A DNA stretch of 64,000 nucleotides, taken from the NCBI RefSeq assembly GCF_027587195.1, contig NZ_JAPDDP010000011.1, positions 1-64,000 of the forward strand, written 5' to 3'. A model generated the notes under the pieces. That model worked only from the letters and a program-made list of their open reading frames with translations. It was not told the DNA's origin and searched no databases. This stretch comes from Solirubrobacter phytolaccae (lineage in GTDB: Bacteria; Actinomycetota; Thermoleophilia; Solirubrobacterales; Solirubrobacteraceae). This document shows, in pieces, positions 1 to 64,000 of this stretch (positions are counted from its first letter, which is position 1; every line of letters begins with the position of its first letter). The translations under genes were made by a program, and so were the position numbers.

Positions 1-468
1 CTTCCGAGCGAGCCGCCGGGCGCGGCCGAGGAAGCGCGCTGGGGGCGGCCGAGTGGGCCGCCGTCGGGCGAGCCGGGCGCGCCGCCGGCCGGACCGGGCG
101 AGTCTTCGCCGGACGCGGCCGACGAGGCGCGGTGGGGGCGTCCGAGCGAGTCGTCGGCGCCGCCGAGCGGGCCGGGCGGATCGTCGCCGGCCGGCGGGCT
201 GACCTCCGGCGATCCGCTGTCGGACGAGCCCACGCCGACCGAGGCACTGCCGCCCGCGCCGGACGAGCCCGCGCCGACCGAGCCGTTGCCGCCCGCGCCG
301 GACGAGCCCGCGGCCGACGAGCCACCCGCGTGGGAGTCCCGCTGGGGCGCGTCTTCGCCCTTCGGTGAGTCCCCCTGGGAGGACAAGTCCGGCGACAAGG
401 ACAAGAAGGACAAGGACCGGGCGGACTGGCAGCCGCCCGAAGAGCCGCGCGGGCCGGGCGGGCTGTGA
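1..468 (+). CDS. C-terminal fragment of a Pro/Ala/Glu-rich low-complexity protein
   Basis: An open frame runs from base 1 to a TGA at 466-468; the start lies outside the window. The visible 155 residues are dominated by Pro, Ala, Gly, Ser, Glu and Asp, with the octamer EARWGRPS occurring twice and PPAPDEPA-type repeats, and end in a Lys/Asp-rich stretch (GDKDKKDKDRAD). No globular domain is visible. The segment GGLTSGDPLS (193-222) nearly matches one in the large low-complexity protein at 34998-37583. The next gene starts at a GTG overlapping this stop, so the two are probably co-transcribed. The function of the missing N-terminal part cannot be judged; genes beside DUF4129 clusters in related genomes are often membrane proteins, which is only a hint. 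Confidence 0.7.
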   Translation, partial: LPSEPPGAAEEARWGRPSGPPSGEPGAPPAGPGESSPDAADEARWGRPSESSAPPSGPGGSSPAGGLTSGDPLSDEPTPTEALPPAPDEPAPTEPLPPAPDEPAADEPPAWESRWGASSPFGESPWEDKSGDKDKKDKDRADWQPPEEPRGPGGL

Positions 469-1307
469 CGCGCGCCCGCATCGCGGGCGTCGTGGTCCTC
501 GTCGCGGCCTGCCTGGCGCCGGCCGCCGCGCACGCCACCGAGATCAGCGGCTCGGAGTTCCGGGCGCTGGTGACCGAGGGTGACGTGCGCGAGCTCGAGC
601 AGGTCACGTCGGTCGACGGGCAGCCCGTCGATCTCGCGGCCGCGCTCGACGGCGCCGAGGGCGAGGAGCTCGAGCAGCGACTCGAATCGCTCGCCGCGCT
701 GCCACCCGCCGGCACGTCGTCCGTCGACGACCCGACCGCGCAGGCGCGCGACATCCTCCAGGAGGAGCGCTTCCACGGCGGTGACGCGCCCGGGCCGTTC
801 CGCGGCTTCGTCGACTGGCTCGGCGACCTCGCGCCGCGCGACCTGATCAACCGGATCGACGACTTCCTGCCCGGCGGCCGCGCCGTCGTCTGGATCGCGT
901 TGGGCCTGGTGCTGTTCGTCATCGGCTTCCTGCTCGCGCACTTCTTCCTGACGCGCCGGATCGCGCTCTCGGAGGCCGCCGCCCAGGCGTACGCGCCGGC
1001 TACGGACGATCCCAAGGCGCTCGAGCGGCGCGCCGCCGAAGCCGAGGCCGCCGGCGACTTCGAGGCCGCGCTGCGCCTGCGCTTCCGGGCCGGGCTGCTG
1101 CGCCTGGACCAGCGCGGCGCGATCGCGTTCCGGCCGTCGATCTCCACGCACGAGGTCCGCCACACGCTGCACTCCGACGACTTCGACGAGCTCGCGACCA
1201 CGTTCGACGACGTCGTCTACGGCGGCCGCGAGCCGCACACGGAGGACGTCGCGCAGGCGCGTGAGCGCTGGCCGCAGGTCGTCTCCTCCGCGCGGGAGCA
1301 CGAGTGA
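465..1307 (+). CDS. DUF4129 domain membrane protein
   Basis: The 280-residue product has a signal peptide (about 1-24, ending in AAAHA), an extracytoplasmic segment, one transmembrane helix at about 140-163, then a cytoplasmic C-terminal part with the DUF4129-type pattern (LERRAAEAEAAGDFEAAL, then LRLRFRAGLLRLDQRG). DUF4129 proteins commonly sit with DUF4350, MoxR and DUF58 proteins; their biochemical role is not established, though a role in envelope protein or protease assembly is often suggested. The GTG start overlaps the preceding TGA, and the stop overlaps the next GTG at 1304 by 4 bp, so translation is coupled along the operon. Confidence 0.8.
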   Translation: MTRARIAGVVVLVAACLAPAAAHATEISGSEFRALVTEGDVRELEQVTSVDGQPVDLAAALDGAEGEELEQRLESLAALPPAGTSSVDDPTAQARDILQEERFHGGDAPGPFRGFVDWLGDLAPRDLINRIDDFLPGGRAVVWIALGLVLFVIGFLLAHFFLTRRIALSEAAAQAYAPATDDPKALERRAAEAEAAGDFEAALRLRFRAGLLRLDQRGAIAFRPSISTHEVRHTLHSDDFDELATTFDDVVYGGREPHTEDVAQARERWPQVVSSAREHE

Positions 1308-2181
1308 GCTCCCGGCGCGGCACCATCTTCCTGCTGGTCGGCCTGCTCGCCGGCTTCCTCGTCGTGCTCGTCGTGATCGACCGGCTCTCGCCCGCGCCCG
1401 AGGGCCCGCCGTCGTCCTCGTACGCGACCACGCCGCTCGGCGTCGCCGCGTACGCGGCGCTGCTCGACCGCGCCGGCGTCACCGTCCGCCAGGTCCGCAC
1501 GCCGATCGCCGAGCGCGAGCCCCGCGAAGGCGAGACGCTCGTGATCCTCGACCCGGACGTGATGGAGCCCGAGGAGGCCGAGGCGATCCGCGCCTGGGTC
1601 GAGGGCGGCGGCCGGCTCGTGCTCGGCGCGAGCAGCGAGGTGGCCTGGATCGAGCAGCTGCTGGACGAGCCGCCGCGGTGGACGAGCGCCGCCAGCGACG
1701 AGCACGAGCCGCTCGTCCCGCTCCCGGGCGTGCGCACCGTCGTCAGCCTCGACGGCACGGGGTTCGAGGAGCTCGGCGCCGCGCTGCCGATGCTCGGCCC
1801 GGCCGGGTCACCGCTGGCGGCGTCCGCGACGCTCGGCGCCGGCCAGGTGGTCCTGCTCGCCGACACCTCGCCGCTCACGAACCGCGGCCTCGCCCGCGCC
1901 GACAACGCCGCCTTCTCCCTCGCGCTCACCGGTGACGCGCCCGTCGCGTTCCTGGAGACCGTGCACGGCTACGGTGTCTCGCGCGGCTTCGGCGGGTTGC
2001 CGAGCTCGATCAAGTGGGCGCTGCTCGGCCTCGCGCTCACGTCGCTCGTCGCCCTGTGGGCGGCCGGCAAGCGCTTCGGCGAGCCCGAGGACGAGGATTC
2101 CGAGCCACCGCCGCCGCGCGTGGAGTACGTCGACGCCCTCGCGGGCTCCCTTGCCCGCGCCAAGCCCGAGAAGGAGCACAC

Positions 2182-2185
<4 letters not shown>
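1304..2185 (+). CDS. DUF4350 domain-containing membrane protein
   Basis: The 293-residue protein has an N-terminal transmembrane helix (about 5-28), a soluble extracytoplasmic region with Rossmann-like segments (LVILDPDVMEPEEAEAIRAW, then GGRLVLGA) typical of DUF4350, and a second transmembrane helix near 237-256 followed by an acidic cytoplasmic tail. DUF4350 is the usual partner of the MoxR ATPase/DUF58 pair. The GTG start lies in a GTGA overlap with the DUF4129 gene, and the stop overlaps the GTG of the MoxR gene the same way. Its exact biochemical role is unknown; location and neighbours suggest the membrane platform on which the MoxR ATPase acts. Confidence 0.78.
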
Positions 2186-3107
<922 letters not shown>

Positions 3108-3111
<4 letters not shown>

Positions 3112-4352
3112 GCCCAGCTCCGCGCGCGGTCGCGATCCTCGCGGCGCTGGCTCTGAGCGCCCTGCTGATCCCGATCGGCATCGTCGCCCTGCTCGCGCTG
3201 GCCCTCGTCGGTGCCGTGGCCGTCGACGCGCGTGCGGCACGCCGCGCCCCGCAGGTCCAGCGGCGCGCGCCCGAGGTCCTCAGCCGCGGCGTCCCCGCGC
3301 CGCTGAAGGTCACGGCCACCGCGCCGGCGGGCGGCTCGGTGCGCGTGCGGCAAGGCGCCCCTGCGAGCGTTGAGGTCACCCCGCGGGAGGGGGAGAGCCT
3401 CGACGCCACCGTCGTCGCCAGGCGGCGGGGGCGCCACGTCCTGCCCGCCGTCGCCACCCGCGCGACCGGCCCGCTCAAGCTCGCCCGCTGGGACCACAAG
3501 GCCTCCGAGCCCACCACGCTGCGCGTCTTCCCCGACCTGCACACCGCGCGCCGGCTCGCGCTCGCCGTCGCCCGCGGCCGCTTCCGCGACCAGGGCGCCA
3601 CCGCGCGCGGCCCGCTCGGGCTCGGCACCGAGTTCGAGCTGATCCGCGACTACGAGCCCGACGACGACATCCGCCAGGTCAACTGGCGCGCGACGGCACG
3701 GCTGGGCCGGCCGATGAGCAACCACTACCGGCTCGAGCAGGACCGCGACCTGATCCTCCTGATCGACGCCGGGCGCCTCTCCACGGCACCGCTGGCCGAC
3801 GCGACGATCCTCGACGCCGAGCTCGACGCCGCCGTGGCGCTGGCGTTCGTCGCGGACGAGCTGGGCGACCGCACGGGCACGGTCGCGTTCGACGACGAGG
3901 TGCGCGTGGTGCTGCCGCCGCAGCGCAAGGGGGGCCAGGCCGTCGTGCGGGCGCTCTACGACCTCGAGGCCAGCCCGGTGGACTCCGACTTCGAGCTGGC
4001 GTTCAGACGCGCAGAGGGCTCCAAGCGCGCGCTGGTCGTCGTCCTCTGCGATCTGCTGGAGGAGGCCGCGACCCGGCCGCTCGTAAGAGCCGTCCCCGTG
4101 CTCACCCGCAGGCACGCCGTCGTGGTCGCCAGCCCGTCGGACCCGGCGCTGGAGGCGATCGCCCGCGCGGCGCCGACCGACCGCCTCAGCCACGCCCGCG
4201 CGACCGTCGCCAACGACGTGCTCGCCGCGCGGGCCCGCGCCGCCGCTCAGGTGCGCGCGGCCGGCGCGCGCGTCATCGAAGCGCCACCGGAGAAGCTGCC
4301 GGCGACCCTCGTCGCGCAGTACCTGCGCGCGAAGTCCCGCGCGATCCTCTGA
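3108..4352 (+). CDS. DUF58 domain-containing protein
   Basis: The 414-residue protein starts at a TTG inside a TTGA overlap with the MoxR gene. Residues 8-38 form two closely spaced hydrophobic segments, and the DUF58 signature DYEPDDDIRQVNWRATARLG lies at 181-200, followed by a VWA-like domain (RDLILLIDAGR). DUF58 proteins are the standard MoxR partner; a link to envelope or export functions is inferred from genomic association. The last 80 bp overlap the 3' end of the convergent SpoIIM gene, so the C-terminal coding sequences of the two genes occupy the same DNA on opposite strands. Confidence 0.88.
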
Positions 4353-5280
4353 CGTAGACGAGCGTCCAGAACAGCGCGGCCAAGGCAAACCCCAGCCCCG
4401 CCTGGAACCACACCGGCAGCTCGGGCCCGGTCGCAAAGCCTTCCAACACGCCACACAGGACGAGCCACGGCACCGTCCCCACGGCCATCTCCACGGCCGG
4501 CAGCGCCTCGCGCCGCAAAGACGTCACCCGCCGCAGCGTGCCCGGCCGGATCAGCGACCAGCCCATCCGCAGCCCGGCGATCCCGCCGACGATGATGCAT
4601 GAGAACTCCAGCGGCCCGTGCGAGGAGACCAGGCGCAGGAACGCGGTGCCGTTCCCGGCGCCGATCGCCAGCCCCGCGATCACGCCCAGGATGAGCCCGT
4701 TGAAGACGAGCGCCCAGACCGTGAAGGCGCCGAACGCGATCCCGCCCGCGAACGCGATCAACGTGACCTGGATGTTGTTGAACATCACGGCGGCCGAGAA
4801 CGCGCTCGCCTCGGCGGCGTCGTAGTCGCGGCCCTCGACCGGCGGGTCCGCCGCGCCCTGGAACTCGGCCGGCATCAGGCCTGCCGCGGTCGGCGCGTCC
4901 AGCAGCCCCCAGACCGCGCCGAGCAGCCCCGGCCCGAGCAGCAGCGCCCACGCCGCGAAGATCAGCCACGGCCGCTCCGCGAGCCGCCGCCAGTAGCCGC
5001 GCGACACGAACTGCCACAGCGACTGGCGCGTGCCCGAACGGCCGTAGACGGCGGCGCGGCCCCGCAGCACGAGCGGCTCCAGCCGCGTCAGCAGCGGGTC
5101 GCCGGGGAAGCGCCGGCGCGCGAACGCGAGGTCCGCGGCGGCCGCGCGGTAGAGCTCGCCGAGCCGCCGCACACCGGCCGCGCCGAGCCGCTCCGGCTTG
5201 TTGCCGGCCTTGCGCACGAGGGCGTCGAGCTCGCCCCAACTCGACGACCGCTCCGCTTCGAAGCGCTCAGGGCTCATCAT
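4273..5280 (-). CDS. SpoIIM / DUF95 family membrane protein
   Basis: The 335-residue protein has a soluble N-terminal part (ERFEAERSSSWGELDALVRK, typical of the actinobacterial DUF95 family) and five or six transmembrane segments from about residue 110 on (RPWLIFAAWALLLGPGLLGA; IQVTLIAFAGGIAFGAFTVW; SHGPLEFSCIIVGGIAGLRM). In sporulating bacilli SpoIIM is part of the engulfment complex; in non-sporulating actinobacteria the homologue pairs with RDD proteins and its role is unknown. The ATG ATG pair at 5275-5280 offers two possible starts. The first starts 6 bp from the start of the divergent RDD gene, and the Arg-rich tail overlaps the DUF58 gene by 80 bp. Confidence 0.85.
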   Translation of the reverse strand: MMSPERFEAERSSSWGELDALVRKAGNKPERLGAAGVRRLGELYRAAAADLAFARRRFPGDPLLTRLEPLVLRGRAAVYGRSGTRQSLWQFVSRGYWRRLAERPWLIFAAWALLLGPGLLGAVWGLLDAPTAAGLMPAEFQGAADPPVEGRDYDAAEASAFSAAVMFNNIQVTLIAFAGGIAFGAFTVWALVFNGLILGVIAGLAIGAGNGTAFLRLVSSHGPLEFSCIIVGGIAGLRMGWSLIRPGTLRRVTSLRREALPAVEMAVGTVPWLVLCGVLEGFATGPELPVWFQAGLGFALAALFWTLVYVRGSRGTSRAGTARRGSPAASPVALR

Positions 5281-5286
5281 GTGGCC

Positions 5287-6045
5287 ATGGAGTATGAGGA
5301 TCGGCGGACCATCGCCACCCCGGAAGGAGTCCAACTCGCGCTTCCGCTCGCCAACATCGGCACGCGTTTCCTGTCGACGCTGGTCGACCTGCTGATCGGT
5401 GGCGTCGCCGCGCTGATCGTGATCCTGTTCGCGCTCGCCGTCGGCGGCGACGTCGCCGCGTCGATCGCCGCGGCCGCCTCGTTCCTCGTGTTCTACGTCG
5501 GCTACCACGTCGTCTTCGAAGTGGTGGGCGGCGGCCGCACGATCGGGCGCCGCGCGGCGGGGCTGCGCGTCGTGATGGACAGCGGCGCGCCCGTCGGCCT
5601 GCGCGCGAGCCTCATCCGCAACATCCTGCGGATCCTCGAGGGCGCGGCGCTGAGCTACGTGCCGGCGATCATCTCGATCCTCGCCACCAAGAACAACCAG
5701 CGGCTGGGGGACCTCGCGGCCGGCACGCTCGTCGTCCGCGACGTCAAGGCGCCGGTCTACGAGGCGCCGCGCGTGCAGGTCCCGCCCGCCCAGTTCCAGA
5801 GCTGGGACGTCGCCGGGGTCGGGGAGACGGAGCTGATGGCCGTGCGCACGTTCCTGGATCGGCGGCACTCGTTCGCCCCCGGACCGCGCGCCGCGCTCGC
5901 CGCCGAGCTGGCGACCAAGCTGCGCCCGATGGTGCCCGGCGTGCGCCCCGGGCTGCACGACGAGCAGTTCCTCGAGTACCTCGCGGCCGCAAAATCCGGT
6001 GCAACAGCACCACCGGTCGGTGGGTCCATGCCGCCCTACAGTTGA
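5287..6045 (+). CDS. RDD family membrane protein
   Basis: The 252-residue protein begins MEYEDRRTIATPEGVQLALPL and carries an RDD domain: the TRFLSTLVDLLIGG helix with the conserved Arg and Asp, a second and a third helix (ASFLVFYVGYHVVFEVVGGG), then TIGRRAAGLRVV and NNQRLGDLAAGTLVV. A soluble C-terminal tail of about 100 residues follows. RDD proteins are small integral membrane proteins, some implicated in ion transport; here the partner is SpoIIM, a common actinobacterial pairing. Longer in-frame extensions upstream would run through the SpoIIM gene and are rejected. The stop codon overlaps the -35 element of the ROK promoter. Confidence 0.87.
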   Translation: MEYEDRRTIATPEGVQLALPLANIGTRFLSTLVDLLIGGVAALIVILFALAVGGDVAASIAAAASFLVFYVGYHVVFEVVGGGRTIGRRAAGLRVVMDSGAPVGLRASLIRNILRILEGAALSYVPAIISILATKNNQRLGDLAAGTLVVRDVKAPVYEAPRVQVPPAQFQSWDVAGVGETELMAVRTFLDRRHSFAPGPRAALAAELATKLRPMVPGVRPGLHDEQFLEYLAAAKSGATAPPVGGSMPPYS

Positions 6046-6070
6046 TCCACGGTCCAGGCTCCGCTCTAAT
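6042..6070 (+). promoter_or_regulatory. Sigma70-type promoter of the first ROK gene
   Basis: TTGATC at 6042-6047, a 17-bp spacer and TCTAAT at 6065-6070 form one of the best promoter matches in the window. A start site near 6077 would leave a leader of only about 6 nt. The arms GGTCC (6051-6055) and GGACC (6072-6076) flank the -10 box and could be an autoregulatory operator, but they are short. Confidence 0.6.
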
Positions 6071-6082
6071 GGGACCGCTTAC

Positions 6083-7288
6083 ATGCCCCCTGGTCGCGCC
6101 GGTTCTCTCGAATCCCTTCGCCGTCTCAATCGCCTGCGCGTCATTCGCGCGCTGCGCGACGAGGGTCAGATCTCGCGTGCCGAGATCGCCCGCCGCACCG
6201 GCCTGAGCCGCTCCACGGTCTCCAGCCTGGTCGCGGACCTGCAGTCGGACGGGCTCGTCGTCGAGCGTCCGGAGCCCGGCCTCGCGCACGGCTCCTCCGG
6301 CGGCCGCCCGCCGATCCTGCTCAGCTTCGACGCGAGCGCCGGCGCCGCGGTCGGCGTGGACTTCGGCCACAGCCACCTGCGAGTAGCCGTCTCCGACCTC
6401 GCGAGCACCATCCTCGCCGAGCGCACGCGCCCGCTGGACACCGACCACGACGCGTTCGAGGGCCTCGAGATGGCCGCCGAGCTCGTGGTCGAGACGCTCG
6501 CCGACGCGGGGGTCGCGAAGGAGCTCGTGATCGGCGCGGGCATGGGCCTGCCCGGCCCGGTCGACCAGGGCGACGGCACCGTGCACTCGTCCGCGATCCT
6601 GCCCGGCTGGATCGGCATGACGGTCGCCGAGGAGCTGCAGAAGCGGCTCGAGATCCCGGTGATGGTCGACAACGACGCCAACCTCGGCGCGCTCGCCGAG
6701 GCCGCTTTCGGGGCCGGCCGCGACGCCACGGACCTCGTCTACCTGAAGGTCTCCAGCGGCATCGGCGCCGGCCTCATCCTCAACGGCCGCCTGTACCGCG
6801 GCAGCGCCGGCCTGGCGGGTGAGCTGGGCCACGTGCTCGTGCACCCGGAGGGCATCGTCTGCCGCTGCGGCAACCGCGGCTGCCTGGAGACCGTCGCCGC
6901 GACCGGCGCGCTCGTGGACCTGCTGCGCCGCTCGCACGGCGACGACATCACGATCGAGCGCATCCTCGAGGCCGCCCGCGAAGGCGACGCCGGCTGCGTC
7001 CGCGTCATCCACGATGCGGGCCGCGCGCTCGGCACGGTCGCCGCGACGCTCCTGAACGTCCTGAACCCCGAGATGCTGATCGTCGGCGGCCACCTGGCCG
7101 CGGCGGGCGACCTGCTGCTGGACGGCATGCGCGAGTCGATCGGGCGCGCCGCGCTCCCGGAGACCTCGCGCGGCGCCCAGGTCGTAGCGGGCGTGCTCGG
7201 GGAGCGCGCCCACGTGCTCGGCGCGCTCGCGCTGGTGGTCTCCGAAGCCGACCGCGTGCTGCCCACGCGGCTCGCTCTCGCCGGATAA
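6083..7288 (+). CDS. ROK-family transcriptional regulator (first of two)
   Basis: The 401-residue protein has an N-terminal winged helix-turn-helix (about 12-65, ISRAEIARRTGLSRSTVSSL) and a ROK domain: VGVDFGHSHLRVAVSD (phosphate-binding region), DNDANLGALAEA (catalytic-like Asp region) and the zinc-binding CRCGNRGC at 260-267. ROK repressors such as NagC and XylR sense sugars or phosphosugars and control uptake operons. The start at 6083 follows a good promoter; the extension back to 5999 would overlap the RDD gene. A second ROK gene and a sugar ABC transporter follow on the same strand, so this protein probably regulates that locus. Confidence 0.9.
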   Translation: MPPGRAGSLESLRRLNRLRVIRALRDEGQISRAEIARRTGLSRSTVSSLVADLQSDGLVVERPEPGLAHGSSGGRPPILLSFDASAGAAVGVDFGHSHLRVAVSDLASTILAERTRPLDTDHDAFEGLEMAAELVVETLADAGVAKELVIGAGMGLPGPVDQGDGTVHSSAILPGWIGMTVAEELQKRLEIPVMVDNDANLGALAEAAFGAGRDATDLVYLKVSSGIGAGLILNGRLYRGSAGLAGELGHVLVHPEGIVCRCGNRGCLETVAATGALVDLLRRSHGDDITIERILEAAREGDAGCVRVIHDAGRALGTVAATLLNVLNPEMLIVGGHLAAAGDLLLDGMRESIGRAALPETSRGAQVVAGVLGERAHVLGALALVVSEADRVLPTRLALAG

Positions 7289-7306
7289 CAACAGCTCCGA
7301 ACTAAT

Positions 7307-7321
7307 CGACCGTTGCGGTCG
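7307..7321. repeat. Perfect hairpin between the two ROK genes
   Basis: CGACCG and CGGTCG (7307-7312 and 7316-7321) are exact inverted repeats separated by TTG. The element lies 18 bp after the first ROK gene and 31 bp before the second. It has no T-run, so an operator or processing site is as likely as a terminator. Confidence 0.4.
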
Positions 7322-7351
7322 CGATAGTTTCGCCGTACCGTTCCGAAGCCG

Positions 7352-8509
7352 ATGGAAAGGACCTCCAAGCGCGACGCACGTGCGCGCGTCGTCGGGGTCC
7401 TGGCTGAGGCCGGGGCCGTGTCGCGCGCCGATCTCGCGCGCCGCGCGGCGCTCGCGCCGTCCACCGTGTCGGCGGTGGTGAGCGACCTGCAGGCCGCGGG
7501 GCTCGTCGTCGAGCCCGCCGACCCCGTGCACCCGCCGGAGCGCCAGACGGTGGGCCGCCCACCGGTGCTGATCGCGCTGCACCGCAAGGCCGGCGTCGTC
7601 GCCGGGATCGACTTCGGCAAGCGCCACCTGCGGATGGCGATCTCGGATCTCAGCCACCAGCTGCTCGCCGAGCGCCACCGCGCGCTGGCCGACGACGTGC
7701 CCGCCCGCGAGGCGATCGCGCTGGCCAAGGCGATGTTCCGCGACGCGCTCGAGGAGGCCCAGGTGCACTCGGGCGAGCTGCTCGGGATCGGCATGGGGCT
7801 GCCCGGCCCGGTGCACCGTCCCTCGGGCCAGCTTGGGAACTCGACGATCCTGCCGGGCTGGGTCGGCATCAATGCCGCCGAGGCGGTCGCGGAGGCGCTC
7901 GGGCATCCGGTCGAGGTCGAGAACGACGCCAACCTGGGCGCGCTCGGCGAGTGGATGTGGGGCTCGGGCCGCGGCGTCGACCACATGGCCTACGTGAAGG
8001 CCGCGACCGGCATCGGCGCGGGCTTCATCGTCGCGGGGCAGCCGTACGTGGGCGCGGGCGGGACGGCGGGGGAGCTCGGCCACACGGTCGTCGACCCCGG
8101 CGGGCCGATCTGCCGCTGCGGCAACCGCGGCTGCCTGGAGACGCTGGCGGGCGCCCCGGCGGTGCTCGGCTCGTTAAGAGATGTTCACGGCGACGACCTG
8201 ACGCTGCCCGAGGCGGTCGAGCTCGCGCTGCGTGGCGACGCGGGCTGCGCGCGGGCGATCGCGGACGCCGGCACGGCGATCGGCACGGCCGTCGCGACGC
8301 TCTGCAACCTCTTCAACCCGCGCCGCGTCGTGGTCGGCGGTGATCTGGGCCACGCCGGCGAGCTGCTGCTCGAGCCGCTGCGGGATTCCCTGCGCCGCGG
8401 AGCGATCCGCTCGGCGGCCGACGACGTCCAGGTTTTGGAGGGGGAATTGGGCGAGCGGGCCGAGGTGTTGGGCGCCGTCGCGCTCGTTCTGGGTCGCGTC
8501 GTGGCTTGA
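7352..8509 (+). CDS. ROK-family transcriptional regulator (second of two)
   Basis: The 385-residue protein has the same architecture as its upstream neighbour: wHTH at about 8-55 (VSRADLARRAALAPSTVSAV), VAGIDFGKRHLRMAISD, ENDANLGALGEW and the zinc motif CRCGNRGC at 254-261. The pair looks like an old tandem duplication: motif order is the same but side chains are clearly diverged. Its TGA (8507-8509) lies inside the -35 box of the promoter of the ABC transporter genes, which makes it the obvious candidate regulator of that operon. The ligand is unknown; a pentose or hexose is plausible from the transporter type. Confidence 0.9.
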   Translation: MERTSKRDARARVVGVLAEAGAVSRADLARRAALAPSTVSAVVSDLQAAGLVVEPADPVHPPERQTVGRPPVLIALHRKAGVVAGIDFGKRHLRMAISDLSHQLLAERHRALADDVPAREAIALAKAMFRDALEEAQVHSGELLGIGMGLPGPVHRPSGQLGNSTILPGWVGINAAEAVAEALGHPVEVENDANLGALGEWMWGSGRGVDHMAYVKAATGIGAGFIVAGQPYVGAGGTAGELGHTVVDPGGPICRCGNRGCLETLAGAPAVLGSLRDVHGDDLTLPEAVELALRGDAGCARAIADAGTAIGTAVATLCNLFNPRRVVVGGDLGHAGELLLEPLRDSLRRGAIRSAADDVQVLEGELGERAEVLGAVALVLGRVVA

Positions 8510-8535
8510 CACCTCTACATTTGGCGGGGAATACT
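8506..8535 (+). promoter_or_regulatory. Promoter of the sugar ABC transporter operon
   Basis: A perfect TTGACA at 8506-8511 is followed after 18 bp by AATACT at 8530-8535. The predicted start site is near 8542, giving a leader of about 50 nt with a strong purine-rich ribosome binding site (GGAGAAGGGGAG, 8573-8584). It is one of the few genes here with a clear leadered, near-consensus promoter, consistent with tight regulation. Confidence 0.7.
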
Positions 8536-8542
8536 TCGAATT

Positions 8543-8564
8543 CGCAGATAGTCGCCAGTCTGCG
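8543..8564. promoter_or_regulatory. Putative ROK operator downstream of the -10 box
   Basis: CGCAGA (8543-8548) and TCTGCG (8559-8564) are exact 6-bp inverted repeats with a 10-bp spacer, one helical turn half-site to half-site, at about +1 to +22. Position and geometry suit a repressor operator for one of the two adjacent ROK proteins. A leader hairpin is the alternative. Confidence 0.5.
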
Positions 8565-8592
8565 GTTCCGTCTGGAGAAGGGGAGAACCCAT

Positions 8593-9714
8593 ATGAAGTT
8601 TCGTGCCCTAGGGGCAGTCGCCGTCGCAGCGACCCTTGCGTTTTCCGTCGCCGCGTGCGGCGATGACGAGCCGACCACGTCCGGTGGTGGCGGTGGCGGA
8701 GAAGCCACGCAGGAAGCGACGAAGGCCAAGGTCGGCGTGATCCTGCCGGACGCCGCGTCGTCGGCCCGCTGGGAGACGGCGGACCGCAAGTTCCTCGGTG
8801 AGGCGTTCGACGCCGCCGGCGTGGAGTCGGACATCCAGAACGCGAACGGCGACAAGGCCAAGTTCGCGACGATCGCCGATCAGATGCTCAACGCGGGCGC
8901 GAACGTGCTCCTGATCGTCAACCTGGATTCGCCGTCCGCGGCGGCCGTGATCAACAAGGCCAAGCAGCAGGGCGTGCCGGTCATCGACTATGACCGCCTC
9001 ACGCTCGGCGGTGGCGCGCAGTACTACGTGTCCTTCGACAACGTCGCCGTCGGTACGGCGATCGGCTCGGGCCTCGTGAAGTGCATGCAGGACGCCGGCA
9101 AGTCGTCCGGCCCGGTGGCGCTGCTCAACGGCTCGCCGACCGACAACAACGCGACCCTGTTCAAGCAGGGCTACGAGAAGGCGATCACCGACGGCGGCTA
9201 CACCGTCGCGGCCGACCAGAGTGTCCCGGACTGGGACAACACGAAGGCCGGCACGATCTTCGAGCAGATGTTCACGAAGGCCAAGGGCGACTTCGTGGGC
9301 GTCGCGGCCGCCAATGACGGCCTCGGCGGCGCGGTTGCCGCGGTGCTGAAGCGTGAAGGCGCCGAGGAGATCCCGACCACGGGTCAGGACGCCACGGACG
9401 AAGGCCTGCAGCGCGTGCTGCTCGGCACCCAGTGCGTGACGGTCTACAAGGCCATCAAGAAGGAAGCCGACGCGGCCGCCGCACTGGCGATCGCGCTCGC
9501 CAAGGGCGACACGGCCGGCGCCGACGGCCAGGCCACGGGCTCGGTGGAGGACACCGAGACCAAGCAGCAGGTCAAGTCGGTGCTGCTCGAGCCGCAGCAG
9601 ATCACCAAGGAGAACGTGAAGGACGTCGTCGCCGACGGCTTCACCACCGCGGACAAGATCTGCACGAGCGAGGCCCTGCAGAAGGCCTGCGAAGAGAACG
9701 GCGTCAGCGGATGA
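8593..9714 (+). CDS. Sugar ABC transporter substrate-binding lipoprotein (XylF-like)
   Basis: The 373-residue protein has a lipoprotein signal peptide with lipobox SVAAC (Cys22), a Gly-rich linker, and a type I periplasmic-binding fold: VGVILPDAASSARWETADRK, INKAKQQGVPVIDYDRLTLG, then AANDGLGGAVAAVL and TTGQDATDEGLQRVL. The DYDRL and GQDA segments are typical of D-xylose-binding XylF-type proteins. It should be membrane-anchored outside the cell and deliver sugar to the permease. Start chosen at ATG 8593, 8 bp after a strong ribosome binding site; the upstream in-frame extension runs through the promoter. The stop overlaps the ATPase start (ATGA). Confidence 0.92.
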   Translation: MKFRALGAVAVAATLAFSVAACGDDEPTTSGGGGGGEATQEATKAKVGVILPDAASSARWETADRKFLGEAFDAAGVESDIQNANGDKAKFATIADQMLNAGANVLLIVNLDSPSAAAVINKAKQQGVPVIDYDRLTLGGGAQYYVSFDNVAVGTAIGSGLVKCMQDAGKSSGPVALLNGSPTDNNATLFKQGYEKAITDGGYTVAADQSVPDWDNTKAGTIFEQMFTKAKGDFVGVAAANDGLGGAVAAVLKREGAEEIPTTGQDATDEGLQRVLLGTQCVTVYKAIKKEADAAAALAIALAKGDTAGADGQATGSVEDTETKQQVKSVLLEPQQITKENVKDVVADGFTTADKICTSEALQKACEENGVSG

Positions 9715-10517
9715 GCGAGGCCGTCGAGGGACAGCAGCGGGGCCCGCTGCTGTCCCTGCGCGGGATCAACAAGAGCTTCGGCGCGGTACAGGTCCTGCGG
9801 GGCGTGGACCTCGACGTCCGAGCCGGTGAGGTGACCGCGCTCGTCGGGGACAACGGCGCCGGCAAGAGCACTTTGATCAAGTGCATCGCGGGGATCCATC
9901 CCTTCGACGACGGCGAGATTCTCTTCGAGGGCCAGCCCGTGACCATTCACGGGCCCAAGGACGCCAACGCGTTGGGGATCGAGATCGTCTACCAGGACCT
10001 GGCCCTGTGCGACAACCTCGACGTGGTCCACAACATGTTCCTCGGGCGCGAGCTGCACTCGGGGATCACGCTGAACGAGACCGAGATGGAGAAGCGCGCG
10101 GGCGAGACGCTGAAGTCGCTGTCCGTGCGCACCCTCCGCTCGCTGCGTCAGAACGTGTCGTCGCTCTCCGGCGGTCAGCGCCAGACGGTGGCGATCGCTC
10201 GCGCGGTGCTGTGGAACTCCAAGCTGGTGATCCTGGACGAGCCGACCGCGGCCTTGGGCGTCGCCCAGACCGAGCAGGTGCTCAACCTGGTGCGCCGGCT
10301 CGCGGAGAACGGGCTCGGCGTGGTGCTCATCACGCACAACATGAACGACGTCATGCAGGTCGCGGACAGCATCGCCACGCTCTTCCTGGGGCAGATGGCG
10401 GCGCAGGTGCGCACCAAGGACGTCAACAACACGCAGGTGATCGAGCTGATCACCGCGGGCCGTTCGGGTGAGCTCGGCCTCAAGCCGCGCGAAGCCGCGG
10501 AAGCGGGTGTGGCATGA
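9711..10517 (+). CDS. Sugar ABC transporter ATP-binding protein
   Basis: The 268-residue protein is a single ABC ATPase domain: Walker A GDNGAGKST at 46-54, signature LSGGQ at 152-156, Walker B LVILDEP at 172-178, followed by the switch His in VVLITHNM. XylG/RbsA-type ATPases usually have two fused ABC domains (about 500 residues); this one has only one, as in FrcA-type systems, so it would function as a homodimer. It powers the permease encoded immediately downstream. Both ends use ATGA overlaps, so binding protein, ATPase, permease and oxidoreductase form one translationally coupled operon. Confidence 0.93.
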   Translation: MSEAVEGQQRGPLLSLRGINKSFGAVQVLRGVDLDVRAGEVTALVGDNGAGKSTLIKCIAGIHPFDDGEILFEGQPVTIHGPKDANALGIEIVYQDLALCDNLDVVHNMFLGRELHSGITLNETEMEKRAGETLKSLSVRTLRSLRQNVSSLSGGQRQTVAIARAVLWNSKLVILDEPTAALGVAQTEQVLNLVRRLAENGLGVVLITHNMNDVMQVADSIATLFLGQMAAQVRTKDVNNTQVIELITAGRSGELGLKPREAAEAGVA

Positions 10518-11788
10518 GCGCGACGCAGGAGCCCACGGGCCAGGTCTCGCAGTTCGACCTGGAGACGACGCCCGGCCAGGGCGGCATCGGCGAGGCCGCG
10601 GGCGGCTACTGGGAGCGCATCAAGGGCGGCGATCTCGGCGCCCTGCCGGCGGTCATCGGCGCGGTCGTGCTGGTGATCGTGTTCGGGATCATGGAGCCCG
10701 ACTCGTTCCTGACCGAGCAGAACTTCGCGAACCTGCTCAACCAGGGCGCGGCGATCATGGTGCTCGCGATGGGTCTGGTCTTCGTCCTGCTGTTGGGCGA
10801 GATCGACCTGTCGGCCGGCTTCACGGCCGGTACCGGCGCCGCGATCCTCGGCGTCACGCTGACCAACCACAACTGGGCGTGGCCGCTGGCGATCCTCGCG
10901 GCGCTGCTCACGGGCGTGGCCATCGGCTTCGCGATCGCGTTGCTCGTGGCGCGGCTGGGGATTCCGTCGTTCGTCGTCTCGCTGGCCTTCTTCTTGGGCT
11001 TGCAGGGCGCGATGCTGCTGATCATCGGCGAGGGCGGCACGATCCCGATCCGCAACGAAGCGGTTCTGAAGGTGATGAACCAGAACATGTCGGTGGCGCT
11101 GGGCTGGCTGCTGGCGTTGATCGTGATCGCGGGCTTCGCGGGCACGTCGTTCTGGGCGATCCGCACGCGCAAGAACGCCGGGCTGCCGGTGCCGGCGATG
11201 TCGGTGTGGGCGGCGAAGGTCGTCGCGCTGGCGGTCGTCGTGCTGATCGCGGTGTTCCTGCTCAACCAGGAGCGCCAGCGCGCGAACGCGCCGATCATCA
11301 TCCAGGGCGTGCCGTGGGTGGTGCCGCTGGTCGTGGCCCTGGTGGTCGCGCTGACGTTCCTGCTCATGCGGACCAGCTTCGGCCGGCACGTGTACGCGGT
11401 CGGCGGCAACGCCGAGGCGGCGCGCCGGGCGGGCATCAACGTCCCGAACATCAAGACGGTCTGCTTCATCCTCGGGTCGACGCTGGCGATCGTGGCGGGC
11501 ATCCTGCTCGCGTCGCGTGACAACAGCGTCTCCCCGACCACGGGTGGTGCGCAGACCCTGCTGTACGCGGTCGGCGCGGCGGTCATCGGCGGCACCTCGC
11601 TGTTCGGTGGACGTGGCCGGATCGTGGACGCGGTCACCGGCGGTCTGGTCGTGGCGATCATCGCCAACGGTCTCCCGCTGGTGACGCAGAAGTCCGGCGT
11701 GCAGTTCATCATCAACGGCCTCGTGCTCCTGCTCGCGGCCAGCGTCGACGCCATCTCCCGTAGAAGGGCAGCGGCAACCGGCAGATGA
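10514..11788 (+). CDS. Sugar ABC transporter permease (XylH-like)
   Basis: The 424-residue protein is strongly hydrophobic with about ten or more transmembrane helices and carries the BPD_transp_2 family hallmarks: GEIDLSAGF near residue 95, GIPSFVVSLA, and the C-terminal GRHVYAVGGNAEAARRAGIN loop (EAA-like). This is the permease family of ribose/xylose/galactose transporters. About 45 polar residues precede the first helix. A central segment with two or three extra helices makes it longer than RbsC (321 residues) and similar to XylH (393). It forms a channel for the sugar bound by the upstream lipoprotein. Confidence 0.92.
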   Translation: MSATQEPTGQVSQFDLETTPGQGGIGEAAGGYWERIKGGDLGALPAVIGAVVLVIVFGIMEPDSFLTEQNFANLLNQGAAIMVLAMGLVFVLLLGEIDLSAGFTAGTGAAILGVTLTNHNWAWPLAILAALLTGVAIGFAIALLVARLGIPSFVVSLAFFLGLQGAMLLIIGEGGTIPIRNEAVLKVMNQNMSVALGWLLALIVIAGFAGTSFWAIRTRKNAGLPVPAMSVWAAKVVALAVVVLIAVFLLNQERQRANAPIIIQGVPWVVPLVVALVVALTFLLMRTSFGRHVYAVGGNAEAARRAGINVPNIKTVCFILGSTLAIVAGILLASRDNSVSPTTGGAQTLLYAVGAAVIGGTSLFGGRGRIVDAVTGGLVVAIIANGLPLVTQKSGVQFIINGLVLLLAASVDAISRRRAAATGR

Positions 11789-12756
11789 TCCGCTGGGGCA
11801 TCCTCTCCACCGCGCGCATCGCGGACAGAATCGTCGACGGTGCGCGCGGCGCGGAGCATGCGCAGATCACGGCGGTGGGCTCGCGTGACCTCACGCGGGC
11901 CCGCGCCTGGGCGGACGAGCGCGGCATCGAGCACGCGTATGGCTCCTACGAGGAGCTGCTCGCGTCAGACGAGGTCGACGCGATCTACATCCCGCTGCCG
12001 AACTCGATGCACGTCGAGTGGTCGATCCAGGCGTTGGAAGCGGGCAAGCACGTGCTGAGCGAGAAGCCGCTCGCGCGTGACCCGGAGCAGGTCGAGCGCG
12101 CGTTCGACGCCGCCGACCGCACCGGCAAGCTCTTGATGGAGGCGTTCATGTGGCGCTTCCACCCGCAGACCGAGGAGGTCGTGCGGCTCGTGCGTGACGG
12201 CTCGATCGGCGAGCTGCGCGTCATCCGCGCGGCGTTTGGCTTCAACCTCCCGTGGCTGGAGAACGTCCGCTGGGACCCCGCGCTGGAAGGCGGGGCGCTG
12301 ATGGACGTCGGCTGTTACTGCGTGAGCGCCGCGCGGCTCATCGCCGGCGCCCAGCCGGAGCGCGTGAGCGGCGAGCAGGTGCTCGGCGGCGGTGGCGTGG
12401 ACGCCCGCTTCACCGGGCTGCTGCGGTTCCCGGGCGACGTGCTCGCGACCTTCGACTGCGGCATGGACGTGCACCGCCGCAACCAGCTCGAGGTCGTCGG
12501 CAGCGAGGGCACGATCTTCGTTCCCTCCCCGTGGCAGACGCCGCTGGGCGCGCGCATCGTCCTCACCCGGGACGGTGAGCCGGAGGAGCTGACGCCAGAG
12601 TCCGTCGACCCCTATACGCGCGAGCTCGAGGAGTTCGGCCGCGCGGTGGAAGGCGGCGACGCGCCCCGGATCGGCCGCGCCGACGCGCTCGGCCAGGCCC
12701 GCACGATCGACGCGCTGTACCGCGCCGCCGAGAGCGGCGCGGCCGTCAGCCTCTGA
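11785..12756 (+). CDS. Gfo/Idh/MocA family oxidoreductase
   Basis: The 323-residue protein has an N-terminal Rossmann fold (IRWGILSTARIADRIVDGAR), the catalytic EKP motif at 93-95 (VLSEKPLA) and the GFO_IDH C-terminal alpha/beta domain (GALMDVGCYCVSAARLIAG). Enzymes of this family oxidise or reduce sugars and inositols with NAD(P). The close fit to the xylose dehydrogenase/dimeric dihydrodiol dehydrogenase branch and the ATGA overlap with the permease suggest that it acts on the imported sugar; the exact substrate cannot be read from sequence. The gene ends in a TGATCA palindrome shared by both convergent stop codons. Confidence 0.9.
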   Translation: MIRWGILSTARIADRIVDGARGAEHAQITAVGSRDLTRARAWADERGIEHAYGSYEELLASDEVDAIYIPLPNSMHVEWSIQALEAGKHVLSEKPLARDPEQVERAFDAADRTGKLLMEAFMWRFHPQTEEVVRLVRDGSIGELRVIRAAFGFNLPWLENVRWDPALEGGALMDVGCYCVSAARLIAGAQPERVSGEQVLGGGGVDARFTGLLRFPGDVLATFDCGMDVHRRNQLEVVGSEGTIFVPSPWQTPLGARIVLTRDGEPEELTPESVDPYTRELEEFGRAVEGGDAPRIGRADALGQARTIDALYRAAESGAAVSL

Positions 12757-13365
12757 TCATCCGCGCGCGATCCGGCGCGCCTTGATCCAGATCTGCCCGT
12801 ACGGCTTGCGCTCGCACGCGCGGCCGCCGACGCGGATCGTGGTCCCGGGGGCGACGAACCCGGTGCCGTGACGCTGGAGCTCGACCTTCGTGTCGGGGTC
12901 GACGATGATGCGCGCGCCGTTGACGTACAGGCCGATCGCGTCGGTCGTCGCGACGCCCTTGACCTGGCACGGCGCGCCCGTGACCTCCGGGCCGCGGCCG
13001 AGGTTGAGCACCTTGTGCAGCGGATGTGACGGGAGGGCCGGGAACGCGGACTGGCTGACGTAGATCATCGACGCGCCGGCGGCGATCGCGATCGCCGGGG
13101 AGACGCCTTCGAGCTGGGCGACGGGCACGTCATGGAACGAGGGCGGCGGGACGTAGCCGTTGACGATCGCGTCGTTGCAGGCGGGCTGCTTGGCCACCTC
13201 GGGCATCGCCGCACCGATCTTCACGCCGGGAAGGTTGTTCCCGACGCCGATGTACGAATAGGTGCGCCACTTCAACGTGGCGATGCAGCTGGCCTCGCTG
13301 GGCGCGGCGTGCATGGCGAAGCCGGCGCACACGGCGGCGCCGGCGAGCAATGAAGCTCTCCTCAT
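12757..13365 (-). CDS. Secreted hypothetical protein
   Basis: The 202-residue protein has a signal peptide (MRRASLLAGAAVCAGFAMHA; cleavage probably near residue 25) and no motif I can name. The mature part contains five Cys (for example IATLKWRTYSYIGVGNN preceded by Cys, and VGGRACERKPYG), suggesting disulfides outside the cell, and ends in a basic segment. The start ATG lies 7 bp after a TAGCCT hexamer, so the mRNA may be leaderless. It lies 10 bp from the end of the SDR gene upstream on the same strand and may be read through from it. Its stop is part of TGATCA shared with the convergent oxidoreductase gene. Confidence 0.7.
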   Translation of the reverse strand: MRRASLLAGAAVCAGFAMHAAPSEASCIATLKWRTYSYIGVGNNLPGVKIGAAMPEVAKQPACNDAIVNGYVPPPSFHDVPVAQLEGVSPAIAIAAGASMIYVSQSAFPALPSHPLHKVLNLGRGPEVTGAPCQVKGVATTDAIGLYVNGARIIVDPDTKVELQRHGTGFVAPGTTIRVGGRACERKPYGQIWIKARRIARG

Positions 13366-13372
13366 AGGAGCG

Positions 13373-13378
13373 AGGCTA
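13373..13378 (-). promoter_or_regulatory. -10 hexamer for a leaderless hypothetical gene
   Basis: TAGCCT on the minus strand ends 7 bp before the ATG at 13365, the spacing expected if transcription starts at the start codon. No -35 match is evident. Confidence 0.35.
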
Positions 13379-14215
13379 GCTCGAAATTCGGCGAGCGAAC
13401 GCGCCCGCGAGACCTTTTTCGGCGAAGTGGCCTCGCTTGGCCAGTTGCTGCATGCGGCGGCGGGTGACGGTGTCGACGACGCGGCGAGGGAGCAGGCGCA
13501 CGACCGCGTAGGTGATCGTGCCCTCGCGCGTGGTGGCGAGGTCGCGGGCGGGTTCGCCGAGCGCGGCGCGGACGAGCGTGCGCGCGGCGTCGGCCACGTC
13601 CTCCACCGGCACCGCGCCTTCCAGCGGGACGCCGGCGGCGGTGGACTCGGTGTGGATGGGCGTGCGGATGTAGCCGGGGTAGACCGTGGTGACGTCGACC
13701 CGGTCGCCCTCTTCGAGCCGGAGCAGGTCGCTGTAGGCGACGACGCCGCGCTTGGACATCGTGTACGCGGTCGAGAACGGGACGGTGACGTGGGCGAGGC
13801 CGCTCGCGACGTTCACGACGCGGCCGTGGGACTCACGCAGGGCGGGCAACGCGGCGCTGGTCACGCGCCACGGGCCGACGAGGTTGACGTCGAGCACGGC
13901 GAGCGCGCCGTCGTCGGGCGCGGCGGCGGCGCTCTGGGGCGTGCCGAGGCCGGCGTTGTTGATCAGCACGTCGAGGCCGCCGAGCTGCTCGACGGCGTGC
14001 GCGACGGCTTCGTCCACGGAGGCCTGCGAGCGCACGTCGCACTCGAGGTCCGCGCCGCCCAGGTCGAGGCCGACGACCGCGCACCCGCGCGAGCGCAGCA
14101 GCTCGACCGTCGCGCTGCCGATCCCGCCGGCCGCGCCGGTGATGAGAATCCGCGGGCGAAGCCCGAAGCGACCGCGGTGACGGCCCTCGCCGAGAGTGGA
14201 ATTGGTCGCCTTCAT
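13376..14215 (-). CDS. Short-chain dehydrogenase/reductase
   Basis: The 279-residue protein is a classical SDR: cofactor motif TGAAGGIG at 26-33, NNAG at 86-89, catalytic Ser138 and YTMSK with Tyr151 and Lys155. The Asp after beta-2 (GLDLGG) suggests NAD preference. The C-terminal tail (about 235-279) is basic. The ATG at 14215 overlaps the end of the monooxygenase gene by 4 bp, so the two enzymes are co-translated and probably work in sequence, for example alcohol to ketone followed by Baeyer-Villiger oxygenation. This pairing is known for hydrocarbon and cyclic ketone degradation; the substrate here is unknown. Confidence 0.92.
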   Translation of the reverse strand: MKATNSTLGEGRHRGRFGLRPRILITGAAGGIGSATVELLRSRGCAVVGLDLGGADLECDVRSQASVDEAVAHAVEQLGGLDVLINNAGLGTPQSAAAAPDDGALAVLDVNLVGPWRVTSAALPALRESHGRVVNVASGLAHVTVPFSTAYTMSKRGVVAYSDLLRLEEGDRVDVTTVYPGYIRTPIHTESTAAGVPLEGAVPVEDVADAARTLVRAALGEPARDLATTREGTITYAVVRLLPRRVVDTVTRRRMQQLAKRGHFAEKGLAGAFARRISS

Positions 14216-15630
14216 GCGATCACGTACTCCTCTTCCTTGAAGCGTGCGGTCCGGCGCCGGTAGCGCCAAGTCCAGTCGGGCCACAGCGTGGGGTTGTTGC
14301 CCTGCGCGTCCTGATACCAGCTCTCGCAGCCCGTGCTCCAGACCGTGCCGCGCATGCGCCGCTGCACCTCGGCGTGGAAGCGGGCCTCGACCTCGGGCCG
14401 GACCTCGACGGTGCCGCCGGTGCGCAGCGCGTCGAGCACGTAGGCGATCTGCGCCTCGATCATGTACACGACCGAGGTGTGCCCGAGTCCGGTGTTCGGG
14501 CCGAGCAGGACGAAGCAGTTCGGGAAGCCCGGCACCGTGATGCCCAGGTGCGCGCGCGGCGAGCCGTCCCAGACCTCGGCGAGCGATCGTCCGTCCCGGC
14601 CCCGGACGAGCTTGCCGACCGGCAGGTCGAGCACCTGGAACCCGGTGCCGAAGATCAGCGCGTCGACCTCGAGCTCGCGCCCGTCGGTGAGCACGACCGA
14701 GCGCTCGCGTACCTCCGCCACGCCGTCGGTCACCAGCTCCACGTTCTCGCGCGCGAGGGCCGGATACCACGCGTTGGACGGCAGGATGCGCTTGCAGCCG
14801 ACCGTGTAGTCGGGCGTGGCGCGCGCGATCACCTCGGGGTCTTTGAGCGCGCGCTGCATGTGCTTGCGCCCGGCGCGCTCGAGCAGCTTCATCAGCCGCG
14901 GCTGCTTGACCATGCCGAGCACGAGCAGCTCGCGGCCCGCGTAGATGCCGTGGCGCAGCGCGCGCTGCAGCGGCGGGAAGCGCTTGTAGAGGTGTCGCTC
15001 GAACGCGCTGATGGGCCGCGCGCTGTGCGGCATCACCCACGGCGGCGTGCGCTGGAGCACGTAGAGCTGGGAGACCTCGGGCGCGATCTTCGGCACGTAC
15101 TGGATCGCGGAGGCGCCGGTCCCGACGCTCGCCACGCGCTTGCCCCGCAGATCCACGTCGTGGTCCCAGCGCGCCGAGTGCATCTTCACGCCCTGGAACG
15201 TGTCCAGCCCCGGGAAGTCCGGGAGCTTGGGCTCGACGAGCGGGCCGGTGCCGGCGACGAGGTAGCGTGCGCGCACCGGTCCACCGGTCGTGTCGAGGTT
15301 CCAGTGCGTGCCGTCCCACGATGCGCCGCGCACCTCGGTGTCGAGCCTGATCTTCGGCCGGAGCGGCTCGGCGACGCGCTCCAGGTAGGCGCGGATCTCC
15401 GGCTGGCGCGAGTAGGTCCGCGTCCAGTCCGGGTTGGGCGCGAACGAAAACGAGTACAGGTGCGAGGGGACGTCGCAGGCGCAGCCCGGATACGTGTTGT
15501 AGTGCCACGTCCCGCCGACGCCGTCGCCGCGCTCGAGCACGACGAAGTCCTCGATCCCCTCCTGGCGCAGGCGGAGCCCCATGCCGAGGCCGGCGAAGCC
15601 CGCGCCGATGATCGCGATCTGGACGTCCAT
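14212..15630 (-). CDS. Flavin-containing (Baeyer-Villiger-type) monooxygenase
   Basis: The 472-residue protein has the FAD fingerprint GAGFAG at 9-14, the Baeyer-Villiger-type signature F145-Q-G-x3-H151-x3-W155-D, the NADPH-binding VGTGAS at 169-174 and ATG-like motif FGTGFQVLDL. Length and motifs match class B monooxygenases that insert oxygen into ketones. Some members are instead N- or S-monooxygenases. It forms an operon with the SDR gene and is divergent from a TetR gene across a 50-bp region containing two copies of TTAC-N6-GTAA, so it is probably induced by its substrate through that repressor. Confidence 0.9.
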   Translation of the reverse strand: MDVQIAIIGAGFAGLGMGLRLRQEGIEDFVVLERGDGVGGTWHYNTYPGCACDVPSHLYSFSFAPNPDWTRTYSRQPEIRAYLERVAEPLRPKIRLDTEVRGASWDGTHWNLDTTGGPVRARYLVAGTGPLVEPKLPDFPGLDTFQGVKMHSARWDHDVDLRGKRVASVGTGASAIQYVPKIAPEVSQLYVLQRTPPWVMPHSARPISAFERHLYKRFPPLQRALRHGIYAGRELLVLGMVKQPRLMKLLERAGRKHMQRALKDPEVIARATPDYTVGCKRILPSNAWYPALARENVELVTDGVAEVRERSVVLTDGRELEVDALIFGTGFQVLDLPVGKLVRGRDGRSLAEVWDGSPRAHLGITVPGFPNCFVLLGPNTGLGHTSVVYMIEAQIAYVLDALRTGGTVEVRPEVEARFHAEVQRRMRGTVWSTGCESWYQDAQGNNPTLWPDWTWRYRRRTARFKEEEYVIA

Positions 15631-15634
15631 ACCT

Positions 15635-15667
15635 GGTTACATTGCCGTAACTTACGTCACTGTAACC
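15635..15667. promoter_or_regulatory. Tandem TetR-type operator between the monooxygenase and tetR genes
   Basis: TTAC-N6-GTAA occurs twice, at 15637-15650 and 15652-15665, centre-to-centre 15 bp. The outer arms GGTTAC (15635-15640) and GTAACC (15662-15667) also form one exact larger palindrome. The whole array fills the 50-bp divergent intergenic region, so a bound repressor would block both promoters. Confidence 0.7.
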
Positions 15668-15680
15668 TGACATTGGTCAC

Positions 15681-16214
15681 ATGCGGATGACGGCCGAGCA
15701 GCGCAGGGAGCAGCTCCTGGACGCGACGAAGGCGATCGTGCTCGCGGACGGCTTCCACGCGGTGTCGATCGAGGCCGTCGCACGGGCCGCGGGGATCACC
15801 CGGCCGATCGTCTACGGGCATTTCGACGATCTGCGCGGGTTGCTGGAGGCGCTCGTCGACCGTGAGGCGCTGCGGGCGCTGCGCCAGCTCCCGGAGACCT
15901 ACGACGACCTACTTGGCGCGCTGACCGCGTACCTGCACGCGGTGCGCTCGGACCCCGGGACGTGGCGGCTCGTGCTGATGCCGCAGGAGGGCGCGCCGCG
16001 GCTGCTGGGCGAGCGGATCGCGGCGGGGCGGGCGGCGGTGGTCTCGCGCTTGGCGGCCGCGGTCGGGCCGGGGGCCGGGCTGCCGGACCCGGAGCTGTCC
16101 GCGCACATGTTGCGCGCCTACGCCGACGAGGCGGCGCGGCTGACGCTCGAGGGCTACGACGTCGAGCGCATCCTCGAGCTCACCCGCCACACGCTCGCCA
16201 AGCTGTCGGCGTGA
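15681..16214 (+). CDS. TetR-family transcriptional regulator
   Basis: The 177-residue protein has an N-terminal TetR helix-turn-helix (about 3-48; VSIEAVARAAGITRPIVYGHFDD) and a short helical ligand domain. Divergent placement against the Baeyer-Villiger monooxygenase/SDR operon and the palindromic array between them argue that it represses that operon and itself. The MFS transporter gene follows by a GTGA overlap, so the regulator and exporter are co-expressed. The ATG at 15681 is preferred; ATG at 15687 is also possible (MRM start). Confidence 0.9.
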   Translation: MRMTAEQRREQLLDATKAIVLADGFHAVSIEAVARAAGITRPIVYGHFDDLRGLLEALVDREALRALRQLPETYDDLLGALTAYLHAVRSDPGTWRLVLMPQEGAPRLLGERIAAGRAAVVSRLAAAVGPGAGLPDPELSAHMLRAYADEAARLTLEGYDVERILELTRHTLAKLSA

Positions 16215-17422
16215 TCCTCCCCGATCTGGGACTGCTGCGCCGCCGGCGCGACTTGCGGCTGCTCGTCGGCGGCTCCACCGTGTCGTTGATCGGCGCCGCG
16301 TTCACGCAGGTCGCGCTGACGGTCCAGGTGTTCGACCTCACCGACTCGACGGTGGCGGTCGGCCTGCTCGGCGTCGCCCAGTTCATCCCGATCATCGCGC
16401 TGGCGCTGATCGGCGGCGCGCTCGCGGACGCGTTCGACCGGCGCAAGCTGATCTTCGGCGCGGAGCTGGCCTCGGCGTTCGTGTCCGCGGCGCTGCTGGT
16501 GAACGCGCTGCTGCCGGAGCCGCAGCTGTGGCTGCTGTACGTCGCCTCGACCTTGTTCGCGGCCGCCACCGCGGTCTTGCGCCCACCCTTGGACGCGCTG
16601 CTGCCCCGGCTGGTGGAGCGGGACGAGCTCAAGGCCGCGAGCGCGATCAGCTGGTCGCTCATGAGCATCTCGGGGATCGTCGGGCCGGCACTGGCGGGGC
16701 TCGTGATCGCCGCCGGCGGGGTCGAGACCGCGTACGCGATCGACGTCGTGTCCTTCGTCGGGTCTTTGACCGCGTTCGCGCTGATGCGCACGCCGCCACC
16801 GCCGCCGGACGCGGAGCCGCCGTCGCTGCGGGGCGTGCTCGAGGGCGTCAAGTACGCGGGGTCACGCCAGGAGATCCTCGGCTCCTACGTGATCGACATG
16901 CACGCGATGTTCTTCGGCATTCCCTTCGCGTTGTTCCCGGCGATGGCGGAGCGCTACGGCGGGACCGAGGTGGTGGGGCTCCTGTGGGCCGCGCCGGCGG
17001 TCGGCGCGATCGTCGCGATGCTCACCAGCGGCTGGAGCGTGCGCATCCATCACAACGGCCGCGCGATCGTGTTCGCCGCCGCGGGCTGGGGCGCGTTCAT
17101 CGCGCTGTTCGGGTTCGCCGACTCGCTCTGGCTGGCGCTGGTGGCACTCGCTTTGGCGGGCGCTTCGGACGCCATCAGCGGCATCTTCCGCGGCGCGCTG
17201 TGGAACGAGACGATCCCGGACCGGCTGCGCGGGCGGCTCGCGGGGATGGAGATGATCTCGTGGTCCTCGGGGCCGCTGCTGGGCAACGCGCGGGCCGGCT
17301 TCGGCGCGTCGTGGCTCGGGCTCGGGCCGTCGGTCGTGGCGGGCGGCGTGGTGGTGGTCGCGGGGTGCTTCGCGCTGGCCGCGGCGTTGCCGAAGTTCTG
17401 GAACTACGACTCGAGGGAGTGA
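16211..17422 (+). CDS. MFS transporter (Enterobactin-exporter/TetV-like)
   Basis: The 403-residue protein has twelve predicted transmembrane helices. The A-motif analogue GGALADAFDRRKLIFG lies between helices 2 and 3, and the repeat of it is in the second half (SDAISGIFRGALWNETIPDR). These features match MFS_3/EntS-like drug or siderophore exporters. It starts at GTG 16211 overlapping the tetR stop. Because it is co-transcribed with the TetR gene that faces the monooxygenase operon, it may export the product or the toxic substrate of that operon; that link is inference. The last 19 bp overlap the convergent aminotransferase gene. Confidence 0.87.
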   Translation: MILPDLGLLRRRRDLRLLVGGSTVSLIGAAFTQVALTVQVFDLTDSTVAVGLLGVAQFIPIIALALIGGALADAFDRRKLIFGAELASAFVSAALLVNALLPEPQLWLLYVASTLFAAATAVLRPPLDALLPRLVERDELKAASAISWSLMSISGIVGPALAGLVIAAGGVETAYAIDVVSFVGSLTAFALMRTPPPPPDAEPPSLRGVLEGVKYAGSRQEILGSYVIDMHAMFFGIPFALFPAMAERYGGTEVVGLLWAAPAVGAIVAMLTSGWSVRIHHNGRAIVFAAAGWGAFIALFGFADSLWLALVALALAGASDAISGIFRGALWNETIPDRLRGRLAGMEMISWSSGPLLGNARAGFGASWLGLGPSVVAGGVVVVAGCFALAAALPKFWNYDSRE

Positions 17423-18525
17423 AGCCTGCGCGCGGCCTCGTCGATGACGGGGAGCCGCTTGCAGAACGCGAAGCGCAGATACGGCTTCAGGCGCTCCTTG
17501 TCGGTGCTGAAGACCGCGGTCGGGATGGCGACGACACCTGCCTTGTGCGGCAGCTCGCGCGCGAACTCCGTCGCGTCCGTGCCGACGTCGACGTTGGCGA
17601 AGTACGTGCCCTGCGGCCGCGCGACCGTGAACTGGCTGAAGGCGTCGCACAGGTGGTCGCGCTTGGCCTGCAGCTCGGCCGCGAAGTCGGTGTAGAAGTG
17701 CGTGGGGAGGCGCAGCGCGGCGGCGCCGGCGTGCTGGAACGGGGTCGCGCCGGCGAACGTCAGGAACTGCTTGGCGGTCCGCACCGCGGCGACGAGCGGC
17801 GCCGGCCCCGTCGCCCACCCGACCTTCCAGCCCGTGACGCTGAACGTCTTGCCGAGGGAGGAGATCGTCAGCGTGCGCTCGGCCATGCCCGGCAGCGTCG
17901 AGAGCGGGATGTGCTCGAGGCCGTCGAACACGAGGTGCTCGTAGACCTCGTCGGTGATCGCGATCAGGTCGTTCGCGATCACGAAGTCCGCGATCCGCTG
18001 CAGCTCCTCGCGCGTGAACACCCGGCCCGTCGGGTTGTGCGGCGAGTTGACAAGGAGGATGCGCGCCTTCGGCGTGGCCTTGAGCTCGTCGAACGTGAAG
18101 TCCGGCGGGTTCAGCGGGATCGGCACGAAGTTCGCGCCGGTCATCTTCGTCGCGGCGGAGTACGAGTCGTAGCTCGGGTCGAACGCGAGCACGTCGTCGC
18201 CGGGTTCGGCCAGGGCGAGGATCGCGGCGGCGATCGCCTCGGTCGCGCCCATCGTCACCTGCACCTGCGAAGCCGGGTCGAGCTCGATCCCGTAGAAGCG
18301 CTGCTGGTGCTCGGCGATCGCGTGCCTCAGCGTGGGCACGCCCGGCAGCGGCGCGTACTGGTTGCGCCCGTCGCGCATCGCGGCCTGCGCGGCCTCGATC
18401 ACCGCGGCCGGCCCGTCCTCGTCCGGGAAGCCCTGCCCGAGGTTGATCGCGCCCGTCTTCTCGGCGAGCGCGGACATCTCCGTGAAGATCGTGGTGCCGA
18501 ACCCGGCGAGACGTGAAGCGATCAC
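17404..18525 (-). CDS. PLP-dependent class I/II aminotransferase
   Basis: The 373-residue protein is a fold-type I aminotransferase: AINLGQGFPDEDGP near the N-terminus, NSPHNPTGRVF at 160-170, TDEVYEHLVF at 191-200 and the PLP lysine Lys226 in SSLGKTFSVTGWKVGW. The Q-G-F-P and Y-E-H-L-V-F signatures match the MalY/YbdL/kynurenine aminotransferase branch, which includes methionine aminotransferases and DapC-type enzymes, so the substrate is uncertain. A GTG at 18525 is used. The 3' end overlaps the convergent MFS gene by 19 bp. Confidence 0.9.
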   Translation of the reverse strand: MIASRLAGFGTTIFTEMSALAEKTGAINLGQGFPDEDGPAAVIEAAQAAMRDGRNQYAPLPGVPTLRHAIAEHQQRFYGIELDPASQVQVTMGATEAIAAAILALAEPGDDVLAFDPSYDSYSAATKMTGANFVPIPLNPPDFTFDELKATPKARILLVNSPHNPTGRVFTREELQRIADFVIANDLIAITDEVYEHLVFDGLEHIPLSTLPGMAERTLTISSLGKTFSVTGWKVGWATGPAPLVAAVRTAKQFLTFAGATPFQHAGAAALRLPTHFYTDFAAELQAKRDHLCDAFSQFTVARPQGTYFANVDVGTDATEFARELPHKAGVVAIPTAVFSTDKERLKPYLRFAFCKRLPVIDEAARRLHSLES

Positions 18526-18535
18526 GGCCGGAACG

Positions 18536-19141
18536 CTATACGCAGCGATCTGATTTCGATCGCACGCCGCCGCCGTACAGCTTCGCGGCGGCCGTGACGT
18601 CGGCGGGCGTCGGCACGCACCACAGCTCCCGGTAGCGCGGCACGTCTTCCGAGAGCGTGGGCGCGCAGCGCGTGTCGAACCACGTCGGCGACATGATCGT
18701 GCACGTCGGTGAGTTCGCCACGTGCCTCAGCCCGAGCACGTGGCCGAGCTCGTGCGCCGCCACCCACACCGACAGCGACGTCGGCTTGCCGAGGCTCTCT
18801 CTGAGGAACAGCTCGCTCTTGCCCGCCTTCGGCCGCCCCAGCGCGGTCGTGAACCCGAAGCACCGCGGCCCGCAGAGCCGCCCGAGCCGCCGGTCGTCGA
18901 GCCGCACGACCACGTCGGCGTCCCGCTCGTACTTGACCACGCGGACCTTCACGTGCGCGCCCGAACCCGTCCACCGCTCGGCGGCGAAGATCACCGTGTC
19001 GATCGTGCCCTGCGTGGGCGCGAACACGTTCACCTCACCGCCGGGCCAGCGCGGATCGGGCGGCTTGTCGTCGCCCAGGGCGAGCGAGCCGACGCCGATA
19101 GCGAGGGCCGCGGCGACGACGAAGAGGACGAGCAGGCGCAC
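18536..19141 (-). CDS. Matrixin-like (M10) secreted metalloprotease, copy 1
   Basis: The 201-residue protein has an N-terminal hydrophobic signal/anchor (1-22), the zinc site HELGHVLGLRH (His130, Glu131, His134, His140) and a Met-turn-like TIMSPTWF after it. Both fit a small metzincin of the matrixin type; the proposed Cys90-Cys94 pair and a C-terminal Cys are shared with the tandem paralogue at 19406. It lacks the long propeptide of animal MMPs and is short for the family, so it may be a minimal extracellular protease. A separate 264-bp palindrome-rich gap separates it from copy 2. The aminotransferase gene starts 10 bp downstream. Confidence 0.82.
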   Translation of the reverse strand: MRLLVLFVVAAALAIGVGSLALGDDKPPDPRWPGGEVNVFAPTQGTIDTVIFAAERWTGSGAHVKVRVVKYERDADVVVRLDDRRLGRLCGPRCFGFTTALGRPKAGKSELFLRESLGKPTSLSVWVAAHELGHVLGLRHVANSPTCTIMSPTWFDTRCAPTLSEDVPRYRELWCVPTPADVTAAAKLYGGGVRSKSDRCV

Positions 19142-19166
19142 GCGATTCCGAGGTTAGTGGCATGAG

Positions 19167-19215
19167 GGGGTGGGGAACCAAACTCCCGCATACCGCGACT
19201 TTGGTTCCCCACCCC
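19167..19215. repeat. Perfect 16-bp inverted repeat with 17-nt loop
   Basis: GGGGTGGGGAACCAAA at 19167-19182 is exactly complementary to 19200-19215. It lies 26 bp upstream of matrixin copy 1. Shorter GGGGAAC-containing hairpins follow (GGAACG 19243-19248 with CGTTCC 19254-19259). It could be a strong transcription block between the two matrixin genes or part of a mobile palindrome family. Confidence 0.6.
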
Positions 19216-19300
19216 GCGAGACCGGCCTGCGCCATCAAACGGGGAACGCTGCGCGTTCCACAGTCCGGGGAACCCGGCTCACCCGCACACACCGCGCCCG

Positions 19301-19379
19301 CCGCGACGGGTCAAGCAATTCCTGACGACCGCCCGGCCACCTCAGCCGCCGGGGCATGAATTGCTTGACGCGGCGCCTG
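19301..19379. repeat. Dispersed palindromic repeat, copy A (~79 bp)
   Basis: GTCAAGCAATT (19310-19320) and AATTGCTTGAC (19359-19369) form exact 11-bp arms around a GC-rich 38-nt loop. The element aligns, in reverse orientation, with 40471-40550: the arms, the CCGCG-CGG outer edge on one side and the CGGCGCC edge on the other, and the TGACGAC segment just inside one arm are shared. Arms are AT-rich compared with the surroundings. No transposase is nearby, so a REP- or MITE-like non-autonomous element is the best description. Confidence 0.65.
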
Positions 19380-19405
19380 CGGGTGTGGTCAGCCGTTAGG
19401 CCGTG

Positions 19406-20011
19406 TCAGCGGCAGCGCGGATCGCGCAGCGCCGCGGCGCCGCCGTACAGCGAGGCGGCCACGTCCACGTCCGACGGCGCGGGCACGCAGGCCAGCTCCG
19501 CCTTGGTCGGGATGGTGGCCGCGAGCGACGGGGCGCAGCGCGTGTCGAAGGCGCGGGGGGACATCACCGAGCAGTCGTGGCCGTCGCGGTGCTGGAGGCC
19601 GAGGACGTGGCCGAGCTCGTGGGCCGCGACCCACACGGAGAGGGGACGGGGGTCGCCGCCGAGGGTGGAGCGCATGATGATCTCGCTGCGGCCGTCGCCG
19701 GGGCGGCCGATCGAGGTGCTGTAGCCGAGGCAGTCGCGGCCGCAGAGGTCCATCAGGCGGGCGTCGTCACGGCGGACGATGACGTCGGCCGCCTTCTGGT
19801 CGAGGACGACGCGGATGTCGACGTCGGCGCCCGACTGCGTCCAGCGGTCGGCGGCGACGAGCATCGTGTCGGTCATGCCGCTCGAGTCGTAGACGTTCAC
19901 GACGCCGCCCGGCCAGCGGTGGTCGGTGGGGCCGGCCACCGCGGTGAACATCCGCGGGGCGAGGAGGAAGGTGAGGATCGCGGCGAAGCCGATGAACGCG
20001 AGTAGGCGCAC
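19406..20011 (-). CDS. Matrixin-like (M10) secreted metalloprotease, copy 2
   Basis: The 201-residue paralogue of the preceding gene has the zinc site HELGHVLGLQH (His131, Glu132, His135, His141), the Met-turn SVMSPRAF and the same Cys90/Cys94 pair. Both genes share the frame RWPGGxVNV, DxxxVxxRxD(D)xRL and SLYGG near the end, so this is a clear tandem duplication with divergence. I chose the GTG at 20011 because it gives the N-terminus VRLLAFIGF and exactly the length of copy 1; an ATG at 20050 would add 13 residues. The product should be exported or membrane-anchored by its first 25 residues. Confidence 0.82.
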   Translation of the reverse strand: MRLLAFIGFAAILTFLLAPRMFTAVAGPTDHRWPGGVVNVYDSSGMTDTMLVAADRWTQSGADVDIRVVLDQKAADVIVRRDDARLMDLCGRDCLGYSTSIGRPGDGRSEIIMRSTLGGDPRPLSVWVAAHELGHVLGLQHRDGHDCSVMSPRAFDTRCAPSLAATIPTKAELACVPAPSDVDVAASLYGGAAALRDPRCR

Positions 20012-20131
20012 ACGGCGTGGCCGCTCAAGGACATGAGCCAATGCACGCACGAGGATTTGGTGCGGGCGGCCCGTTTTCGCAATGAGAGAGTGCGACGTTC
20101 CGTTAGCAACGCCGGAGGCCCCCGCCTAACT

Positions 20132-20851
20132 TTATGTATGCCCAGGGACCTCGCGGTCAAACCGCAGGGTGTGGATGGAGACGTCCGGTCCCGGCTCGGT
20201 CTCGTGCTCGAACTCGGCGAGGAAATGCAGCGCTCCGGCGCGGTTGGGGTCGGCGATCACGAGCCGCCCGCCGGGCGCGACCAGGCGCGGGAACAACTCC
20301 CGCGCGGCGTCCGCGTTGGCCTTGGTGTAGAGCACGTCGGCGGCCAGCACGAGGTCGAACGGACCGCGCGCGACGAGCGCGTCACCGTGCGTTGACCAGT
20401 CCACGTGCGCGACCTCGCCGACCACCTCGTTCAGCGCCAGCACGTGCGCGGCGAACGCCACCGCGTCGGTCGCGCCGTCCGTCGCCAGCACCAGCGCGCC
20501 GGCACGCGCGGCCATCACGCTCGGCAACGCCAGCCCGCAACCCAGCTCGAGCACCGTCGTCCCGGCCGCGGGCGGATCGTCGTACAACGCCCCCGCCAGT
20601 CCGACACCTGACGGCCACGGCCGCGCCCAGTACGGAACCGGCTGGCCGGCGCCGCCCTCCTCGTGGCGCAGCTGCTCCCAGCTCGACGGGCACACGTAAT
20701 ACGCCTGTCCGACACGCCGCACGGCGATGTCCAGGAGTGCCGGTGGAAGCGCCTCCACAGCCACGCCGCGCAGGGCGGAGAGCTGCTCGGCGAGCGAGGT
20801 CCGAAGGGCGATGAGCTGATCGGTCAAGAGCACTACACTTCCTGAAGTCAT
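20132..20851 (-). CDS. SAM-dependent methyltransferase (METTL21/nicotinamide N-methyltransferase-like)
   Basis: The 239-residue protein has the SAM-binding motif LELGCGLALPSVMAA, an acidic post-motif (LATDGATDAVAFAA), and motif region FDLVLAADVLY, as in the methyltransferase_16 (METTL21-like) family of protein-lysine or small-molecule methyltransferases. The segment YYVCPSSWEQLR before it is family-typical. Its start codon ATG (20849-20851) overlaps the start codon of the divergent cysM gene (20850-20852) in the tetranucleotide CATG; a GTG at 20833 is an alternative start. Substrate unknown. Confidence 0.82.
   Translation of the reverse strand: MTSGSVVLLTDQLIALRTSLAEQLSALRGVAVEALPPALLDIAVRRVGQAYYVCPSSWEQLRHEEGGAGQPVPYWARPWPSGVGLAGALYDDPPAAGTTVLELGCGLALPSVMAARAGALVLATDGATDAVAFAAHVLALNEVVGEVAHVDWSTHGDALVARGPFDLVLAADVLYTKANADAARELFPRLVAPGGRLVIADPNRAGALHFLAEFEHETEPGPDVSIHTLRFDREVPGHT
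20834..20839 (+). promoter_or_regulatory. -10 hexamer of cysM
   Basis: TACACT ends 10 bp before the cysM ATG, so the mRNA would have at most a few untranslated bases. It lies inside the first codons of the divergent methyltransferase gene. No convincing -35. Confidence 0.35.
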
Positions 20852-21821
20852 GGCCCAGGAACTGCGCAACCGTCCCTGCGGTGGCCGCTACGGCGACATC
20901 GTCCAGTCGATCGGCAACACGCCGCTCGTCGAGCTGAAGCGACTCTCACCGAAGCCGGGCGTGCGCCTCTGGGCAAAGCTCGAGTCTGCCAACCCGACGG
21001 GGTCGGTGAAGGATCGGGTCGCACGCGCGCTCATCGAGGACGCCGAGGAGAAGGGCGCGATCCGCCCGGGCCAGACGATCCTGGAGCCGACCTCGGGCAA
21101 CACCGGCATCTCGCTCGCGATGATCTGCTCGCGCAAGGGCTACAAGCTCAAGGTCGTCATGCCGGACAACGTGACGCCCGAGCGCACGCAGCTGCTGCGG
21201 ATGTACGGCGCGGAGATCGTCTACTCCCCGGGCCACCTGGGCTCCAACGGCGCGGTCGAGCTCGCGCTGAAGATGGCGTCCGAGGACTCCTCGTACTACA
21301 TGCCGTACCAGTACGGCAACCCGGCCAACCCGGGCGCGCACTACCACGGCACCGCGGTCGAGATCCTCGACGAGCTGGACAACGACGTGTCCGCGTTCGT
21401 CGCCGGCCTCGGCACGGGCGGGACGCTGATGGGCGTCGGCCGCCGGCTGCGCGAAGAGCTCGGGGACGCCGTGAAGATCGTCGCCGCCGAGCCGATGCAG
21501 GGCGAGCCCGTCCAGGGCCTGCGCTCGCTCGATGACGGCTTCATCCCGCCGATCATCGACCTCTCGATCCTGGACCGGAAGATCTTCGTCACCAACCACG
21601 ACGCGATCGTGTGGACGAAGAAGCTCCTCGACGAGGAGGGCATCTTCGCGGGCGTCTCCACCGGCGCGATCGCGTCGATCGCCGTCCGCATCGCCAACGA
21701 GATGGACGAGGGCAACATCGTCTTCATCGTCTGCGACGACGGCTCGAAGTACCTGTCGTCGGGCCTGTACACCACGCCCGTCGAAGAGCTCGAGAACTTG
21801 GACACCACGGTCTGGTGGTAA
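20850..21821 (+). CDS. cysM: Cysteine synthase, CysM-like
   Basis: The 323-residue protein is a PLP-dependent O-acyl/phospho-serine sulfhydrylase: PLP Lys54 in NPTGSVKDR, substrate loop TSGNTG at 81-86, phosphate-binding GTGGT near residue 191 and GVSTGA. The C-terminal DDGSKYLSSGLY and final Leu-Asp-Thr-Thr-Val-Trp-Trp resemble the actinobacterial CysM branch that uses O-phosphoserine and the thiocarboxylated carrier CysO. A Mec-type JAMM protease, which in mycobacteria trims CysO-cysteine, is encoded 1.2 kb downstream on the same strand, supporting that assignment. CysO itself is not in the window. The lipoprotein gene starts within the last 7 bp. Confidence 0.87.
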   Translation: MAQELRNRPCGGRYGDIVQSIGNTPLVELKRLSPKPGVRLWAKLESANPTGSVKDRVARALIEDAEEKGAIRPGQTILEPTSGNTGISLAMICSRKGYKLKVVMPDNVTPERTQLLRMYGAEIVYSPGHLGSNGAVELALKMASEDSSYYMPYQYGNPANPGAHYHGTAVEILDELDNDVSAFVAGLGTGGTLMGVGRRLREELGDAVKIVAAEPMQGEPVQGLRSLDDGFIPPIIDLSILDRKIFVTNHDAIVWTKKLLDEEGIFAGVSTGAIASIAVRIANEMDEGNIVFIVCDDGSKYLSSGLYTTPVEELENLDTTVWW

Positions 21822-22288
21822 GTCGCCGCGCGCTGCTCGGCGCCGGCGCTCTGCTCCTCGTGGGGTGCGGGCCGCCCGACGAGCCTGAGGTCAATGCCGC
21901 GAACGTCTGGCGCGATCAGCTGCTCGCGTCGATGCGCGCGGAGGTCGCGTACCCGGAGATCGCGCTGCGCAGCGCCGCGCGCGACCGCGTGCGCCAGCTG
22001 GAGGCCGCGGCGGGCGGTGCGATCGCCGCCAGCGTCTTCGTTCCACCCCAGGCCCCTGGACAGACGCGCGAGGAGCAGCGCAAGCGCCAGCTCGAGTCCG
22101 CGCTCGACGGCGAACGCCGCGCGCTCCAGGCGCACGTCGCCGCCGTCGGCGTGCTCGAGGACCGCGCGTCGCGTGAGCTGCTCGGCACGCTGATCGCCGG
22201 CACCGCCGAGGCCGTCTCCGCCCTGCGCGCCGAGCTGGACGAGCCGCCGATCGTCGACGCCTTCCCCGGCCAGAGGAACCGCCCGTGA
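21815..22288 (+). CDS. Tat-type lipoprotein with a ferritin-like helical region
   Basis: The 157-residue protein starts at GTG 21815, overlapping the cysM stop by 7 bp. The N-terminus SRRALLGAGALLLVGC combines a twin-arginine motif and a lipobox (LVGC), so it is probably a Tat-exported lipoprotein. The mature part is alpha-helical; the second half (LDGERRALQAHVAAVGVLED, then RELLGTLIAGTAEAVSALRA) resembles one helical hairpin of DUF4439-type ferritin-like proteins. The next gene encodes a related Tat protein and tatA follows, a striking local clustering. Metal ligands are incomplete, so metal binding is uncertain. Confidence 0.7.
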   Translation: MVSRRALLGAGALLLVGCGPPDEPEVNAANVWRDQLLASMRAEVAYPEIALRSAARDRVRQLEAAAGGAIAASVFVPPQAPGQTREEQRKRQLESALDGERRALQAHVAAVGVLEDRASRELLGTLIAGTAEAVSALRAELDEPPIVDAFPGQRNRP

Positions 22289-22767
22289 ACCGCCGCCAGC
22301 TCCTGGCCGGCGGCGCGGCCGCCGCGCTCACCCTGACCGCCGCCGCTCCCGCGCGGGCCGAGTCCGACGAGGGCGGGCTCCTGCTCGGGCTGTGGCGGCG
22401 CGAGATGGGCCTCGCGCTGGCCTACGGGCAGCAGGTCCACACCAACCCGGAGCTGTTCGGCCCGGCACGCCGGCACGCCGGCGACCACGCGGCCGCGATC
22501 GCCACCGAGCTGGCGGCGGTCGGGCTCGGCACGCCCAAGCCGCCGTGGACGCCGGACGACCTCGACGTCGGCGCCCATCGCCTCGCCACCTCGCGCCCCG
22601 CGGACGCGCTCGCGAACGCGGCCCTGGTCGAGCAGGACATGGTCGACGTCTACAAGGGCGCGCTGCTCGCGCTGCCGGACGCGAAGATCGCCATGACCGC
22701 CGCGACGATCCTGGCGTCCCACGCACAGCACTTTTTCATCTTGGACCGCGCCGCCCAGGTAACCTAG
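22285..22767 (+). CDS. Tat-exported ferritin-like protein (DUF4439-like)
   Basis: The 160-residue protein has a Tat-type signal (NRRQLLAGGAAAALTL, cleavage near ARA/E) and a four-helix ferritin-like pattern: LLLGLWRREMGLALAYGQQV, ARRHAGDHAAAIATEL, NAALVEQDMVDVYKGALLAL and AATILASHAQHFFIL. Glu and His residues at expected spacing (E, HxxxH, E, HAQH) could bind iron or act as a non-haem centre, but this is inferred. It overlaps the upstream lipoprotein gene by 4 bp, and its stop codon lies within 5 bp of tatA, suggesting that export and cargo are expressed together. Confidence 0.75.
   Translation: MNRRQLLAGGAAAALTLTAAAPARAESDEGGLLLGLWRREMGLALAYGQQVHTNPELFGPARRHAGDHAAAIATELAAVGLGTPKPPWTPDDLDVGAHRLATSRPADALANAALVEQDMVDVYKGALLALPDAKIAMTAATILASHAQHFFILDRAAQVT
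22760..22765 (+). promoter_or_regulatory. -10 hexamer of tatA
   Basis: TAACCT ends 6 bp before the tatA ATG (22772), so an internal leaderless transcript for tatA is possible in addition to read-through from the operon. Confidence 0.35.
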
Positions 22768-22771
22768 GCGT

Positions 22772-22975
22772 ATGCCGTTCGCAGGAAACATCGGGATCGG
22801 CGAGATCGCCATCGTCCTCGTGATCGCGCTCATCGTGCTCGGGCCGAAGCGTCTGCCCGACGCCGGTCGTGCGCTCGGCCGTGGGATGAAGGAGTTCCGC
22901 GACTCGATCAGCGGCGCCACCCGGCGCGACGAGGACGACGACGAGTTCGAAACGCCCCTGACCCGGGCGAAGTAG
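22772..22975 (+). CDS. tatA: Twin-arginine translocase subunit TatA/TatE
   Basis: The 67-residue protein has the TatA layout: short periplasmic N-terminus, transmembrane helix (IGIGEIAIVLVIALIVLG, about 7-24), the conserved F/L-G-P-K-R-L-P hinge, amphipathic helix (GRALGRGMKEFRDSISG) and acidic tail. It forms the protein-conducting pore of the Tat system with TatC, which is not in this window. The two upstream genes encode proteins with RR-type signals, so local cargo and translocase are grouped. Confidence 0.93.
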   Translation: MPFAGNIGIGEIAIVLVIALIVLGPKRLPDAGRALGRGMKEFRDSISGATRRDEDDDEFETPLTRAK

Positions 22976-22977
22976 CT

Positions 22978-23397
22978 CTGCGCATCTCGCGACAGCTCCT
23001 CGACGACATCGTCGAGCACGCGCGCGCGGAAGCGCCGAAGGAATGCTGCGGGCTCATCGCCACGCGCGACGGCGAGGTCGTGTCCGTCCACCGCGCGCGC
23101 AACGCCGCCAACAGCGCGTTGAAGTACGTGATGGACCCGATGGAGCAGTACAAGCTCCAGGAGGCGATCGACGACGCGGGCCTGGACCTCGGCGCGATCT
23201 ACCACTCGCACACCCGCTCGGACCCGGTCCCGTCCCAGACGGACATCAACCTCGCCCGCCTGGGCGACAGCGACCAGCCCGCGTTCCCGGGCACCCTCTA
23301 CCTGATCGTCGGCGTCAAGAGCGACGAGGACGATCTGCGCCTGTGGTCGATCGTCGGCAACGACGTCCAGCAGGTCGGGCTCCTGGTGACCGAGTGA
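22978..23397 (+). CDS. Mec-type JAMM (M67) metallopeptidase, CTG start
   Basis: An open frame from CTG 22978 encodes 139 residues beginning RISRQLLDDIVEHARAEAPK, then ECCGLIA (JAMM Glu) and YHSHTRSDPVPSQTD with the JAMM zinc motif HxHx(7)Sx2D. This family hydrolyses isopeptide or CysO-cysteine bonds; the mycobacterial homologue Mec releases cysteine from CysO-Cys. The first ATG is only at 23128, after the conserved Glu region, and a GTG at 23080 would lose it too, so the homologous start is the CTG 2 bp after the tatA stop. The stop overlaps the next GTG by 4 bp. Confidence 0.78.
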   Translation: MRISRQLLDDIVEHARAEAPKECCGLIATRDGEVVSVHRARNAANSALKYVMDPMEQYKLQEAIDDAGLDLGAIYHSHTRSDPVPSQTDINLARLGDSDQPAFPGTLYLIVGVKSDEDDLRLWSIVGNDVQQVGLLVTE

Positions 23398-23870
23398 TCT
23401 GGCTGCTCGTGTGCCCCGTGTGCGATGCCGCGCACGAGCCGCACGAGCGCTTCTGCGCCGACTGCGGCGTGCCCCTCACCTTCGTCAACCACCAGATGTC
23501 CGAGTTCGAGCGCCGCGCCCGCAAGATCCGGCCGGGCTACACCGACGGCCCGCTGGTGCGCGTCGCCACCGCCCGCCACCAGGCGGAGGCGGAGATGATC
23601 CAGAACCTGCTGCTCGAGGAAGGCGTCCCGTCGCTCGTGCGCCGCACCGGCGGCTTCGACGTGCCCGACTTCCTCGCCGCCGGCCCGCGCGACATCGCCG
23701 TCGCCGCGTCGGCGGAAGAGGCCGCGCGCCAGATCCTCGGCGACCGCCGCGAGGACCATCAGCCGCTGCCGCCCCAGCGCCACCCGGCGTGGGTGCGCGC
23801 GCTAGCGGTGACGATGTCGGTGTGCGCGCTCGCCGCCTTCGCGAGCAGCGTCCTGCTCCCCTTCACGTAG
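23394..23870 (+). CDS. Zinc-ribbon/DUF2007 membrane protein
   Basis: The 158-residue protein starts at a GTG inside a GTGA overlap with the JAMM gene. Residues 7-25 form a zinc ribbon (CPVC...CADC). The middle is DUF2007-like (VRVATARHQAEAEMIQNLLL, then GVPSLVR, and DIAVAASAEEAARQIL), a small domain proposed to act in signalling, and the last 25 residues form a transmembrane helix (VRALAVTMSVCALAAFASSV). It is probably tail-anchored in the cytoplasmic membrane. Its 3' end overlaps the convergent peptidase-like gene by 69 bp. Confidence 0.78.
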   Translation: MIWLLVCPVCDAAHEPHERFCADCGVPLTFVNHQMSEFERRARKIRPGYTDGPLVRVATARHQAEAEMIQNLLLEEGVPSLVRRTGGFDVPDFLAAGPRDIAVAASAEEAARQILGDRREDHQPLPPQRHPAWVRALAVTMSVCALAAFASSVLLPFT

Positions 23871-24605
23871 ACGACCCAAGTGCGACCGCCACGCCTCCTC
23901 GGTGTGGCGCAGCGAACGCGGGAACGCGACCTCCAGCGCCCGCACCGGACCGTCCGGGTGCGGGCCGCGGGCGAGCGTGACGCACGCGCGGTCGCCCTCC
24001 TCGCGCGAGAGCAGGTCGAAGATCGTGCCGCCGAGCAGCATCGCGTCGGTGCGGGCGGGCGGGAAGCTCGGGCTCGGGCCTTCGCGCAGCCGCCGCGCGA
24101 CCGCGGGTCGCACGTGGCGCGTCTGGCCGCTCAGCCACTGCGCCGCGCCTTCCACGAGCCACGCCCAGCGTGACCAGCGCGCGATCCGGCCCGGCGTGGC
24201 CGGCGGCGGCAGCTTCGGGTGGTTGGCGGCGACGTAGCGGCGCGCGAGCAGGGCCGACGGGGAGAGCATCAGCATCTCGAGCGAGCCCTCGACGTTGGAC
24301 GCGCGGTGGGCGAGCAGCCGCGGGGCGAGCACGTGCAGCTCGCGCGTTCCCGCCCAGCCGACGACGTAGCGGCGCGCGGCCGGCGCGGTCAGCCGCCGGG
24401 CGAGCGGGATCCAGGGCTGCGCGGCGTCGAGCTGGGCGATCGAGGAGTGCAGCACGACCTCCAGCTCGCCCAGGCCGGTCTGGAAGCGGTCCTCGAGCCG
24501 CGTGCGGGCGTGCTCGAGCTGCGACAGGACGCGCTCCGCGTCCGCCGTGTCGCGCGCGTCGTGGCGCGCCACGAACGTCTCGGAGGGCGTATCCACCCAG
24601 GCCAT
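23802..24605 (-). CDS. Peptidase-MA-like protein without an HExxH motif
   Basis: The 267-residue protein shows the overall pattern of gluzincin-type peptidase MA proteins: an N-terminal beta/alpha region (FVARHDARDTADAERVLSQL, then LGELEVVLHSSIAQLD), a Trp/Gly-rich middle (RYVVGWAGTRELHVLAPRLL) and WLVEGAAQWLSGQ, like the third-ligand Glu helix (WLxEGxA). The place where HExxH should occur reads LLARRYVAANHPK, so the zinc-binding His residues are missing and activity is doubtful. Family membership is inferred from this pattern. The ATG at 24605 is chosen; the 3' end overlaps the zinc-ribbon gene by 69 bp. It lies in a minus-strand set with a lipoprotein and DUF1802. Confidence 0.6.
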   Translation of the reverse strand: MAWVDTPSETFVARHDARDTADAERVLSQLEHARTRLEDRFQTGLGELEVVLHSSIAQLDAAQPWIPLARRLTAPAARRYVVGWAGTRELHVLAPRLLAHRASNVEGSLEMLMLSPSALLARRYVAANHPKLPPPATPGRIARWSRWAWLVEGAAQWLSGQTRHVRPAVARRLREGPSPSFPPARTDAMLLGGTIFDLLSREEGDRACVTLARGPHPDGPVRALEVAFPRSLRHTEEAWRSHLGRLREGEQDAAREGGERAHRHRHR

Positions 24606-24618
24606 CTGGGCATAGACG

Positions 24619-25536
24619 CTAGCTCGCCGTGATGTCCACGAACGCGCCGACCTCCACGCCGAGGTCACGAGCGGGCTCGCCGGGGCGCCAGGCGCCGAGC
24701 CGGCCGTGCCCGGCGTTCCAGAACAGCCAGCCGCTCGAGGCCCACGCCAGCAGCGGATAGCCGGCGTCCACGCGCGCTCCGGGGACGTGGTGCGTGACGC
24801 CTGTCACGACGTCGACCACGGCGATCCGGCGTCCCGGCGTCGGCAGCGCGAGGAGCGTGCCCGCCGGGGAGAAGGCGCCGCGCCGCGGCGCGAACCGTCC
24901 AGGGACGGCGCGCTCGTCCAGGTACAACCGCTCGCAGGGCTCATTGCACGACGCGACGACCGAGCGGTGCAGGCCGACCAGGAACCGCCCCGGAAGCCGC
25001 CGCACGCGCCGCCGGGTCCCCGGGTCCCACACCTCGAGGCGATGGCGCGAGAGCACGAGGCCGTCGTCGACGGCGCCGACCGGCCAGCCGGGCACGTTCC
25101 AGCGCCGGGCGAACGTCGGCGTGCCGTCCACGCCGACCTCGCGCACGCCGCGGAAGTACACCTGGGTCGCGGGGCCGCCACGGCGCAGGAGGAGGTTCCA
25201 GACCCGTCCGGGCGTGGCCGACGGCACGAAGAACCAGGACTCGCCAAGGTCGCGCGGGTCGCTCAGGTCGGGCGCGAACGAGGTCGCGCGCCCGAGCGCG
25301 AACGTCACGAGCCGCCGACCGGTGAAGTGCACGAAGTTCGGCGGATCACCGCCCCCGAGTTGGCGCAGCTTCCGGCGCGTGGTGACCGTGCGGGTGGCGG
25401 CGTCGACGCGGGTCAGCGTGCCAGGGTCACGCCCGGCGAGGAAGAGCAACCCGGAGGGCGCGGCGGGCGGTGGCTCCGCCGCGACTTCGCCGCAGCCCGC
25501 CAGGGCCACGGCGACAAGGACGAGCATGCGGCGCAT
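24619..25536 (-). CDS. Putative lipoprotein with beta-propeller-like repeats
   Basis: The 305-residue protein starts with a lipoprotein signal (LVLVAVALAGC; Cys15) and continues with beta-rich, repeated G-x-L and R/V-D-x-x-T segments (TLTRVDAATRTV; RIAVVDVVTGVTHHVPGAR), as in WD40/quinoprotein-type propellers. No family could be assigned with confidence. ATG at 25536 is used; the next ATG at 25527 is equally compatible with the lipobox. It lies 13 bp upstream of the peptidase-like gene and 33 bp downstream of the DUF1802 gene, all on the minus strand, so the three may be one transcription unit. Confidence 0.68.
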   Translation of the reverse strand: MRRMLVLVAVALAGCGEVAAEPPPAAPSGLLFLAGRDPGTLTRVDAATRTVTTRRKLRQLGGGDPPNFVHFTGRRLVTFALGRATSFAPDLSDPRDLGESWFFVPSATPGRVWNLLLRRGGPATQVYFRGVREVGVDGTPTFARRWNVPGWPVGAVDDGLVLSRHRLEVWDPGTRRRVRRLPGRFLVGLHRSVVASCNEPCERLYLDERAVPGRFAPRRGAFSPAGTLLALPTPGRRIAVVDVVTGVTHHVPGARVDAGYPLLAWASSGWLFWNAGHGRLGAWRPGEPARDLGVEVGAFVDITAS

Positions 25537-25569
25537 GCCCGTCCTACGGTCAGATCAGGCGCAGAAGTC

Positions 25570-26202
25570 CTACGCGTACGCCGGGGCGCCGTTGGCCTCG
25601 GCGATGCCCGCGATCTCCTGCGAGACCCGGTCGAACTCCTCGTCGGAGAGCACGGGCGTGCCCTCGAACGGGAGGTCACGCGTGATCTCCAGCCACGAGC
25701 GGCATCCGCCGTAGTCGTCGCGGACGCGCACGGTGACGGGCCGCGGAATGCGGTACGTGCGCAGCAGCAGGACATGGAGCGGATGGCGGCGCTTCCACGC
25801 CAGGCGCTTCTCGGCGTAGTCGGACGTCCAGACGTGGAACGGCGTCAGACCGTCCAGCGCGCGGCGGTCGGTGACCGTCCACGCCCCGGCGACCTCGGCC
25901 CAGGCCCTGATCCGCACGCGGTCGGGCTGGGGGATGCCACCGTCCATCGTCAGCGCCCGGGCGGGCGGCTCGCCCTCGGGCCACACGCCCTCTTCCAGGG
26001 CGCGTCGCAACTCGGGCTGATGGGACTCACGCACCAGATCGTTGCGCTGGTGATCGAACGTCGGGTACAGGAAGAACCGGTCGTGCTCGAGGGCAAAGTG
26101 CTTGCCCGCCTCGCGAATGCCGCCCTTGCGCAAGGTGAGCAGTTGCTCACCCTCGGCGAGAGCGCGCACGGTGACGGCCCATTCCTTGAAAGCGATCGGC
26201 AT
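25570..26202 (-). CDS. DUF1802 family protein
   Basis: The 210-residue protein begins MPIAFKEWAVTVRALAEGEQ, followed by LLTLRKGGIREAGKHFALEH and RFFLYPTFDHQRNDLVRESH, the DUF1802 signature. DUF1802 proteins are small soluble proteins of unknown function found in actinobacteria, cyanobacteria and archaea. A 102-nt untranslated leader with its own near-consensus promoter precedes the gene and can fold into alternative structures (see leader entry), unlike the leaderless genes around it. An upstream in-frame extension to GTG 26310 would read through that structured region and is rejected. Confidence 0.85.
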   Translation of the reverse strand: MPIAFKEWAVTVRALAEGEQLLTLRKGGIREAGKHFALEHDRFFLYPTFDHQRNDLVRESHQPELRRALEEGVWPEGEPPARALTMDGGIPQPDRVRIRAWAEVAGAWTVTDRRALDGLTPFHVWTSDYAEKRLAWKRRHPLHVLLLRTYRIPRPVTVRVRDDYGGCRSWLEITRDLPFEGTPVLSDEEFDRVSQEIAGIAEANGAPAYA

Positions 26203-26304
26203 AAACCTGGTTGAAAAGAGGGTTGTAAGACCTACGGGTTCCCTGCACAGCGAGCGTGCGCCACGACCCTGCCCGAAGCTGTGACGGGGAAACCTCCCGT
26301 AAGG
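26203..26304 (-). promoter_or_regulatory. Structured 5' leader of the DUF1802 gene
   Basis: Transcription from the promoter at 26311-26339 would give a leader of about 102 nt. CUUACGGG (26303 to 26296) can pair with CCCGUAGG (26238 to 26231), including one G-U pair, and just inside this helix UUCCC pairs with GGGAA. The competing local fold is GGGA-GGUU-UCCC (26298 to 26287). A third hairpin, GCAC/GUGC (26259 to 26245), lies between. Two mutually exclusive folds directly upstream of a start codon are typical of regulatory RNAs. I do not recognise a known riboswitch class. Confidence 0.45.
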
Positions 26305-26310
26305 CGTCAC

Positions 26311-26339
26311 ATACTATGCACAAGGCCACGAAATCTCAA
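26311..26339 (-). promoter_or_regulatory. Sigma70-type promoter of the DUF1802 leader
   Basis: On the minus strand TTGAGA (26339-26334), a 17-bp spacer and TAGTAT (26316-26311) give a strong match within an unusually AT-rich stretch. The predicted start site is near 26304. Confidence 0.6.
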
Positions 26340-26412
26340 AACCTCGCTGCAAATTCACAGTTTTTCGCGGAAATGTCCATTTTCTGGCATAGAGCGCGAA
26401 CGCGCCAAGTTG

Positions 26413-27291
26413 TTACAAACGTGCACCGGTGAGGCCTTCGATCACCTCGAGCACGGCGGCGAAGTCCTGGTCGCCCAGACCCTTCCCGATGCCGGCGCCG
26501 TAGAGCTCCGCGGCGAGCCCCGCGAACGGGAACGCGCCACCGGCGGTGCGGGCCTCGGCGAGGCACAGCTGCACGTCTTTGAGCATGTGCGCGAGCTTGA
26601 ACAGCGGCGTGAAGTCGTGCTCGAGCATCGGCTTGCCTTTCAGCGCGCGCATCGTCGAATCGCTCGAACCGCCGTCCATCGTCTCCAGCAGCGCGTCGAC
26701 GTTCACCCCCGCCTGACGCGCCAGCACGAGGCCTTGGGCGAGCGTCGCGCAGTTGACCGCGGTGATCGCCTGGGTGATCACCTTCACGGCCTGGCCCTGC
26801 CCGGCCTCCCCGCACAGGACGATCTTCTCGCCCATGATCTCGAACAGTGGGCGGGCGCGCTCGATGTCGTCCGGCGCACCCCCGACCATGATCGTCAGCG
26901 TGCCCGTGCGGGCCTTGGGGGATGAGCCCGTGACCGGCGCGTCGACGAACGCGTGGCCCTCGGCGTGGCAGCGCTCGGCCAGCTCACGCGCCGTGCCCGG
27001 CGCGATCGTCGACATATCGACGAACAGCGTGCCCGGCTTGGCGCCCTCGAGCGCCTGATCGATCATGTCCGTGACCTGGTCGCCGTCGACGACCATCGTG
27101 ATCACGACGTCGGAGACCTCCGCGACCGCCTTGGGCGAGTCGACCACGGTCCCGCCGTGCTCGGCCGCCCACGCCTCCGCCTTCTCCCGCGTGCGGTTGA
27201 ACACGGTCAGCTCGACGCCCGCCTTGGCCAGGTTCATGGCCTGCAGCGAGCCCATGATCCCGAGCCCGATGAACCCCACCTTCTCAGCCAT
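26413..27291 (-). CDS. Beta-hydroxyacid dehydrogenase (GarR/3-hydroxyisobutyrate dehydrogenase family)
   Basis: The 292-residue protein has the NAD(P)-binding FIGLGIMG at 7-14, the substrate-binding DAPVTGS at 117-123 and the catalytic Lys170 in GQAVKVITQ. Arg33 after beta-2 (VFNRTREKAEA) suggests NADPH use. The usual Asn three residues after the catalytic Lys is Thr here, so specificity may differ from GarR or MmsB. It starts 8 bp within the end of the hydantoinase B gene, making it part of the hyuA-hyuB operon, and would reduce or oxidise a short-chain 3-hydroxy acid product of that pathway; the physiological substrate is unknown. Confidence 0.88.
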   Translation of the reverse strand: MAEKVGFIGLGIMGSLQAMNLAKAGVELTVFNRTREKAEAWAAEHGGTVVDSPKAVAEVSDVVITMVVDGDQVTDMIDQALEGAKPGTLFVDMSTIAPGTARELAERCHAEGHAFVDAPVTGSSPKARTGTLTIMVGGAPDDIERARPLFEIMGEKIVLCGEAGQGQAVKVITQAITAVNCATLAQGLVLARQAGVNVDALLETMDGGSSDSTMRALKGKPMLEHDFTPLFKLAHMLKDVQLCLAEARTAGGAFPFAGLAAELYGAGIGKGLGDQDFAAVLEVIEGLTGARL

Positions 27292-28744
27292 AGCCGCCTC
27301 CTCCCGGTGTCTCGATCCGTAGTCGTTGTCCCGGCTGGAGCGTGCCGCGCGCCTTGGCCGGCTGCTCCTCGCCGTCGATCAGGTTCCTGCCCTTCGCGCC
27401 CGGCTCACCACCATTGGCGCCCGGCGGCGCGTGCCGGCGGCGCTCGGTCAGCAGCGAGTAGTCCATCGCCGCGAGCGCCTCGACCTCGCGCACGATCCCG
27501 TCGCCGCCACGGTGCGCTCCCTTACCGCCGGAGTCGCGACGGATCGCGTACTCGACGACCTTGAGCGGGAACTCCAGCTCCAGCGCCTCGACCGGCGTGT
27601 TCAGCGTGTTCGACATCGCCACGTGCACGCCGCTCGGGCCGTCGGCGTCCGCGCACGCGCCCTGGCCGCCGCCGAGCGTCTCGTAGTAGGTGAAGTCGTC
27701 GTTGCCGAGCGTGAGGTTGTTCATCGTGCCCTGGCCGAGGGCGTACCCGAACGCCTTCAGGACCAGGTCTGCGACCCGCGAGGACGTCTCCACGTTGCCG
27801 GCGACGACGGCCGCGGGCGGGTTGGCGTTGAGGAGGCTGCCCTTCGGTGCGGTGACCGTCACGGGCCGCATCGCGCCGCTGGAGGGCGGGATGTCGGGGT
27901 CGGTGAGCACGCGCACCGCGAACCAGCAGGCGGAGACCGTGACCGCCAGCGGGCAGTTGAGGTTGCCCTCGTGCTGGTCGGCGGAGCCGGTGAAGTCCAG
28001 GTGCAGCGCGTCGCCGGCGATCGTCGCCTTGAGCTGGAGCTGGAGATCCTCGTCGGCCGCTTCTAGCACGTCGGTGGCCGTGTACTCGCCGTCGTCGAGG
28101 GCCTCGATCGCCGCGCGGGTGCGTCGCTCCGCGTAGTCGATCGTCGCCGCCATCGCCTCGGCCAGCGGCATCCGGTCGTGCAGCTCCTCCAGGCGCGCGA
28201 CCCCCGTGCGGTTCGCGGCGAGCTGCGCGCGCAGGTCGGCCCGGCGTTGCGCGGGCTGGCGCATCTGGGAGGCGAGCCGCTCGATCGCGTCCTCGTCCAG
28301 GCGCTGCGGCTCGATCACCACGCCCTCGTCGGCGAGCGTCTTCGAGTCGGCGGGCATCGAGCCGGGGGTGGGGCCGCCGACGTCGGCGTGGTGCGCGCGG
28401 TTGGCGGCGAACCCGATGAGGGTGCCGTCGGCGAACGCCGGCGTGATCACCGTGATGTCCGGCAGGTGCGTACCGCCGGAGTAGGGGTCGTTGAGGACCC
28501 AGCTCACGCTTGGCTCGTGGTCGTGCTCCGCGACGGCGGCGACGGCGGCGGGCATCGCGCCCAGGTGCACCGGGATGTGCTCGGCCTGCATCACGAGCTC
28601 GCCGTACGGGTCGAACAGCGCGCACGAGGCGTCGCGGCGCTCCTTGATGTTCGCGCTGTGGCTCGCGCGGATGAGCACGGCGCCCATCTCCTCGCAGGTG
28701 GCGCGGAGGGCACCGGACGCGACGCGCAGCGTCACCGGGTCCAT
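27284..28744 (-). CDS. hyuB: Hydantoinase B / oxoprolinase-type subunit
   Basis: The 486-residue protein belongs to the HyuB family: [20 protein letters not shown] start, [39 protein letters not shown], and the C-terminal GGxGG-type end with [12 protein letters not shown]. With HyuA it forms an ATP-dependent amide-ring opening or carboxylase enzyme (N-methylhydantoinase, 5-oxoprolinase, acetone or acetophenone carboxylase). Length of about 490 is shorter than acetone carboxylase alpha (about 770) and fits hydantoinase or acetophenone carboxylase-type subunits. Genes hyuA, hyuB and the dehydrogenase overlap by 13 and 8 bp. Confidence 0.92.
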
Positions 28745-30657
28745 TCGATCCTCACGGTGCCGCTGGGCAGGACCTCGCCGGACCAGCCGGGGGGAACGGC
28801 GAGCGTGGACTCGCGCAGCTCGATCACGGCCGGCCCTTCGATGCGCTCGCCCGGCTCCGGCTCGCCCTTGATGATCGTCGTCTCGCCGTAGAGCGTGGTG
28901 CGCGTGCCGCGTTCCGCGCCTTCCGCGGCGCGACCGACCGCGTCGGGGTCGATCTCCGGCCCGGGCGTCGTCGCAGTGGCCCGCAACGTCACGAGCTCAA
29001 CCTCAGCTTCAGGGTCACGGTAGCCGTACGCGTCCTCGTGGGCGGCGTGGAAATCCTCCTCCAGATGGTCGGAGAGCGGCACGCTGAGCTCGAACGCCTG
29101 ACCGCGGTAGCGCAGCTCGGCGACGACGCGCACGTCGGCCTCGGGATCGCCCAGCTCGGCACGTGCGCGCTCTGTGAGCTCGTCCGCCTCGGTCGTCAGC
29201 TCGCCGGCTTTGAGCAGCACGGAGCGCTGGGCGTCCCGGCGGCGCTCGGAGACGACGAGGCCGAGCGCGGCGAGCACGCCCGACGCGCGCGGGCAGAGGA
29301 TCTTCGTGATGCCGAGCTCCTCGGCGATCGCGGCCGCGTGCAGGCCTCCCGCTCCGCCGAAGGCCATCAGCGCGAGCGAGCGCGGATCGACGCCGCGCTC
29401 GACCGTCATCACCCGCAGGGCGCGGACCATCTCGGCGTTGGCGACCTTGATGATCCCTTCGGCGGTCTCCTGCCGGCTGAGGTCGAGCTGCTCGGCAAGC
29501 GTGTCGACGGCGCGCTCGGCCGCTTCGCGATCCAGCTCGATGCCGCCCGCGATCCCGCCGAGCAGCCCGAGCAGCAGGTTCGCATCGGTGACGGTGGGCT
29601 CCTCGCCGCCGTGCCCGTACGCGGCGGGGCCAGGGCGCGCGCCGGCGCTGCGCGGGCCGACCCGGAGCGCTCCACCCGCGTCCCGCCAGGCGATCGAGCC
29701 GCCGCCGGCGCCGACGGTGTGGATGTCCAGCATCGGCAGCGCGACCGGCCGCCCGCCGACCTCGCGCCCGCTCGCCTCGCGGACCTCGCCGTCGAGCACG
29801 ACGCAGACGTCGCAGCTCGTGCCGCCCATGTCGAAGCACAGCGTGTCGGGCTCGCCCGCGGCCTGCGCGGCCCACGCTGCCCCCGCCGCGCCGCCGGCCG
29901 GCCCGGAGAGCACGGTCAGCACCGCGTGGTCGGCGGCCTGCTCGAGGCTGGCGAGGCCGCCGCTGGACTGCATCACGCTCGGCTCCGGCAGCCCGGCCTC
30001 CTGCGCCCGCGTGGTGAGGTTGCGCAGGTAGGCGGCGAGCAGAGGGGAGAGCGCCGCGTCGAGCTCGGTCGTCGCCGCGCGCTCGTACTCGCGGAAGGTG
30101 CCGACGACCTGGTGGCTCAGAGAGACGTGGACGTCGTGGGCTTCGAGCGCCGCTCCGAGCTGCTGCTCGTGCTCGGGGTGCCGATAGGCGTGCAGGAGGC
30201 AGACCGCGACCGACTCAGGCTCGAGGGCGAGGATCGCCTGGACGGCGGCGTCGACGTCCAGCGCCGTCTCCGGGCCGTCGGGCGTCATCCGCTCCGTGGC
30301 GCCGACCCGGAGCTCCGGTGGCACCAGCGGGGCCGGACGGGCCTTGCAGAGGCGGTACAGGTCGGCTCGGGCCTGGCGCGCGAGCTCGATGATGTCCTCG
30401 AAGCCCTTCGTCGCCACGAACACAGTCTTCGCGCCCTCGCCCTCGAGCAGCGCGTTCGTCGCCGCCGTGGTGCCGTGGGCGAACTCCTGGACGCCTTGCG
30501 CGTCCTCGTTCGCTCGTTCCAGCACCGCCCGGACGGCGTTGAGCACGCCCTCGGACTGGTCCTCGGGCGTGGTCGGCGCCTTGGCCGTCCACAGTCGGCC
30601 GTCGACCGCCAAGACGGCGTCGGTGAAGGTCCCGCCCACGTCCACGCCCAGGAGCAT
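28732..30657 (-). CDS. hyuA: Hydantoinase A / oxoprolinase-type ATP-dependent subunit
   Basis: The 641-residue protein has the HyuA N-terminal ATPase core ([19 protein letters not shown]), [17 protein letters not shown], the second phosphate region [15 protein letters not shown] and [18 protein letters not shown]. It should bind ATP and activate the substrate carbonyl in complex with HyuB. The gene leads the operon. Minus-strand TAGCGT ends 9 bp before the ATG, suggesting a near-leaderless promoter between this gene and the Cys-rich gene upstream. The nature of the substrate (hydantoin, oxoproline or ketone) cannot be decided from the sequence. Confidence 0.93.
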
Positions 30658-30666
30658 CGGGCGTGG

Positions 30667-30672
30667 ACGCTA
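30667..30672 (-). promoter_or_regulatory. -10 hexamer of hyuA
   Basis: TAGCGT on the minus strand ends 9 bp before the hyuA ATG at 30657. It would serve as an internal start in addition to read-through from the gene at 30689-31096. Confidence 0.3.
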
Positions 30673-30688
30673 GCGCCGGAGGCCGCGG

Positions 30689-31096
30689 CTATGCGGCCTG
30701 GAGGGCGACGTCCTCGGTCTCGGCGAGGTGCTGGTGCGACGGGCAGTACCCGTTGTGCGGCAGCGGCGTGCGCTGGCACGGGGTCCCGCGGCGCGTGGTG
30801 GCGCGGCATTCGAGCCGCTCGGCGACCGGGTTCGACGCGAAGTACTCGCGTGCGAAGCACATGTAGCGGTCGCAGACCTTGTAGACGCGCAGCTGCGCGG
30901 ACATCGGGAAGTAGATCCGGATGTCGTTGAAGAGCGTCTTGGTCGGCTTGGCGAAGTAATGCCAGTCCGTGGCAAGGCGTTCGACGCACGTCTCACACGA
31001 GCGCAGCACGCGCTCATGATTCGTCGTGTCGCCGTCGTGCTCCTCGACGATGTCGGAAGCAAGCTCTCGATAGATGGAACGGCTGAAGTGGTACAT
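30689..31096 (-). CDS. Cys/His-rich conserved hypothetical protein
   Basis: The 135-residue protein has seven Cys: Cys34 and Cys37 (CETC), Cys75, Cys80, and a C-terminal zinc-finger-like set C97-x9-C107-x10-C118-x2-H121 (RATTRRGTPCQRTPLPHNGY in its middle), resembling small treble-clef-like modules in phage-borne and actinobacterial hypothetical proteins. The N-terminal half is mixed helix and aromatic residues (LATDWHYFAKPTKTLFNDIR). A GGGGAGA ribosome binding site lies 6 bp before the ATG. It ends 31 bp upstream of hyuA; read-through into the hydantoinase operon is possible, but no functional link is evident. Confidence 0.65.
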   Translation of the reverse strand: MYHFSRSIYRELASDIVEEHDGDTTNHERVLRSCETCVERLATDWHYFAKPTKTLFNDIRIYFPMSAQLRVYKVCDRYMCFAREYFASNPVAERLECRATTRRGTPCQRTPLPHNGYCPSHQHLAETEDVALQAA

Positions 31097-31205
31097 CGCT
31101 GTCTCCCCGGGACTGCCCTTGCGGCGGCGGTCCCCTCCGTGGCCCGGTGGATGGGTGTTTGCCGCTGATACGAAGACTCCAAACGTCGACTTTGTTGACT
31201 TCGCG

Positions 31206-31802
31206 TTAAGAGCGTCCGGGGAGCAGAACTTCGTCCAATGCTCGGATCGTGTCCGCTGTTCGCTCGTGTTTGATCGTGGTCATTCCGAGCTGCTTGGCGG
31301 GCTTCAAGTTCCCGCCTAGATCGTCGACGAACACGCATCGGGCCGCAGGGAGGCCCAGCCGGTCCAGGGCACATTCGTAGATCGAACGCGCCGGTTTCCG
31401 CGTTCCGAGGGTCTGCGAGAGGATCACGGCGTCGAACATCGCGCGCAGCTCGGCGTCGTAGTCGTCGGCGTTCCACGAGTTCGAGACGAGCGCGGTGCGG
31501 ATGCCGGCGTCGTGGTAGCGCCGGACCGCGGCGCGCATCTCCGTGTCCGGTCGGACGTCCGCGAGCAGGCGCTGCGCGAGACCTTCGGGGGCGAGGTCCA
31601 GGGTCGTGGCGAGGCGGCGCTCGAACTCGGGCAGCTCGATCGTTCCTTCCTCGAGCTCGACGAGATGCGTGCGCGCCGGGCCGTCGCGGAACGCGCTGCG
31701 GAGCGCGTGCTCGGGCCAGCCCTGGCGGACGCTGAAGGCGTCGAACGCGGCCAGCACGCTCGTCGTCAGCACGCCGCCCCAGTCGATCAGGAGGCCGTCC
31801 AT
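31206..31802 (-). CDS. HAD-superfamily hydrolase
   Basis: The 198-residue protein has all HAD motifs: LLIDWGGVLTTS (motif I; the second Asp is replaced by Gly, as in DxGGVL-type HADs), LVSNSWN (motif II), the Lys of LGTRKPARSIY (motif III) and VFVDDLGGN (motif IV). The small helical cap between motifs I and II fits subclass I. Members dephosphorylate small metabolites or act as epoxide hydrolase N-terminal-like phosphatases. The start overlaps the end of nadB by 16 bp, so both are transcribed together; a link to NAD metabolism is possible only by position. Confidence 0.87.
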   Translation of the reverse strand: MDGLLIDWGGVLTTSVLAAFDAFSVRQGWPEHALRSAFRDGPARTHLVELEEGTIELPEFERRLATTLDLAPEGLAQRLLADVRPDTEMRAAVRRYHDAGIRTALVSNSWNADDYDAELRAMFDAVILSQTLGTRKPARSIYECALDRLGLPAARCVFVDDLGGNLKPAKQLGMTTIKHERTADTIRALDEVLLPGRS

Positions 31803-33208
31803 GCCTCCAGGCGCGGGGTCTCCGTGTCCGGGTCGATGATCGTGTGGTGATCGTCGAGCGCCGGGTCCGTGTCCGGGTACTCGGCGCGGCCGTGCGCCCC
31901 GCGCGTCTCGTGGCGGTGCAGCGCGCTCGCGGCGACGAGCCGGGCGAGCGGGTACGGGTCCTCGTTCAGGCGCTCGAGGTTGGCCTGCGTGCGCTCCAGC
32001 CCGGCCAGGAGCCAGACGTTGGTGCGGGTCTCGCGGCTGGGGGCGCTGACGTCCGCGGTGATCGTCGGGCCGTCGGTGGGCTCGGGATCGTCGAGCGCGG
32101 CCAGCGCGGCGCGGCGGCCGAAGACGAAGCACTCGCTGAGCGAGTTCGACGCGAGCCGGTTCGCGCCGTGCAGGCCGGTGCAGGCGCACTCGCCGACGGC
32201 GTACAGGCGCGGGGCGCCGGTCGCGCGGCCGTCGAGGTCGGTGACGATGCCGCCCATCACGTAGTGGCTCGCGGGGGCGACGGGGATGCGCTGCCGCGTC
32301 GGGTCCAGTCCGGCCTGCTGAAGCGCCTCGACGATGTTCGGGAAGCGCTTCGGATCGACCATCGTCATGTCCAGCTCGGCCTTCTGACCGGGCAGGTTGA
32401 AGATCGAGCGGGCGACGTGATCGCGTGGCTTGAGCTCGTCCACGAAGCGCTCGCCGTCGGCGTCGTGGAGCGTGGCGCCCTCCCCGCGGACGGCCTCGGA
32501 GATCAGGAAGCCCTCGCGGCCGGGCAGGCCGACCACCGCGGTGGGATGGAACTGCGTGAACTCCAGGTCGGCGAGCTGCGCGCCCGCGGCCCGGCCGAGG
32601 ATGAGGCCCGAGCCGAACGAGCCGGGCGGGTTCGTGGTCCGTGACCACAGCGCGGCGGCGCCGCCGGTGGCGAGGATGGTCGCGCGGGCCTGGATCTGGC
32701 GGTGGTCGTCGCGGAGGAGCACGCCGCCGCCTTCGAGCAGGCCGGCGACCCGTTCGCCTTCGAGGATCGTGATGTTGCGGTGCTCGGCGGCCGCGGCGGA
32801 CAGCGTGCGCAGGATCCGTCGGCCGGTCGCGCTGCCGCCGGCGTGGATGATGCGCCGGCGACGGTGGCCGCCTTCCAGGCCGAGCGCGAGGTCACCGTGG
32901 CGGTCGGCGTCGAACTGGCAGCCCAGGTCCTGCAGCTCGCGCACGCGCGCGGCGGCTTCGTTCGTGAGCACCTCGGCGGCGGAGCGCTTGGTGAGGCCGC
33001 GGCCGGCTTCGAGCGTGTCCTCGAGGTGGATGGCGGGTGAGTCGTCCACGGCGAGCGCCGCGGCCGCGCCGCCCTGCGCCCAGTAGGAGGCGGTCTCCGC
33101 GAGTGGGCGGGCGCTGACGAGGGTCACGCGAGCGCCCGCGCGGGCCGCGGTCAGGGCCGCGAACAGCCCGGCCGCGCCGGCGCCGACGACGACGAGGTCG
33201 GATCGCAC
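31787..33208 (-). CDS. nadB: L-aspartate oxidase
   Basis: The 473-residue flavoprotein starts at GTG (VRSDLVVVGAGAAGLFAALTA), with the FAD fingerprint GAGAAG, SYWAQGGAAAAL, HAGGSATGRRILRTL, FTQFHPTAV and the substrate/active-site stretches RGEGATLHDADGERF and GGIVTDLDGRATGAPRLYAVGECACTG. It oxidises L-aspartate to iminoaspartate for quinolinate and NAD synthesis. NadA and NadC are not in the window. A minus-strand TAGGCT lies 8 bp before the GTG. The gene is divergent from the deacetylase-like gene with only 28 bp between start codons. Confidence 0.92.
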   Translation of the reverse strand: MRSDLVVVGAGAAGLFAALTAARAGARVTLVSARPLAETASYWAQGGAAAALAVDDSPAIHLEDTLEAGRGLTKRSAAEVLTNEAAARVRELQDLGCQFDADRHGDLALGLEGGHRRRRIIHAGGSATGRRILRTLSAAAAEHRNITILEGERVAGLLEGGGVLLRDDHRQIQARATILATGGAAALWSRTTNPPGSFGSGLILGRAAGAQLADLEFTQFHPTAVVGLPGREGFLISEAVRGEGATLHDADGERFVDELKPRDHVARSIFNLPGQKAELDMTMVDPKRFPNIVEALQQAGLDPTRQRIPVAPASHYVMGGIVTDLDGRATGAPRLYAVGECACTGLHGANRLASNSLSECFVFGRRAALAALDDPEPTDGPTITADVSAPSRETRTNVWLLAGLERTQANLERLNEDPYPLARLVAASALHRHETRGAHGRAEYPDTDPALDDHHTIIDPDTETPRLEAWTAS

Positions 33209-33216
33209 GCGGCAGC

Positions 33217-33226
33217 AGCCTATTAC
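33217..33226. promoter_or_regulatory. Overlapping divergent -10 elements of nadB and the deacetylase gene
   Basis: The minus-strand TAGGCT (33222-33217) of nadB and the plus-strand TATTAC (33221-33226) of the deacetylase-like gene share two base pairs in a 28-bp intergenic region. RNA polymerase could not occupy both at once. Confidence 0.45.
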
Positions 33227-33236
33227 GGTGTGGGCG

Positions 33237-34280
33237 ATGGAGGAGACTTCCCGGCGCGCGATCTGGGTGCGCGACGACGACTTCATGGCCCACGACGTGC
33301 CGCGCCACCCCGAGCGGCCGGCGCGAATTCGCGCACTGGAGGCCGAGATGAGCGCGCACGGCTGGTTCGGGGCGGCGCGTGTCCAGGCGGTGGAGGCCTC
33401 GCGCGCGTCGCTGCACGCGGTGCACCCGGAGGAGCACGTGGCGTTGATCGAGGCGCTGTGCTCCGGCGGCGGCGGGCCGATCGACCACGACACCTACGCG
33501 GTGCCGGGCACGTTCGGGGCGGCGCTGCGGGCCGCGGGTGGCGCGGTGCAGCTCGTCGACGCCCTGTTGGGTGGCGAGGCGGACGTCGGCGTGAGCGCGC
33601 TGCGTCCGCCTGGGCATCACGCGGAGGCGGCGCGCGCGATGGGGTTCTGCTTCTTCGGCAACGTCGCGGTCGCGGCGCGCCGGGCGACGGACGCGCACGG
33701 GCTCGAGCGGGTGATGATCGTCGACTGGGACGTCCACCACGGCAACGGCACCAACGACATCTTCCACGCGGATTCCGACGTCCTGTTCGTGTCCGTGCAC
33801 GAGTGGCCGCTGTATCCCGGGACGGGTCCGGCGTCGGATCTCGGGTCCGGCGCGGGGGAGGGCTTCACCGTGAACCTGCCGGTGCCGAGCGGGAGCGGCG
33901 ACGCGGCGTACCGCTCACTGGTCGAGCACGTGGCGTGCGGGTTGATCCGGCAGTGGGAGCCGCAGCTCGTGCTGATCTCAGCTGGGTTCGACGCGCACCG
34001 CGACGATCCGCTCGCGACCTGCCGCGTGACCGAGGCGGGCTTCGCGGGGATGGCCGCTTCCTTGCGTGCCGCTGCCGACGGCGTGGGTGCGCCGCTGGGC
34101 GTGGTGCTCGAGGGCGGCTACGACCTGGGCGCGTTGTCGCGCTCGATGGCGGCGGTGATGCCGGTGCTGGTCGACGGCGTCGCTCCGGACGTGGGCGAGG
34201 TCGCCGTGCATCCGCTCGCGCGGGAGGGTGCGGTTCGCCTCGCCCCGTGGTGGCCGGGGCTTAGGCCTGGATCTTCTTGA
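33237..34280 (+). CDS. Histone deacetylase-family amidohydrolase
   Basis: The 347-residue protein is a class II-like deacetylase: HPERPARIRALEAEM, RPPGHHAEAARAMGFCFFGN, zinc-binding DWDVHHGNGT, the second Asp in SAGFDAHRDDPL and EGGYDL. Bacterial members remove acetyl groups from acetylated polyamines, acetoin-type metabolites or proteins; the protein-level target here is unknown. ATG 33237 is preferred to GTG 33228 because it lies 10 bp after a TATTAC box. The last 20 bp overlap the convergent SPOR protein gene. Confidence 0.92.
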   Translation: MEETSRRAIWVRDDDFMAHDVPRHPERPARIRALEAEMSAHGWFGAARVQAVEASRASLHAVHPEEHVALIEALCSGGGGPIDHDTYAVPGTFGAALRAAGGAVQLVDALLGGEADVGVSALRPPGHHAEAARAMGFCFFGNVAVAARRATDAHGLERVMIVDWDVHHGNGTNDIFHADSDVLFVSVHEWPLYPGTGPASDLGSGAGEGFTVNLPVPSGSGDAAYRSLVEHVACGLIRQWEPQLVLISAGFDAHRDDPLATCRVTEAGFAGMAASLRAAADGVGAPLGVVLEGGYDLGALSRSMAAVMPVLVDGVAPDVGEVAVHPLAREGAVRLAPWWPGLRPGSS

Positions 34281-35001
34281 CGTACGCGTCCGAGTACTCG
34301 GCCTTGACCGCGCCCAACGCGTCCTGCGCTTCCTTCTTGGTGGCGTACGCACCTGAGTAGACGACCCAGAAGCCGCCGTTGAGCGTGCTGTAGTCGTCGG
34401 AGTTGAGCACTTCGGCCGTGATGCTCTTGCCCGCGGCCTCCTCGGCGACCTTGTCCGCGGCCGACTGGGAGTCCTCCGACGCGAGGATGATCGTCCAGTC
34501 GCCGTCGTTGCCGCTGAAGCCACCCGTCGTCGTCGGGTCTTCGGTCGCCTCGGCCGTCGGTTCCGCGGTCGGCTCGGCGGTCGGTTCCTCGGGCGTGGTC
34601 GTCGCGTTCGGGTCAGCCGGGTCGGGCGTCGGCGTCAGGCTCGGGTCGACGGTCTCCGTGGGCACCGCCGTGATCGTCGGCAACGCGGACGGCGTCTCCT
34701 GCGGCGGCACACCGGCCGAAGGCGTGGGCGTCGGCGTCGCCGCCGTCTCCTCACGGTCCGACATCGCGGCGATCGCCAGGATCACGCCGAGAATCGCGAG
34801 CGCGACCAGGCCACCGCCCAGATAGATCGGCACCCGCCAACCCCGCGCTTCGACCACTTCGGTCCCGGCCGCGGCACCGCACGCCAGGCACCACTCCTGA
34901 TCGGGCGCGAGCGTGCTCCCGCAGCGCGGACACCGCCGGTCGGGCGGACCGGGCGGGGGGACCATCGCGTCAGGTGGCGGCGGGGTCTCCATCGTGCTCA
35001 C
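34261..35001 (-). CDS. Zinc-ribbon, single-TM protein with C-terminal SPOR-like domain
   Basis: The 246-residue protein has, in order: a Pro-rich start, a zinc ribbon (CPRCGSTLAPDQEWCLACG, about 24-42), a transmembrane helix (PIYLGGGLVALAILGVILAI), a Thr/Pro/Glu-rich spacer of about 85 residues with TAEPTAEPTAEATEDPT repeats, and a C-terminal SPOR-like domain (DWTIILASEDSQSAADKVAE, then FWVVYSGAYATKKEAQDAL). SPOR domains bind denuded peptidoglycan at division sites, so it probably links cytoplasm to cell wall. GTG 35001 is used because it overlaps the upstream stop in GTGA. Confidence 0.82.
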   Translation of the reverse strand: MSTMETPPPPDAMVPPPGPPDRRCPRCGSTLAPDQEWCLACGAAAGTEVVEARGWRVPIYLGGGLVALAILGVILAIAAMSDREETAATPTPTPSAGVPPQETPSALPTITAVPTETVDPSLTPTPDPADPNATTTPEEPTAEPTAEPTAEATEDPTTTGGFSGNDGDWTIILASEDSQSAADKVAEEAAGKSITAEVLNSDDYSTLNGGFWVVYSGAYATKKEAQDALGAVKAEYSDAYVKKIQA

Positions 35002-37583
35002 GGGCGTCGCTCCACAGGACTGAAGATAGATCCATTGCGCGTCGAATCGTCGTCATCGGAGCTTTGCGCATCCGTCTGCGCGGACGTGCCGTCGGCACCG
35101 GTAGGTGCGTCGCCCGGCTCCCCGGCGTCCGCGGCAGGCTCGCCGGCGGCTTCGCCCGACTCGTTCCCGGCGGCCTCGCCCTCCGAAGCTTCGCTCACGT
35201 TCGCGACGCGCTCGTCGGCCGGACCGTCCTCGCCCGGCGCCGTGTCCGCGTCGCCCGCAGCGACCGATGTCGTCTCGTCGGCGCTCGTGACGGCAGGCCC
35301 GTCGGTGACGTCGCCGGGCGTGGCCGCGGCGGCCTCGTCAGCTTCTGGCGTCGTCTCGTCGGCGGGCCCGGCGGTGGCGTCGCCGGGCGTGGCCGCGGCG
35401 GCCTCGTCAGCTTCTGGCGTCGTCTCGTCGGCGGGCCGGGCGGTGGCGTCGCCGGGCGTGGCCGGGGCGGCCTCGTCAGCCCCCGGCGTCGTCTCGTCGG
35501 CGGGCCCCGCGGTGACGTCGGCGTCGGTCGGCACTTCGGCGTCCGGCGCGTCGGCCGCGGAGGTCTCGTCCGCGTGCACGGGCTCGATCGGCGCCTCGCT
35601 GCTCGGGGCGTCGGTGTGCGCGAACTCCGCAGGGGCGTCCGCGGCCGCCTCGCCACTCGGGGCGTCCCCGGGCTCGGCCTGTGCGTCGGGCGCGGGCACC
35701 TCGCCGCTCGGCGCATCGCCATGCGCGTACTCCGCGGGCGCCTCGCCGCTCGGCGCCTCGGCGTGCGCGGGCTCGGCCGCGACCTCGCCGCTCGGGGCGT
35801 CGGGGAGTCCCGGCTCACCGGCCGCGTCGGTCTCGCTGCTCGGCGCGTCGGCGTGCGCGGAGTCGGCCCGGGCGTCGGGCGCGGGTGCCTCGTTGCCTAC
35901 GGCGTCGGTGTGAGCGGTCTCCGCCGGCGCGTCGGGCTGCGCGACGCCGTTCGCCGGGGTCTCGCCCGGTGCGGTGTCGGCGTGCGACGTCGCGACGGCG
36001 TCAGTTGTGCGGCTCGGCCACTGGAAGTCGGCGCCGCCGGCGGACGGGTGGTCCGGGTCCAGCGGTGAGAGCTCCTGGGTGGGCTGCTCGATCGGCGACA
36101 CGATGGGGATCGCGGGCCCGACCACGGGGTCCGGGGCGACAGGGGCCGGCTGCGGCTCCGCGGCGCGGGCGGCGGTTCGGCGGGCGGCTTCCGTGAGCGG
36201 AAGACCGCAGTGGGAGCAGAACTCGGCCCAGCTGCTGAAGAGCTCGCCGCACTGGGGGCAATCGCCGCCGATGCCGGGTTCGCGCACGAGCACCTGGCGG
36301 CGGACGTCGTCCAGGCGCACCTCGATCTCGTGCAGCTCGGCGTCGACGCGTGCGAGGCGGATGAGCTTGGTCTCCCGGAGGCGACGGTGCGCCTCGTGCT
36401 CCATGTCGTGCGCAGTTCGGTGCAGCTCGTAGACGAAGCCGCCGAGGTCGCGCAGCAGTACCTCGCGCGCGGCGCGCAGGAACGCGGCGCGACGGCGGAG
36501 CTTGCCGCGACGGGCACTCGTCGGCATCGACGCGTTGAGCTCGTCCGGGTCCAACCCCGCGGGGAGGTCCGCGATCGGCGGGGGCGGCTGATATCCGGGG
36601 GCCGGCGCGGCGTAGCCAGGAGCGACGCCCTGCGGCATGCCAGGCGCGGGATAGCCGTACGGGGCGTCCGGCTGGGCCTGCGGGTCGTAGCCGGCGTAGC
36701 CCGGCTGGTGCGGTCCGGCGGCGTAGTCGGGGGCGGGCCCGGGATACCCGTACGGAGCGCCGGGCTGCGGCTGCGGGGCGCCGTACCCGGGATACCCGTA
36801 CGGCGCTTCCGGCTGGTGCTGCGCGGCGCCGTACTCGGGCGCGGGACCGGGATACCCGTATGGGGCTTGCGCTTGGTGCGGCGCGGCGCCCTGGTCGGGG
36901 CCGGGGTAGCCATACGGAGCGCCCGGCTGGGGCTGCCCAGCACCGTACTCGGGCCCGGGGTAGCCGTACGGCGCGCCCGGCTGGGGCTGCCCGGCGCCGT
37001 ATTCGGGGCCGGGGTAGCCGTGGGCGTCTGGCTGCGGCTGTGCGGCGCCGTACTCGGTGCCGGGGTAGCCGTCCGGCTGCGGCTGTGCGGCGCCGTGCTC
37101 GGGGCCGGGGTAGCCGTCCGGCTGCGGCTGCGGCTGTGCGGGGACGGGGTGGCCGTGCGGGGCGTCCGGCTGCGGCTGCGGCTGCCCGGCGCCGTACTCG
37201 GGCGCGCTGGCGTGGTCCTGCGGGGCACCGTGCTGCTGCGGCGTGGCCGCGGCGCTCGGCGCGGGCGACGACAGCGGGTCCCCGGAGACGAGGCCGCCCG
37301 ATCCGGGGATCACCTGGGTCGCGTCCGCCGGTCCAGCGGTATGTGGCGTCTGCGCGGGCTGTCCCTCGGACGCGGCGCCGCTTCCCTCGGGGAGGTAGCC
37401 CGTGGGCGGATCGTCGGCACCCGGTTGGGCGGCGGGGTCCGTGAGCAGGGACGGACGGCCCTGCTCATCGGCGGGCGTGGTGGCCTGCGCGTCCACGGTT
37501 CCCGGTTCGGCGGCCGTCTGTGGATCGGTGCCTTCGGGACCCTCGGGGCGTCGGCTGGACAAGCGTCGAAATAGGCCGCTCAT
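34998..37583 (-). CDS. Large low-complexity protein with central helical/zinc-ribbon domain
   Basis: The 861-residue protein has three zones. Residues about 120-345 contain some ten copies of an 18-residue Pro/Gln/Tyr/Gly unit (consensus PEYGAGQPQPGAPYGYPG). Residues about 355-475 form the only ordered part: helical LRRRAAFLRAAREVLLRDLG, a coiled-coil-like segment (DAELHEIEVRLDDVRRQVLV) and a zinc ribbon (CPQCGELFSSWAEFCSHCG). Residues about 520-860 are acidic Ala/Asp/Glu/Pro/Thr repeats (DAPSGE units; three 23-residue ADETTPEADEAAAATPGD units). No signal peptide or TM helix is seen. It overlaps the SPOR/zinc-ribbon gene by 4 bp, so the two zinc-ribbon proteins are co-expressed. Confidence 0.8.
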   Translation of the reverse strand: MSGLFRRLSSRRPEGPEGTDPQTAAEPGTVDAQATTPADEQGRPSLLTDPAAQPGADDPPTGYLPEGSGAASEGQPAQTPHTAGPADATQVIPGSGGLVSGDPLSSPAPSAAATPQQHGAPQDHASAPEYGAGQPQPQPDAPHGHPVPAQPQPQPDGYPGPEHGAAQPQPDGYPGTEYGAAQPQPDAHGYPGPEYGAGQPQPGAPYGYPGPEYGAGQPQPGAPYGYPGPDQGAAPHQAQAPYGYPGPAPEYGAAQHQPEAPYGYPGYGAPQPQPGAPYGYPGPAPDYAAGPHQPGYAGYDPQAQPDAPYGYPAPGMPQGVAPGYAAPAPGYQPPPPIADLPAGLDPDELNASMPTSARRGKLRRRAAFLRAAREVLLRDLGGFVYELHRTAHDMEHEAHRRLRETKLIRLARVDAELHEIEVRLDDVRRQVLVREPGIGGDCPQCGELFSSWAEFCSHCGLPLTEAARRTAARAAEPQPAPVAPDPVVGPAIPIVSPIEQPTQELSPLDPDHPSAGGADFQWPSRTTDAVATSHADTAPGETPANGVAQPDAPAETAHTDAVGNEAPAPDARADSAHADAPSSETDAAGEPGLPDAPSGEVAAEPAHAEAPSGEAPAEYAHGDAPSGEVPAPDAQAEPGDAPSGEAAADAPAEFAHTDAPSSEAPIEPVHADETSAADAPDAEVPTDADVTAGPADETTPGADEAAPATPGDATARPADETTPEADEAAAATPGDATAGPADETTPEADEAAAATPGDVTDGPAVTSADETTSVAAGDADTAPGEDGPADERVANVSEASEGEAAGNESGEAAGEPAADAGEPGDAPTGADGTSAQTDAQSSDDDDSTRNGSIFSPVERRP
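35305..35511 (+). repeat. 69-bp tandem repeat, 3 copies
   Basis: Three near-identical 69-bp units encode the 23-residue Asp/Glu/Thr/Ala/Pro repeat in the tail of the 861-residue protein. The high DNA identity suggests recent slippage or recombination and probable length variation between strains. Confidence 0.75.
36640..37200 (+). repeat. 54-bp-type tandem repeats encoding PQYG-rich units
   Basis: About ten copies of a degenerate 54-bp unit (18 residues) lie in the N-terminal coding part of the 861-residue protein, with some units shortened. Copies differ more from each other than the 69-bp repeats do. Confidence 0.7.
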
Positions 37584-37619
37584 GGGTCGTCGGGAGCCGC
37601 GGGGGACTCCGAGCGGTCG

Positions 37620-37625
37620 AGTATA
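37620..37625 (-). promoter_or_regulatory. -10 hexamer upstream of the 861-residue protein gene
   Basis: Minus-strand TATACT lies 36 bp before the ATG at 37583, giving a predicted leader of about 30 nt. No clear -35 at 16-18 bp. Confidence 0.35.
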
Positions 37626-37669
37626 GGGTCGAGGTCCGCCGCCACGACTAAGTTCAACGTAAGCATTGC

Positions 37670-38605
37670 TCAGGCCTTGTGCTCCGCCAGCAGGTCACGC
37701 CACGCCTCGACCACGCGCGCGGCCATCGCGTCGGCGGAGAAGAGCTCGGCGCGCGCCCGGCCGTCGACCCGCGGGTCCGCCGCGGCCAGGTGCGGGGCGA
37801 GCGCGGCGCGCCAGGCATCCGGATCCCACGGCCCGCAGTACGCGCCGTCGATGCCCTCGAGCACGACCGGATGGATGCCCACGGGCGTTCCGAGCGCGGG
37901 CACGCCGCACGCGAGCGCCTCGATCACCGCGAGCCCGAACCCCTCGGTCTGCGACGGCACCAGCACGGCGTTGGCGGCGTTGATCCAGTACGGGACCTCG
38001 TCCGGCGGGACGCCGCCGAGCGTGAGCAGCGGCACGTCACCCGCGGCCTCGACCGCGCGGTCGTAGCGCTTGAGTGGGCGCGACGGGTCGTGCGGGAACA
38101 GCAGGTACGGCCCATCCGGGGCAAGGCCCAAGCGCGCGCGGGCCTGCGCGCGCGGGATCGGGCGGAAGCGGTGCACGTCGATGCCCACGGGCAGCACCGC
38201 GACCCGGCGCTTCGTGCCCGCGCCGGGCAGGTTGGCGCTGAAGTCACGCGACACCGCGGCGGTGAGCGCGGTGAACGGCAGGATCGCCCGCGTGGCGAGA
38301 TACGAGCGGCGCACCAGCAGGTCGTTGCCGTGCAGCGTCACGACCACCGGGCCGAGCCGCGCGAGCACCGCCGGCCAGGCCGTGAGCCCGAAGTGCGCGT
38401 GCACGATGTCGAAGCGCTGCCCGCGGTAGCGCGAGCGCAGCGTCCGGGCCGCGTTCACGAGGGCGCGCGGGCCTGGGCCAAACGCGAACAGCTCGATCTC
38501 GACGTCGACGCGTCGGCGCAGCGCCTCGACCTGATCGCGCACGAACGGACCGAGCGCCGGACGCTGTGCGGTGGGGTACATGTTGGACACGATCAGGGCG
38601 CGCAC
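37670..38605 (-). CDS. GT4-family glycosyltransferase
   Basis: The 311-residue protein starts at GTG (VRALIVSNMYPTAQRPALGP) and has a GT-B fold: N-terminal HAHFGLTAWPAVLARLG and TLHGNDLLVRRSYL, then C-terminal LLFPHDPSRPLKRYDRAVEA and the donor-site E-x7-E motif ETEGFGLAVIEALACGVPA-like (TEGFGLAVIE). It transfers a sugar from an activated donor in envelope polysaccharide or glycolipid synthesis. The donor cannot be named. Start choice: GTG 38605 is 8 bp after minus-strand TAGCGT; the upstream extension to 38662 has no family N-terminal resemblance. Confidence 0.87.
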   Translation of the reverse strand: MRALIVSNMYPTAQRPALGPFVRDQVEALRRRVDVEIELFAFGPGPRALVNAARTLRSRYRGQRFDIVHAHFGLTAWPAVLARLGPVVVTLHGNDLLVRRSYLATRAILPFTALTAAVSRDFSANLPGAGTKRRVAVLPVGIDVHRFRPIPRAQARARLGLAPDGPYLLFPHDPSRPLKRYDRAVEAAGDVPLLTLGGVPPDEVPYWINAANAVLVPSQTEGFGLAVIEALACGVPALGTPVGIHPVVLEGIDGAYCGPWDPDAWRAALAPHLAAADPRVDGRARAELFSADAMAARVVEAWRDLLAEHKA

Positions 38606-38613
38606 GGCCCGCA

Positions 38614-38619
38614 ACGCTA
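38614..38619 (-). promoter_or_regulatory. -10 hexamer of the glycosyltransferase gene
   Basis: Minus-strand TAGCGT ends 8 bp before the GTG start (38605), consistent with a leaderless transcript. Confidence 0.35.
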
Positions 38620-38750
38620 TCGGCGCGTCTTTTTTCACGAAGACGGCACAGAAACGTTGCAATTGCGCGTAGAGGCGTCACAGGGGTCGCCCCGAGACTT
38701 CCGGCACGGTCCGCACAGGGCGGGCCGGAGAGCCTTTTGGAGGTCGTGAG

Positions 38751-38966
38751 ATGTACGAGTGGATGGGCCGCGCACACGCGTGGCTGGCGCAGGAACGCGG
38801 GCAGGGGACGGTCGAGTACGTCGGGCTGATCCTGCTGCTTGCGGGGATCATGGCGGCGGTCGTGGCGGGCGGCAAGGGCCTCACCGGCAATATCCCCAGC
38901 ACGATCGTCAACGAGCTCAAGGACGCGATCGGCGGCGTCGGGGACGCACCGAAGACGGGCAGCTAG
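38751..38966 (+). CDS. Flp/Fap-type pilin
   Basis: The 71-residue protein has the Flp-type class III signal: short leader, then ERGQGTVEYVGLILLLAGIM, in which prepilin peptidase would cut after the Gly before Q/T and expose the Glu+5-type residue and hydrophobic helix. The C-terminal part is short and polar. Flp pilins build thin adhesive tad pili. A GGAGG ribosome binding site lies 8 bp before the ATG. No tad assembly genes are seen nearby, so it is an orphan pilin gene in this window. Hairpins follow the stop codon. Confidence 0.85.
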   Translation: MYEWMGRAHAWLAQERGQGTVEYVGLILLLAGIMAAVVAGGKGLTGNIPSTIVNELKDAIGGVGDAPKTGS

Positions 38967-38973
38967 TCGTGGC

Positions 38974-39035
38974 GGCACGGGGAACGGAGATCCGGGTGGG
39001 GGCCGTGCCAGACTGGCCGCGTGGTCCCGTTCCCC
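38974..39035. repeat. Nested hairpins downstream of the pilin gene
   Basis: GGCACGG (38974-38980) pairs with CCGTGCC (39003-39009), and GGGGAACGG (38979-38987) pairs with CCGTTCCCC (39027-39035). The two are mutually exclusive. They lie between the pilin stop and rph and could terminate or attenuate pilin transcription. Confidence 0.45.
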
Positions 39036-39086
39036 ACGTCCGCGCGCGAGCGCGGCGCCCTGAACCGCACCTGAGGAGGCGCACGA

Positions 39087-39809
39087 ATGTCCCGCGAGAG
39101 AAGTGGCGGCCGCGCGCCGAACGAGCTCCGTCCCGTGACCATCGAACCCGGCTTCGTGCGGACGGCGACGGGCAGCGCGCTCATCTCCTGCGGGGGGACG
39201 CGCGTGATCTGCACGGCGTCGGTGCAGGAGTCCGTGCCGCGCTGGCTCGTGGGCAAGGGCCGGGGCTGGATGACGGCCGAGTACGGGATGCTCCCGGCGT
39301 CGACGGGCGACCGCAAGCAGCGCGACATCACGAAGGGCCGTGCCGACGGACGCACCGTGGAGATCCAGCGGCTGATCGGTCGCAGCCTGCGCGGGGTCGC
39401 GGACCTCGAGGCGCTCGGCGAGCGCACGATCTACGTGGACTGCGACGTCCTCGAGGCCGACGGCGGCACGCGTTGCGCGTCGATCACGGGTGGCTTCGTG
39501 GCCCTGGCGCTCGCGTGCCAGCGGCTGCAGGCCGAAGGGCTGCTGACGAAGTCCCCGCTCACCGGCACGATCGCCGCGGTGTCCTGCGGCGTGGTGGACG
39601 GCGTGCCGATGCTGGACCTGGACTACCCCGAGGACAGCACGGCGGAGGTCGACGCCAACGTGGTCATGACGGGCGAAGGTGGCCTCGTCGAGGTGCAGGC
39701 CACGGCCGAGCGCACGCCGCTCAGCCGCGCGCACCTGGACGAGCTGCTGGCGCTCGCGGAGGCCGGCATCCAGGGTCTGCGCGAGGCGCAGGAGGCCGTG
39801 CTGCGATGA
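39087..39809 (+). CDS. rph: Ribonuclease PH
   Basis: The 240-residue protein matches RNase PH throughout: RPVTIEPGFVRTATGSALIS, TAEYGMLPASTGDRKQRD, GRTVEIQRLIGRSLRGV, DCDVLEADGGTRCASITGGF and DLDYPEDSTAEVDANVVMT (phosphate and metal residues). It trims tRNA 3' ends using phosphate. A strong GAGGAGG ribosome binding site precedes the ATG. The stop overlaps the rdgB ATG in ATGA, the common actinobacterial rph-rdgB pairing. Confidence 0.95.
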   Translation: MSRERSGGRAPNELRPVTIEPGFVRTATGSALISCGGTRVICTASVQESVPRWLVGKGRGWMTAEYGMLPASTGDRKQRDITKGRADGRTVEIQRLIGRSLRGVADLEALGERTIYVDCDVLEADGGTRCASITGGFVALALACQRLQAEGLLTKSPLTGTIAAVSCGVVDGVPMLDLDYPEDSTAEVDANVVMTGEGGLVEVQATAERTPLSRAHLDELLALAEAGIQGLREAQEAVLR

Positions 39810-40375
39810 GCCTTGTCCTGGCGACCCGCAACGACCACAAGGTCCGCGAGTTCGAGCGCCTGCTGCCCGGCCTGACGATCGAGCCGCTGCCCGCCAGCGC
39901 GCCGACGCCCGAGGAGACCGGCACGACCTACGCCGAGAACGCGCTGATCAAGGCCCGCAGCGCGGCCCAGGCGACGGGCAAGGCGGCGTTCGCCGACGAC
40001 TCCGGGATCGAGGCCGAGGCACTCGACTGGCGTCCGGGCGTCTACACCGCCCGCTTCGCCGGCCCCGACGCGAGCGACGGTGAGAACCTGGCGAAGCTCC
40101 ACCGCGAGGCGCCGGCCGGCAGCCGCGCGCGATACGTGTGCGTAATCGCGCACGTCACGCCCGAAGGCGACGAGCAGCTCTTCGAAGGCCGTTGCGAGGG
40201 CACGCTGGCCGACGAGCCCGCGGGCGGCGGCGGGTTCGGCTACGACCCGCTGTTCGTGCCGGTCGAGTTCCCGGACCGCACGATGGCCGAGCTCACGGAC
40301 GACCAGAAGGACGAGATCTCGCACCGGGGCAAGGCCGCGCGCGAGTTGTCGGCCTGGCTCGCGAGCCTGGCGTAG
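39806..40375 (+). CDS. rdgB: Non-canonical purine NTP pyrophosphatase (RdgB/HAM1)
   Basis: The 189-residue protein starts at the ATG overlapping the rph stop and shows the HAM1 core: LVLATRNDHKVREFERLL, AENALIKARSAAQATGKAAF, ADDSGIEAEAL, the GFGYDPLF motif and ISHRGKAARELSAWL. It hydrolyses dITP, ITP and XTP to monophosphates and so keeps deaminated purines out of DNA and RNA. The large upstream open frame from 38759 is a shadow across rph. Confidence 0.95.
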   Translation: MSLVLATRNDHKVREFERLLPGLTIEPLPASAPTPEETGTTYAENALIKARSAAQATGKAAFADDSGIEAEALDWRPGVYTARFAGPDASDGENLAKLHREAPAGSRARYVCVIAHVTPEGDEQLFEGRCEGTLADEPAGGGGFGYDPLFVPVEFPDRTMAELTDDQKDEISHRGKAARELSAWLASLA

Positions 40376-40470
40376 CGGGCGCGGGTCGGGCCTGGGGCGC
40401 GCTGTCGGGGGCGGCGCGCACGGCCGAGCCGCGTGCAGGGCTGAAGTCGCGCGAACGGCGAGCACCCCGT

Positions 40471-40550
40471 CTGGCGCCGCGTCAAGAAACTCGTGCGCCG
40501 GCGATGGCGAGTTGTGCGGCCGTCGTCACGAATTTCTTGACCCGGCGCGG
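40471..40550. repeat. Dispersed palindromic repeat, copy B (~80 bp)
   Basis: GCGCCG-c-GTCAAGAAA (40474-40489) faces TTTCTTGAC-c-CGGCGC (40533-40548), a 16-position stem with one mismatch. Read on the minus strand it aligns along nearly its whole length with copy A at 19301-19379 with a few small gaps. Two copies 21 kb apart, in opposite orientation and both in non-coding DNA, suggest a non-autonomous mobile or REP-like family. Confidence 0.65.
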
Positions 40551-40574
40551 CCGGTGCGCTCTTGGGCCAGTGAG

Positions 40575-40612
40575 GTCCGGTTCCCGGACTGCGTGAACGC
40601 TCGTGCGTTCAC
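40575..40612. repeat. Two short perfect hairpins
   Basis: GTCCGG/CCGGAC (40575-40580, 40584-40589; loop TTC) and GTGAACGC/GCGTTCAC (40593-40600, 40605-40612; loop TCGT). Both have tight loops and could stop transcription arriving from rdgB. Confidence 0.5.
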
Positions 40613-40749
40613 CGCTCGCGACTACGAGGGATCGAGCGCGTTCGTTCGGCGGCATCCCCTGGGCGGCATGGACGAGGGGGCGCCGCTCTGAGCTTTCGCT
40701 GAGCGGAACTTGCGCGCGGCACCCCTCCCGGCCGGCCTGGGCAAGGGCG

Positions 40750-40821
40750 GGGCCGCGCCGTCGGGACGGGCCGCGCGGCCGGGACGGGCCGCGCGGCCGG
40801 GACGAGCCGCGCCGTCGGGAC
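40750..40821 (+). repeat. 18-bp tandem repeat, 4 copies
   Basis: Four units of consensus GGGCCGCGCsGyCGGGAC run head to tail; each unit is itself a near palindrome (GGCCGCGCGGCC). It is 90% GC and likely forms strong secondary structure in single strands. Confidence 0.75.
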
Positions 40822-40856
40822 GGGTCCCGCGGCGCGTCGGGCGGGGGAGGGGTGCG

Positions 40857-40889
40857 GCATTCTCGTCACGACAGGTGTGACGAGAATGC
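40857..40889. repeat. 13-bp perfect inverted repeat
   Basis: GCATTCTCGTCAC (40857-40869) and its exact complement at 40877-40889, loop of 7 nt. Confidence 0.65.
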
Positions 40890-40917
40890 GTCACCCCCTG
40901 CCGGTGACACGGATTCG

Positions 40918-40968
40918 GGGGGTGCCGCAATCCGGCGCCACCCCTCGGAGGTCGGTTGCGGCACCCCC
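40918..40968. repeat. 13-bp perfect inverted repeat with 25-nt loop
   Basis: GGGGGTGCCGCAA (40918-40930) and TTGCGGCACCCCC (40956-40968) are exact complements. The arms differ from the neighbouring palindromes, so this is not a copy of the same element. Confidence 0.6.
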
Positions 40969-41067
40969 TCGCGAAGCCGGCCCGAGCCGTGCGAACGGGG
41001 GAACGCATGGCGTTCCAAAGGCCGGAGGCCAGAGCTCGTTCCGGCCGGCGCCGTTCGCGCGTGGCGC

Positions 41068-41211
41068 TCAGAACAAGTTGATGACCGCCGCGACCGCGAC
41101 GGCGAGCGTGACGCCGGCGTAGCCGGTGTATCCCGAGATGAGCATGATCAGTGCGGTGATCACGCAGATGCCGACGGTGACGATCCAGGCGAGGCGGTTG
41201 AGCTGAGGCAC
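41068..41211 (-). CDS. Small two-helix membrane protein (47 aa)
   Basis: A 47-residue open frame from GTG 41211 encodes a protein made almost entirely of two transmembrane helices (LAWIVTVGICVITALIMLI and GVTLAVAVAAVINLF) separated by SGYTGYA. The polar N-terminus PQLNR and the regular hydrophobic pattern differ clearly from the Arg/Pro-rich shadows around it and argue for a real gene. It is divergent from the gene at 41236 with 24 bp between starts. I do not recognise a family. Confidence 0.6.
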   Translation of the reverse strand: MPQLNRLAWIVTVGICVITALIMLISGYTGYAGVTLAVAVAAVINLF

Positions 41212-41235
41212 GAGGCCCTATTGTCGCGGACGCCG

Positions 41236-41643
41236 ATGACGTCATGCCTTCCGCCCGCGATCGCGCTCGCGTTCGTCCGTGAGCTGTCCACCGATTTTCG
41301 GGCCGGGATCGTGCTCGACGAGGCGCTCGAGCCGCTCGCGGGAGACCTGGAGCTGGCCGCGCCGGCCCGGGCCTTGCTCGAGGCGCACGCGCGCGCGTGC
41401 GAGCTGCGGGCGGGTGAGGTGTTCGCGGCGCGGACCGCGACGCACGCGATCGTGGTCGTCACGGGACCGCATGCGCTGCCCGCCGTGATGCGCCGGGATA
41501 TCCGGACCGCGCTTTCCGGATTGGGCGGCGCGCAGGCTCAAGAAACGCCGTTCGAACGTCCGGAAGGGGCACTTGTGAAGGCGGTCGTGACAGCGTCCGC
41601 TGACGCTTTTCGGCGTCACAGAGCCGTTTCACGGTCCGAATAA
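41236..41643 (+). CDS. Hypothetical protein, possibly roadblock/LC7-like
   Basis: The 135-residue protein (from ATG 41236) has a compact alpha/beta pattern: FVRELSTDFRAGIVLDEALE, PLAGDLELAAPARALLEAHA, GEVFAARTATHAIVVVTGPH, then a charged tail. A first helix followed by a beta-hairpin with LDxxxxPLAGD and a central helix is reminiscent of roadblock/LC7 domains, which partner small GTPases, but the resemblance is weak. Longer frames back to 40603 cross the palindrome island and are rejected. A weak terminator-like hairpin follows before the HU gene. Confidence 0.6.
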   Translation: MTSCLPPAIALAFVRELSTDFRAGIVLDEALEPLAGDLELAAPARALLEAHARACELRAGEVFAARTATHAIVVVTGPHALPAVMRRDIRTALSGLGGAQAQETPFERPEGALVKAVVTASADAFRRHRAVSRSE

Positions 41644-41657
41644 CCCCGTCGGATCTT

Positions 41658-41676
41658 CGCAAATTGCGGGTTTTTT
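41658..41676 (+). terminator. Possible Rho-independent terminator before the HU gene
   Basis: CGCA-AAT-TGCG followed by GG and TTTTTT (41671-41676). The T-run is rare for this genome; the stem is only 4 bp. Confidence 0.35.
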
Positions 41677-41759
41677 CGCTATGGTGCGCCGACCCCGTCC
41701 GAAGGCACTGTTAGCTTCGGGCCTCCACCAGCCCTCACAGGGGAATTACAGGAGGACGC

Positions 41760-42032
41760 ATGACGAAGAACGAGTTCGTCGACCGTGTCGCGGCCGACAC
41801 CGGTCTGAGCAAGAAGGACGCCGGCGCAGCGGTCGATTCCGTGCTTCGCTCCATCGAGAGCGCTCTCGGTTCGGGCGAAGAAGTCAACTTCACCGGCTTC
41901 GGCAAGTTCCATGTCGCTGAACGCGGCGCGCGCGAAGGTCGCAACCCCCGCACCGGCGAGACGATGACCATCTCCGCCAGCCGGGTGCCGCGCTTCACGG
42001 CCGGCTCGGGCCTCAAGAAGGCCGTCAAGTAA
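41760..42032 (+). CDS. HU family DNA-binding protein
   Basis: The 90-residue protein is a standard HU: MTKNEFVDRVAADTGLSKKD, EEVNFTGFGKFHVAERGARE, the DNA-binding arm GRNPRTGETMTISASRVPRF and the end GSGLKKAVK. It lacks the long Lys/Ala tail of mycobacterial HupB. It is an abundant nucleoid protein. A GGAGG ribosome binding site lies 6 bp before the ATG, and a strong hairpin follows the stop, so it is probably a separate transcription unit with high expression. Confidence 0.95.
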   Translation: MTKNEFVDRVAADTGLSKKDAGAAVDSVLRSIESALGSGEEVNFTGFGKFHVAERGAREGRNPRTGETMTISASRVPRFTAGSGLKKAVK

Positions 42033-42046
42033 GTCGCGACCACGAG

Positions 42047-42072
42047 GGGCGCCGGAGCTAACGCCGGCGCCC
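42047..42072 (+). terminator. Strong hairpin after the HU gene
   Basis: GGGCGCCGG (42047-42055) and CCGGCGCCC (42064-42072) form a perfect 9-bp stem with an 8-nt loop, 14 bp after the HU stop. No T-tract follows; such hairpins often end transcripts in high-GC actinobacteria. Confidence 0.5.
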
Positions 42073-42091
42073 GGCTGGGCCCTGATCTGCC

Positions 42092-43102
42092 ATGACCGTT
42101 TCTCATTCGGGTAACGGCCGGCCGAGCCCCAGTCCGACGTTCGGCGACCGGCTGTCTCAGGCCGTCGCCGAACGTGAGTCCCAGATCGTGCTCGGCATCG
42201 ATCCGGATCCGGCGAAGTTGTGGCCGGCCGCGATCGACCGGGCGAGTGAGGCGCGAGCTCGGCTCGCGCTCACCTTCTCGGACGCGGAAGAGGCAGCCGG
42301 CGAATCCCCGCCAAGCGCGGGCGTCGTCGCGCGCCTCGAGACCGCCGCGGCCGTGCTCGCGCACTGCCGCGCGCTCATCGACGCGGTCGCGCCCGCCGTG
42401 ATCGCCGTCAAACCCCAGCTCGCCTGCTTCGAGCGCCTCGGCGCTCCGGGGTGGCTCGCGCTGGAGCACGTCACCACTTATGCGCACGAGCAGGGCCTGC
42501 TCGTGCTCGCGGACGGCAAACGCGGGGACGTCCCCGTCACCGCCGCCGCCTATGGCCAGGCGCTGGTCGCCAGCACGCCGTCGCCGTTCGGCACGGTCGC
42601 CGGCCTCGGCGCCGACGCCTTCACGGCCAACCCGCTGCTCGGCCGCGACAGCCTCGAGCCGCTCGTGCAGACCGCGCGCGAGCACCAGGCGGGCGTGTTC
42701 GTGCTCGTCCGCACCTCGAACACGGGCGCGGCGGACATCCTCGACGCCCGCATGCACAACGGCGAGCGCCTGTGGGAGCACCTCGCGCGGCTCGTCGACG
42801 ATCTCGGCCAGGCCGGTCCGGCGGGCCTGAAGGACATCGGCGCCGTCACCGGGGCGACCGAACCCGAGCACCTGGCGCGGCTGCGAGAGCTCATGCCGAA
42901 CACACCGTTCCTGCTGCCCGGCATCGGCGCTCAGGGCGGCGACGTCGCGGCGATCGCGCCCGCCTTCGCGCCCGGCAAGGCGGGAGGGCTCGTGACGGCC
43001 TCACGCTCGATCGCCAATGCGCACGAGACCGGCAACCGCAGCCCCGCGGAAGCGGCCCGTGCCGAAGCGGAGCGCCTCCGTGAGCAGGCGTGGTCCCTCT
43101 AG
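42092..43102 (+). CDS. pyrF: Orotidine 5'-phosphate decarboxylase, type 2
   Basis: The 336-residue protein is a type-2 OMP decarboxylase: FGDRLSQAVAERESQIVLGI, DPDPAKLWP, KPQLACFERLG, and the catalytic LVLADGKRGDVP with Lys/Asp triad, then TVAGLGADAFTANPLLGRDS and LLPGIGAQGGD. It makes UMP in the last step of pyrimidine synthesis. The insertion of about 30 residues after LWP (RLALTFSDAEEAAGESPP) is longer than in most homologues. The gene is followed after 11 bp by the LysM gene. Confidence 0.92.
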   Translation: MTVSHSGNGRPSPSPTFGDRLSQAVAERESQIVLGIDPDPAKLWPAAIDRASEARARLALTFSDAEEAAGESPPSAGVVARLETAAAVLAHCRALIDAVAPAVIAVKPQLACFERLGAPGWLALEHVTTYAHEQGLLVLADGKRGDVPVTAAAYGQALVASTPSPFGTVAGLGADAFTANPLLGRDSLEPLVQTAREHQAGVFVLVRTSNTGAADILDARMHNGERLWEHLARLVDDLGQAGPAGLKDIGAVTGATEPEHLARLRELMPNTPFLLPGIGAQGGDVAAIAPAFAPGKAGGLVTASRSIANAHETGNRSPAEAARAEAERLREQAWSL

Positions 43103-43105
43103 ACT
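43100..43105 (+). promoter_or_regulatory. -10 hexamer of the LysM gene
   Basis: TAGACT overlaps the pyrF stop and ends 8 bp before the ATG at 43114, consistent with a leaderless transcript. Confidence 0.35.
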
Positions 43106-43113
43106 GAACCTCG

Positions 43114-43449
43114 ATGGTCGGCCGCAACCCCGCGCGCTTTCTGGCGCCCATCGCGCTGATCGCGTTCGCCTTCGCGCTCTACTCCGTCCTCAGCGGCGAG
43201 AACCCGCCGGCGGGCGAGGACTCGGGCAACCGCACGAGCCAGGAGGCGACGCCGACGGCGACCGAGACGCCGGAGAAGGAAGAGGCGTCCACCTCCAAGA
43301 AGCGCAAGACCTACACGGTCAAGTCGGGCGACACCGCGTCCGGCATCGCGGAGGCGAACGGCATCGACCTCGAGACGCTGGCGGAGCTCAACCAGGACCT
43401 CGATCTGGGGGCGCTCTCGCCGGGTCAGAAGATCAGGCTCGAAGAGTGA
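43114..43449 (+). CDS. LysM domain membrane protein
   Basis: The 111-residue protein has an N-terminal transmembrane anchor (FLAPIALIAFAFALYSVLS, about 8-26), a Thr/Glu-rich linker and a C-terminal LysM domain (YTVKSGDTASGIAEANGIDL, ending GALSPGQKIRL) of about 45 residues. LysM binds N-acetylglucosamine in peptidoglycan, so the protein probably tethers to the wall. It overlaps the downstream D,D-carboxypeptidase gene in GTGA, which points to a shared role in cell-wall maintenance. Confidence 0.87.
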   Translation: MVGRNPARFLAPIALIAFAFALYSVLSGENPPAGEDSGNRTSQEATPTATETPEKEEASTSKKRKTYTVKSGDTASGIAEANGIDLETLAELNQDLDLGALSPGQKIRLEE

Positions 43450-44681
43450 AGTGGCCCGCTGCGGCGGCGCTCGCTGCGGCAGCGACGCTCCTCCTCACCC
43501 CGAACCAGGCGCAGGCCCGTGCCTGCCCGGACAGCGTCGGCGCGCAGGCCGCGATCGTGATCGAGGTCTCGACCGGCATCGTCGCCTGCGAGCGCCAGGC
43601 GGACAAGCGGCTCGCGATCGGCTCGACGACGAAGCTGATGACCGCGCTCGTCACGCTCGAGAACGCGAAGCTCTCCGACACGTTCACCGCCTCGGACTAC
43701 CGCCCGCTGCCGATCGAGTCGCAGATCGGGCTCCAGCCCGGCGAGCGGATGAAGGTCTCAGACCTCATGCGCGGCCTGCTGCTCGAGTCGGGCAACGACG
43801 CCGCGGTCACGCTCGCCGAGGGCGTCTCGGGCTCACGGAAGGCGTTCGTGCGCCAGATGAACCGCCGCGCACGCCAGTTGGACCTCGAGAACACGCGCTT
43901 CGCGAACCCGATCGGGCTCGACGACGAGAACAACTACTCGTCGGCCCACGACCTCGTCAAGCTCGCGGCGGTCCTGCGCGAGAACAAGTTCTTCAGCAAG
44001 ATCGTGGACTCGCCGTCCGGCACGCTCAAGACCGGCAGCCACCCGCGCACGTTCCGCAACCGCAACCGGCTCGTGAGCCGCTACGCGTGGGTCAACGGCG
44101 TCAAGACGGGCCACACGCGCGGCGCGGGCTACGTGCTCGTCGGCTCGGGCAGCCGCAACGGCATCCAGCTCATCTCCGCGGTCCTCGGCACCTCCAGCGA
44201 GGCGGCCCGCGACAGCGACACGATGGCACTGCTGAACTGGGCGATCCCGAAGTTCCAGCGCATCCGCGCGGTGGTCGAGGGCAAGACGCTGGCCACCGCG
44301 GACATCCGCGACCGTCCGGGCGCGACGCTCAACCTCGCGCCCGACCGCACCGTCCGCCGGATCATCGAGCGTGGCAAGCGCGACGAGGTCAAGGTGACGG
44401 TGGACGCCCCGGACGTCGTCGAGGGCCCGATCCGCAGCGGCCAACGGCTTGGTCGGGTCGAGGTGCGACAGGACGGCACGCTCGTGGCGACGGTCGCCCT
44501 GGTGGCCAAATCCGCGGTCCCCGCGCCCACTCCAGCGCAAAAGGCCAAAACCTGGGCGGCGCGCCCGTGGGTGATCGGCGGCATCGGAGCGGCCCTAGTC
44601 GCTACGGTCCTGCTTGTGACCCGCCGCGCCCGAACCAGCCGCCGGCGACCGTCTCGCCGCGAGGCCCGCGCCGCATCATGA
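43446..44681 (+). CDS. D-alanyl-D-alanine carboxypeptidase (S11 family)
   Basis: The 411-residue protein has a signal peptide (about 1-25), then the penicillin-binding motifs of low-molecular-weight PBPs: S60-T-T-K63 (active-site Ser60), S115-G-N117, K220-T-G222. A beta-rich C-terminal domain (about 275-355) and a final transmembrane helix (WVIGGIGAALVATVLLVTRR) anchor it to the membrane. It removes the terminal D-Ala of peptidoglycan stem peptides. The GTG at 43446 overlaps the LysM stop, and the stop overlaps the ATG of the PfkB gene. Confidence 0.92.
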   Translation: MKWPAAAALAAAATLLLTPNQAQARACPDSVGAQAAIVIEVSTGIVACERQADKRLAIGSTTKLMTALVTLENAKLSDTFTASDYRPLPIESQIGLQPGERMKVSDLMRGLLLESGNDAAVTLAEGVSGSRKAFVRQMNRRARQLDLENTRFANPIGLDDENNYSSAHDLVKLAAVLRENKFFSKIVDSPSGTLKTGSHPRTFRNRNRLVSRYAWVNGVKTGHTRGAGYVLVGSGSRNGIQLISAVLGTSSEAARDSDTMALLNWAIPKFQRIRAVVEGKTLATADIRDRPGATLNLAPDRTVRRIIERGKRDEVKVTVDAPDVVEGPIRSGQRLGRVEVRQDGTLVATVALVAKSAVPAPTPAQKAKTWAARPWVIGGIGAALVATVLLVTRRARTSRRRPSRREARAAS

Positions 44682-45655
44682 TCGTCACCGTCACGCTCAA
44701 CACGGCCATCGACAAGACCCTGTCGGTGCCCAACTTTCGGCTCGGCCGCCGCCACCGGACGGTCGAGCAGACCACGATGCCGGGCGGCAAGGGCGTCAAC
44801 GTCGCCCGCGTGCTCAAGACCCTCGGCGCGCCCGTGATCGCCACGGGGCTCGCGGGCGGCGCGACCGGCACGCGCATCGTCGACCAGCTCACGCAGCTGT
44901 CCGTGCTCAGCGACTTCGTCCGCATCGGCGAGGAGTCGCGCACGAACACCGCCGTGATCGACCCGACGACCGGCGAGCAGACCGAGATCAACGAGAAGGG
45001 CCCGAAGGTCACGCCGCAGGAGGTCGAGCTGTTCGTCGACAAGCTCCTGTACCTGGCCAAGGGCGCGAGCCTGTGCGTGTTCGCCGGCTCGCTCCCGCGC
45101 GAGGTCGACACGGACATCTACGCCTTCCTGATCCGCGAGCTGCGCAAGCTCAACGTCACGACCGTGGTCGACACCGACGGCGACCCGCTGCGCCGCGCCG
45201 TGCGCGCCGAGCCGGACGTCGTCTCGCCGAACATGCTCGAGGCGGAGGAGCTCGTCGGCCACGAGTTCAACGACGACGAGGACCGCACGTACGCCGTCAA
45301 GGAGGTGTGCGACATGGGCGCCCGTGAGGCGCTCATGACGCTGCCGGACGGCTGCTTCGCGCGCATGCACCCGCCACACGAGGCCGAGCCGCAGATCTAC
45401 CGCGTCCGCGTGCGTGGGGGAGCGATCGAGCCGCGCGCCACCGTCGGCTCCGGCGACGCCTTCCTGGCCGGCTACGTGGCCGCCCGCTACCAGAGCAAGC
45501 CGGTCGACGAGGCCCTCGCCTTCGCGGTCGCCTGCGGTGCCGAATCGACCCAGCATCTGGGAGCCGGCCTCGTGGATCCGGACCGCGTCCAGCGGCTCCT
45601 CGGAGAGGTGGACGTAGAGCGGATGTCGGCGACTCATAACGACGCTCTAACGTAA
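44678..45655 (+). CDS. PfkB-family sugar kinase (1-phosphofructokinase-like)
   Basis: The 325-residue protein shows LNTAIDKTLSVPNF, the PGGKGVNVARVLKTLG substrate motif and the catalytic GSGDAFLAGYVA near the end, as in FruK/LacC-type kinases. It would phosphorylate fructose 1-phosphate, tagatose 6-phosphate or a related sugar phosphate with ATP. No PTS genes are nearby, so fructose uptake by PTS is not supported locally. It overlaps the carboxypeptidase gene by 4 bp, although the two functions are unrelated. Confidence 0.88.
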   Translation: MIVTVTLNTAIDKTLSVPNFRLGRRHRTVEQTTMPGGKGVNVARVLKTLGAPVIATGLAGGATGTRIVDQLTQLSVLSDFVRIGEESRTNTAVIDPTTGEQTEINEKGPKVTPQEVELFVDKLLYLAKGASLCVFAGSLPREVDTDIYAFLIRELRKLNVTTVVDTDGDPLRRAVRAEPDVVSPNMLEAEELVGHEFNDDEDRTYAVKEVCDMGAREALMTLPDGCFARMHPPHEAEPQIYRVRVRGGAIEPRATVGSGDAFLAGYVAARYQSKPVDEALAFAVACGAESTQHLGAGLVDPDRVQRLLGEVDVERMSATHNDALT

Positions 45656-45691
45656 GAGCACCCGCCCGGGGTCTACGTCCGCTCCCCACCC

Positions 45692-45697
45692 TAGGAT
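45692..45697 (+). promoter_or_regulatory. -10 hexamer of guaB3
   Basis: TAGGAT ends 6 bp before the ATG at 45704; the predicted transcription start coincides with the start codon. Confidence 0.4.
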
Positions 45698-45703
45698 TTC
45701 GCC

Positions 45704-46894
45704 ATGGAAATCGAGATCGGCCGAGGCAAGAAGGCGCGTCGCGCCTACGGCTTCGATGACGTCGCCATTGTCCCTTCGCGTAGGACGCGTGACCCCGACG
45801 ACGTGGACATCACGTGGACGCTGGGTCCGTACCGCTTCGAGCTTCCTCTGCTCGCGTCCGCGATGGACGGCGTCGTATCGCCCGACAGCGCCGGCATCAT
45901 CGGCAAGCTCGGCGGTCTCGCCGTCCTGAACCTCGAGGGCATCTGGGCCCGCTACGAGGACGCCGACGACATCCTGGAGCGCATCGCCGGGCTTCCGAAG
46001 GACGAAGCCACGCGCGAGATGCAGGAGATCTACCAGGAGCCGATCAAGGAAGAGCTGATCGTCCGCTCCATCAAGGCGATCAAGGAGCACGGCGTCGTCG
46101 CCGCCGCTTCGCTCACTCCTCAGCGCGTCGAGCAGTACTACGAGCTGTGTCTTGACGCCGGCCTGGACATCCTGGTCGTCCAGGGCACGGTCATCTCGGC
46201 CGAGCACGTCTCCTCGCAGGGCCACGCCCTGAACCTGAAGGAGTTCGTCCGCGAGGTGCCGATCCCGGTCGTCCTCGGCGGCTGCGCCTCCTACTCGACC
46301 GGCCTGCACCTCATGCGCACCGGCGCGGCGGGCGTGCTCGTCGGCGTCGGCCCGGGCGCCGCCTGCACCACGCGCGGCGTGCTCGGCATCGGCGTCCCGC
46401 AGGCCACGGCGATCGCCGACGTGGCCGCCGCCCGCTCCCAGCACATGCTGGAGACCGGCGAGTACTGCCGCGTGATCGCCGACGGCGGCATGCGCACCGG
46501 TGGCGACGTCGCGAAGGCCGTCGCCTGCGGCGCCGACGCCGTGATGATCGGCTCGCCGCTCGCCCGCGCCTACGAGGCGCCGGGCCACGGCTTCCACTGG
46601 GGCATGGCGACGTTCCACCCGACGCTCCCCCGTGGCGCGCGCGTGAAGACGACGCAGAACGGCTCGCTGGAGGAGATCATCCAGGGCCCCGCGCGTGAGA
46701 ACGACGGCACGTTCAACATCATGGGCGGCCTGCGCACCTCGATGGCGACCTGCGGCTACCAGGACATCGCCGAGTTCAACCGGGCCGAGCTGATGGTCGC
46801 CCCCGCGCTGCAGACCGAGGGCAAGCTCCTTCAGCGCGACCAGGCCATCGGCATGGGCGCCCGCGGCGGAGCGGTCGCGCTTGTCGCCGACTGA
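45704..46894 (+). CDS. guaB3: GuaB3-family IMP dehydrogenase-related protein
   Basis: The 396-residue protein belongs to the GuaB3 branch of IMP dehydrogenase/GMP reductase: [40 protein letters not shown], the active-site loop [20 protein letters not shown] with the conserved Cys, and [20 protein letters not shown]. It has no CBS domains, unlike GuaB. Actinobacteria carry GuaB3 next to guaA or guaB; a cyanobacterial homologue was shown to have IMP dehydrogenase activity, but activity in actinobacteria is less clear. It overlaps guaA by 14 bp, supporting a role in GMP metabolism. Confidence 0.92.
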
Positions 46895-48506
46895 GGCCAC
46901 GTCGCTCGGGCACGGCTCCTCGCTTCCGGCTGATCAGCCGGTCGAGGAGCTGGCGCTCGAGCGCGAGGTGGCCACCGATGAAGTCGTCGTCCTCGACTAC
47001 GGCGGACAGTACTCCCAGCTGATCGCGCGTCGCGTGCGTGAGCTCGGCGTGTTCTCCGAGCTGCTCCCGCATCACGTGGGTGTGGACGAGGTGCGCCGGC
47101 GCAAGCCGAAGGGCCTGATCCTCAGCGGCGGGCCCGCGTCGGTGTACGCGCCGGGCGCGCCGAAGCTGGACCCGGAGCTGCTCGAGCTCGGGATCCCCGT
47201 GCTCGGCATTTGCTACGGCATGCAGGCGCTGGTCCTCACGCTCGGCGGCAAGGTCGAGGGCGCGGAGGTCGGTGAGTTCGGCCGCTCGCAGCTGACGGTG
47301 GCCGAGCACGGCCGCCTGCTCGCGGGCACGCCGGATTCCCAGCAGTGCTGGATGTCGCACCGCGACACCGTGTACGAGGCGCCTGAGGGCTTCACGCCGC
47401 TCGCGTCCTCGACGGAGTCGCCGGTCGCGGCGCTGGAGGATGTCGAGCGCGGGCTGTACGGCATCCAGTTCCACCCGGAGGTCGTGCACACGCCCTACGG
47501 GCAGCAGGTGCTGACGACGTTCCTCGAGGACATCGCGGGCGCGTCGCGCACGTGGTCGGCGGCGAACATCATCGACGAGCAGGTCGAGGCGATCCGCAAG
47601 CAGGTCGGTGACGGCAAGGTCATCTGCGGGCTCTCCGGCGGCGTGGACTCGAGTGTCGCGGCGCTGCTGGTCCACAAGGCGGTCGGCGATCAGCTGACGT
47701 GCGTGTTCGTGGACCACGGGATGATGCGCCAGGACGAGGGCGAGCAGGTCATCGCCGCGTTCCGCGACCAGTTCCACGTGCCGCTCGTGGCCGTGGACGC
47801 GGAGAAGCGCTTCCTGGATCGGCTGAAGGGCGTGTCGGAGCCCGAGGCCAAGCGCAAGGCGATCGGCGCCGAGTTCATCCGCGTCTTCGAGGAGGAGGCC
47901 GCCAAGCTCGGCGACGCCAAGTTCCTCGTCCAGGGCACGCTGTACTCGGACGTGATCGAGTCCGGCGGCGGCACCGGCGCGGCGACGATCAAGTCGCACC
48001 ACAACGTGGGCGGGCTGCCGGAGGACATGGAGTTCGCGCTCGTCGAGCCGCTCCGGGCGCTGTTCAAGGACGAGGTGCGCGCCGTCGGCGCGGAGCTCGG
48101 CCTGCCGGAGAAGTTCGTCTGGCGTCAGCCGTTCCCGGGGCCTGGGCTCGCGATCCGCATCGTCGGCGGCGAGGCCACCAAGGAGCGCTTGGACACGCTG
48201 CGCGCGGCGGACTTCATCCTCCAGGACGAGATCCGCAAGGCCGGCCTGTACCGCGAGCTGTGGCAGTCGTTCTGCGTGCTGCCGGACATCCGGACGGTCG
48301 GCGTGCAGGGCGACGAGCGCACCTACGGCTACGTCGTGGCGATCCGCGCGGTGACGTCGGACGACGCGATGACGGCCGACTGGGCACGGCTCCCGTACGA
48401 CCTGCTCGAGCAGATCGCGTCGCGGATGATCAACGAGATCCGCGAGGTCAACCGCGTCGTGCTCGACATCACGAGCAAGCCTCCCGGCACCATCGAGTGG
48501 GAGTAG
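46881..48506 (+). CDS. guaA: GMP synthase (glutamine-hydrolysing)
   Basis: The 541-residue enzyme has a glutamine amidotransferase domain ([20 protein letters not shown]; nucleophile Cys111 in [17 protein letters not shown]) and an ATP-pyrophosphatase domain with the PP-loop SGGVDSS at 252-258, ending in the dimerisation domain with [10 protein letters not shown]. It converts XMP to GMP. The TTG start at 46881 adds about 30 residues before the conserved core; an internal GTG near 46968 would give a normal N-terminus, so the true start is uncertain. Confidence 0.94.
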
Positions 48507-48766
48507 AGGAACAGGAAGACAAGGAGCGGAGCATCGAGGAGCACCTCCTCGGGTTCCGCTCGCGCCTGCTCATGGGCGCGATCTTCGCCGCGCTGTACAT
48601 CAGCACGTTCGGCCCCCGGACCGGTTGGGTTCCGGGGGTCCTCAGCGGCGTGCTCGGCGGTGCCGTCGTCTTCCTGCTGCTCAAGGAGGTCGACGAGCGT
48701 CGCCGGAGGAAGCTGCGCGCGCAGAAGAACGTGCCGCCGCCCGTGCGCCGCAAGCACCGGAAGTAG
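48497..48766 (+). CDS. Small two-helix membrane protein (89 aa)
   Basis: The 89-residue frame from GTG 48497 overlaps the guaA stop by 10 bp. It encodes an acidic amphipathic start ([20 protein letters not shown]), two transmembrane helices ([33 protein letters not shown]) and a strongly basic tail ([20 protein letters not shown]). Charge pattern and hydrophobic periodicity support a real inner-membrane protein. I recognise no family. Coupling to guaA is by overlap only. Confidence 0.68.
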
Positions 48767-48773
48767 GCCTCGC

Positions 48774-48779
48774 TAGGGT
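48774..48779 (+). promoter_or_regulatory. -10 hexamer of the DegT aminotransferase gene
   Basis: TAGGGT ends 7 bp before the ATG at 48787, consistent with a leaderless transcript separating the nucleotide-sugar block from the gua genes. Confidence 0.4.
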
Positions 48780-48786
48780 GAGACGC

Positions 48787-49878
48787 ATGGCCGTCTCGCT
48801 CTTCAACACGTCCGCGCCGCTCGCTGCCATCGACTCCGAGATCCGCGCGAAGGTCTCCGCGATCCTCGACGCCGGCGTCTACGTGCTCGGCCCCGAGGTG
48901 CGGGCGTTCGAGTCCGAGTTCGCCGCGTACACCGGCACGGATCACGCGGTCGGCGTGGCCAACGGCACCGACGCGCTGGTGCTCGCGCTGCGCGCGCTCG
49001 GCGTCGGCCCCGGTGATGAGGTGATCGTGCCGTCGTTCACGTTCTACGCGTCGGCGGAGGCGATCCCGCACACGGGCGCGCGCCCCGTCTTCTGCGACGT
49101 GGACCCGGAGACGATGCTGATCACGCCGGACACGGTGAAGGCCGTCATGACGGCGAACACCAAGGCCGTGATCGCCGTGCACCTGTTCGGCAACGTCGCG
49201 CCCGTCGAGGAGATCGAGGCGCTCGGCGTCCCGGTGCTCGAGGACGCCGCCCAGGCCGCCGGCACCGTGCTGGAGGACGGTCGCCGCCCGGGCGCGCTCG
49301 GCACGATCGCGACCTGGTCGTTCTACCCCTCCAAGAACCTCGGCGCGTTCGGCGACGGTGGCGCGATCACCACGAACGACGACATCCTCGCCGAGACCGT
49401 CCGCACGCTTCGCTTCCACGGCTCGCGCGACAAGCAGACCTTCGAGATGGTCGGCCACAACTCGCGCCTGGACGAGCTGCAGGCCGGCATCCTGCGCGTG
49501 CAGCTGCCGCACCTGGACACCTGGGCGGACGGCCGCCGCGCCGCCGGTCGCCACTACGAGGAGGCGGGGCTCGGCGAGCTCGTCTCGCTGCCGGTCGCGG
49601 CTTCGGGCTCGCGGCCCGCGTGGCACCTGTACGTCGTGCGGTCCGAGCGCGCGGACGAGCTGCGCACGGTCTTGAACGACGCCGGCATCGGCGCCCGGGC
49701 CTACTACCGCACCCCGGCACACCTGCAGCCCGCGATGCACGAGTGGGGCGCGGGGCTCACACTGCCCGGCACCGACGAGGCGGCGCGGACGAACCTGGCG
49801 ATCCCGGTGAGCCCGGTGCTCAGCCGTGCCGAGGCGGACGAAGTCGTCGCCGCGGCCGCCGCGTTGGCTCCGGCCTAG
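48787..49878 (+). CDS. DegT/DnrJ/EryC1/StrS-family sugar aminotransferase (WbpE-like)
   Basis: The 363-residue protein is a sugar-nucleotide aminotransferase: VLGPEVRAFESEFAAYTGTD, GVANGTDALVLALRALGVGP, PSFTFYASAEAIPHTGARPV, EDAAQAAG and the PLP Lys183 in SFYPSKNLGAFGDGG. It adds an amino group from glutamate to a keto sugar nucleotide. The convergent neighbours, a hexapeptide acetyltransferase and a UDP-GlcNAc 2-epimerase, suggest WbpE-like action in making a diacetamido sugar for a surface polysaccharide. That pathway call is inference. Confidence 0.9.
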   Translation: MAVSLFNTSAPLAAIDSEIRAKVSAILDAGVYVLGPEVRAFESEFAAYTGTDHAVGVANGTDALVLALRALGVGPGDEVIVPSFTFYASAEAIPHTGARPVFCDVDPETMLITPDTVKAVMTANTKAVIAVHLFGNVAPVEEIEALGVPVLEDAAQAAGTVLEDGRRPGALGTIATWSFYPSKNLGAFGDGGAITTNDDILAETVRTLRFHGSRDKQTFEMVGHNSRLDELQAGILRVQLPHLDTWADGRRAAGRHYEEAGLGELVSLPVAASGSRPAWHLYVVRSERADELRTVLNDAGIGARAYYRTPAHLQPAMHEWGAGLTLPGTDEAARTNLAIPVSPVLSRAEADEVVAAAAALAPA

Positions 49879-50570
49879 CGCCAGTTCTCGAGCAGGTCCG
49901 CGTCGGGTACTTCACGCACGACGCGGGCCGGCACGCCCATCACGACCGTGCGTGGTGGCACGTCCTTCGTGACCACCGCGCCCGCCGCGACGAACGCCTC
50001 CTCGCCGACCTCGACGCCCGGCGTGAGCACGGAGCCCCCGCCCACGCGGGCGGCACGCCGGATGACCGCTCCGCGCAGCTGGTACTCACGATCGTGGCGC
50101 GACATCGTGTCGTCGTTCGTCGTGCACACGCCCGGGCCGACGAAGACGTCGTCCTCGACGACCGAGTACGCGGTCAAGTAGACGTCGGTCTGGACCTTCA
50201 CGCGCGCGCCCACGCGGACGTCGTTGTCGACGCAGGAGCCGCGGCCGATCACGGTGCGCTCGCCGATCACGGCGCGCTCGCGGACGTAGGCCTGGTCGCC
50301 GACGATCGCGCCGGCTCCGATCGAGGCGCCTGCGAAGACGATCGCGCCGCAGCAGATCACGGCGCCGTCGCCGATCACGAGCCCGTCCAGGGCCGCCCGC
50401 GGCGCGGTGGAGGAACGCGCAAGCGACGGCGACTTTCCGAGGACGGCGCCGTCCTGGATCTCGACGCCGGCGCCGATCACCGTGCCGGGCTTGATGACGA
50501 CGAACGCGCCGACGCGGACGTCCTCGCCCAGGACGACGTCGTCGGCGATGACGGCGGTGGAGTCGATCAT
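49875..50570 (-). CDS. Hexapeptide-repeat acyltransferase (WbpD-like)
   Basis: The 231-residue protein is a left-handed beta-helix made of hexapeptide repeats (AVIADDVVLGEDVRVGAFVV; GAGAIVGDQAYVRERAVIGE; ERTVIGRGSCVDNDVRVGAR) with the loop TTNDDTMSRHDREYQLRG and C-terminal GVPARVVREV, the pattern of sugar O/N-acetyltransferases such as WbpD. It probably acetylates an amino sugar nucleotide with acetyl-CoA. It overlaps the 2-epimerase gene by 4 bp and the convergent aminotransferase gene by 4 bp. Confidence 0.88.
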   Translation of the reverse strand: MIDSTAVIADDVVLGEDVRVGAFVVIKPGTVIGAGVEIQDGAVLGKSPSLARSSTAPRAALDGLVIGDGAVICCGAIVFAGASIGAGAIVGDQAYVRERAVIGERTVIGRGSCVDNDVRVGARVKVQTDVYLTAYSVVEDDVFVGPGVCTTNDDTMSRHDREYQLRGAVIRRAARVGGGSVLTPGVEVGEEAFVAAGAVVTKDVPPRTVVMGVPARVVREVPDADLLENWR

Positions 50571-51619
50571 GCGCCCACCATCCTGACGAGCGCGTCGACG
50601 ACACGCGCGCCCGCGTGACCGTCGCCGTAGAGCGGCGGCCGCTCGCTCGGCACGTCCCGGGACAACGCGAGCCGCGCCGCATCGGCGTCCAGGTCCACGA
50701 GCACGTTCCAGCCGGCGTCGATCGTCTCGCGCCACTCGGTCGTCGAGCGCAGCGTGATGCACGGCACGCCGGCGAGGTACGCCTCCTTCTGCACGCCGCC
50801 GCTGTCGGTCAGCACGGCCTTCGCACCCAGCACGAGCGCCGTGAACTCCAGGTAGCCGAGCGGCGGGGCGACGATCACACCGTCCAGCGCCGAGAGCAAC
50901 CCGGCCTCGTCCAGGCGCGCGCGCGTGCGGGGATGCAGCGGCAGCACGACCGGCAGCGGCATCCCGGTCAAGACGTCGACCAGCGCGCGCAGCCGCGCCG
51001 GGTCGTCGACGTTGCCCGCGCGGTGCGCCGTCGCGAGCAGGTACTCGCCCGACGTCACGCCGAGGTTCTCCAGCACCGCCGGATCGGCCCGCGGCGCGAG
51101 CAGCTCGAACACGTCGACCATCACGTCGCCGACCACCTCGACCGCGCCGACCACCTGCTCGGCCCGCAGCGTGTCCGCGGCGGCCGCCGACGAGCACAGC
51201 AGCAGGGAGGAGGCATGGTCGGTGAGCACGCGGTTGAGCTCTTCCGGCATCGAGCGGTCGTACGAGCGCATCCCGGCCTCGACGTGCGCGACCGGCACGC
51301 CCGCCTGGGCCGCGGCCAGCGCGCCGGCCAGCGTCGAGTTCGTGTCTCCGTAGACCAGCACCACGTCCACGCCCTCGAGCAGCGGCGCGATCGCCGACAG
51401 CATCCGCGCGGTCTGCTCGGTGTTGGACCCGCCGCCCAGCTCGAAGCGATGCTCCGGGCGCGGCAGGGCGAGCTCGTCGAAGAACACGCGCGAGAGCGCG
51501 TCGTCGTAGTGCTGGCCCGTGTGGACCAGCACCTCCTCACCGACGGCCCGCAGCCGCGAGGACACCGCCGCCGCCTTCACGAACTGCGGGCGGTTGCCCA
51601 CGACTGTCAATACGCGCAC
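50567..51619 (-). CDS. wecB: UDP-N-acetylglucosamine 2-epimerase (non-hydrolysing)
   Basis: The 350-residue protein matches the WecB/WbpI family: VRVLTVVGNRPQFVKAAAVS, GDTNSTLAGALAAAQAG (Asp92), HVEAGMRSYDRSMPEELNR (Glu114 and Glu127) and LATAHRAGNVDDPARL, plus DSGGVQKEA and the end PPLYGDGHAG. All four catalytic residues known from the E. coli enzyme are present. It inverts C2 of UDP-GlcNAc or of a diacetamido analogue. GTG 51619 is 39 bp from the divergent galE ATG. The gene is symbolised by family, not by proven substrate. Confidence 0.92.
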   Translation of the reverse strand: MRVLTVVGNRPQFVKAAAVSSRLRAVGEEVLVHTGQHYDDALSRVFFDELALPRPEHRFELGGGSNTEQTARMLSAIAPLLEGVDVVLVYGDTNSTLAGALAAAQAGVPVAHVEAGMRSYDRSMPEELNRVLTDHASSLLLCSSAAAADTLRAEQVVGAVEVVGDVMVDVFELLAPRADPAVLENLGVTSGEYLLATAHRAGNVDDPARLRALVDVLTGMPLPVVLPLHPRTRARLDEAGLLSALDGVIVAPPLGYLEFTALVLGAKAVLTDSGGVQKEAYLAGVPCITLRSTTEWRETIDAGWNVLVDLDADAARLALSRDVPSERPPLYGDGHAGARVVDALVRMVGA

Positions 51620-51640
51620 CGAGAGAGCTTGCCACGTCGC

Positions 51641-51646
51641 TACGAT
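51641..51646 (+). promoter_or_regulatory. -10 hexamer of galE
   Basis: TACGAT ends 12 bp before the galE ATG (51659) in the 39-bp divergent gap with the 2-epimerase gene. No -35 evident. Confidence 0.3.
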
Positions 51647-51658
51647 CGCCCCCTCTTC

Positions 51659-52627
51659 ATGCGGCTCCTCGTCACCGGCGGAGCCGGATACATCGGGTCC
51701 ATCGTCGCTCGCCGGCTGCTGGCCCGCGGGGACGACGTGACCGTGCTCGACTCGCTCTACCGTGGCCATCGCCAGGCCGTCCCGGAGGGCGCGACGTTCG
51801 AGCACGTCGACCTGCTCGATTCGGATGCGACCCGGCGCGTGCTCGAGCAGGGCTTCGACGGCGTCCTGCACTTCGCCGCCCTCGCCCTGGTCGGTGAGTC
51901 CGTCGCCCGCCCCGAGTGGTACTACCGCGGCAACGTGGTCGCCTCGATGAACCTGCTCGACGCGATGCGCGCCGCCGGCGTCCAGCGGCTCGTGTGCTCG
52001 TCGACGTGCGCGACCTACGGCGAGCCCGAGCACGTGCCGATCTCCGAGGACGAGCCGCCGTCGCCCGTGAACGCGTACGGCAACTCCAAGCTCGCGGTGG
52101 ACCGGATGATCGCCGACGAGTGCCGCGCGCACGGCCTCGGCGCGATCTCCCTGCGCTACTTCAACGTCGCGGGCGCGAGCGGCCCGCTCGGCGAGGACCA
52201 CGAGCCGGAGACGCACCTGATCCCGCTGGTGCTCCGCGCCGCCGCCGGTCGCACCCCGCACGTCTCGGTCTACGGCACCGACTATCCGACCAAGGACGGG
52301 ACCGCGGTCCGCGACTACGTGCACGTCGAGGACCTCGCGCGCGCCCACCTGCTCGCGCTCGACCAGACCGAGCCGGGCGGCCACGAGATCTTCAACCTCG
52401 GCAGCGGGACCGGCTTCTCGGTCCGTCAGGTGATCGAGGCGGCGCGGACGGTCACCGGCGTGGACATCCCCGTCCAGGAGGCCGCGCGCCGCCCGGGCGA
52501 TCCACCGCGCCTCGTGGCCGCGACGGGCAAGGCCCACGGCGGCCTGGGCTGGACGCCCGAACGCTCACTCGAGGACATGGTCGGCGACGCCTGGCGCTGG
52601 CACCAGGCGCACCCACGCGGCTACTAA
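51659..52627 (+). CDS. galE: UDP-glucose 4-epimerase
   Basis: The 322-residue protein is an extended SDR: NAD motif GGAGYIG at 7-13, HFAALALVGESVARPEWYY, catalytic Ser115/Thr116 region, Tyr140 and Lys144 in YGNSK, then LRYFNVAGASGPLGEDHEPE and VRDYVHVEDLARAHLLAL, all typical of GalE. It interconverts UDP-glucose and UDP-galactose (and perhaps the N-acetyl forms) for polysaccharides. It is divergent from the 2-epimerase gene. Its stop codon touches the left end of a 160-bp inverted-repeat element. Confidence 0.92.
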   Translation: MRLLVTGGAGYIGSIVARRLLARGDDVTVLDSLYRGHRQAVPEGATFEHVDLLDSDATRRVLEQGFDGVLHFAALALVGESVARPEWYYRGNVVASMNLLDAMRAAGVQRLVCSSTCATYGEPEHVPISEDEPPSPVNAYGNSKLAVDRMIADECRAHGLGAISLRYFNVAGASGPLGEDHEPETHLIPLVLRAAAGRTPHVSVYGTDYPTKDGTAVRDYVHVEDLARAHLLALDQTEPGGHEIFNLGSGTGFSVRQVIEAARTVTGVDIPVQEAARRPGDPPRLVAATGKAHGGLGWTPERSLEDMVGDAWRWHQAHPRGY

Positions 52628-52787
52628 TGTCCCGATTCAGAAGTTCGCGAGCCGCTACCGGGCGTCTCGCCGCGCCTGGCGGCCGCCGGCGATCCCGCAC
52701 GTACACCCGGTATGCGCTGGAATCACCGGCGGGCCCAGCCACGACGATCGGGCCCGCTATCTGCGCCCGAACTTCCGACTCGCGACA
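52628..52787. mobile_element. 160-bp element with 20-bp terminal inverted repeats (MITE-like)
   Basis: TGTCCCGATTCAGAAGTTCG (52628-52647) and 52768-52787 are inverted repeats matching at 17 of 20 positions; the ends read TG...CA. The element exactly fills the space between the galE stop and the stop codon of the convergent M23 gene and encodes no protein of note. The interior continues with weaker complementarity. It is either a small non-autonomous transposable element or a large bidirectional terminator. No clear target duplication is visible. Confidence 0.5.
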
Positions 52788-53942
52788 CTAGCTCGTCGCC
52801 GCCCAGGACTTGAGCGTCGCGAGCGGGTCGACCGGCGCCCCGCCGGAGTACCAGCCCGGCGCCGTCCACGACTCGAAGTGCAGGTGGCAGCCGTTGGCGC
52901 GGCCCGTAGCGCCCACGAAGCCGATCGGCTGGCCGGTGAACACGCGCGCGCCCTTGGCCACGAGCGGGACGTCGCGCAGGTGCATGTACACGTAGTCGGT
53001 GCCCGTGCCCTCGTTGTCGATCACGAGGTAGTTGCCGCCGCGAGCGTGCCAGCCGGCGAACTTGACGACGCCACCGTGCGCGGCCACCAGCGGCGTGCCG
53101 CAGCTGGCGAAGACGTCCTGGCCCTCGTGCCCACGGCCGCCGCCGAACGCCGCGGCGCCCGTCCCGAACGTGAACTTGCCGAGGATCGGGAACCGGTCCC
53201 GCGCGAAGGCGAAGGCCACCGGCGGCTGCGCGACGCCGCCCGCGACCACGCGGAACTCGTAGCGCCCCGTGGACTGCACCTTGTTGTTCGCGAGCCCGTT
53301 CCAGGTGAGCTGCTGCGGCACCTCGGGCGCGACCGCGCCGAGGTCCCAGTGCGCGATGACCACGCCGTCGCTCACCCGGGCGAGATCGACCGTGATCGGC
53401 ACCGGAGCGGCCCCGTGCACGACGTAGCCGAGCGTCGCGGGCTTGGCGGCGTCGTAGAAGAACGTGGGGGCGCGCAGGCCGAACTCGACGATGCCCGTCG
53501 GGGGCGCCGCCTCGACCGTCAGCGGGACGACGGACGGCGCGGTGAGCGCGCCCGAGCGGTCCACGACCGCGACCGGGCCGGACACGGCGCCCATCGGCAC
53601 CCGCACGTCCGTGGACGTCTTCCGGCGCACGAGCGCCTCGGCGATGACGTCGTCGGCGTCACCGACGCCGCCCATGAACACGACCTCGTCGGCCTGCGTG
53701 AGCGCCTTGCCGCGCACCCGCAGCAGGGACCCGGTGCGAGAGGCGCCGGCGATGCCGCAGGCCTGGACGCAGTCGACCTTGGCGACGGCGGCCGGGGAGG
53801 AAGCCATCACGGTGGTGGCGGGCGCGGACTGCGCCGCCGGGGTGGGCACCGGTGTCGGTGCCGGTACCTGCGCCGGCGCGGCCGGGGCGAACCCAGCCAT
53901 GGCTACGAGCACGTATGCGGTTGTCCGCAGACTGCGACCCAC
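52788..53942 (-). CDS. Secreted M23 (LytM-type) peptidase
   Basis: The 384-residue protein has a signal peptide (about 1-24), a Pro/Thr-rich linker, an Ig-like segment with two Cys (AKVDCVQACGIAG), further beta-sandwich regions, and a C-terminal M23 domain (about 255-384) with GRGHEGQDVFA (His and Asp zinc ligands) and GCHLHFES (HxH). The catalytic set is complete, so it is likely to cut peptidoglycan cross-links or to activate another hydrolase. A GTG start is used. The usual GxxxHxGxDi motif is here G-H-E-G-Q-D. Its stop borders the 160-bp inverted-repeat element. Confidence 0.88.
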   Translation of the reverse strand: MGRSLRTTAYVLVAMAGFAPAAPAQVPAPTPVPTPAAQSAPATTVMASSPAAVAKVDCVQACGIAGASRTGSLLRVRGKALTQADEVVFMGGVGDADDVIAEALVRRKTSTDVRVPMGAVSGPVAVVDRSGALTAPSVVPLTVEAAPPTGIVEFGLRAPTFFYDAAKPATLGYVVHGAAPVPITVDLARVSDGVVIAHWDLGAVAPEVPQQLTWNGLANNKVQSTGRYEFRVVAGGVAQPPVAFAFARDRFPILGKFTFGTGAAAFGGGRGHEGQDVFASCGTPLVAAHGGVVKFAGWHARGGNYLVIDNEGTGTDYVYMHLRDVPLVAKGARVFTGQPIGFVGATGRANGCHLHFESWTAPGWYSGGAPVDPLATLKSWAATS

Positions 53943-53997
53943 GAATCCCCTCTGTCAACGCCGACCAAGCGCCACTGGACCGGGGTCCGCCCTCCTA

Positions 53998-54031
53998 AGA
54001 CGAAACCGGCCGACTCCTAGGAGCCGGCCGG
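53998..54031 (-). terminator. Rho-independent-like terminator of the LamG gene
   Basis: On the minus strand CCGGCCGGCTCC (54031-54020) pairs with GGAGTCGGCCGG (54017-54006), one mismatch, followed by TTTCGTC. It lies 30 bp after the LamG protein stop and just before the M23 gene. Confidence 0.55.
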
Positions 54032-54060
54032 GATCATAACTATGAATCTGGATGGAGCAA

Positions 54061-55707
54061 CTACCGTCCGCCGTGGAAGTACCCGCGGTGGCCGTGCCAG
54101 GTCCACTCGCCGAAGTGCTTCTTCCACTTCGCGAGGAGCTTGAGCAGCAGCGCCTTGAGCTTCTCGAGCGGCGAGAGCTCGCTGCCGGAGCCGTTGGCGA
54201 TCGGCGTGTCGCGGTCGGCCAGGATCTCGTTCGCCGAGAGCGCGCGGTTGTAGACGCGGACCTCGTCGAGCGTGCCGTCGAACCACTCGGCCCAGACGGC
54301 GTTGCCGCCCATCCGCAGCGCGCCGTTGGAGACCGTGACCGGCCCCGTGACGGCCATCGTGGAGACCTGGGCGCCGTCGACGTACAGCCGCAGCGTCGAG
54401 CCGTCGAACGTCGTGGCGACGTGCGACCACTGGTTCAGCGGCAGCGCGGTCGGGCCCGAGAGGCCCTTGTCGGAGTCCGTGTACACGTGACCGCTCGGCA
54501 GGCCGGCGTCCGTGCCCGCGTACATCGCGTACGCGAGGTTCTGCGTCTGCTCCTTGATCAGGATCGTGCGCCAGGAGTTGGCGAGCGTGTCCGGCTTGAC
54601 CCACGCCTCGAGCGTCATGCCGTTGGTGAGATCGAGCGAGGAGTCGTCGGCGACGGTGATCCAGTCGTCCTGGCCGTCGAAGCTCACGCCACGGCCGTAG
54701 CGGCCGCTGCTCGTGCGCGTCGCGCCCTGGATGGCGCCGGAGTTCTTCTGCGGGCTCGCGTCGAGCACGGTGTCGCCGCTGTTCTCCTCGAACGCCCACG
54801 CGCCGACGAGGTTGTTGGTCGCGGGCTTGTCGTTGATCGTGAGCGTGACCGGGATCGCGCGCGGGTCGGCGCCCGGCGCGGTGACCGTGATCGTGGCGTT
54901 GTAGGTGCCGGCGGCGAGGCCGGTCGTGTTGATCGAGGCGGTGATCGTGCCGGGCGTGTTGCCCGTGGCGCCGGCGATCGTCAGCCAGCTGCCGTTCTCG
55001 GTCGCGCTGTAGGCCAGCGAGCCGTCACCGAGGTTGGTGATCGCGACCTGCTTGGGCGCGGGGTTGCCGGCGCCGCGCGTGGACCAGAAGCTGAGCGCCG
55101 ACGGGGTCGCCGCCAGCTCGGCGTCGTTGGCCTCCGCGCCGGTGACGTACGCGGACAGCGGGCCGTCGCTGAAGATCGGACCGCTCACCCACTCGTCCGG
55201 CAGCGTGGTGAGGTCCGGTGCGCCGCTGCCCTGCTCGGGCCCGCCGCCGCCCTCGACGCGGTCGGCCCAGCGCAGGCCGCCGGTGCCGTCGGACGGGTTC
55301 AGGACGGCGATCCAGTACGGCGTGCCGTCCTCGATCTCCGTCGCGGGAACCGGGACGGTGTTCCACGCGCCGGCCGTCAGGCCGTTCTTGCGCGCGGACG
55401 TGAGCAGCGTCGTCGGCTGACCGGCCGCGTCGCTGTACAGGCCGAGCTCGACCGCCGACGCGTCGGAGTCGGGCGCCAAGTAGATCGAGATCGACGAGGC
55501 GGTGCCGTCCGCGCTGCCCGCCGTCTTGTAGACCTCGGCGCCGCCCGGGAACGCGCCGCTGCCGAACTGGCCGACGACATCAGTACCCGCGAGGCGTACG
55601 TCGGCCGCGTTCGCCGCCGGAGCAGCGACCAACGCTGTGACCATGGTGAGGACCGTCGCCGCGATGCGCCGGCGGGAACAGCCCCTTTCCCTCCTGGAGA
55701 TGAGCAT
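54061..55707 (-). CDS. Secreted multidomain protein with BACON-like and LamG domains
   Basis: The 548-residue protein has a signal peptide (about 1-34, ending AANAA), an N-terminal beta-domain of choice-anchor type (about 36-180), a BACON-like domain (about 185-285; SWLTIAGATGNTPGTITASI, GTYNATITVTAPGADPRAIP), and a LamG/concanavalin-like domain (about 295-500; WAFEENSGDTVLDASPQKNS, WSHVATTFDGSTLRLYVDGA, LDEVRVYNRALSANEI). The tail is basic and His-rich (WTWHGHRGYFHGG). These domains bind carbohydrate or protein at the cell surface. No catalytic motif is seen. A strong terminator hairpin lies downstream. Confidence 0.82.
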   Translation of the reverse strand: MLISRRERGCSRRRIAATVLTMVTALVAAPAANAADVRLAGTDVVGQFGSGAFPGGAEVYKTAGSADGTASSISIYLAPDSDASAVELGLYSDAAGQPTTLLTSARKNGLTAGAWNTVPVPATEIEDGTPYWIAVLNPSDGTGGLRWADRVEGGGGPEQGSGAPDLTTLPDEWVSGPIFSDGPLSAYVTGAEANDAELAATPSALSFWSTRGAGNPAPKQVAITNLGDGSLAYSATENGSWLTIAGATGNTPGTITASINTTGLAAGTYNATITVTAPGADPRAIPVTLTINDKPATNNLVGAWAFEENSGDTVLDASPQKNSGAIQGATRTSSGRYGRGVSFDGQDDWITVADDSSLDLTNGMTLEAWVKPDTLANSWRTILIKEQTQNLAYAMYAGTDAGLPSGHVYTDSDKGLSGPTALPLNQWSHVATTFDGSTLRLYVDGAQVSTMAVTGPVTVSNGALRMGGNAVWAEWFDGTLDEVRVYNRALSANEILADRDTPIANGSGSELSPLEKLKALLLKLLAKWKKHFGEWTWHGHRGYFHGGR

Positions 55708-55794
55708 GAGATGAACCTATGCGGACCATTCCGTTCCGCGTACTGGTCAATCGAACAGACGGGGTTCAGATTCGGGAGGGGTGGCAGCGGTCGC

Positions 55795-55800
55795 TATCAT
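55795..55800 (+). promoter_or_regulatory. -10 hexamer of the rplM-rpsI operon
   Basis: TATCAT at 55795-55800 would start transcription near 55807, giving a leader of about 43 nt. That leader holds the perfect stem GCGTGG/CCACGC (55823-55828, 55834-55839; loop TGCAT) 10 bp before the rplM ATG, a possible autoregulatory site. Confidence 0.4.
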
Positions 55801-55849
55801 GCTCCGTCGCCGCGCGGTCTTCGCGTGGTGCATCCACGCCTTGTAAAGA

Positions 55850-56290
55850 ATGAAGACCTACGTCGCCAAGCCCACCGACCGCGAGCGCAACTGGCTCGTC
55901 GTCGACGCCGAGGGTCAAACCCTCGGACGTCTCGCCACTCAGATCGCCGATGCGCTGCGCGGTAAGCGCAAGCCGACCTACACCCCGCACATCGACACCG
56001 GCGACTTCGTCGTCGTTATCAACGCGGAGAAGATCTCGGTGACGGGGCAGAAGCGCGCTGAGAAGATGTACTACCGCCACTCGGGTTACCCGGGCGGTCT
56101 GAAGTCCCGCACCTTGAACGACATGCTCGAGCGCCGGCCGGAAGAGGTCATCCGCCTCGCGGTGAAGGGCATGATGCCCCGCAACCGCCTCGGCCGTAAG
56201 CAGCTCACGAAGCTCAAGGTCTACGCGGGTCCGGAGCATCCCCACACTGCACAGCAGCCGCAGCCGATGGCGCTGATCTCGAGCAAGTAG
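55850..56290 (+). CDS. rplM: Ribosomal protein L13
   Basis: The 146-residue protein is a full-length L13: [80 protein letters not shown] and [20 protein letters not shown]. It binds 23S rRNA early in 50S assembly. The ATG at 55850 is preceded by only a weak ribosome binding site (GTAAAGA). Gene order rplM-rpsI is universal; the gap is 5 bp. Confidence 0.97.
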
Positions 56291-56295
56291 GAGCC

Positions 56296-57117
56296 ATGGC
56301 CGAAAGCAACGACAACGTCAACGAGACGCCCGAGCCCGAGGAGATCTCCTCGGAGGACGTCGTCGGCGGTCAGGAGACCCCGAGCGCCGACGCCCTCGAT
56401 CGCGAGCAGGCGATCGTCGACGAGACGCCGGGCGAGTCCGAGATCAAGGCTGCTGAAGAGACCTCGATCACCAACGCCGCCGAGAAGGCCGCCGACGGTG
56501 ACGACGAGCTCGAGTACATCGAGGAAGACGAGACGCCGCGCGTGAAGCCGGCGATCCCGGGCATGGACCTCGAGGTCGACATCGTCCGCGAGGGCGAGGA
56601 GTCGCGGAATCGCTACAGCGAGGACGAGGACCCGGACGCCGAGGAAGAGACCGAGACCGAGGGTGACGAAGAGCTCCCCGAGACGATCGCGGACGCTTCC
56701 ATCGACCTCGCCGCCGGTGCTCGCTACAAGGCGACCGGCAAGCGCAAGACGGCTGTCGCGCGCGTGACGCTCAAGCCGGGCACGGGCCAGTACTTCATCA
56801 CCGGCGTCGCCAAGAGCGCGAAGTCGCTGGATGAGTTCTTCCCGCGTCACACGCTGCAGCGCACGATCCGCCAGCCGCTCGAGACGGTCGGCTACGAAGA
56901 CCGCATGGACGTCGTCGCGACGATGCACGGTGGTGGCGTCTCCGCTCAGGCGGGCGCGCTGCGTCACGGCATCTCCAAGGCGCTCCTGGAGGCCGATCCG
57001 AACCTTCGCTCCGAGCTCAAGCGCCGCGGCTTCCTCACGCGTGACGCTCGCGTCAAGGAGCGCAAGAAGGCCGGCCTCAAGAAGGCCCGTAAGCGGCCGC
57101 AGTTCTCCAAGCGCTAG
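56296..57117 (+). CDS. rpsI: Ribosomal protein S9 with a long acidic N-terminal extension
   Basis: Residues about 143-273 are a normal S9 (ARYKATGKRKTAVARVTLKP, LDEFFPRHTLQRTIRQPLET, ATMHGGGVSAQAGALRHGIS and the rRNA-contacting KKARKRPQFSKR end). Before it lies an extension of about 140 residues with roughly 50 Asp/Glu and only about 8 Lys/Arg (EDELEYIEEDETPR-type runs). Actinobacterial S9 often has a short acidic extension (the mycobacterial protein is about 150 residues in total), but 273 residues is exceptional. The extension is in frame with normal codon use and no stop, and no internal start with a ribosome binding site is evident. Confidence 0.93.
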   Translation: MAESNDNVNETPEPEEISSEDVVGGQETPSADALDREQAIVDETPGESEIKAAEETSITNAAEKAADGDDELEYIEEDETPRVKPAIPGMDLEVDIVREGEESRNRYSEDEDPDAEEETETEGDEELPETIADASIDLAAGARYKATGKRKTAVARVTLKPGTGQYFITGVAKSAKSLDEFFPRHTLQRTIRQPLETVGYEDRMDVVATMHGGGVSAQAGALRHGISKALLEADPNLRSELKRRGFLTRDARVKERKKAGLKKARKRPQFSKR

Positions 57118-58463
57118 TGGCTGCGGCGCCTTCAAGCGCCGCCCGCAGGCTGTTCGGCACCGACGGAGTCCGCGGTGTCGCGGGCGAGTTCCTCTCTGCG
57201 GAGCTCGCCCTGTCCCTGGCGCGCGCCACCACGGCGCGCGTCCGGCGTGAGGACGGGCGTCCGCCGCGCGTCCTCATCATCCGCGACACGCGCGAATCGG
57301 GCGAGATGCTCGAAGCCGCCGTGGCCGCGGGCGTCGCCGCGGCCGGGGGCGAAGCCCTGCTCGGTGGCGTCCTGCCGACGCCCGGCGCACCGCTGCTGAT
57401 CGCCCGTCACGGGTTCGATCTCGCCGCGGTCCTGTCCGCGTCGCACAACCCGTACCGCGACAACGGGATCAAGTTCTTCGGCGGCGACGGTTACAAGCTG
57501 TCGGACACCACCGAGGCCGAGATCGAGGCCGCGCTCGAGCAGCCGCCCGTCGTGCGGGAGCACCCGGGCCGGGTGCAGACGTTCCACGGCGCGCTCGAGG
57601 ACTACCTGCGCGCGTTGCACGAGCGGTTCTCCGCTCTGGACCTGACGGGCCGCCGGATCCTGATCGACTGCGCGAACGGCGCCACGTTCCGCGCCGCGCC
57701 GGAGATCTTCCGCCGCCTCGGCGCCGACATCGGCGTCATGGCGCACGAGCCCGACGGGCGCAACATCAACCACAAGAGCGGCTCGACCCACATGGAACGG
57801 CTGCGCGCGGCGATGCAGACCGGCGACGACGAGATCGGCTTCGCGTTCGACGGCGACGGCGACCGCATGCTGGCCGTGGACCGCAATGGCGCGGTCGTGG
57901 ACGGCGACGAGCTGATCGCCCTCGCCGCGATCCACCTGCGCGAGCAGGGCCGGCTGCCCGGCAACGGCGTCGCCGTGACGGTGATGACCAACTTCGGCTT
58001 CCACACGGCGATGGCGGACCACGGGATCGAGGTCGCGACCACGTCCGTGGGCGATCGTTACGTGCTCGAGGCGCTGCGTGAGCGCGAGTGGTCGCTCGGC
58101 GGCGAGCAGTCCGGCCACATCATCGACCGCAACTTCGTGCCTTCGGGCGACGGCATCGCGTCCGCGCTGCTCACGCTCGAGGCGCTCGGCGCCACGAACC
58201 TCGCGGATCGCCACGGGATGGAGAAGCTGCCGCAGACGCTCGTCAACGTGCGTGTGCGTGACCGCGGCGCGCTCGAGCAGGCGGCGGAGGTGCACGAGGC
58301 CGTCGCCCGTGAGCACTCGGCGCTCGAGGGCCGCGGGCGCGTGCTGCTGCGCCCGAGCGGCACCGAGCCGCTCGTGCGCGTGATGGTCGAAGCGCCGACC
58401 GCCGATGAGGCGGAAGCGGTGTGCGGGCGCCTGGTTGCGCTCGTCGAAGCCACGCTTGGGTAA
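57117..58463 (+). CDS. glmM: Phosphoglucosamine mutase
   Basis: The 448-residue protein has the GlmM signatures: LFGTDGVRGVAG near the start, the phosphoserine loop SASHNP at 107-112 (active Ser109), metal-binding DGDGDRM, the sugar loop GGEQSGHII and the phosphate-binding RPSGTEPLVRVMVEA. It converts glucosamine 6-phosphate to glucosamine 1-phosphate for UDP-GlcNAc and peptidoglycan. A GTG start overlaps the rpsI stop by one base. glmS follows after 108 bp, so both hexosamine steps are adjacent. Confidence 0.95.
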   Translation: MAAAPSSAARRLFGTDGVRGVAGEFLSAELALSLARATTARVRREDGRPPRVLIIRDTRESGEMLEAAVAAGVAAAGGEALLGGVLPTPGAPLLIARHGFDLAAVLSASHNPYRDNGIKFFGGDGYKLSDTTEAEIEAALEQPPVVREHPGRVQTFHGALEDYLRALHERFSALDLTGRRILIDCANGATFRAAPEIFRRLGADIGVMAHEPDGRNINHKSGSTHMERLRAAMQTGDDEIGFAFDGDGDRMLAVDRNGAVVDGDELIALAAIHLREQGRLPGNGVAVTVMTNFGFHTAMADHGIEVATTSVGDRYVLEALREREWSLGGEQSGHIIDRNFVPSGDGIASALLTLEALGATNLADRHGMEKLPQTLVNVRVRDRGALEQAAEVHEAVAREHSALEGRGRVLLRPSGTEPLVRVMVEAPTADEAEAVCGRLVALVEATLG

Positions 58464-58571
58464 ATGCAGGCCTGGACCGAAGGCCAGCGAACAGCAACTC
58501 GAGGCGACATAGACTGATGCGTGTGCGCAATCCCTGCGCGCTCTGAGTCTTGAACCGGAAGGAGGACGGCC
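58464..58571 (+). promoter_or_regulatory. glmM-glmS intergenic region with a TAGACT box
   Basis: TAGACT (about 58509-58514) could be the -10 of a glmS promoter with a leader of about 55 nt ending in a strong AAGGAGG ribosome binding site. I see no fold or conserved core of a glmS ribozyme. Confidence 0.35.
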
Positions 58572-60422
<1,851 letters not shown>

Positions 60423-62150
60423 CTAGGGCTGGGTCGTCGCCGCGGCCCAGAGCCGGCCGCCGAGCTCCTCGGCGGCCGCGGCCGGGAGGACGAGCTGGGC
60501 GCCCGCGGCGATCAGCTCCTCGGGCGAGTGGTCGGCCTCGCGCTCGCCCGCGAGCGCGACGCGGCGCAGGTTCGTGAGCCGGTCGTCGGCCGCGAGCCGG
60601 CGCAGCAGGGAGGTGGCGGGCATGTCGCCGGTGTCCGTGCCGACCACGAGCGCCTCGGGGCGCAGCTCGACCGCGAGCCGCAGCGCCTCGATCGCGTCCT
60701 CGGCCACGCACGTGACCGCGCCGTCGCCGATGCCGGCGAGGATCGAGTCCGCACGGCCGGGCACGCGTTCGACGATCACCACGGTCGGCACGGCGGGCGG
60801 CGCGTCGGTGATGCCGCTGAGCTCCGCCTCGAGCTGGGAACGCACGAACTCGGTGCGCTGCGCGGCCGCCGCGTGCTGGGCGAGCGTCGCGGGCACGCGG
60901 CCCTCGGCGGCTGAGCCGGGAGGGCGCAGCGGCAGCGTCACGGTGAACAGCGCGCCGCCGTCCTCGGACTCGCCGAGGGCGATGTCGCCGCCGTGCAGCT
61001 CGACGAACTCGCGCACGATCGCCAGACCGAGTCCGGCGCCCGCGCCGGCGGAGCGGCCGTCGCCGTCGAGGCCGGACCGGAAGCGCCCGAAGATCTTGTC
61101 GCGATGCTCGACGGGCACGCCCGGTCCGTTGTCGGCCACCGTCAGCGCCGCTGCCGCCTCCCCGACGCCGAGCGCGCAGCGCACCCGGCCGCCGACCGGC
61201 GCGTGGCGGATGGCGTTGGCCAGCAGGTTGGAGACGATCCGGCTCACGCGCTCGACGTCGAAGCGGGCGGACACGGCGTCGGGGATCTGCAACGCCAGCT
61301 CGACCTCACGGTCGGCGGCGAGCGGCTCGAACTGCTCGGCGACCGTGCGCACCGCCTGCGCGAGGTCCGCGTCCACGAGCGTGAGCCGCGCCTCGCCGTG
61401 GTCGGCCTTGACCTGCTCGAGCATGTCGTTGATCTGCTCCAGCGCGCTCAACGCCGCCAGGCGCATGCTCACGAGCTGGCCGCGGGCGCTCTCGTCGGGC
61501 TGGCCGCGCAGCAGCTGCTCCGAGCGGGTGATGACCACCTGCAGCGGCGCGCGCAGGTCGTGCGAGAGCTCCCCGAGCAGCCGCTCGCGGTAGTCGTGCA
61601 CGCGGGCCAGTCGCTGCGTGAGCGCCGACAGCTCCGCGTTCTGCTGCGCGAGCCGCTGCTCGACCCGCTTGCGGTCCGTGATCGCGCGGCCCTCGGCGAC
61701 CACGAAGGCGACCTGGCCGTCGCGGCCGCGGAGGGGCCGCAGCAGCAGGTCCAGCGTGCCCATGCCCTGCCCGGCGCCCTCGATCTGCACGTCCACGTCG
61801 AAGCGCGCGAAGCGCCCGGCGGCGGCGCCGGAGACGGCCTGGCGCAGCGCGGAGACGGCGGCGTCGTCGGTCTTGGCCCACCACGGCGTGGCCCACAGCG
61901 GCAGGCCGATGACCTCGCCGCGGTCCAGCCCGCCGGCGATCAACGCGGCCGGGTTGACGTCCAGGACGTGGCCCTCGCCGTCCAGCAGCGCGATGAAGCT
62001 CGAGGACTTCGCGTGCGCGACCTGCGCCATCAGGCGGCGGGTCGACGCGTCCTCCTGGGGGCCCTCGACCTCGAGCATGCGCGCGCGTAACGCGTCCACC
62101 GCGTCGAGCGAGGTCGTCCAGTGGTCGAGTCGTCGTCCTTGCGAACTCAA
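60423..62150 (-). CDS. Sensor histidine kinase with PAS and degenerate receiver domains
   Basis: From TTG 62150 the 575-residue protein has a PAS domain (about 45-165; FIALLDGEGHVLDVNPAALI), a short coiled coil (RVEQRLAQQNAELSALTQRL), HisKA with His197 in LLGELSHDLRAPLQ, an ATPase domain (N-box VSNLLANAIRHAP, G1 DNGPGVP, G2 GAGAGLGLAIVREF), and a C-terminal receiver-like domain (VVIVERVPGRADS) lacking the usual acidic pair and with the phospho-acceptor region altered (LVVGTDTGDMPATSLLRRL). No transmembrane helix is seen, so it is a soluble sensor. No response regulator is adjacent. GTG 62099 and ATG 62078 are alternative starts. Confidence 0.83.
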   Translation of the reverse strand: MSSQGRRLDHWTTSLDAVDALRARMLEVEGPQEDASTRRLMAQVAHAKSSSFIALLDGEGHVLDVNPAALIAGGLDRGEVIGLPLWATPWWAKTDDAAVSALRQAVSGAAAGRFARFDVDVQIEGAGQGMGTLDLLLRPLRGRDGQVAFVVAEGRAITDRKRVEQRLAQQNAELSALTQRLARVHDYRERLLGELSHDLRAPLQVVITRSEQLLRGQPDESARGQLVSMRLAALSALEQINDMLEQVKADHGEARLTLVDADLAQAVRTVAEQFEPLAADREVELALQIPDAVSARFDVERVSRIVSNLLANAIRHAPVGGRVRCALGVGEAAAALTVADNGPGVPVEHRDKIFGRFRSGLDGDGRSAGAGAGLGLAIVREFVELHGGDIALGESEDGGALFTVTLPLRPPGSAAEGRVPATLAQHAAAAQRTEFVRSQLEAELSGITDAPPAVPTVVIVERVPGRADSILAGIGDGAVTCVAEDAIEALRLAVELRPEALVVGTDTGDMPATSLLRRLAADDRLTNLRRVALAGEREADHSPEELIAAGAQLVLPAAAAEELGGRLWAAATTQP

Positions 62151-62188
62151 AGTGCTCTCGGGGCGGGGCTGGCCCTCAGTCGGGAGCC

Positions 62189-62194
62189 AGCCTA
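62189..62194 (-). promoter_or_regulatory. -10 hexamer of the histidine kinase gene
   Basis: Minus-strand TAGGCT at 62194-62189; start site near 62182 would leave about 30 nt before the TTG. The divergent gene uses the same hexamer on the other strand 43 bp away. Confidence 0.3.
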
Positions 62195-62214
62195 TCCGAA
62201 TGGCGAGTGTGTCT

Positions 62215-62242
62215 TTGGGACCGGATCTCCGCGCCGTAGGCT
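62215..62242 (+). promoter_or_regulatory. Promoter of the variant 2-epimerase gene
   Basis: TTGGGA (62215-62220), 16-bp spacer and TAGGCT (62237-62242); the ATG at 62257 follows after 14 bp. Confidence 0.4.
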
Positions 62243-62256
62243 CGGCCTCGATCTTG

Positions 62257-63420
62257 ATGAGCATCACACCTGAACCCAACGTCGCGTCGCCGCTCCGGCC
62301 GATCCAGGTCGAGCCCGTCACCGATGGCCTGCCGGCCGTCGGCGGCATCATCCACGCGGTGGGCAGCCGCTCGGAGGCCGTGCGCATCGCGACGGTCCTC
62401 ATGGCGCTCAAGGCCCGCGGCGTCCCGCAGGCCGTCGCGCGGCTGGCGGGACCGGTCGATGCTCCTGGCCACGCGTTCGCGCCCGACGGCATGCCTCGCA
62501 CGGCGGGGCTCGTCGACCAGCGCCCTGAGACCGAGATCCAGCGCACCGCCCGCGCGCTCTCGGAGGCCGAGACGCTGCTGCTCGAGCATCGCCCCGCGCT
62601 CGTCGTCGTCGCCGGTGACACCGACGGCACGCTGGCGCTCGCGCTCGCGGCCTCCAAGCTCGGCATCCAGATCGTCCGCCTCGGCGCCGGCCTGCGCAGC
62701 GGCGACTTCTCGCAGTCCGAGGAGATCAACCGCATCCTCGGCGACCGCCTCGCCGACCTGCTGTGCACGGACGCCTCCGACGTCGGCGACACGCTGATGG
62801 TCGAGGGCATCGCGTCCGACCGCGTCCGCCACACGGGCAACACGGCGATCGACCTGCTGCGTCGCAGCGAGCCGGCGGCGCGCCAGCGCGCGGCCTGGCG
62901 CCGCTTCGAGCTGCCGGCCCACGGGTTCGTGCTCGCCACCCTGCATCGCGCCGAGCAGGCGGGCGACGAGCTCCAGCTGCGTCGCGTGACGGACGCGCTC
63001 TGCGCGCTCGGCCAGCGCGTGCCGGTGATCGTCTCCGTGCTCTCGACGACCGCCCGCCCGGCGACCGCCCAGATGGTGGAGCAGCTGCGCGCGTCCGACG
63101 TGCTGGTCACCGGGCCGCTGGACTACCTCGACTTCCTCTCGCTCGAGCAGGTCGCGGGCGCGATCCTCACCGACTCCGGCGCGGTCCAGGACGAGGCGTC
63201 GGCGCTCGGCGTCCGCTGCTACACGCTGCGGCGCTCCACGGAGCGGATCGTGACGCTCACGCACGGGACGAACATCCTGCTCGGCGAGGATCCCGCGGAG
63301 ATCGCGGACATCCGGCTCGACGAACGCACGGCCTCGCCGATCCCGCTCTGGGACGGGCACGCCGGCGAGCGCGTCGCGGCCGAGCTCGAGAAGCGCCTCG
63401 CGCTGGCGATCCCCGCCTAG
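62257..63420 (+). CDS. UDP-GlcNAc 2-epimerase paralogue with a missing catalytic Glu
   Basis: The 387-residue protein belongs to the WecB family: [40 protein letters not shown] (Asp121), [20 protein letters not shown] (His) and [20 protein letters not shown]. However, the HVEAGLRS loop reads [19 protein letters not shown]: Glu of the HVEAG motif is Gly143, while the later Glu155/156 pair is kept. In the E. coli enzyme this Glu is needed for catalysis, so the protein may use a different substrate or have lost epimerisation. An N-terminal extension of about 28 residues is also present. The next sugar gene begins 3 bp downstream. Confidence 0.85.
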
Positions 63421-63422
63421 CC

Positions 63423-64000
<578 letters not shown>

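What the first reader, a model, noticed from the sequence alone, without database searches (positions are those of the whole stretch)
19301..19379. Dispersed palindromic repeat present at 19.3 kb and, inverted, at 40.5 kb
Both loci carry ~80 bp with complementary arms (GTCAAGCAATT/AATTGCTTGAC at 19310-19320/19359-19369; GTCAAGAAA/TTTCTTGAC at 40481-40489/40533-40541). On opposite strands the two copies align across arms, outer GC flanks and part of the loop. They are in intergenic DNA, with AT-rich arms unlike the genome average. This looks like a REP/MITE-type family not tied to any transposase in view, perhaps specific to this lineage. The arm bases differ by compensatory changes (C/A and G/T on both arms), suggesting selection for pairing.
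Basis: seen in the sequence. Interest (0 to 1): 0.7.

Follow-up and report, generated by a model that had tools for sequence, protein, structure and literature searches.

The report
Mobile paired-hairpin repeat between convergent genes
The two palindromes are copies of a real dispersed repeat: pairs of inverted hairpins that have moved into the tiny gaps where two Solirubrobacter genes end tail to tail; it behaves like the known REP/BIME repeats but is larger, differently built and not linked to their usual transposase.

Summary
The arm pattern has 28 places in the window's own genome (0 in the reversed control). A covariance model finds about 65 hairpins at about 45 loci there, about 45 in S. 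taibaiensis, 26 in a third species, 5 each in two more and none in the two most distant species of the genus. A scan of 84,980 species genomes found it only in Solirubrobacter.

The palindrome is one ~113-bp end module. Two modules face each other (31 of 31 pairs are + then -) around a 205-290 bp core holding other hairpins, giving a ~370-510 bp composite. Arms change by compensation almost without G-U intermediates. Composites sit mainly between convergent genes (34 convergent, 18 tandem, 2 divergent), often abutting stop codons. Orthologous sites in other species are empty, with stop codons 0-13 bp apart or overlapping, so the composite moved in.

This works like REP doublets (REPIN/BIME) but fails some membership tests: two RAYT genes examined carry different palindromes, no GTAG/CGTC tag was found and the hairpin is 3-5 times longer. 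No target duplication or autonomous parent was found. New variant of a known kind; the enzyme is unknown.

The parts
19284..19396 (-). H1 end module (full length, imperfect hairpin ~113 bp) of a half-element, reverse orientation
   Evidence: covariance model 113.5 bits, E 7e-25; arms 19303-19324/19355-19376
19167..19283 (-). inner part of the same half-element: small hairpins (GTGAGCCGGGTTCCCCGGACT; GGAACGCG..GCGTTCC) and core hairpin 19167-19188/19194-19215 (GGGGTGGGGAACCAAA...TTTGGTTCCCCACCCC)
   Evidence: shared inner modules in other halves; inverted repeat I5
19391..19405 (-). outer border (AGCCGTTAGG on +; AACGGCTGA-type border on -), ending beside the stop codon (19406-19408) of the upstream minus-strand matrixin-like gene
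40454..40567 (+). H1 end module, forward orientation, 79 bp after the stop codon of the Ham1/RdgB gene
   Evidence: covariance model 115.4 bits, E 2.5e-25; gene position; Pfam Ham1
40568..40917 (+). inner modules and hairpin core, including hairpin 40849-40869/40877-40897
40918..41025 (-). inner part of the second, reverse half-element whose H1 module is missing
   Evidence: this stretch matches other halves of the family on the opposite strand, e.g. G000:C113:53513-53621

Best explanation
The two palindromes are end modules of a non-autonomous mobile repeat of Solirubrobacter that works like an oversized REP doublet (REPIN/BIME). The unit is two half-elements in inverted orientation, each starting at its outer border with a ~113-nt imperfect hairpin (H1), around a core of one to three further hairpins. 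Shown: dispersal, doublet unit, compensatory evolution of the arms, insertion relative to empty sites, restriction to the genus, residence at gene 3' ends and mostly between convergent genes. Inferred: copying goes through a single-stranded hairpin substrate cut by an unidentified enzyme acting in trans; survivors are those that landed at 3' junctions, where they disturb neither coding sequence nor promoter. Several insertions separate genes whose stop codons otherwise touch or overlap, so the hairpins on both strands may also end or protect both transcripts; that step is not shown.
For: 28 exact two-arm places vs 0 control. Covariance model: about 65/45/26/5/5/0/0 modules in seven genus genomes, counts being lower bounds. 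Doublets 31 of 31 in + then - orientation with gaps mostly 205-290 bp. 46 double-change cells vs 13.7 +- 2.5 shuffled, 99.1% of cells paired, only 3 one-sided (G-U) cells, an invariant C.C mismatch kept. Largely compensated arms at one orthologous locus across species. 95.6% identity over 366 bp between two loci with different flanks, starting at the AACGGC border. Sites without the composite: L041 in three species, L045 in G002 and G004, L026 in G005 and G002. 34 convergent/18 tandem/2 divergent vs 2/23/19 for other gaps >=150 bp, p = 6e-10, while element-free convergent gaps have median 0 bp. Published REPs between convergent ORFs likewise lie within 20 bp of both ORF ends (PMC3733652), and REPINs are inverted doublets (PMC3116915).
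Against: No enzyme is tied to the family: RAYT-like genes examined in detail carry other palindromes, and one species with two Y1 transposase genes has no copies. No RNA or DNA experiment was available. About a quarter of own loci are shared with a sister species, so many copies are old and current mobility is not shown. Subfamilies exchange modules, so recombination or gene conversion contributes to dispersal.
Confidence: 0.62

Rival explanations
1. Host-serving bidirectional 3'-end structures: the composites are transcription terminators/mRNA 3'-end stabilisers for convergent genes, kept by selection and spread mainly by recombination between existing copies rather than by transposition.
For: Strong convergent-gene bias and adjacency to stop codons; hairpins valid on both strands (almost no G-U); other, unrelated hairpins occupy the same junction in other species (L026 locus: five species, different occupants).
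Against: No T-tract terminator signature on the element at 40.4 kb and only one weak, near-chance match at 19.2 kb; at one conserved locus terminator-like hairpins already stand outside the element on both sides; the two most distant species manage with none; single halves in tandem gaps show no orientation preference (6 sense, 4 antisense).
Confidence: 0.22
2. MITE of a DDE transposase, with the outer stems as terminal inverted repeats.
For: Inverted ends, ~400-500 bp, clean insertion relative to empty sites; one site reads CTAG on both sides with a single CTAG in an empty site; stop-associated YTAR tetramers are enriched at the borders.
Against: No shared direct repeat at the two ends beyond chance: 7.2 nt in own pairs vs 6.9 +- 0.26 in mismatched pairs; no longer relative with a transposase gene between two H1 modules; the CTAG case can be explained by the two stop codons themselves.
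Confidence: 0.1
3. A family of structured regulatory RNA or sRNA genes.
For: Covarying hairpin, intergenic, a locus conserved in up to four species.
Against: No Rfam match; compensations lack G-U intermediates; folding energy of single copies is only 1.2-1.8 SD better than shuffles; fixed inverted doublets and empty sites are not expected of an RNA gene family.
Confidence: 0.04

Closest known systems
REPINs (inverted REP doublets, e.g. Pseudomonas fluorescens SBW25; PMC3116915)
   Same: inverted doublet is the dominant unit, singles look like decayed doublets, palindromes with compensatory changes, intergenic, lineage-specific copy number
   Different: there a short REP (most abundant 16-mer) with a short spacer; here a ~113-nt hairpin with a 205-290 bp hairpin-bearing core; no cognate RAYT found here
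GTAG/CGTC-tagged REP superfamilies (PMC3733652)
   Same: location between convergent and unidirectional ORFs, <20 bp from the 3' ends of both convergent ORFs; CGTC families also lack a dedicated transposase
   Different: there 20-40 bp, stems 5-13 bp with a terminal tag; here no tag seen, nested long stem with conserved mismatches
BIMEs of E. coli
   Same: mosaic of several palindromic motifs in alternating orientation at gene 3' ends (general knowledge and PMC2817692)
   Different: different motifs, larger modules, one doublet per site with very few clusters
Intrinsic bidirectional terminators
   Same: hairpins between convergent genes
   Different: no T-tract at the window copies beyond one weak match; elements are dispersed similar copies and sometimes sit beyond terminator-like hairpins

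Membership tests
REP / REPIN | high-copy dispersed intergenic palindrome | tested here: met
   about 65 modules at about 45 loci, intergenic
REP / REPIN | doublets in inverted orientation as the unit | tested here: met
   31 of 31 pairs + then -; similarity block starts at the element border
REP / REPIN | palindrome of 20-40 bp | tested here: not met
   full module 113 bp with a 27-pair consensus; 90- and 46-bp shorter forms exist
REP / REPIN | GTAG-type or CGTC tag at one end of the hairpin | tested here: not met
   no invariant GTAG/GGAG at the outer foot in the 30-copy alignment; a CGTC occurs inside the stem only
REP / REPIN | RAYT gene flanked by the same palindrome | tested here: not met
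   no convincing H1 beside the RAYT-like loci examined; the two examined in detail carry TTAAACGTCCAGGACGTTTAAGTT or AAAGGCCCnGGGCCTTTAAGT. RAYTs in unassembled regions cannot be excluded
BIME | mosaic of distinct palindromic motifs combined in different orders | tested here: met
   three core hairpin types exchanged among elements, found almost only near H1 (D 25/0, G 19/0, E 33/7 elsewhere)
BIME | contains Y/Z PU (REP) units, binds gyrase/IHF/Pol I | not testable with these tools
   sequence motifs differ; binding needs experiments
DDE MITE | target-site duplication | tested here: not met
   7.16 vs 6.87 +- 0.26; one ambiguous CTAG case
DDE MITE | autonomous parent with the same ends | tested here: inconclusive
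   no H1-H1 pair spans a gene in the fetched loci, but the draft assembly is broken at many elements
Intrinsic terminator | GC hairpin followed by a T-tract | tested here: not met
   0 found at 40.3-41.15 kb; 1 weak match at 19.2 kb vs 0.2 +- 0.6 expected
Known RNA family | match to an Rfam model | tested here: not met
Integron attC site | R/L box layout beside cassette genes with an IntI integrase | not tested
   considered from memory only; inverted doublets at scattered convergent junctions do not resemble a cassette array

The most novel reading that the evidence does not exclude
A new kind of mobile repeat whose insertion is itself directed to the stop-codon junction of convergent genes (often 0-4 bp, sometimes the overlapping CTAG), moved by a machinery that is neither RAYT nor DDE, supplying both genes with a shared two-way 3'-end hairpin array.
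Probability: 0.13. Interest if true: 0.75.

Novelty: new variant of a known kind. Interest (0 to 1): 0.45.

Why it matters
REP-like elements are best described in Proteobacteria; nothing on them was found for Solirubrobacter in the papers searched. This family has an unusually large hairpin with conserved mismatches, modular cores and clean empty sites in related species, and it is not explained by the RAYT-like genes examined. That makes it a tractable case for two open questions: what moves REP families that lack a dedicated transposase, and why such repeats collect at gene 3' ends (targeting, filtering by selection, or a job in transcription).

Tried and rejected
Chance matches: rejected. 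RAYT-driven REP: RAYT-like loci examined, no H1 beside them, other palindromes found. DDE MITE: no target duplication, no autonomous copy seen. Rfam RNA: none. Terminator with T-tract: none beyond chance. Sense orientation in single halves of tandem gaps: 6 vs 4, no bias. Lower similarity between the two halves of a doublet than between halves of different doublets, as an avoidance of perfect palindromes: mean not lower (0.70 vs 0.68). Literature on Solirubrobacter palindromes: nothing relevant.

Full report
What was checked. The two ~80-bp stretches carry the stated arms at the stated places. The pattern GTCAAGNAA-N(25-55)-TTNCTTGAC is found twice in the window and never in 100 shuffles. In the window's own genome (7.74 Mb, 169 contigs) it has 28 places, and the reversed control has none. 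A plain DNA comparison shows the similarity spans most or all of the 111-bp query in about 30 other places. The finding is real and much larger than the window showed.

The module. Thirty copies were oriented and aligned (A1). The consensus is an imperfect hairpin of about 113 nt: an outer stem GAnCACACC...GGYGYGnT, a mismatch-rich middle, and an inner stem CGCGTCAAGNAANNCNTG...CANGNNTTNCTTGACCCG around a ~35-nt variable loop. Seven of 27 pairs have changes on both sides. There are 46 double-change cells against 13.7 +- 2.5 in shuffles, 99.1% of cells are paired, and slid versions reach at most 10 double-change cells and 48% pairing. Only three one-sided (G-U) cells exist. That fits a palindrome that must work on both strands or as DNA. 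A C.C mismatch at the foot of GTCAAG is invariant in all 30. At one orthologous locus the reverse half is present in four species with arms that differ from species to species; they stay largely complementary in G000, G004 and G001. Folding energy of single copies is not remarkable (z -1.8 and -1.2), as expected at 70% G+C, so the evidence for pairing is covariation, not energy.

The composite. A covariance model was run on the fetched loci. In every one of the 31 loci with exactly two modules, the left one is on the + and the right one on the - strand, mostly 205-290 bp apart. The unit is therefore two half-elements facing each other: border AACGGC, H1, then smaller hairpins (GTGAGCCGGGTTCCCCGGACT; GGAACGC..GCGTTCC), then a core of one to three strong hairpins of at least three sequence types. 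The core types occur within 450 bp of an H1 module 25, 19 and 33 times, and elsewhere in 399 kb 0, 0 and 7 times, the last being loose matches. Shortened H1 forms of ~90 and 46 bp exist. The 19.3-kb copy is a reverse half filling the gap between two matrixin-like genes on the minus strand. The 40.5-kb copy is a forward half after the Ham1/RdgB gene, with a core and a second half whose H1 is lost.

Distribution. Seven genus genomes carry, after merging the two strands, about 65 (own), 45, 26, 5, 5, 0 and 0 modules. The search scores only the best 150 candidates per genome, so these are lower bounds. The exact pattern was absent from 54 further relatives of the family and order except for one place in G052 whose arms do not extend. 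A two-arm pattern scanned over 84,980 species genomes found only Solirubrobacter taibaiensis; the tool may leave out the own genome and very near ones. The two genomes without copies are the most diverged at the RNase PH/rdgB locus (79-80% identity against 85-88%). About 12 of 45 own loci lie within 750 bp of a contig end, where a few per cent would be expected from 169 contigs; the repeats probably break the assembly and copies may be missing.

Insertion. At L041 the orthologous junctions in three species lack the ~417-bp composite. In G002 the two stop codons are 4 bp apart and in G004 they overlap in CTAG. At L045 the junctions in G002 and G004 are 0 to about 13 bp, while G001 has a single core-type hairpin there instead. 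At L026 the same junction holds the composite in G000, a ~40-bp perfect hairpin in G002, a different hairpin in G001, other sequence in G004, and overlapping genes in G005. The outer ends show no shared direct repeat beyond chance; a CTAG on both sides at L041 may simply be the two stop codons. Two loci 27 kb apart share 95.6% over 366 bp starting exactly at the border. About a dozen own loci also carry an element at the orthologous place in G002, so older insertions are inherited.

Location. Element-free convergent gaps have a median length of 0 bp and total 1.1 kb, against 21.7 kb for the other two kinds. Many modules start within 20 bp of the sense gene's stop codon (28 of 74 ends). Published REPs show the same habit: between convergent ORFs they lie <20 bp from both 3' ends (PMC3733652). 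The location alone is therefore not new.

How it most likely works. Shown: dispersal of a doublet unit, insertion, compensated hairpins, residence at 3' junctions. Inferred: a trans-acting enzyme recognises the hairpin in single-stranded form, as proposed for REPINs, and selection removes insertions elsewhere. The Y1 (RAYT-like) genes of the genus do not look like that enzyme: two examined in detail are bracketed by other palindromes, and none examined has a convincing H1 next to it. A second role as a two-way 3'-end structure is plausible, because the insertions separate touching genes, but the window copies lack a T-tract terminator beyond chance and one locus keeps terminator-like hairpins outside the element.

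Limits. Gene calls are my own and unannotated; the genomes are drafts; covariance-model E-values are rough; no expression data exist here; the enzyme is unknown. Compensatory counts include inherited subfamily differences and are not independent events.

Noticed in passing
L122:2783-2811 and 3378-3405 (G002); L102:2100-2134; L103:1782: The RAYT-like gene of G002 (L122:2847-3413) is flanked on both sides by TTAAACGTCCAGGACGTTTAAGTT; single copies occur in the own genome. This looks like a classical RAYT-REP pair in Solirubrobacter.
   Followed up: partly
L104:2600-2660 and 3199-3223 (own genome C149): Another RAYT-like gene (2675-3235) with AAAGGCCCnGGGCCTTTAAGT-type palindromes near both ends.
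   Followed up: partly
L168 near 2330 (G002); L160 near 2480 (G005): Single perfect hairpins (AACATGAAGGTGCCTGGCACCTTCATGTT; AACCTAAAGGGGTCAGGCCCCTTTAGGTT) occupy convergent junctions in species that lack the composite there: a separate REP-like repeat class.
   Followed up: no
L106 and L052, just outside the left border: The border hexamer AACGGC is expanded into a tandem array of at least seven copies.
   Followed up: no
ends of contigs C36, C44, C88, C91, C99, C109, C113, C129, C131, C142, C165, C23 of the own genome: About a quarter of the element loci lie within 750 bp of a contig end; the repeats probably break the assembly.
   Followed up: partly
G003:C7 and G005:C21 at the rdgB locus (L133, L134): In the two species without the repeat a further gene (resembling a cation-efflux protein by eye, not searched) lies between rdgB and the small minus-strand gene; it is absent there in the other species.
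   Followed up: no
window 40740-40830: Short tandem repeat of the type GGGACGGGCCGCGCGGCC inside the core of the 40.5-kb element.
   Followed up: no

What the first reader, a model, noticed from the sequence alone, without database searches (positions are those of the whole stretch)
26203..26339. Leadered, foldable RNA upstream of DUF1802: candidate riboswitch-like control
A near-consensus promoter (TTGAGA-N17-TAGTAT) lies 102 nt upstream of the start codon in a genome where many genes look leaderless. The leader can form either a local GGGA/UCCC hairpin or a long-range CUUACGGG/CCCGUAGG helix extended by UUCCC/GGGAA; the two share bases. The region upstream is unusually AT-rich. DUF1802 has no known function, so a ligand-sensing or protein-binding leader would be informative about it.
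Basis: partly seen in the sequence, partly recalled or inferred. Interest (0 to 1): 0.65.

Follow-up and report, generated by a model that had tools for sequence, protein, structure and literature searches.

The report
Conserved hairpin at DUF1802 mRNA start
In soil bacteria of the order Solirubrobacterales, the messenger RNA of an uncharacterised gene (DUF1802) almost always begins with a short RNA hairpin whose two arms have changed together during evolution, so the folded leader is real, but nothing shows that it is a switch or that it senses a molecule.

Summary
The promoter and leader are real and conserved. TTGAGA-N17-TAGTAT (26339-26311, minus strand) is the only sigma70-like site in 3 kb around the gene (0.1 expected). 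Homologous promoters precede DUF1802 in about 100 of 111 scored non-redundant Solirubrobacterales loci, usually 57-113 nt before the ATG. The leader starts with a roughly 40-nt hairpin of differing sequence in each lineage. Without any alignment, a leader's 5' arm pairs with its own 3' arm better than with other species' arms (0 of 20,000 permutations; z about 8). The signal is confined to nt 0-20 x 36-56 after the -10. No competing helix and no start-codon sequestration covary. There is no Rfam match, and a covariance model did not find held-out leaders, so no riboswitch-type sequence core is evident. Outside the order, and in one family within it, DUF1802 genes lack this leader and most look leaderless. 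DUF1802 is predicted to have an ASCH/PUA-like fold (pLDDT 90, Z about 10). Most likely: a 5'-terminal hairpin that protects the mRNA or sets its expression. Autoregulation by the encoded protein is the most interesting open alternative. A ligand riboswitch is unlikely.

The parts
25570..26202 (-). DUF1802 gene (PF08819), 210 aa, ATG at 26202; predicted ASCH/PUA-like fold
   Evidence: Pfam E 6e-57; AF2 pLDDT 90; fold matches to ASCH proteins
26334..26339 (-). -35 element TTGAGA
   Evidence: only promoter-like hit in 3 kb; PWM conserved across the order
26311..26316 (-). -10 element TAGTAT, 17-nt spacer; start expected near 26304 (inferred)
   Evidence: pattern TTTGNNAT-N14-16-TANNAT occurs once in the 7.7-Mb genome
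26337..26352 (-). upstream block TTGCAGCGAGGTTTTG abutting the -35; related T[TA]GCAG in 39 of 103 relatives; role unknown
26231..26304 (-). structured part of the leader: position of the 5'-terminal hairpin (longer here than in other genera)
   Evidence: alignment-free arm covariation at this position in relatives; MFE of this leader; genus alone inconclusive
26296..26303 (-).
26231..26238 (-).
26287..26298 (-). alternative local hairpin GGGAGGUUUCCC, favoured only in short transcripts; not conserved as a competing helix
26203..26230 (-). C/U-rich, G-poor, largely unpaired linker to the ATG, without a clear Shine-Dalgarno

Best explanation
The region is a sigma70-type promoter followed by an mRNA leader whose first 40-50 nt form a hairpin starting within a few nucleotides of the 5' end; an open C/U-rich linker then leads to the ATG. 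Shown by computation: the promoter and the hairpin are conserved through most of Solirubrobacterales, the arms coevolve, the sequence does not persist, no second helix competes, and the start codon is not paired away. Inferred: the hairpin acts as a constitutive 5'-terminal structure that keeps 5'-end-dependent decay enzymes (RppH with RNase E/J) off the transcript and so sets a steady DUF1802 level, while ribosomes load on the open linker without a Shine-Dalgarno. It is a lineage-specific addition, because DUF1802 genes elsewhere lack it and most look leaderless.
For: Promoter found in about 100 leaders, -10 to ATG 57-113 nt in nearly all. Folding z-score has a sharp minimum (mean -1.04) in the 52 nt after the -10, near 0 upstream of the promoter and +0.4 to +0.5 (less structured than chance) over the linker. 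Own-arm pairing exceeds swapped arms by 7.9 SD in 82 leaders under 55% identical; other offsets from -180 to +130 give -2.6 to 3.0. The 2D scan shows a single helix, nt 0-20 x 36-56. A hand-chosen alignment gives covariation 0.282 against 0.143 shuffled and at most 0.12 slid. Allowing G.U raises the signal more than allowing A.C (7.9 vs 6.2), as expected of sense RNA. 30 other promoters of the same genome show no such hairpin (mean z -0.05; p = 6.6e-5). 5'-terminal structure is known to slow mRNA decay by blocking single-stranded 5' ends (PMC3997798).
Against: No transcript end has been mapped; the start is inferred from the -10. mRNA stability was not measured. The window's leader alone does not fold better than shuffles, and in Solirubrobacter the helix register is not resolved. 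Signal is weaker in the small families (f2 p = 0.026, f3 p = 0.08). A stabiliser need not be conserved in position for so long unless DUF1802 dosage matters, which is unknown.
Confidence: 0.5

Rival explanations
1. Autoregulation: the DUF1802 protein, with an ASCH/PUA-like RNA-binding fold, binds the leader hairpin of its own mRNA and represses translation or triggers decay.
For: AF2 model pLDDT 90, VIA Z 10.4 to EOLA1/CXorf40A, 10.2 to ZmASCH, 7.4 to YqfB; ZmASCH binds and cleaves single-stranded RNA (PMC5615036); the element is unique to this gene in the genome.
Against: No conserved loop or bulge sequence that a protein would read; the CM does not transfer between genera; the protein is well conserved where the leader is absent (family f4); ASCH motif GxKxxExR only partly kept.
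Confidence: 0.2
2. Translation element: the hairpin keeps the linker open and works with it as a standby/S1-type loading site in a gene that mostly lacks a Shine-Dalgarno.
For: Only 18 of 103 leaders have an SD-like 4-mer in the last 20 nt; linker 39% C, 15% G and less structured than chance.
Against: Many Thermoleophilaceae-type leaders have GGAGG after the hairpin and still keep the hairpin.
Confidence: 0.15
3. Transcription attenuation: the hairpin plus a T/C-rich or C-rich, G-poor stretch acts as a weak intrinsic or Rho-dependent terminator.
For: Some leaders have a GC hairpin followed by a T-rich stretch (for example L093, L024); C>G linker.
Against: Only 10 of 79 have 5 or more T in 8 nt after the stem; no terminator-like site in the window region; no antiterminator helix covaries.
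Confidence: 0.1
4. Ligand-sensing riboswitch with two exclusive helices.
For: Both helices can be drawn in the window and share bases.
Confidence: 0.04
5. DNA-level inverted repeat: an operator just downstream of the start, not an RNA fold.
For: Coevolving arms alone cannot separate DNA from RNA.
Against: Arms differ in sequence between lineages, enclose about 25-30 nt, and favour G.U over A.C on the sense strand.
Confidence: 0.04

Closest known systems
5'-terminal stabilising stem-loops (E. coli ompA, papA type)
   Same: Hairpin within a few nt of the inferred 5' end, sequence free to vary, start codon left open.
   Different: No stability data; order-wide conservation on one gene; no Shine-Dalgarno in most members.
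Riboswitches and other Rfam cis-regulatory leaders
   Same: A structured leader upstream of a single gene.
   Different: No Rfam match, no conserved sequence core evident, no covarying alternative helix.
Autoregulatory protein-binding leaders (ribosomal-protein type; RNase E rne 5' UTR)
   Same: The gene encodes a protein with a likely RNA-binding fold behind a structured leader.
   Different: No mimicry of another RNA and no conserved binding site found; binding untested.
ASCH / EOLA1 / YqfB (protein fold)
   Same: Predicted fold, Z 7-10 over 98-138 residues.
   Different: The GxKxxExR motif appears as G-E-Q-L-L-T-L-R: G and R kept, K and E replaced; an added C-terminal helix.

Membership tests
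Riboswitch | Conserved sequence and structure core across species | tested here: not met
   CM R1 built on 29 leaders found no held-out leader and not the window's leader; no Rfam match
Riboswitch | Mutually exclusive helices, both conserved | tested here: not met
   2D covariation scan shows one helix only
Riboswitch | Ligand binding changes expression | not testable with these tools
   needs in-line probing and reporter assays
5'-terminal stabilising stem-loop | Stem begins within a few nt of the transcript 5' end | tested here: inconclusive
   stem usually starts 6-10 nt after the -10, about +1 to +4 of the inferred start; start not mapped
5'-terminal stabilising stem-loop | Structure, not sequence, is what is conserved | tested here: met
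5'-terminal stabilising stem-loop | Lengthens mRNA half-life | not testable with these tools
   needs half-life measurement
ASCH superfamily (DUF1802 protein) | PUA-like beta-barrel fold | tested here: met
   AF2 pLDDT 90; Z 10.4 CXorf40A, 10.2 ZmASCH
ASCH superfamily (DUF1802 protein) | GxKxxExR cavity motif | tested here: not met
   G18 and R25 kept; K to Q, E to T; motif from PMC6803910; register placed by eye. Not filed as an ASCH member; only the fold is said to be ASCH/PUA-like
Intrinsic terminator/attenuator | GC hairpin followed by a U-run | tested here: not met
   10 of 79 leaders; none in the window region

The most novel reading that the evidence does not exclude
An ASCH/PUA-fold protein of unknown function controls its own mRNA by binding a coevolving 5' hairpin, a regulatory circuit gained in the ancestor of most Solirubrobacterales from a leaderless gene.
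Probability: 0.18. Interest if true: 0.65.

Novelty: new member of a known kind. Interest (0 to 1): 0.42.

Why it matters
It gives an order-wide structured 5' leader, supported by covariation, in a bacterial group with little RNA biology, on a gene family without assigned function. The contrast between leadered and leaderless homologues is a natural experiment on why an mRNA acquires a 5' hairpin. The predicted ASCH/PUA-like fold of DUF1802 turns 'function unknown' into a testable RNA-related hypothesis.

Tried and rejected
Rfam at gathering threshold on the window and on 18 relatives' loci, and at E up to 5 on the leader: nothing. A covariance model from 29 hairpins: no held-out leader found, so it is not a sequence family. 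Genus-level RNAalifold proposed GUGACGCCU/AGGG-U-CGU-G-GC, but nearly all its bases are invariant, so it is neither supported nor refuted. DUF1802 promoters as a regulon: pattern, upstream block and leader are each unique in the genome. Upstream gene as owner of the leader: rejected, the neighbour varies (3-hydroxyisobutyrate-dehydrogenase-like, HyuB or others) while the leader stays. In-frame GTG extension of the ORF (26310): rejected as a start, because leader length is not frame-conserved between congeners (107-109 nt). A control set of other promoters taken from the flanking loci gave only 1-2 sites, too few, so own-genome TTGACA promoters were used instead. Two literature searches gave nothing usable on Solirubrobacter leaders or Thermoleophilia start sites; one paper in the library mentions DUF1802 and it was not opened.

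Full report
Setting. The window is from a Solirubrobacter (Thermoleophilia, Solirubrobacterales): named relatives that encode the protein at 90-98% identity are Solirubrobacter species. The gene at 25570-26202 (-) is DUF1802 (PF08819, E 6e-57). The gene upstream, in the same direction, is a 3-hydroxyisobutyrate-dehydrogenase-like gene; the intergenic gap is 26203-26412.

The observation. The stretch from 26311 is the most AT-rich 73 bp of the window. The two helices can both be drawn. Taken alone, the leader folds no better than shuffled sequence (z -1.24), so the single-sequence case is weak.

Relatives. Searches gave DUF1802 in 58 of 61 relatives' genomes and 133 of 146 genomes of the family, and 80 named loci. 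From these, 113 non-redundant upstream regions were made; two were too short to score, leaving 111. A promoter model refined on them shows TTG at -35 and TAGAAT/TACAAT-like -10 hexamers, with 57-113 nt from -10 to ATG in nearly all. Eight regions without a convincing promoter were set aside, leaving 103; among the eight are members of family f4, where TATAAT-like hexamers lie 10-12 nt before the ATG. In a sample of genomes outside the order, other Thermoleophilia and several other actinobacterial families have no comparable leader and most look leaderless, and Rubrobacter-type genes have a short leader with a Shine-Dalgarno. The long structured leader is therefore specific to most, not all, Solirubrobacterales.

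Structure. Folding z-scores in 52-nt windows reach a sharp minimum directly after the -10 (mean -1.04), are close to zero upstream of the promoter and positive over the linker. They are negative again (about -0.8) over the start of the coding region, which is strongly conserved as protein. Thirty other promoters of the same genome do not show the hairpin (mean z -0.05, p = 6.6e-5). The strongest test needs no alignment: the 5' segment of each leader was paired with its own 3' segment and with those of other species. Own arms win by 7.9 SD in 82 leaders less than 55% identical, with 0 of 20,000 permutations reaching it; twelve other offsets gave -2.6 to 3.0. The two-dimensional version shows one helix, nt 0-20 with nt 36-56, and no covariation of either arm with the linker or start codon beyond z about 2. 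On a hand-chosen alignment of 29 hairpins the closing stem UCCYG/CRGGA changes between C-G and U-A in step (covariation 0.282 vs 0.143 shuffled; slid controls at most 0.12); these were picked for having such a stem, so this is illustration, not independent proof. G.U tolerance points to the sense RNA. By group the result is strong in family f1 without Solirubrobacter (0 of 20,000), modest in f2 (p = 0.026) and not significant in f3 (n = 6, p = 0.08).

The window itself. Its position agrees with the order-wide hairpin, in a longer form, but the exact pairing in this genus is unresolved.

No switch, no family. No second covarying helix was found, Rfam finds nothing, and a covariance model finds neither held-out leaders nor the window's leader. 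The promoter pattern, the upstream block TTGCAGNGANNTTTNG and the leader each occur once in the genome, so there is no sign of a regulon.

The protein. AlphaFold2 on 33 homologues gives pLDDT 90. The fold matches ASCH/PUA-like proteins: mouse CXorf40A Z 10.4, ZmASCH 10.2, TRIP4 9.1, YqfB 7.4. ZmASCH is a weak single-strand RNase and EOLA1 is proposed to bind RNA (PMC5615036, PMC6803910). In DUF1802 the ASCH motif keeps G and R but not K and E, so the catalytic chemistry of YqfB should not be assumed.

Mechanism. A 5'-terminal hairpin under selection for pairing but not for sequence, with an open linker, fits a protective or expression-setting 5' structure best; such structures block RppH and RNase E/J entry (PMC3997798). 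This function is inferred. Autoregulation by the ASCH-like protein is the main rival with real novelty. Caveats: transcript starts are inferred, leaders are phylogenetically related, promoter assignment was iterative, and no expression data exist.

Noticed in passing
L139-L157, L162, L163, L217, L218 (Rubrobacter-type DUF1802 upstream regions): A conserved block CATATAATC-N13-18-GCATTATACGAGAGGTG: two TATAAT-like -10 hexamers in inverted, back-to-back orientation between divergent genes, without clear -35 elements.
   Followed up: no
26337-26352: Block TTTGCAGGGA just upstream of the -35 in many relatives (T[TA]GCAG in 39 of 103), unique in the genome; could be an activator site or an UP-like element.
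   Followed up: partly
own genome, L175-L204: TTGACA-N16-18-TANNNT occurs 31 times against 1 in the backward control; about half of these promoters lie within 25 nt of a start codon, and several overlap palindromes that look like operators.
   Followed up: partly
DUF1802 coding starts in the leader set (L001-L137): The first 100 nt of DUF1802 coding sequence also folds better than shuffles (mean z about -0.8), perhaps only a result of codon and protein conservation.
   Followed up: no
26413-30657: Same-strand neighbours upstream: a 3-hydroxyisobutyrate-dehydrogenase-like gene and hydantoinase/oxoprolinase B and A homologues (best NCBIfam matches caprolactamase subunits, far below cut-off); HyuB- or HyuA-like genes lie upstream of DUF1802 in many relatives.
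   Followed up: partly
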